From the NCBI GenBank assembly GCA_003661385.1, contig QMWA01000038.1:1-11086 (forward strand): 11,086 bases of DNA. Direction: 5' to 3'. The translations under genes and the position numbers were made by a program. Below the pieces are notes generated by a model. The model searched no databases and was not told the DNA's origin. It saw only the letters and a program-made list of their open reading frames with translations. Positions 1 to 11,086 of the stretch are shown here, in pieces. This DNA comes from Thermoproteota archaeon (GTDB taxonomy: Archaea > Korarchaeota > Korarchaeia > B14-G2). Numbering within the stretch: the stretch's first letter is position 1; each line of letters starts with the position of its first letter.

Positions 1-1
1 G

Positions 2-643
2 GGGGACCCTGAGCATGTGAAGAGGCACCAGTCTAGGTACCTGAGGTACTTTGAGGGCAGAAGCAATGTGGTAGATGTTGGGTGTGGGCGAGGGGAGTTC
101 TTAGAGCTCCTGGCAGAGAGGGGGGTAGAATGCTATGGCATTGAAGCTGACCTGGACATGTACCTCTACTGCAGGAGTAAGGGGCTTAAGGTGGTCTACG
201 GCGACGCGCTGGAGCACCTGAGGAAGCTCAGCGACGGGAGCCTTGGTGGGGTGTTCCTTTCGCATGTTGCTGAGCACCTTGAGCCTGGTAGGCTTCTTGA
301 GCTGATCAGATTGTGCTACAGGAAGCTCAGGTCTGGCTGCTACCTCGTGGTCGAGTCGCCTAACCCAGCTTCACTCTATGCGATGGCTAAGCACTTCTAC
401 AGGGACTATACGCATGTGAAGCCTATTCACCCTGATGCCATGGCTTTTCTGCTCGAGAAAGCTGGGTTCCAGGACGTTGAGGTGCAGTATGTCTCAGATG
501 TGCCTGAAGACGAGAGGCTTAAGCTCCTTGACTCCTCAGGGCTGCCGAGGGAGGCTGCTGAGACGCTGAATGAGAACTTCATGAAGCTCAACTCTGTCAT
601 CTTCGCTTCACAAGACTATGCTGTAGTCGGCAGGAAGCCTTAG
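2..643 (+). CDS. SAM-dependent methyltransferase of polysaccharide clusters (5'-truncated by window edge)
   Basis: A class I Rossmann-fold methyltransferase that probably methylates a sugar or the end of a glycan chain in the cytoplasm. Numbering from the GTG at 17, motif I is VDVGCGRGEF (19-28), the acidic motif II region is GIEAD (41-45), GDALEHL (62-68) is motif III, and SHVAEHLEP (82-90) is motif IV. The stretch ESPNPASL...HFYRDYTHVKPIHPDAMAFLLEKAGF (113-151) is typical of the methyltransferases in O-antigen and exopolysaccharide loci. The frame stays open to base 2 and reads GDPEHVKRHQSRYL, which matches the usual lead-in of this family (GxxEEIKxRQxxYLPYF). The GTG at 17 is therefore probably internal and the true start lies outside the window. 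It ends at TAG 641-643, nine bases before the next gene, so the two are probably co-transcribed. The family is clear but the acceptor is unknown. Confidence 0.9.
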   Translation, partial: GDPEHVKRHQSRYLRYFEGRSNVVDVGCGRGEFLELLAERGVECYGIEADLDMYLYCRSKGLKVVYGDALEHLRKLSDGSLGGVFLSHVAEHLEPGRLLELIRLCYRKLRSGCYLVVESPNPASLYAMAKHFYRDYTHVKPIHPDAMAFLLEKAGFQDVEVQYVSDVPEDERLKLLDSSGLPREAAETLNENFMKLNSVIFASQDYAVVGRKP

Positions 644-652
644 GGTGTCTTG

Positions 653-2908
653 ATGAGGATAGCAGTGCTCATGCCTACTCAGCCTGTTCCAGTTAAGGGT
701 GGGGCTGAGAGGCTTACTGAGGGGATAGTGAGGAAGCTTAGGGAGAGAGGGTACTCAGCTGACCTGGTCAAAGTCGAGGTTGATGAGAGGAGCTGGGAGA
801 CCCTGCTTGAGGGCTACTGCAAGTTCTTCTACCTGGACTTGAGCAGCTATGACCTGGTGATATCGACTAAGGCCCCATCTTACATGGTGAGGCACAGGAA
901 CCACGTCTCATACCTCTACCACACTGTCAGGGTCTTCTACGACATGTTCCATGAGATCTCCCACGACAAGGAGAGCTATAGGAGGAGGGACATAGTGCAC
1001 TCGCTTGACAAGTATGGGCTTAGCCCGAAGAGGGTCAGGAGGCACTTCGTCAATGGCAGCCAGGTTGTGAAGAGGCTCATAGAGGCTGACAGCTACTGGC
1101 GTAGCATACCCTTCGAGGTCCTTCACCCCCCTTCTCCGCTGGAGGGCTTCAGGGAGGGAGACTACAAGTACGTGTTCATAGTTGGGAGGCTCCATAGGTG
1201 GAAGCGTATAGACCTTGTTGCCAAGGCCATGAGGTACATTAAGGGGGATGTGCAGCTTCTCATAGCTGGAGATGGGGAGGATAGGGGGGTCATAGAGGAG
1301 ATAGCTTCCAGGGACAGGAGGATAGAGCTCTTGGGGGAGGTGAGCGACGACGAGCTCCTGGAGCTCTACGCTAATGCCCTGGTTGTCCCCTTCACGCCTA
1401 AGTGGGAGGACTTTGGCCTCGTTACAGTGGAGGCTTTCATGAGCAAGAAGCCAGTGATAACCTGCACAGACTCAGGGGAGCCAGCTGTCATCGTGAAGGA
1501 TGGGGTAAGTGGCTTTGTGTGCCCGCCTAAGCCCAGGGAGGTCGCTAAGAGGATAAGGTACTTCCTGAAGTGGCCTGATGAAGCCAGGAGGATGGGGAGA
1601 AACGGCTACAGGACTGCCAAGGAAATCACCTGGAGCAACCTGATAGCAAAGCTCCTTGGCTTAGAGCAGAGCAGCAGCGGCAGCAGGAGGGTTAAGGTGC
1701 TTGTTGCTGACAACCAGGTTCTAGACCCTCCAGTTGGCGGGGGGAGGGTCAGGATATACGATCTGTACAGGAGCTTGCCACCTGAGTTCGAGGTTACCTA
1801 CGTGGGGTCATTTGACTGGCTTGGGCCAGCTTACAGAGAGCAGATGCTTGATGAGAGGCTCAAGGAGATCTGTGTTCCTATGACTGTGCCCCACATAGCT
1901 GTTAACTCCCTGGTAAGCAGGGCCTGCGGCGGGGAAGTCACTCTCGACGTGACTACGCCGTTCCTCATGAGGCTTACTCCACTCTACAAGAGGGTGCTGA
2001 GATACCACCTAGATGAGTGTGATGTGGTTGTCTGCAGCCACCCGTGGGTCTACCCTTACATAGGTGAGAAGAGGCCGCTGATCTATGACGCCCACAACTG
2101 TGAGTACTACATTAAGAGGGAGATTCTCGGAGGCACCTTCCTCGGCAGGATCCTGGCATGGCTTGTGAAGAGGCTTGAAGGGAGGGTCTGCAGGGAGTGT
2201 GATGCGATATTCGTGTGCTCTGAGGAGGATGCTGAGCTCTTCAAGAGGATCTATGGGGTGGATGGCAGCAAGATCCATGTGATCCCGAATGGCGTGAGAA
2301 CTGATGTCGTGAAGATGGCTCCACTGGAGAGGAAGGAGGAGGCCAAGAGGGAGCTTGGAGCCTCAGGCAGCGTTGTGCTGTTTGTTGGGAGCCCTTACAG
2401 GCCTAACATCGAGGCTGCTAGGTTCATATGCAGCAAGCTCGCTGAGGAGCTTGACAGCTGCGAGTTCCTGGTTGTCGGCGGGATAACTGAGGAGCACGTC
2501 GGCTGCAAGCCAGGTAACGTGAGGTTCATGGGGATAGTCGACTTCAGTACCCTGATGAAGGTGTATGAGGCCTCTGATGTCGCAGTCAACCCTGTGACGA
2601 GGGGCTCTGGCTCTAACGTGAAGATGTTCTGGTATATGGCTGCAGGGGTGCCTGTCGTCACAACTGAGGTGGGAGCTAGAGGCATCAGGGGGGAGCACAT
2701 GAAGCACTTCATAGTCGCTGAGCTAGAGGATTTCCCAAGGTACATAAGGCTGCTGCTCGAGGACAGGGAGCTCTACCTGAGGATCAGGAGGGAGGCTAGG
2801 AAGCTTGTTGAGGAGGAGTACGACTGCAGGGTGATAGCTAGGAGAGCTGGGGAGGTCATGCTGAAGCTCTTGGAGAGGCGTCGGGATGAGGGTTCTCATA
2901 GTGTCTAG
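653..2908 (+). CDS. Tandem two-domain GT4 glycosyltransferase (GT4-GT4 fusion)
   Basis: Two complete GT-B glycosyltransferases in one 751-residue chain, roughly twice the usual GT4 length. Domain 1 (about 1-338) has the N-terminal GGAE loop (16-19), VGRLHRWKRID (177-187), and the retaining-GT4 EX7E motif as E252 and E260 in EDFGLVTVE. A Ser/Gly-rich linker, QSSSGSRR, follows (339-346). Domain 2 (about 347-740) has VGGGRVRIYDL, AHNCEYY (480-486), VIPNGV (543-548), FVGSPYRPNIEAA (577-589) and the donor-site loop RGSGSNVKMFWYMAAGVPVV. In that loop the position usually Glu or Asp is Trp660. I start at ATG 653, five bases after GGTG (644-647); a TTG at 650 is also in frame. The 3' end overlaps the next gene by 23 bases. 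It may add two successive sugars, or the second half may be impaired or regulatory. Donor and acceptor cannot be read from sequence. Confidence 0.93.
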   Translation: MRIAVLMPTQPVPVKGGAERLTEGIVRKLRERGYSADLVKVEVDERSWETLLEGYCKFFYLDLSSYDLVISTKAPSYMVRHRNHVSYLYHTVRVFYDMFHEISHDKESYRRRDIVHSLDKYGLSPKRVRRHFVNGSQVVKRLIEADSYWRSIPFEVLHPPSPLEGFREGDYKYVFIVGRLHRWKRIDLVAKAMRYIKGDVQLLIAGDGEDRGVIEEIASRDRRIELLGEVSDDELLELYANALVVPFTPKWEDFGLVTVEAFMSKKPVITCTDSGEPAVIVKDGVSGFVCPPKPREVAKRIRYFLKWPDEARRMGRNGYRTAKEITWSNLIAKLLGLEQSSSGSRRVKVLVADNQVLDPPVGGGRVRIYDLYRSLPPEFEVTYVGSFDWLGPAYREQMLDERLKEICVPMTVPHIAVNSLVSRACGGEVTLDVTTPFLMRLTPLYKRVLRYHLDECDVVVCSHPWVYPYIGEKRPLIYDAHNCEYYIKREILGGTFLGRILAWLVKRLEGRVCRECDAIFVCSEEDAELFKRIYGVDGSKIHVIPNGVRTDVVKMAPLERKEEAKRELGASGSVVLFVGSPYRPNIEAARFICSKLAEELDSCEFLVVGGITEEHVGCKPGNVRFMGIVDFSTLMKVYEASDVAVNPVTRGSGSNVKMFWYMAAGVPVVTTEVGARGIRGEHMKHFIVAELEDFPRYIRLLLEDRELYLRIRREARKLVEEEYDCRVIARRAGEVMLKLLERRRDEGSHSV

Positions 2909-3926
2909 CTACCTGCCTGAGAGGTGTGGGATAGCTAAGTATGCTTGGCAGCTTGCTGAGCACCTCAGGAGGCAGGGGCATGTAGTCAACGTCCTGGCCC
3001 CACCAGGGTCCATGTCAGACTTCTGCGAGCCCCTCAAGGGGAAGCTGGGGCCCCTTAAGGTGCTTAAGTACGCGTTCTTCTACGATAAGGTCTTGCTGAA
3101 CTTCCACGAGTCCTTCTTCTACCAGAGTGGCGTCCTGAACAGGGCTTTCACGCACCTGTCGTTTGCCTTGCTGTTCCTGCTGGCTCGGAACCTTGAGGTC
3201 ATCTGCCATGAGTACCCTAAGCTGGAGGGTAGGGGGCTTCTGGGCTGGCTTGACAGGAAGGTGCTTAAGCTCATCTGGTCTCTAGCTCCCAGGGTGGTTT
3301 TCCACACAGAGAGGGAGCTGAGCGGGTTCTCCAAGCTGTTTGGCGTCCCTAGGGAGAGGCTTGGGCTCAGAAGGCATGGGGAGAGCTTCATGAGGTTTGC
3401 TGCAGCAGGCAAGCTTGAGGCCAGGAGGAAGCTCAGCTTGAGCCCAAGCGACTTCATCCTGCTTTGCATAGGGTTTATCCAGCCTCACAAGGGGTTTGAT
3501 AGGGTGGTCAAGGCGTTCAAGAAGGTCAAGAGCAGCAGGGTGAAGCTGTACATCGTCGGGTCCATCAGGCTCTTTACCAGGGAGTACATTGAGTACTTGC
3601 GTGAGCTCAGGAGGCTTGCATCAGAGTGCAGTGGAGTGCACTTGGTGTACAGGTACATCAGCGACGAGGAGTTTGACCTGTGGATTGCTTCCTCAGATGT
3701 AGTTGTGCTCCCATACAGGGAGATATGGTCTTCTGGTGTGCTTGAGAGAGCTAAGCTCTATGGTAAGCCTGTTATAGCATCTGATGTCGGTGGGGTAGCT
3801 GACCAGCTCTCCAGCTCAGACTACCTGTTTAAGAGCGATGAGGAGCTCGAGGAGCTCCTTCAGGAGCTAGCTGAGCTAGCTGACGAAGCCCTCTCAAGGA
3901 GAGAGGACAGGGACTCGACTGTGTAG
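2886..3926 (+). CDS. GT4 family glycosyltransferase
   Basis: A single GT-B enzyme of 346 residues, a normal to slightly short length for the family. It probably transfers a sugar from a nucleotide donor to a growing lipid-linked glycan at the membrane's inner face. The N-terminus, MRVLIVSSYLPERCGIAKYAWQL, carries the CGIA-Y loop seen in one branch of GT4 enzymes. Acceptor-domain HE motifs lie at NFHESF and ICHEYP. The donor half begins near IGFIQPHKGFDRV (195-207), and EX7E is E279/E287 in EIWSSGVLE, followed by GKPVIASDVGG. The usual glycine-rich VIPHG segment is replaced by LRRHGESF (160-168). ATG 2886 lies inside the preceding coding sequence, implying translational coupling. The last 67 bases also encode, on the other strand, the C-terminus of the convergent GT4, and the tail here is acidic and helical (EELLQELAELADEAL). 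Substrates are unknown. Confidence 0.92.
   Translation: MRVLIVSSYLPERCGIAKYAWQLAEHLRRQGHVVNVLAPPGSMSDFCEPLKGKLGPLKVLKYAFFYDKVLLNFHESFFYQSGVLNRAFTHLSFALLFLLARNLEVICHEYPKLEGRGLLGWLDRKVLKLIWSLAPRVVFHTERELSGFSKLFGVPRERLGLRRHGESFMRFAAAGKLEARRKLSLSPSDFILLCIGFIQPHKGFDRVVKAFKKVKSSRVKLYIVGSIRLFTREYIEYLRELRRLASECSGVHLVYRYISDEEFDLWIASSDVVVLPYREIWSSGVLERAKLYGKPVIASDVGGVADQLSSSDYLFKSDEELEELLQELAELADEALSRREDRDSTV
3841..3859. repeat. Inverted repeat at the convergent GT4/GT4 junction
   Basis: AGGAGCTC (3841-3848) and GAGCTCCT (3852-3859) form a perfect 8-base inverted repeat with a 3-base spacer, extendable by a G-T pair. It starts on the base after the minus-strand TGA (3862-3860), so a minus-strand transcript would carry a hairpin right behind its stop codon. 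In the plus direction it is within the coding sequence for the EELEELLQ tail. A role in transcript-end formation is plausible but inferred. Confidence 0.5.
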
Positions 3927-4981
3927 CTTATGCTGTACCGCCTGGCCTTCGCGAGCGCTGCTCTACCCATCTGCTCCGCCTTGCTTCTCGACTTCAAGAG
4001 CAGGATGGCCTTCTCAGCTATCTCTCTCGGGCTCCTGGACACCAGGTACCCTGTGACCCTGTCTTCCACGAGCTCCAGGAGGCCGCCTTCAGCTGAGACT
4101 ATAGCAGGCTTCGATGAGGCCATTGCCTCCAGCACAGCTAGCCCAAAGGGCTCCCTCTCAGGTGTGTAGATGAGGCAGTATGCCTGCGAGTACAGGTCTA
4201 TGAGCTCGCCTTCACCGACCTCACCTAGGAGCTCCACCCTCCTCTCTACCCCCAGAGACCTGGCTAGGGAGAGCAGCCTCAGCTTCTCAGGGCCTTCTCC
4301 GACTATGATGAGCTTCGCATCCGGGATCCTCTTTGCAATGAGCTTCATAGCCTTGACCACCAGATCCACCCTCTTGTGCTTGACTAAGCGGGCTACAGTG
4401 AGGAGAACTGGGGCATCTGGGCTTCTTGGCCTATATGAGCTCAGCTTCACCCCAGGGTACACCACAGGCGCCTCTATGCCATAGGCTAGCCTGATGTACC
4501 TCCGTGTGTAAGCTGAGTTTGAGGCTATGGCATCGACTTGCAGGGCCTTCTTCCTGTCATAGGCTCTAAGAGCCCAGAGGGCAGCCTGTGATACAGGCCT
4601 TGGAGCAGGGAGCTGAGCTGCATACTCATGTGAGAGGTCGTAGAGCTCTCGAGGAGGCTCATGGCAGTACCATACTGATGGGTGCTTTGATGCTAGGTGT
4701 GATGGGAAGCCGTGTAGGTTGTATACGTCGTGGTCTCCCATGCTTGCAGCAAGCAGCTTAGCTGCAAGCGGGTAGAGCGGCATCCTCAGCAGGCGTGCAG
4801 CTGGCTGAACCTCGATTACGCTGAACTCTGGCGCACCCCACTTCTCCACGCTGTAGCGTGTGGTATACACTGTGACCTGGTGGTGTGCTGAGAGGCCTTC
4901 TGCAAGCTGCAGCACTAGCTTCTGGGAGCCGCCATAGAGGTCCAGCCTGGGGTGCAGTAGAGCTATGTCTAGTCTAGCCAA
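3860..4981 (-). CDS. GT4 family glycosyltransferase, ALG2-like, coupled to ABC exporter
   Basis: A 373-residue retaining GT4 enzyme. The N-terminus IALLHPRLDLYGGSQKLVLQLAEGL, the YCHEPPRELYD segment (105-115) and SNSAYTRRYIRLAYG resemble the ALG2/mannosyltransferase-like branch, although the sugar is not predictable. Donor-site features are VARLVKHKRVD (196-206), IIVGEGPE, and EX7E as E277/E285 in EPFGLAVLE. The start is TTG at 4981. It overlaps the permease stop (TAG 4976-4974) by eight bases and has GAGGT six bases upstream, so translation is probably coupled to the transporter. This places the enzyme at the step closest to export. The C-terminus ends in a low-complexity tail, RASSASSASS, produced by a tandem AGCTAGCTG repeat within the 67-base overlap with the opposing gene. 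The TGA stop is at 3862-3860, directly followed on this strand by an inverted repeat. Confidence 0.93.
   Translation of the reverse strand: MARLDIALLHPRLDLYGGSQKLVLQLAEGLSAHHQVTVYTTRYSVEKWGAPEFSVIEVQPAARLLRMPLYPLAAKLLAASMGDHDVYNLHGFPSHLASKHPSVWYCHEPPRELYDLSHEYAAQLPAPRPVSQAALWALRAYDRKKALQVDAIASNSAYTRRYIRLAYGIEAPVVYPGVKLSSYRPRSPDAPVLLTVARLVKHKRVDLVVKAMKLIAKRIPDAKLIIVGEGPEKLRLLSLARSLGVERRVELLGEVGEGELIDLYSQAYCLIYTPEREPFGLAVLEAMASSKPAIVSAEGGLLELVEDRVTGYLVSRSPREIAEKAILLLKSRSKAEQMGRAALAKARRYSISYTVESLSSLLERASSASSASS
3865..3881. repeat. AGCTAGCT direct and inverted repeat inside the overlapping coding ends
   Basis: AGCTAGCT occurs twice around a single central G (3865-3872 and 3874-3881). Because each unit is itself palindromic, the element is both a direct and an inverted repeat. 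In the plus frame it contributes to the LAELAD tail of one GT4. In the minus frame it encodes the ASSASS tail of the other. Expansion of this repeat could have created the low-complexity end. Confidence 0.6.
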
Positions 4982-5732
4982 GGTAGTACCTCTCTTCTCT
5001 AGACTTGAATATCAGGTATCCTGCTGCTAGAGAGGCTATGGACGCTAGTAGGGTGTATGCTATGCTTGAGGCCTGTGGAAGAGCTCCCTGGAGGACCACT
5101 GACCTAGCCATGGTGAGCATGTGTGTGTACGGGTTTATGAGGATAGCTCTCTTCAGCAGTGGGGAGATGTTGTCTAGCGGGTAGACTACAGGGACTGAGA
5201 AGAAGAGGAGGTTCAGGTATATGTCAGCCAGGTAGCCTACGTCATCGTACTCAGCGTAGAAGGAGGCTAAGGCCATTGCGATGCCTAAGGTGAAGACATG
5301 TGTGACTAGGAGGACTGGTATTATCAGGGTGCTAGCTGGTGTGAGCTTGATCCCGAGCACCAGCACACCTACTACCAGGAGAGCAAGCAGGTCGCCCATG
5401 CTGTGGAACAGCGATGAGAAGGCGTTCCCTAGGGGTATTGAGAGCATGTGTATCGGAGTGGAGTTTATCAGGGCTCTCTGCTGCCTTACTGAGCTCATCA
5501 CCTGGGTTGTGCAGTGTGCTATGGTCCTCCAGACTGTGAGGCCGACTAGCAGGTAGGCCCCATACTCCCTGAGGTCGAGGCCTAGGATCGCTGAGAAGAC
5601 TAGGGCGAAGACAGCTAGGAGGCCTAGTGGGTGTATGAAGCTCCATAGGAAGCCTAGCAGGGAGTTCCTGTACTCTACCTTGATGTTCTTCCACGCTATT
5701 ATGAGGCTTGCTCTCAGGACTTCAGGCAGCAC
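4974..5732 (-). CDS. ABC-2 type polysaccharide export permease (Wzm/TagG family)
   Basis: The membrane half of an ABC transporter that moves a lipid-linked or free polysaccharide from the cytoplasmic face outward. At 252 residues it is a normal length. The cytoplasmic entry segment IKVEYRNSLLGFLWSFIHPL (17-36) is the hallmark of the Wzm/TagG group. Six hydrophobic stretches lie at about 32-51, 59-72, 107-126, 133-157, 168-186 and 221-243, with the conserved INPYTHMLTMARSVVLQG region at 199-216. The start is GTG 5732, one base after the ATPase stop and preceded by GGGTGG on the coding strand. With its overlap into the downstream GT4, this makes a compact ATPase-permease-GT4 unit. CTAG tetramers and CTA leucine codons are noticeably more frequent here than in block A. 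Confidence 0.95.
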   Translation of the reverse strand: MLPEVLRASLIIAWKNIKVEYRNSLLGFLWSFIHPLGLLAVFALVFSAILGLDLREYGAYLLVGLTVWRTIAHCTTQVMSSVRQQRALINSTPIHMLSIPLGNAFSSLFHSMGDLLALLVVGVLVLGIKLTPASTLIIPVLLVTHVFTLGIAMALASFYAEYDDVGYLADIYLNLLFFSVPVVYPLDNISPLLKRAILINPYTHMLTMARSVVLQGALPQASSIAYTLLASIASLAAGYLIFKSREERYYLG

Positions 5733-5733
5733 C

Positions 5734-6915
5734 TTAGACCACCCTGTAGGATATCTCTGTCTCAGCTAGCAGCATCCCATCTGAGCTGCTGTCGGTAGGC
5801 GTCACCCTGAAGCTCAGGGCCCTCTCTCTCCAGTCGAATACCTCAGCTGACCCAGGGGTGTGAGCTGCTACCGTGACGTGGTAGAAGCCTGAGTTGAGGG
5901 GTAGCTTCTGCTTGAAGTCTACTATCAGGATATCGCCGCTGCTGAGCGGTGGCAGGTGGATGCTCTTCCTCCACGTGTTGGTCCCGTACACTATGCTGCC
6001 TGCTGCATCAGTTATCCTTATTCCTACTACAGGAGACTCTACTCTGCTGTTGGCTCTGCAGACTACCCTTATCAGCAGGCTTCCTGCCTTAACTGAGGAG
6101 ACCTCCTTGAGGGTAGCTGGGTCGAGGAGCTTCACCTCAGTGATCTCCATCTTGGATCCGGTGGCTTCGGTGGGCCTTGAGCTGGGCTCAGCCTCCTCTA
6201 CTATGACACCCCTGTTCATGAAGCCTATCACATCACATATCCTCTCTGCTATGTTCCTGTCGTGTGTAGCTACCATGAAGGTCTTTCCCTCGTCTCTCTT
6301 GGCTAGAAGGAACTCTAGAGCCCTCCTCCTGAACCTCTCGTCTCCTGGAGCTAGAGCCTCATCTATCAGTATGACATCTGGGTCGTGTATGAAGCTTCTC
6401 GCGAAGGCTAGCCTAGCTACCATCCCGCTGGAGAGCTTCTTCACCTTCGTGTCAGCGAACTCCTCCAGCTCAGAGAACTCCAGAGCCCACTTTATCCTCT
6501 CCTTCCTCTCCCTCCTGCTGAACCCCATGTACCTGGCGTAGAAGTCCAGGTTCTCCTTCACGGTGAGTTCACTGTACAGGTTTGAGCCCAGAGCTACTAT
6601 CACAGCTACCCTCCTCTTCAGGGCCTCTATGTCTCTCAGCGGGTTGAAGCCAAGCACCTTGACGTACCCTCGGGTTGGTGGCAGGATGCCAGCAACCATC
6701 TTGATCAAGGTGGTTTTGCCAGCTCCATTAGGGCCCATCAGCCCATAGGACATCCCGGAGTCTATGCTCAAGCTGACGTTATTGACTGCTGTGATGACTC
6801 TCTGCCTGTACTTGCCAGTCAGCATGTGCAGAATCGTGTGCTTGAGGCTATGGGAGACCTCAGGTGAAGCTATTGTGAACTCCCTAGTCAGGTTCCTGGC
6901 TTCTATCGCGAGCAA
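5734..6915 (-). CDS. ABC polysaccharide exporter ATPase with C-terminal glycan-binding domain (Wzt family)
   Basis: The nucleotide-binding subunit that powers the adjacent permease. The ATPase domain (about 1-240) has Walker A GPNGAGKTT (61-69), the signature LSSGM (161-165), Walker B VILIDEA (181-187) and the H-loop His218 in ATHD. As in Wzt/TagH proteins, the Q-loop region reads VALGSNLYSELTVKENL. After a polar linker (about 240-256), residues 257-393 form a beta-rich extension containing VVGIRITDAAGSIVYGTNTW, LNSGFYHVTVAAHT and FDWRERALSFRV. These match the Wzt C-terminal immunoglobulin-like domain that reads terminal modifications on exported O-polysaccharides in bacteria. The start is TTG 6915; an in-frame TGA lies 12 bases upstream and no ATG occurs before residue 31. 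A TATA-like box sits about 35 bases upstream. The family call is firm; recognition of a capped chain is inferred from characterised homologues. Confidence 0.95.
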   Translation of the reverse strand: MLAIEARNLTREFTIASPEVSHSLKHTILHMLTGKYRQRVITAVNNVSLSIDSGMSYGLMGPNGAGKTTLIKMVAGILPPTRGYVKVLGFNPLRDIEALKRRVAVIVALGSNLYSELTVKENLDFYARYMGFSRRERKERIKWALEFSELEEFADTKVKKLSSGMVARLAFARSFIHDPDVILIDEALAPGDERFRRRALEFLLAKRDEGKTFMVATHDRNIAERICDVIGFMNRGVIVEEAEPSSRPTEATGSKMEITEVKLLDPATLKEVSSVKAGSLLIRVVCRANSRVESPVVGIRITDAAGSIVYGTNTWRKSIHLPPLSSGDILIVDFKQKLPLNSGFYHVTVAAHTPGSAEVFDWRERALSFRVTPTDSSSDGMLLAETEISYRVV

Positions 6916-6946
6916 AGGAGCCCTCAGTCACCAGCACTGAGAACCC

Positions 6947-6954
6947 AATAAAAG
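6947..6954 (-). promoter_or_regulatory. Putative TATA box for the ATPase-permease-GT4 unit
   Basis: On the minus strand this reads CTTTTATT, close to the crenarchaeal TATA consensus, in a GC-rich gap. Its centre is about 35 bases from the TTG start at 6915, which would give a short leader if transcription begins about 25 bases downstream. The same T-rich run could instead, or additionally, act as a U-tract terminator for the upstream GT2 gene. Confidence 0.5.
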
Positions 6955-6980
6955 TTACCCTAAGCAGGTGTGTTGCCTGG

Positions 6981-7009
6981 GGGCAGCAGCCTGCCCATGC
7001 GCTCGCATG
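6981..7009. repeat. Two abutting short inverted repeats downstream of the GT2 stop
   Basis: GGGCAG (6981-6986) pairs with CTGCCC (6991-6996) around a CAGC loop. Overlapping it by one base, CATGCG (6996-7001) pairs with CGCATG (7004-7009) around CT. They begin five bases past the GT2 stop codon (TAG 7017-7015) and precede a T-rich run at 6951-6954 on that strand. They may form RNA hairpins at the 3' end of the GT2 transcript, so this is a possible terminator or 3'-end processing structure. The arms are short, so chance cannot be excluded. Confidence 0.4.
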
Positions 7010-7014
7010 CTGCA

Positions 7015-7893
7015 CTAAGAGGGCTGGCTGGAGGTAGCTGGCTGCTTGCCTAGGATGGCTTGAGCTATGCCTAGGAGCATCGAGAAGGCTGCTGCAGCCA
7101 GCGCTATGGCGTAGTGTAGCTTTGCCTTCAAGCCTGGCTGCTGTGCTGGCTTGTAGTTCATGGCGTTTGCCTTAGCGTCCTCGTAGACCGTCCTGGCAGC
7201 CCAGTAGATGAGCTTAGCTGGGTGAAGCCGCCTGAACACGTCGCTGTGCTTCCTGAATATCCCCATCACCCCTCTCCCGTGCCTCATCTGGCTTAGGACA
7301 AGCTCCCTCATCTTCTGGAAGGGCTGGTGGACTACGCTAGCTGCCTTGACGTACTTGAACTCGTATCCTGCCTTCACTACCTTCAGCTGGAAGTCCTTGT
7401 CTTCTCCTGCCTCCAGGCTCTCGTCGAAGAGCCCTGCTTTCAAGGCAGCTTCCCTCCTGAACGCCATGTTAGCTCCCCAGAACACCTGGCCGAACACGCT
7501 CTTCTTCTCTGTTCTCTGCCCTGCTGCGTTCAGTATGCTGCCGCATACCACTCCTACCTCTGGGCTGCTGAAGGGCTTACAGAGCTCTTCTAGCCACCTC
7601 CCTGATGAGGGGTAGCAGTCTGCGTCCAGTACAGCCACAATCTCCCCTCTGGCCTCTAGGATCCCTGTGTTGACTGCAGCAGACTTCTTCGGCCTCCTCG
7701 CCTTCACTACCTTGACGCCCTTCCTCCTAGCTATCTCTGGTGTCATGTCTGTTGAGTAGCTGTCCACTACTATGACCTCAAATGGGTAGGGGGCCTGCTG
7801 GGACAGCACTAGACTCAGGCACCTCTCTATTGTCCTCTGCTCGTCTTTTGCTGGTATGACCACTGTCACCTTTGGAGGTAAGCTCATTAACAC
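7015..7893 (-). CDS. GT2 family glycosyltransferase with C-terminal membrane anchor
   Basis: A GT-A fold enzyme of 292 residues. The nucleotide-sugar binding half starts with VTVVIPAKDEQRTIERCLSLVLSQ (9-31), continues through VIVVDSYSTDMT, and has the metal-binding DXD-type motif VLDADCYP (88-95). Acceptor-side features are GANMAFRREAALKAGLFDESL, the probable catalytic region GEDKDFQLKVVKAGY (163-177), and H-G in SQMRHGRGVMG. A hydrophobic stretch at about 260-282 looks like a single membrane helix, followed by a short polar tail. It probably adds an early or branching sugar to a membrane-bound acceptor. The start could be GTG 7893 (GGTGG lies three bases upstream) or ATG 7887; the first two residues are therefore uncertain. 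It is divergent from the GT4 at 7951. The 99-base gap to the ATPase gene contains a separate TATA-like box, so it may be a single-gene transcript. Confidence 0.93.
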   Translation of the reverse strand: MLMSLPPKVTVVIPAKDEQRTIERCLSLVLSQQAPYPFEVIVVDSYSTDMTPEIARRKGVKVVKARRPKKSAAVNTGILEARGEIVAVLDADCYPSSGRWLEELCKPFSSPEVGVVCGSILNAAGQRTEKKSVFGQVFWGANMAFRREAALKAGLFDESLEAGEDKDFQLKVVKAGYEFKYVKAASVVHQPFQKMRELVLSQMRHGRGVMGIFRKHSDVFRRLHPAKLIYWAARTVYEDAKANAMNYKPAQQPGLKAKLHYAIALAAAAFSMLLGIAQAILGKQPATSSQPS

Positions 7894-7918
7894 CTGCCAC
7901 CATAGGGGCTAGGCAGCG

Positions 7919-7934
7919 GGTTATTATGTGTAAT
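7919..7934. promoter_or_regulatory. Putative shared TATA element for divergent GT2 and GT4 genes
   Basis: The only AT-rich tract in the 57-base divergent gap reads GTTATTATGTGTAATG. It lies roughly 27 bases from the plus-strand start at 7951 and 31 bases from the minus-strand start at 7893, so one element is placed to serve both directions. On the minus strand it reads CATAATAA. The match to TATA consensus is modest. A start site 25 bases downstream on the plus strand would fall close to the TTG codon and might exclude the GGTG at 7942-7945 from the mRNA. Confidence 0.4.
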
Positions 7935-7950
7935 GTAGATGGGTGGGTAG

Positions 7951-9093
7951 TTGAGGATTGCCGTGGTGAACAGCTTCTACCCACCGTGGAGGGGTGGAGC
8001 TGAAACCTACGTGAGCAACTTAGCTAAGTGCCTGGTGGAGCTTGGGCATGAGGTTGCTGTGCTGTGCTCTGAGAAGCCTCTGAAAGCTGGCATCTACTAC
8101 GATGGGGGGGTGAAGGTCTGGAGGATGGAAGCCTCCCTCAGGGTATACGGCACCCCAGTGTTCCCTGAGCTCACCTACAGGCTGCTGTCAGAGGACTTCG
8201 ACCTGGTGCACGCCAACTTCCCAAGCCCGTATGTGGCAGCATGCTCCTCCCTGGCTTCCCTGCTGAGGGCTAAGCCAGCTGTGCTGACCTGGCATAACGA
8301 CCTGCCTCCAGTAGCTCCGCTCGCCAGAGGGCTCATCTCAGTCCACGACAGGATAGCCATGCTCTACCTGAGGCTTTTCAGGGCGATAATAGCGACCACC
8401 AGGGCATATGCGCTGAAGTCCAGGATACTCAGGTCGCTATCCAGCAGGGTTCATGTGATACCATGTGGGGTGGATGCAAGCAGGTTCAGCCCATCAGTGA
8501 GCGGGAGGAGGGTTAGAGAGGAGCTTGGTGCCTTTGGGAGGGTTGTGCTGTTCGTCGGGGCACTAACGAGGTGGCATGGCTACAAGGGGCTTGACGTGCT
8601 GCTGAAGGCCATGAGGCTCGTTAGGCAGGCTGTCAAAGACGTTAAGCTCATCGTGGTCGGCGACGGGGAGCTTAGGGTGTGGTATGAGAAGCTTGCTGAG
8701 AAAGCTGGAGTCAGGGACGTGACCTGCTTCGCTGGAGATGTGAGCGATGAGAGGCTTCCAGAGTACTATGCTGCAGCAGACCTGCTGGCTATGCCGAGCA
8801 AAGACGACTCTGAGGGGTTTGGGATAGTAGCCCTGGAGGCTAACGCCTGTGGGAAGCCTGTTGTAGCATGTAGGGTCGGTGGGGTGGTTGACGTCGTGAG
8901 GAATGGGGTTAATGGGGTTCTGGTTGAGCCCAACAGCCCAGGGCAGCTGGCTTCAGCTATAGTGCGCCTGCTTACCAGAGACGACTTGAGGGAGGAGCTT
9001 GGGAGGAGGGGGAGAAGGCTCGCTGAGAGGTATGACTGGATGCAGATAGCAGCTAGGGTCTCAGAGCTCTATGCTGCAGTAGCTGGTGGGTGA
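7951..9093 (+). CDS. GT4 family glycosyltransferase
   Basis: A 380-residue retaining GT-B enzyme with an intact set of motifs: FYPPWRGGAETYVSNLA (9-25), TWHNDLP (113-119), VIPCGVD (169-175), GALTRWHGYKG with R207 and K212 contacting donor phosphate in homologues, VVGDGEL (235-241), and EX7E as E288/E296 in EGFGIVALE, followed by GKPVVACRVGGV and NGVNGVLV. The layout is of the PimB/WcaL-like sort, but the sugar is unknown. The start is well fixed. TTG 7951 directly follows an in-frame TAG (7948-7950), with GGTG at 7942-7945 as ribosome-binding sequence. It is followed closely by a second GT4. Base run G7 at 8104-8110 does not disturb the frame. Confidence 0.94.
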   Translation: MRIAVVNSFYPPWRGGAETYVSNLAKCLVELGHEVAVLCSEKPLKAGIYYDGGVKVWRMEASLRVYGTPVFPELTYRLLSEDFDLVHANFPSPYVAACSSLASLLRAKPAVLTWHNDLPPVAPLARGLISVHDRIAMLYLRLFRAIIATTRAYALKSRILRSLSSRVHVIPCGVDASRFSPSVSGRRVREELGAFGRVVLFVGALTRWHGYKGLDVLLKAMRLVRQAVKDVKLIVVGDGELRVWYEKLAEKAGVRDVTCFAGDVSDERLPEYYAAADLLAMPSKDDSEGFGIVALEANACGKPVVACRVGGVVDVVRNGVNGVLVEPNSPGQLASAIVRLLTRDDLREELGRRGRRLAERYDWMQIAARVSELYAAVAGG

Positions 9094-9097
9094 GCTC

Positions 9098-10102
9098 TTG
9101 AGGATCCTGGTCGTTGGGGACCTCTCCTCCCCCTTCGTGAGGCAGGACTATAGGCTGCTCTCTGAGCTGGCTAGCGTAAGGCTGCTGTCAGCTGGAGGCT
9201 ACTTGGGATACTTCGCCAAGCTCCTGGAGGCTGGAGGCTACGACGTGTACTACGCGTGGTGGGCTAGCAGCCTCCACAACGTGGTCTACTCCAAGGTGCA
9301 TGGTGGAGCCTCCGTCGTGGTTGCAGGCGGCTTCGACGTCGTGTCTGAGGACAGCGTCAAGTACGGGTTCAGGTGGCAGCCCTGGTGGAAGAGGAAGGCT
9401 GTAAGGTACTGCCTCAGGGAGGCTGACCTCATCCTGGCTGTCAGCAGGTTTGTGGAGGAGCATGTCAGGAGGCTGGAGCCTAAGGCTAGAGTTGAGGTCG
9501 CCTACCTTGGAGTAGACCCAGAGAGGTTTGCTCCAGCTAGCCTGCAGCAGAGGAAGCCTGTCATCTTGACTGTAGCCCACCTGACAGCTAAGAGCATAGT
9601 GTACAAGGGGGTGGTGGACTTGCTTGAGGCCTTCGCTCACGTGGCTAAGAGGAAGCCTGAGGCTAGGCTTCGCATAGCTGGAGCACACCGAGGAGGGGAG
9701 GCTACGCTAGCTAGGAGAGCCAAGGAGCTGGGTTTGAGCAGCAGAGTTGAGCTCATCGGGGAGGTGGAGCACAGCAGGATACACAGGCTATACCAGGAGG
9801 CCATGGTCTATGCTCAGCTCAGCAGAGTTGAGAGCTTCGGGCTGTGCGTAGCTGAAGCCATGTCCTGTGGAACCCCCGTGGTAGTGTCTGGAGCAGGTGG
9901 GCTCCGTGAGGTGGCTGGAGGCGTTGGAGCTACCGCTAGGCCAGATGACCCTGAGGAGGTTGCTGACGTTGTGTGCAGCCTCCTAGAGGACAGGAGGCTC
10001 TGGCTTGAGCTGAGCGAGCTCAGCAGGTCCAGGATCCTGGAGGGGTTCACGCTATCCCACAGGAAGAGGAGGCTAGCTCAGGCTATGGAGTCTGTTGCCT
10101 AA
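9098..10102 (+). CDS. GT4 family glycosyltransferase with short acceptor domain
   Basis: A retaining GT-B enzyme of about 334 residues, at the short end of the family because the N-terminal acceptor domain is only about 140 residues. I prefer TTG 9098, which gives MRILVVGDLSSPF and has GGTGAG (9089-9094) just upstream, overlapping the previous gene's stop. The longer option is GTG 9086, whose codon sits in the GGTGG immediately before that ribosome-binding sequence. Numbered from TTG: AVSRFVEEH (114-122), YLGVDPERF (136-144), LTVAHLTAKSIVYKGVVDLLEAF (157-179) and EX7E as E245/E253 in ESFGLCVAE, followed by CGTPVVVSGAGGLREV. The usual arginine of the donor loop is His161 here. It forms an operon with the preceding GT4. 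The last 20 bases overlap the convergent membrane-protein gene. Confidence 0.92.
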   Translation: MRILVVGDLSSPFVRQDYRLLSELASVRLLSAGGYLGYFAKLLEAGGYDVYYAWWASSLHNVVYSKVHGGASVVVAGGFDVVSEDSVKYGFRWQPWWKRKAVRYCLREADLILAVSRFVEEHVRRLEPKARVEVAYLGVDPERFAPASLQQRKPVILTVAHLTAKSIVYKGVVDLLEAFAHVAKRKPEARLRIAGAHRGGEATLARRAKELGLSSRVELIGEVEHSRIHRLYQEAMVYAQLSRVESFGLCVAEAMSCGTPVVVSGAGGLREVAGGVGATARPDDPEEVADVVCSLLEDRRLWLELSELSRSRILEGFTLSHRKRRLAQAMESVA

Positions 10103-10862
10103 GCTTCCTAGCCTGGTAGGCTGCTAGCAAGGCTTTAGCTGCAGCCAGCCACATGGGGAGCACTAGGAGCAGGGCAGCGTACCTTGCTGCCAGCCCTCCG
10201 AGCGAGCATGGCAGCCTGCCTGCCACACACAGGGGGTACAGTGCTATCTTAGCTATGGCCTCAGCTAGCTTGGTGTAGCTTGCTCTCGGAACCCTTACCT
10301 CGACCCCACTTACCCTAGTCTCGACTAGAGGAGCAAACACGAGCAGGATAGACAGCAGTACTGCTAGAGATGCTACTGGAGACAAAGCTGACCCTATCTT
10401 GCCCTCTGGCATCAGCCTGTAGGCTATGATGGAGAGCGAGATGTGAGCTAGCAGCAGAGGGAGAAGCCATGCTCCAGATGGCAGCTGCAAGACAGTGTAT
10501 CTGCCAGTCTCCTTCACCACGGGGGTAGGCAGCCTCATGCACCTGGCTGACACAGCTAGCACCACAGCTGTCGCGGCCAGAGAGGCAGCGAAGCTCGGCC
10601 TCAGCTTCCTATCCGCTGACAGCAGAGCTGCAGACGCTGCAGCCAGGGGCAGGGCGAACGTGTAGACTGCTGCCTGGAAGGACATCTCTACCATGAGCTT
10701 CCCTAGCCTGATGTAGGAGGGCATGTAGAAGACGTTTAGGCTTATCTTCCCCCGAGCAAACCCTGTCCTCCCAACTGACGTGGACATCAGCCCCATAGCG
10801 TACGCTATGGTGCCTAGCAGGCTTAAAATGAGCACTGAGGCAGGCAGGTGGTAGAGCTTCAA
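10083..10862 (-). CDS. Hypothetical polytopic membrane protein (6-7 TM)
   Basis: I do not recognise this family. The protein is about 259 residues. Hydrophobic segments, numbered from TTG 10862, fall near 8-26, 63-82, 90-108, 130-148, 158-179 and 220-248, with a possible extra one near 200-215. Positively charged stretches (SADRKLRPS, the C-terminal YQARKLRQQ) probably face the cytoplasm. There are three cysteines (in RCMRLP, LCVAGRLPC). The start is chosen because TTG 10862-10860 overlaps the TGA of the upstream gene as TTGA and GAGGTG lies six bases before it. A GTG at 10871 would add three residues but falls inside that ribosome-binding sequence. Its position among glycosyltransferases suggests a role in the envelope glycan pathway, but nothing in the sequence identifies an enzyme or transporter. 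Confidence 0.75.
   Translation of the reverse strand: MKLYHLPASVLILSLLGTIAYAMGLMSTSVGRTGFARGKISLNVFYMPSYIRLGKLMVEMSFQAAVYTFALPLAAASAALLSADRKLRPSFAASLAATAVVLAVSARCMRLPTPVVKETGRYTVLQLPSGAWLLPLLLAHISLSIIAYRLMPEGKIGSALSPVASLAVLLSILLVFAPLVETRVSGVEVRVPRASYTKLAEAIAKIALYPLCVAGRLPCSLGGLAARYAALLLVLPMWLAAAKALLAAYQARKLRQQTP
10793..10810. repeat. Perfect 18-base palindrome in the membrane-protein gene
   Basis: CCATAGCGTACGCTATGG is identical to its reverse complement. It lies in codons for TIAYAMG in the first predicted membrane helix, about 55 bases downstream of the TTG start. It could be an RNA hairpin near the 5' end of the reading frame, a protein-binding site, or coincidence. Confidence 0.55.
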
Positions 10863-11086
10863 CCCCCACACCTCATGTAAACTGATGCCACCCCAGCGTC
10901 AACAACCTTCGAGACACCACGAGCCAGCATCCAGCGCTCCAGCCTCTCCTCGAGGACGACTGCAGCTGCACCCTCCCCTAGGGCATCTGGGAGAGCACGC
11001 ACGTCGCTATACGGGGGGCAGCTTGGCTCTAGCATGGCCTTTGCCAGGGGGGCTAGGGGATCTGGGTACAGTATGGGGGTGCTCGA
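10859..11086 (-). CDS. C-terminal fragment of an unrecognised protein (runs off right edge)
   Basis: A reading frame open at the right edge encodes 75 residues and ends at TGA 10861-10859. It begins SSTPILYPDPLAPLAKAM and continues through SDVRALPDALGEGAAAVVLEERLERWMLARGVSKVVDAG to the terminal YMRCGG. Reality is supported by uninterrupted length to the edge, an archaeal-looking mix of codons, and a TTGA stop/start overlap with the membrane-protein gene, which has a GAGGTG ribosome-binding sequence inside this frame. The YPDPLAPLAKAML stretch vaguely recalls the post-donor-site region of GT4 enzymes (P-DP--LA-A), but no catalytic motif is inside the window, so I do not assign a function. Only the C-terminus is visible. 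Confidence 0.6.
   Translation of the reverse strand, partial: SSTPILYPDPLAPLAKAMLEPSCPPYSDVRALPDALGEGAAAVVLEERLERWMLARGVSKVVDAGVASVYMRCGG

Follow-up and report, generated by a model that had tools for sequence, protein, structure and literature searches.

The window analysed here, the whole stretch of 11,086 bp, is one complete contig (C38 of genome G000) of an assembly of 1.74 Mb in 206 contigs, which is 91% complete. Its left part carries two convergent groups of genes. On the minus strand, a Wzt-type ABC ATPase with a C-terminal carbohydrate-binding domain (5734-6915, 393 aa, TTG start) is followed by a Wzm-type permease (4974-5732, 252 aa, GTG start) and a GT4 glycosyltransferase, here termed GT4c (3860-4981, 373 aa, TTG start). 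These three reading frames lie where the original prediction had placed them, with a single base (position 5733) between the ATPase and permease genes and an overlap of 8 bases (4974-4981) between the permease and GT4c genes. Facing them on the plus strand are a SAM methyltransferase domain (2-643), a candidate chain-capping enzyme whose 5' end is cut by the contig start, a two-module GT4 of WbdA-like layout as candidate polymerase (650-2908, 752 aa) and a further GT4, a candidate adaptor or second-linkage transferase (2886-3926, 346 aa). A GT2 glycosyltransferase upstream of the ATPase (7015-7893, minus strand; Pfam Glycos_transf_2, 1.1e-28) possibly belongs to the same pathway, judging from its position alone.

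The ATPase matches the Pfam families ABC_tran (1.4e-28) and Wzt_C (6.3e-25; 88.3 bits against a cut-off of 30.4), the latter with residues 255-381 over profile positions 9-140 of 143. The carbohydrate-binding domain (residues 254-393; 5734-6156, minus strand) was modelled in isolation with AF2 (pLDDT 89.9, pTM 0.86) and compared with Wzt structures. The model has the Ig-like fold of these domains and ranks them above all other structures, with Z 17.1 to 8dky/6o14 and at most 10.8 to unrelated folds. For 8dky_A, the Aquifex domain in complex with 3-O-methyl-mannose, the rmsd is 2.2 Å over 124 aligned residues. The top Foldseek matches of the full-length ATPase are the A. aeolicus WzmWzt structures (E 1.5e-35). 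A Wzt-type C-terminal domain, as originally predicted, is thus well supported. In Aquifex the cap is contacted by Asn313, Thr346, Ala348, His350 and Trp362 (PMC9445017), all of which are present in the window ATPase as N313, T348, A350, H352 and W362. These residues are mostly conserved across the whole family and are therefore no proof of methyl recognition. Compared with the Aquifex methyl-mannose reader, the pocket has Arg in place of Leu300 and Asp in place of Val380, so the cap read by the window ATPase may be other than 3-O-methyl-mannose. The domain is less of a novelty in archaea than had been suggested: it is rare in the sampled relatives (4 of 394 genomes) and common in the class of genome G360, inferred to be Methanosarcinia and called the methanogen class below (73 of 237 genomes). 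A search of genome contigs with the ATPase alone returned mostly ABC ATPases of the DrrA type, which have no such domain.

The connection between the two ATPase domains is unusual. In an alignment of 60 Wzt sequences, the window ATPase and 59 others, the linker between nucleotide-binding and carbohydrate-binding domain comprises 20 residues in the window ATPase (237-256; 6148-6207, minus strand) and 33-80 in the others, or 37-80 if the Wzt of G184, which has no carbohydrate-binding domain, is left out. No helix of four or more residues is found in this linker in the AF2 model. The hinge helix of Aquifex docks the dimer of carbohydrate-binding domains and contacts the glycan (PMC9445017); it is not known to be needed in all Wzt proteins. 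Because of its 20-residue linker and missing hinge helix, the window ATPase is a variant rather than a plain member of the cap-reading Wzm/Wzt exporters of the O8/O9a/Aquifex type. The completeness of the domain is no sign of ordinary function in an ATPase without the docking helix, and coupling between the domain and transport could have been lost. A further difference is the segment of residues 89-100 (GFNPLRDIEALK; 6616-6651, minus strand), which counts 12 residues in the window ATPase and one in the 59 others and is thus 11 residues longer than in all other aligned Wzt; DrrA-type ATPases have a segment of this kind. The window ATPase reads VALG where the 59 others, without insert, read LELG or LEVG. 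LELG or LEVG together with a short preceding segment is a common trait and not an established requirement. A gate helix is predicted from AF2 secondary structure at residues 24-33, in an extended beta1-beta2 connection (6817-6846, minus strand); this region is missing from the DrrA-type ATPases in the alignment.

The permease belongs to ABC2_membrane (Pfam, 6.1e-18), and its top chain in phmmer is A. aeolicus Wzm (6m96_B, E 4.3e-15). Its LG...W....P motif (SLLGFLWSFIHP) aligns with the Aquifex motif, and its YDD with the Asp of Aquifex TM4-5. GT4c matches Glycos_transf_1 (Pfam, 1.5e-40); in the methanogen-class loci checked, its reciprocal best match is the GT4 whose gene immediately precedes that of Wzm. 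Such a homologue lies directly upstream of Wzm in 26 of 41 loci of this class and one gene away in three more, which supports the proposed association of GT4 and exporter genes. It is the gene set that is conserved and not, as had been supposed, the order ATPase-permease-GT4, since the order elsewhere is GT4-Wzm-Wzt. Synteny of the GT4 in relatives holds in part: the trio stays together in methanogen-class loci, but in G028 of the same phylum, the nearest relative with Wzm, whose Wzt has no carbohydrate-binding domain, no GT4c-like GT4 was seen beside the exporter on the stretch examined, where the contig ends inside Wzm. The label ALG2-like for GT4c received no specific support. Its best curated models are generic GT4s, far below cut-off, and its nearest solved structures are of the BshA type and WbaZ-1.

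Each of the six genes of the block has its reciprocal best match in G541/G564, two methanogen-class genomes in which the six counterparts are consecutive and colinear. The cassette GT4-Wzm-Wzt-MT-GT4x2-GT4 of the methanogen class was found here and is previously uncharacterised. The methyltransferase (SAM motif VDVGCGRGEF) shares 43-50% identity with its counterparts after Wzt in methanogen-class loci, and 47% with those of loci L143/L144. In this class a methyltransferase is located directly downstream of Wzt in 19 of 41 loci and at most four genes away in 24. The window enzyme is also homologous to the methyltransferase after wzt of E. coli O8 (37% over 144 aa, E 3.9e-25) and to a Pseudomonas enzyme adjacent to Wzt. 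MetW was rejected as its function, as the score of 46 bits does not reach the cut-off of 189.5. The methanogen homologues have N-terminal extensions of about 205-290 aa, in which a coiled coil is suggested by a home-made score alone. Any coiled-coil ruler on the window enzyme would lie beyond the contig start, and no sign of the missing N-terminus was seen in 254 kb of other sequence of the same assembly. The two-module GT4, with two GT4 regions within its 752 aa (Pfam), shares 48% identity over 775 columns with the double GT4 of 774 aa that follows the methyltransferase of L144 and groups with L143/L144/L147 (SH-aLRT 100). The gene that comes next in L143/L144 encodes a protein with 44-46% identity to the GT4 at 2886-3926.

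Identity to the methanogen genes is 46-48% in the biosynthetic half (methyltransferase, double GT4 and second GT4) and only 26-30% in the exporter half (Wzt, Wzm and GT4c), with 44-48% and 25-31% as the wider ranges, whereas most methanogen pairs show the higher conservation in the exporter. Judged from this reversed contrast, the two halves differ in history or rate. In the methanogen-class loci L171, L172, L173 and L178, exporter alleles were apparently swapped while the cassette was retained. In the trees, Wzt and Wzm sit on very long branches, of 3.9 and 3.6 changes per column, that join other long branches, so that they do not decide on a bacterial origin of the exporter.

In bacteria such as E. 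coli O8/O9a, the chain is built, its end is capped by methylation, and only finished chains are exported; all six kinds of gene that serve this purpose there have homologues in the window. We consider it likely that a polysaccharide pathway of this kind, dependent on an ABC transporter and controlled by a cap, is encoded in the block from 2 to 6915; homology establishes its gene set, and the activities of the enzymes, the polymer and the chemistry of the cap are predictions. By analogy with their homologues, the two GT4s (2886-3926 and 3860-4981) would begin the chain on a lipid carrier or adapt it there, and its polymerisation at the cytosolic face would fall to the two-module GT4 (650-2908). 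The methyltransferase (2-643), as a homologue of the O8-locus enzyme, would then methylate the non-reducing end and thereby stop growth. The capped end would be bound by the modelled Ig-like domain of the ATPase, and Wzm/Wzt would push the capped chain out. In this scheme the ATPase would have to relay cap binding without a hinge helix. The capped glycan of the original prediction is now better supported, because the far end of this block carries a homologue of the O8-locus and methanogen Wzt-adjacent methyltransferases. As a tentative proposal, the exporter might link the reading of the cap to transport in another way, with Arg and Asp at the cap site, a DrrA-type segment in the nucleotide-binding domain and no hinge helix, and export an archaeal polymer with a methyl cap that is produced by the module shared with methanogens. 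For a WaaL-type ligase, no Wzy_C match was found in the 91% complete assembly, nor in the archaeal control genomes.

Wzm/Wzt might instead act as a flippase for a lipid-linked oligosaccharide or a teichoic-acid-like polymer, with the domain reading internal or unmodified sugars, and feed N-glycosylation by STT3/AglB. STT3 is present in the assembly, Wzt/Wzm pairs without the carbohydrate-binding domain occur in other archaea including G028, and the gate helix is common to TarH/TagH-type ATPases (PMC6379404). However, the domain is closest to cap readers and is found together with a homologue of an O8-locus methyltransferase; a Wzx-type flippase gene region also exists in the assembly, although broken across frames. 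We regard this reading as rather unlikely. It is likewise improbable that the domain is vestigial and the ATPase exports without cap reading. The short linker, the loss of the hinge helix, VALG in place of LELG and the very long branch would fit such decay, but no part of the domain is missing, its fold is modelled with confidence, and Asn, Thr, Ala, His and Trp are retained at the cap site.

Exporter and biosynthetic genes could also be independent neighbouring pathways, acquired separately, with the ATPase serving another, possibly uncapped glycan. The reversed identity contrast, the separate convergent operons and the apparent exporter swaps in methanogens are in line with this. Against it, GT4c beside the exporter retains its cassette identity, swapping in the methanogen class leaves the cassette in place, and a full six-gene set within 6.9 kb is hardly expected by chance, which makes two unrelated pathways improbable. 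Still, with such unequal identity to the methanogen cassette the two operons might have separate roles, which counts against the main reading. An assembly or binning artefact, by which a contig from another organism entered the archaeal bin, is very improbable. The window is a single 11 kb contig among 206, and Wzt_C and the window-type methyltransferase are missing from nearly all relatives. Its tetranucleotide profile, however, fits 16 sampled contigs of its own assembly (r 0.965) and not 12 outside loci (r <0.51), so gross mis-binning is unlikely, and for one of the GT4s encoded on the contig the top match in the fetched loci (46.6%) comes from a genome of this phylum. The assembly carries the archaeal markers FttA with KH_TffA, HerA, PolB, CDC48 and STT3 (no archaeal SSU match was found in it), and the contig is archaeal.

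For archaea, mostly S-layer N-glycans have been described, and we know of few archaeal long surface polysaccharides with a known assembly route. The window and the methanogen-class loci together predict an O8/O9a-like archaeal pathway in which a methyl-ended polymer would be exported only when finished; the window ATPase bears on whether cap-dependent export needs a hinge helix. A search of an open-access collection of papers turned up no account of a cap-reading Wzm/Wzt system from an archaeon, which is not proof of absence. With the O-antigen systems of E. coli O8/O9a and K. pneumoniae O3/O5, comprising Wzm, Wzt, WbdD and WbdA (PMC3482155, PMC11231755), the window shares Wzm, a Wzt with carbohydrate-binding domain, a polymerase (a candidate in the window) built of several glycosyltransferase modules and, within the wzt locus, a homologous methyltransferase. 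In contrast to them it is archaeal, is arranged in two convergent operons with Wzt before Wzm, has an ATPase with an extra segment and no hinge helix, and shows no kinase; lipid A and a ligase are not expected. Aquifex WzmWzt (7k2t, 8dku, 8dky; PMC9445017) has both ATPase domain folds, most cap-contact residues and the Wzm family in common with the window, but differs in the two pocket exchanges, in LELG and in the hinge helix with Tyr233. The methanogen-class cassette contains all six genes, colinear in G541/G564, which in the window are split into two facing operons with a diverged exporter half. The S-layer glycan system of Geobacillus stearothermophilus consists of Wzm, Wzt and WsaE, in which methyltransferase and glycosyltransferases are fused (PMC2943079). 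By description, not by sequence, it resembles the window in a methyl-capped glycan (predicted here), in methyltransferase and glycosyltransferases near Wzm/Wzt, and in a single-membrane cell. A convergent layout similar to that of the window was found on a Pseudorhizobium plasmid, where MT-GT4-GT4x2 faces Wzt (with carbohydrate-binding domain)-Wzm-GT4.

Three genes on the minus strand encode a Wzt-type ABC ATPase (5734-6915), a Wzm-type permease (4974-5732) and a GT4 glycosyltransferase (3860-4981), in exactly the positions and arrangement of the original prediction. By Pfam, the ATPase combines an ABC domain with a C-terminal Wzt domain, the permease matches ABC2_membrane and the third gene matches GT4. 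Among the sequences of solved structures, the permease is closest to Aquifex Wzm, and the carbohydrate-binding domain of the ATPase (CBM), taken alone, to its Aquifex counterpart, whose crystal structure contains 3-O-methyl-mannose (E 8e-6). AlphaFold2 models had a pLDDT of 86 for the whole ATPase and 90 for the isolated CBM. The top PDB match of the full-chain model is Aquifex WzmWzt (E 1.5e-35). For the CBM model, Z is 13.7-17.1 against the Wzt domains of Aquifex, E. coli O9a (2r5o, C-terminal domain) and O12 (5hno, 5hnp), compared to 10.8 for the highest-scoring non-Wzt fold. Both Pfam and these models confirm the Wzt-type C-terminal domain; the comparison of models with Wzt structures was the test originally proposed for it.

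For gene neighbourhood comparison, 41 loci were fetched from the archaeal class of genome G360, presumably Methanosarcinia. A homologue of the window GT4 (3860-4981) lies directly upstream of Wzm in 26 of these loci and one gene further in 3 more. Homologues of the window methyltransferase (2-643, plus strand, 5' end cut by the contig start) directly follow Wzt in 19/41 and come at most four genes after it in 24/41. The genomes G541 and G564 carry six consecutive genes in the order GT4-Wzm-Wzt-methyltransferase-double GT4-GT4, of which the six window genes are one-by-one reciprocal best matches. Identity to this cassette is 47% for the methyltransferase, 48% over the whole length for the double GT4 (650-2908), 44-46% for the GT4 at 2886-3926, 28-30% for the GT4 at 3860-4981, 30-31% for Wzt and 25-26% for Wzm. 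The window splits this set into two operons that face each other, methyltransferase-double GT4-GT4 and Wzt-Wzm-GT4, and only the latter had been considered before. The order ATPase-permease-GT4 is not conserved; G541 and G564 show GT4-Wzm-Wzt. A GT4-Wzm-Wzt(CBM)-methyltransferase-GT4 cassette is conserved in the class of G360 (L139-L178); no description of it was found in the literature searched. A similar convergent layout occurs in bacteria, on a Pseudorhizobium flavum plasmid (L180), where methyltransferase-GT4-double GT4 faces Wzt(CBM)-Wzm-GT4.

The gene following wzt in an E. coli O8-type locus encodes a homologue of the window methyltransferase (37% over 144 aa, E 4e-25), and another homologue occupies this position in Pseudomonas. 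In O9a, WbdD, the counterpart of the O8 enzyme, terminates the chain, and the Wzt CBM reads the end that WbdD produces; O8 uses a methyltransferase-only homologue instead (PMC3482155). In Klebsiella O3/O5 systems the WbdA polymerases contain two or three GT modules, and the WbdD terminators carry a coiled-coil ruler (PMC11231755). For Geobacillus, methyl-capped S-layer glycans with Wzm/Wzt export were proposed (PMC2943079). By analogy with these systems, the window genes would provide polymerisation, capping and export, the last of which we infer to be cap-gated. The original interpretation is partly supported: it is right about the domain, and probably right about a capped glycan once the overlooked methyltransferase operon is counted.

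The ATPase itself is divergent. We aligned 60 Wzt ATPases, nearly all of the CBM type and mostly from the methanogen class, with some from bacteria and some from contigs filed as viral. Only the window ATPase has 11 extra residues after beta3 and VALG in place of LELG/LEVG (1/60 each). Its linker between ATPase domain and CBM comprises 20 residues versus 33-80 in the others (37-80 once G184, a genome whose Wzt lacks the CBM, is left out), and the hinge helix is absent from its AlphaFold2 model. The Aquifex cap-site residues Asn313, Thr346, Ala348, His350 and Trp362 are all retained; Leu300 is changed to Arg and Val380 to Asp. Judged from these pocket residues, the cap may be charged or bulkier.

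Wzt_C exceeded the cut-off in 4 of 394 archaeal relatives, the window's genome counted, versus 73 of 237 genomes in the class of G360 (about a third of those sampled). The domain is therefore nothing new in methanogens, although few of the other archaea sampled have it, and contrary to what had been supposed its presence in an archaeon is not remarkable as such. In the archaeal genome G069, a Wzt-type ATPase (L087:10061-12079) carries, at the place of the CBM, a long C-terminal stretch resembling, by eye, Sel1-like repeats. Contigs filed as viral in IMG/VR (L182-L188) contain full Wzt-CBM genes preceded by ORFs of about 900 aa, and resemble polysaccharide loci of bacteria.

The window is an entire contig of 11,086 bp, and its assembly comprises 1.74 Mb in 206 contigs and is 91% complete. 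Sampled contigs carry the archaeal markers FttA, HerA, family B polymerase, XPB-like helicase and CDC48, STT3 is present in the assembly, and the window agrees in composition with 16 other contigs. The window is therefore archaeal. A MOP flippase-type match in the assembly (G000:C30:3083-3903; L199, L200) is split over two reading frames with an internal TGA, and is either a pseudogene or a sequencing error.

The two halves of the module appear to differ in history or rate. The exporter genes of G541 share about 54-88% identity with those of most loci in the class; the methyltransferase (about 29-56%) and the double GT4 are less conserved. Exceptions are L172 and L178, which bear different exporter alleles (Wzt 35-37%, Wzm 26% to the cassette locus L143). 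The window shows the reverse pattern against the cassette, with biosynthetic genes better conserved than the exporter. In the double-GT4 tree the window groups with L143, L144 and L147 (SH-aLRT 100), and a search of 297 relatives at E 1e-18 found the window methyltransferase in no other genome. For Wzt and Wzm, by contrast, the window forms a very long lone branch in the tree; all these trees come from quick searches, contain long branches and are unable to place the exporter. We infer that the biosynthetic genes were transferred between the window lineage and methanogens, in either direction, or came from a shared third source, and that the exporter had a faster or different history. In L171, L172, L173 and L178 the exporter is a different allele while the neighbouring GT4 keeps about 80% identity, which looks like an exchange of the exporter.

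Two further window genes were noted. The minus-strand gene at 10083-10871, beside two GT4 genes, encodes a hydrophobic protein of 262 aa without a match in Pfam or NCBIfam, probably a membrane protein. The plus-strand GT4 at 7951-9093 is 46.6% identical to a GT4 (L090:6599-7753) that adjoins a Wzt/Wzm pair without a CBM in G028, which belongs to the same phylum.
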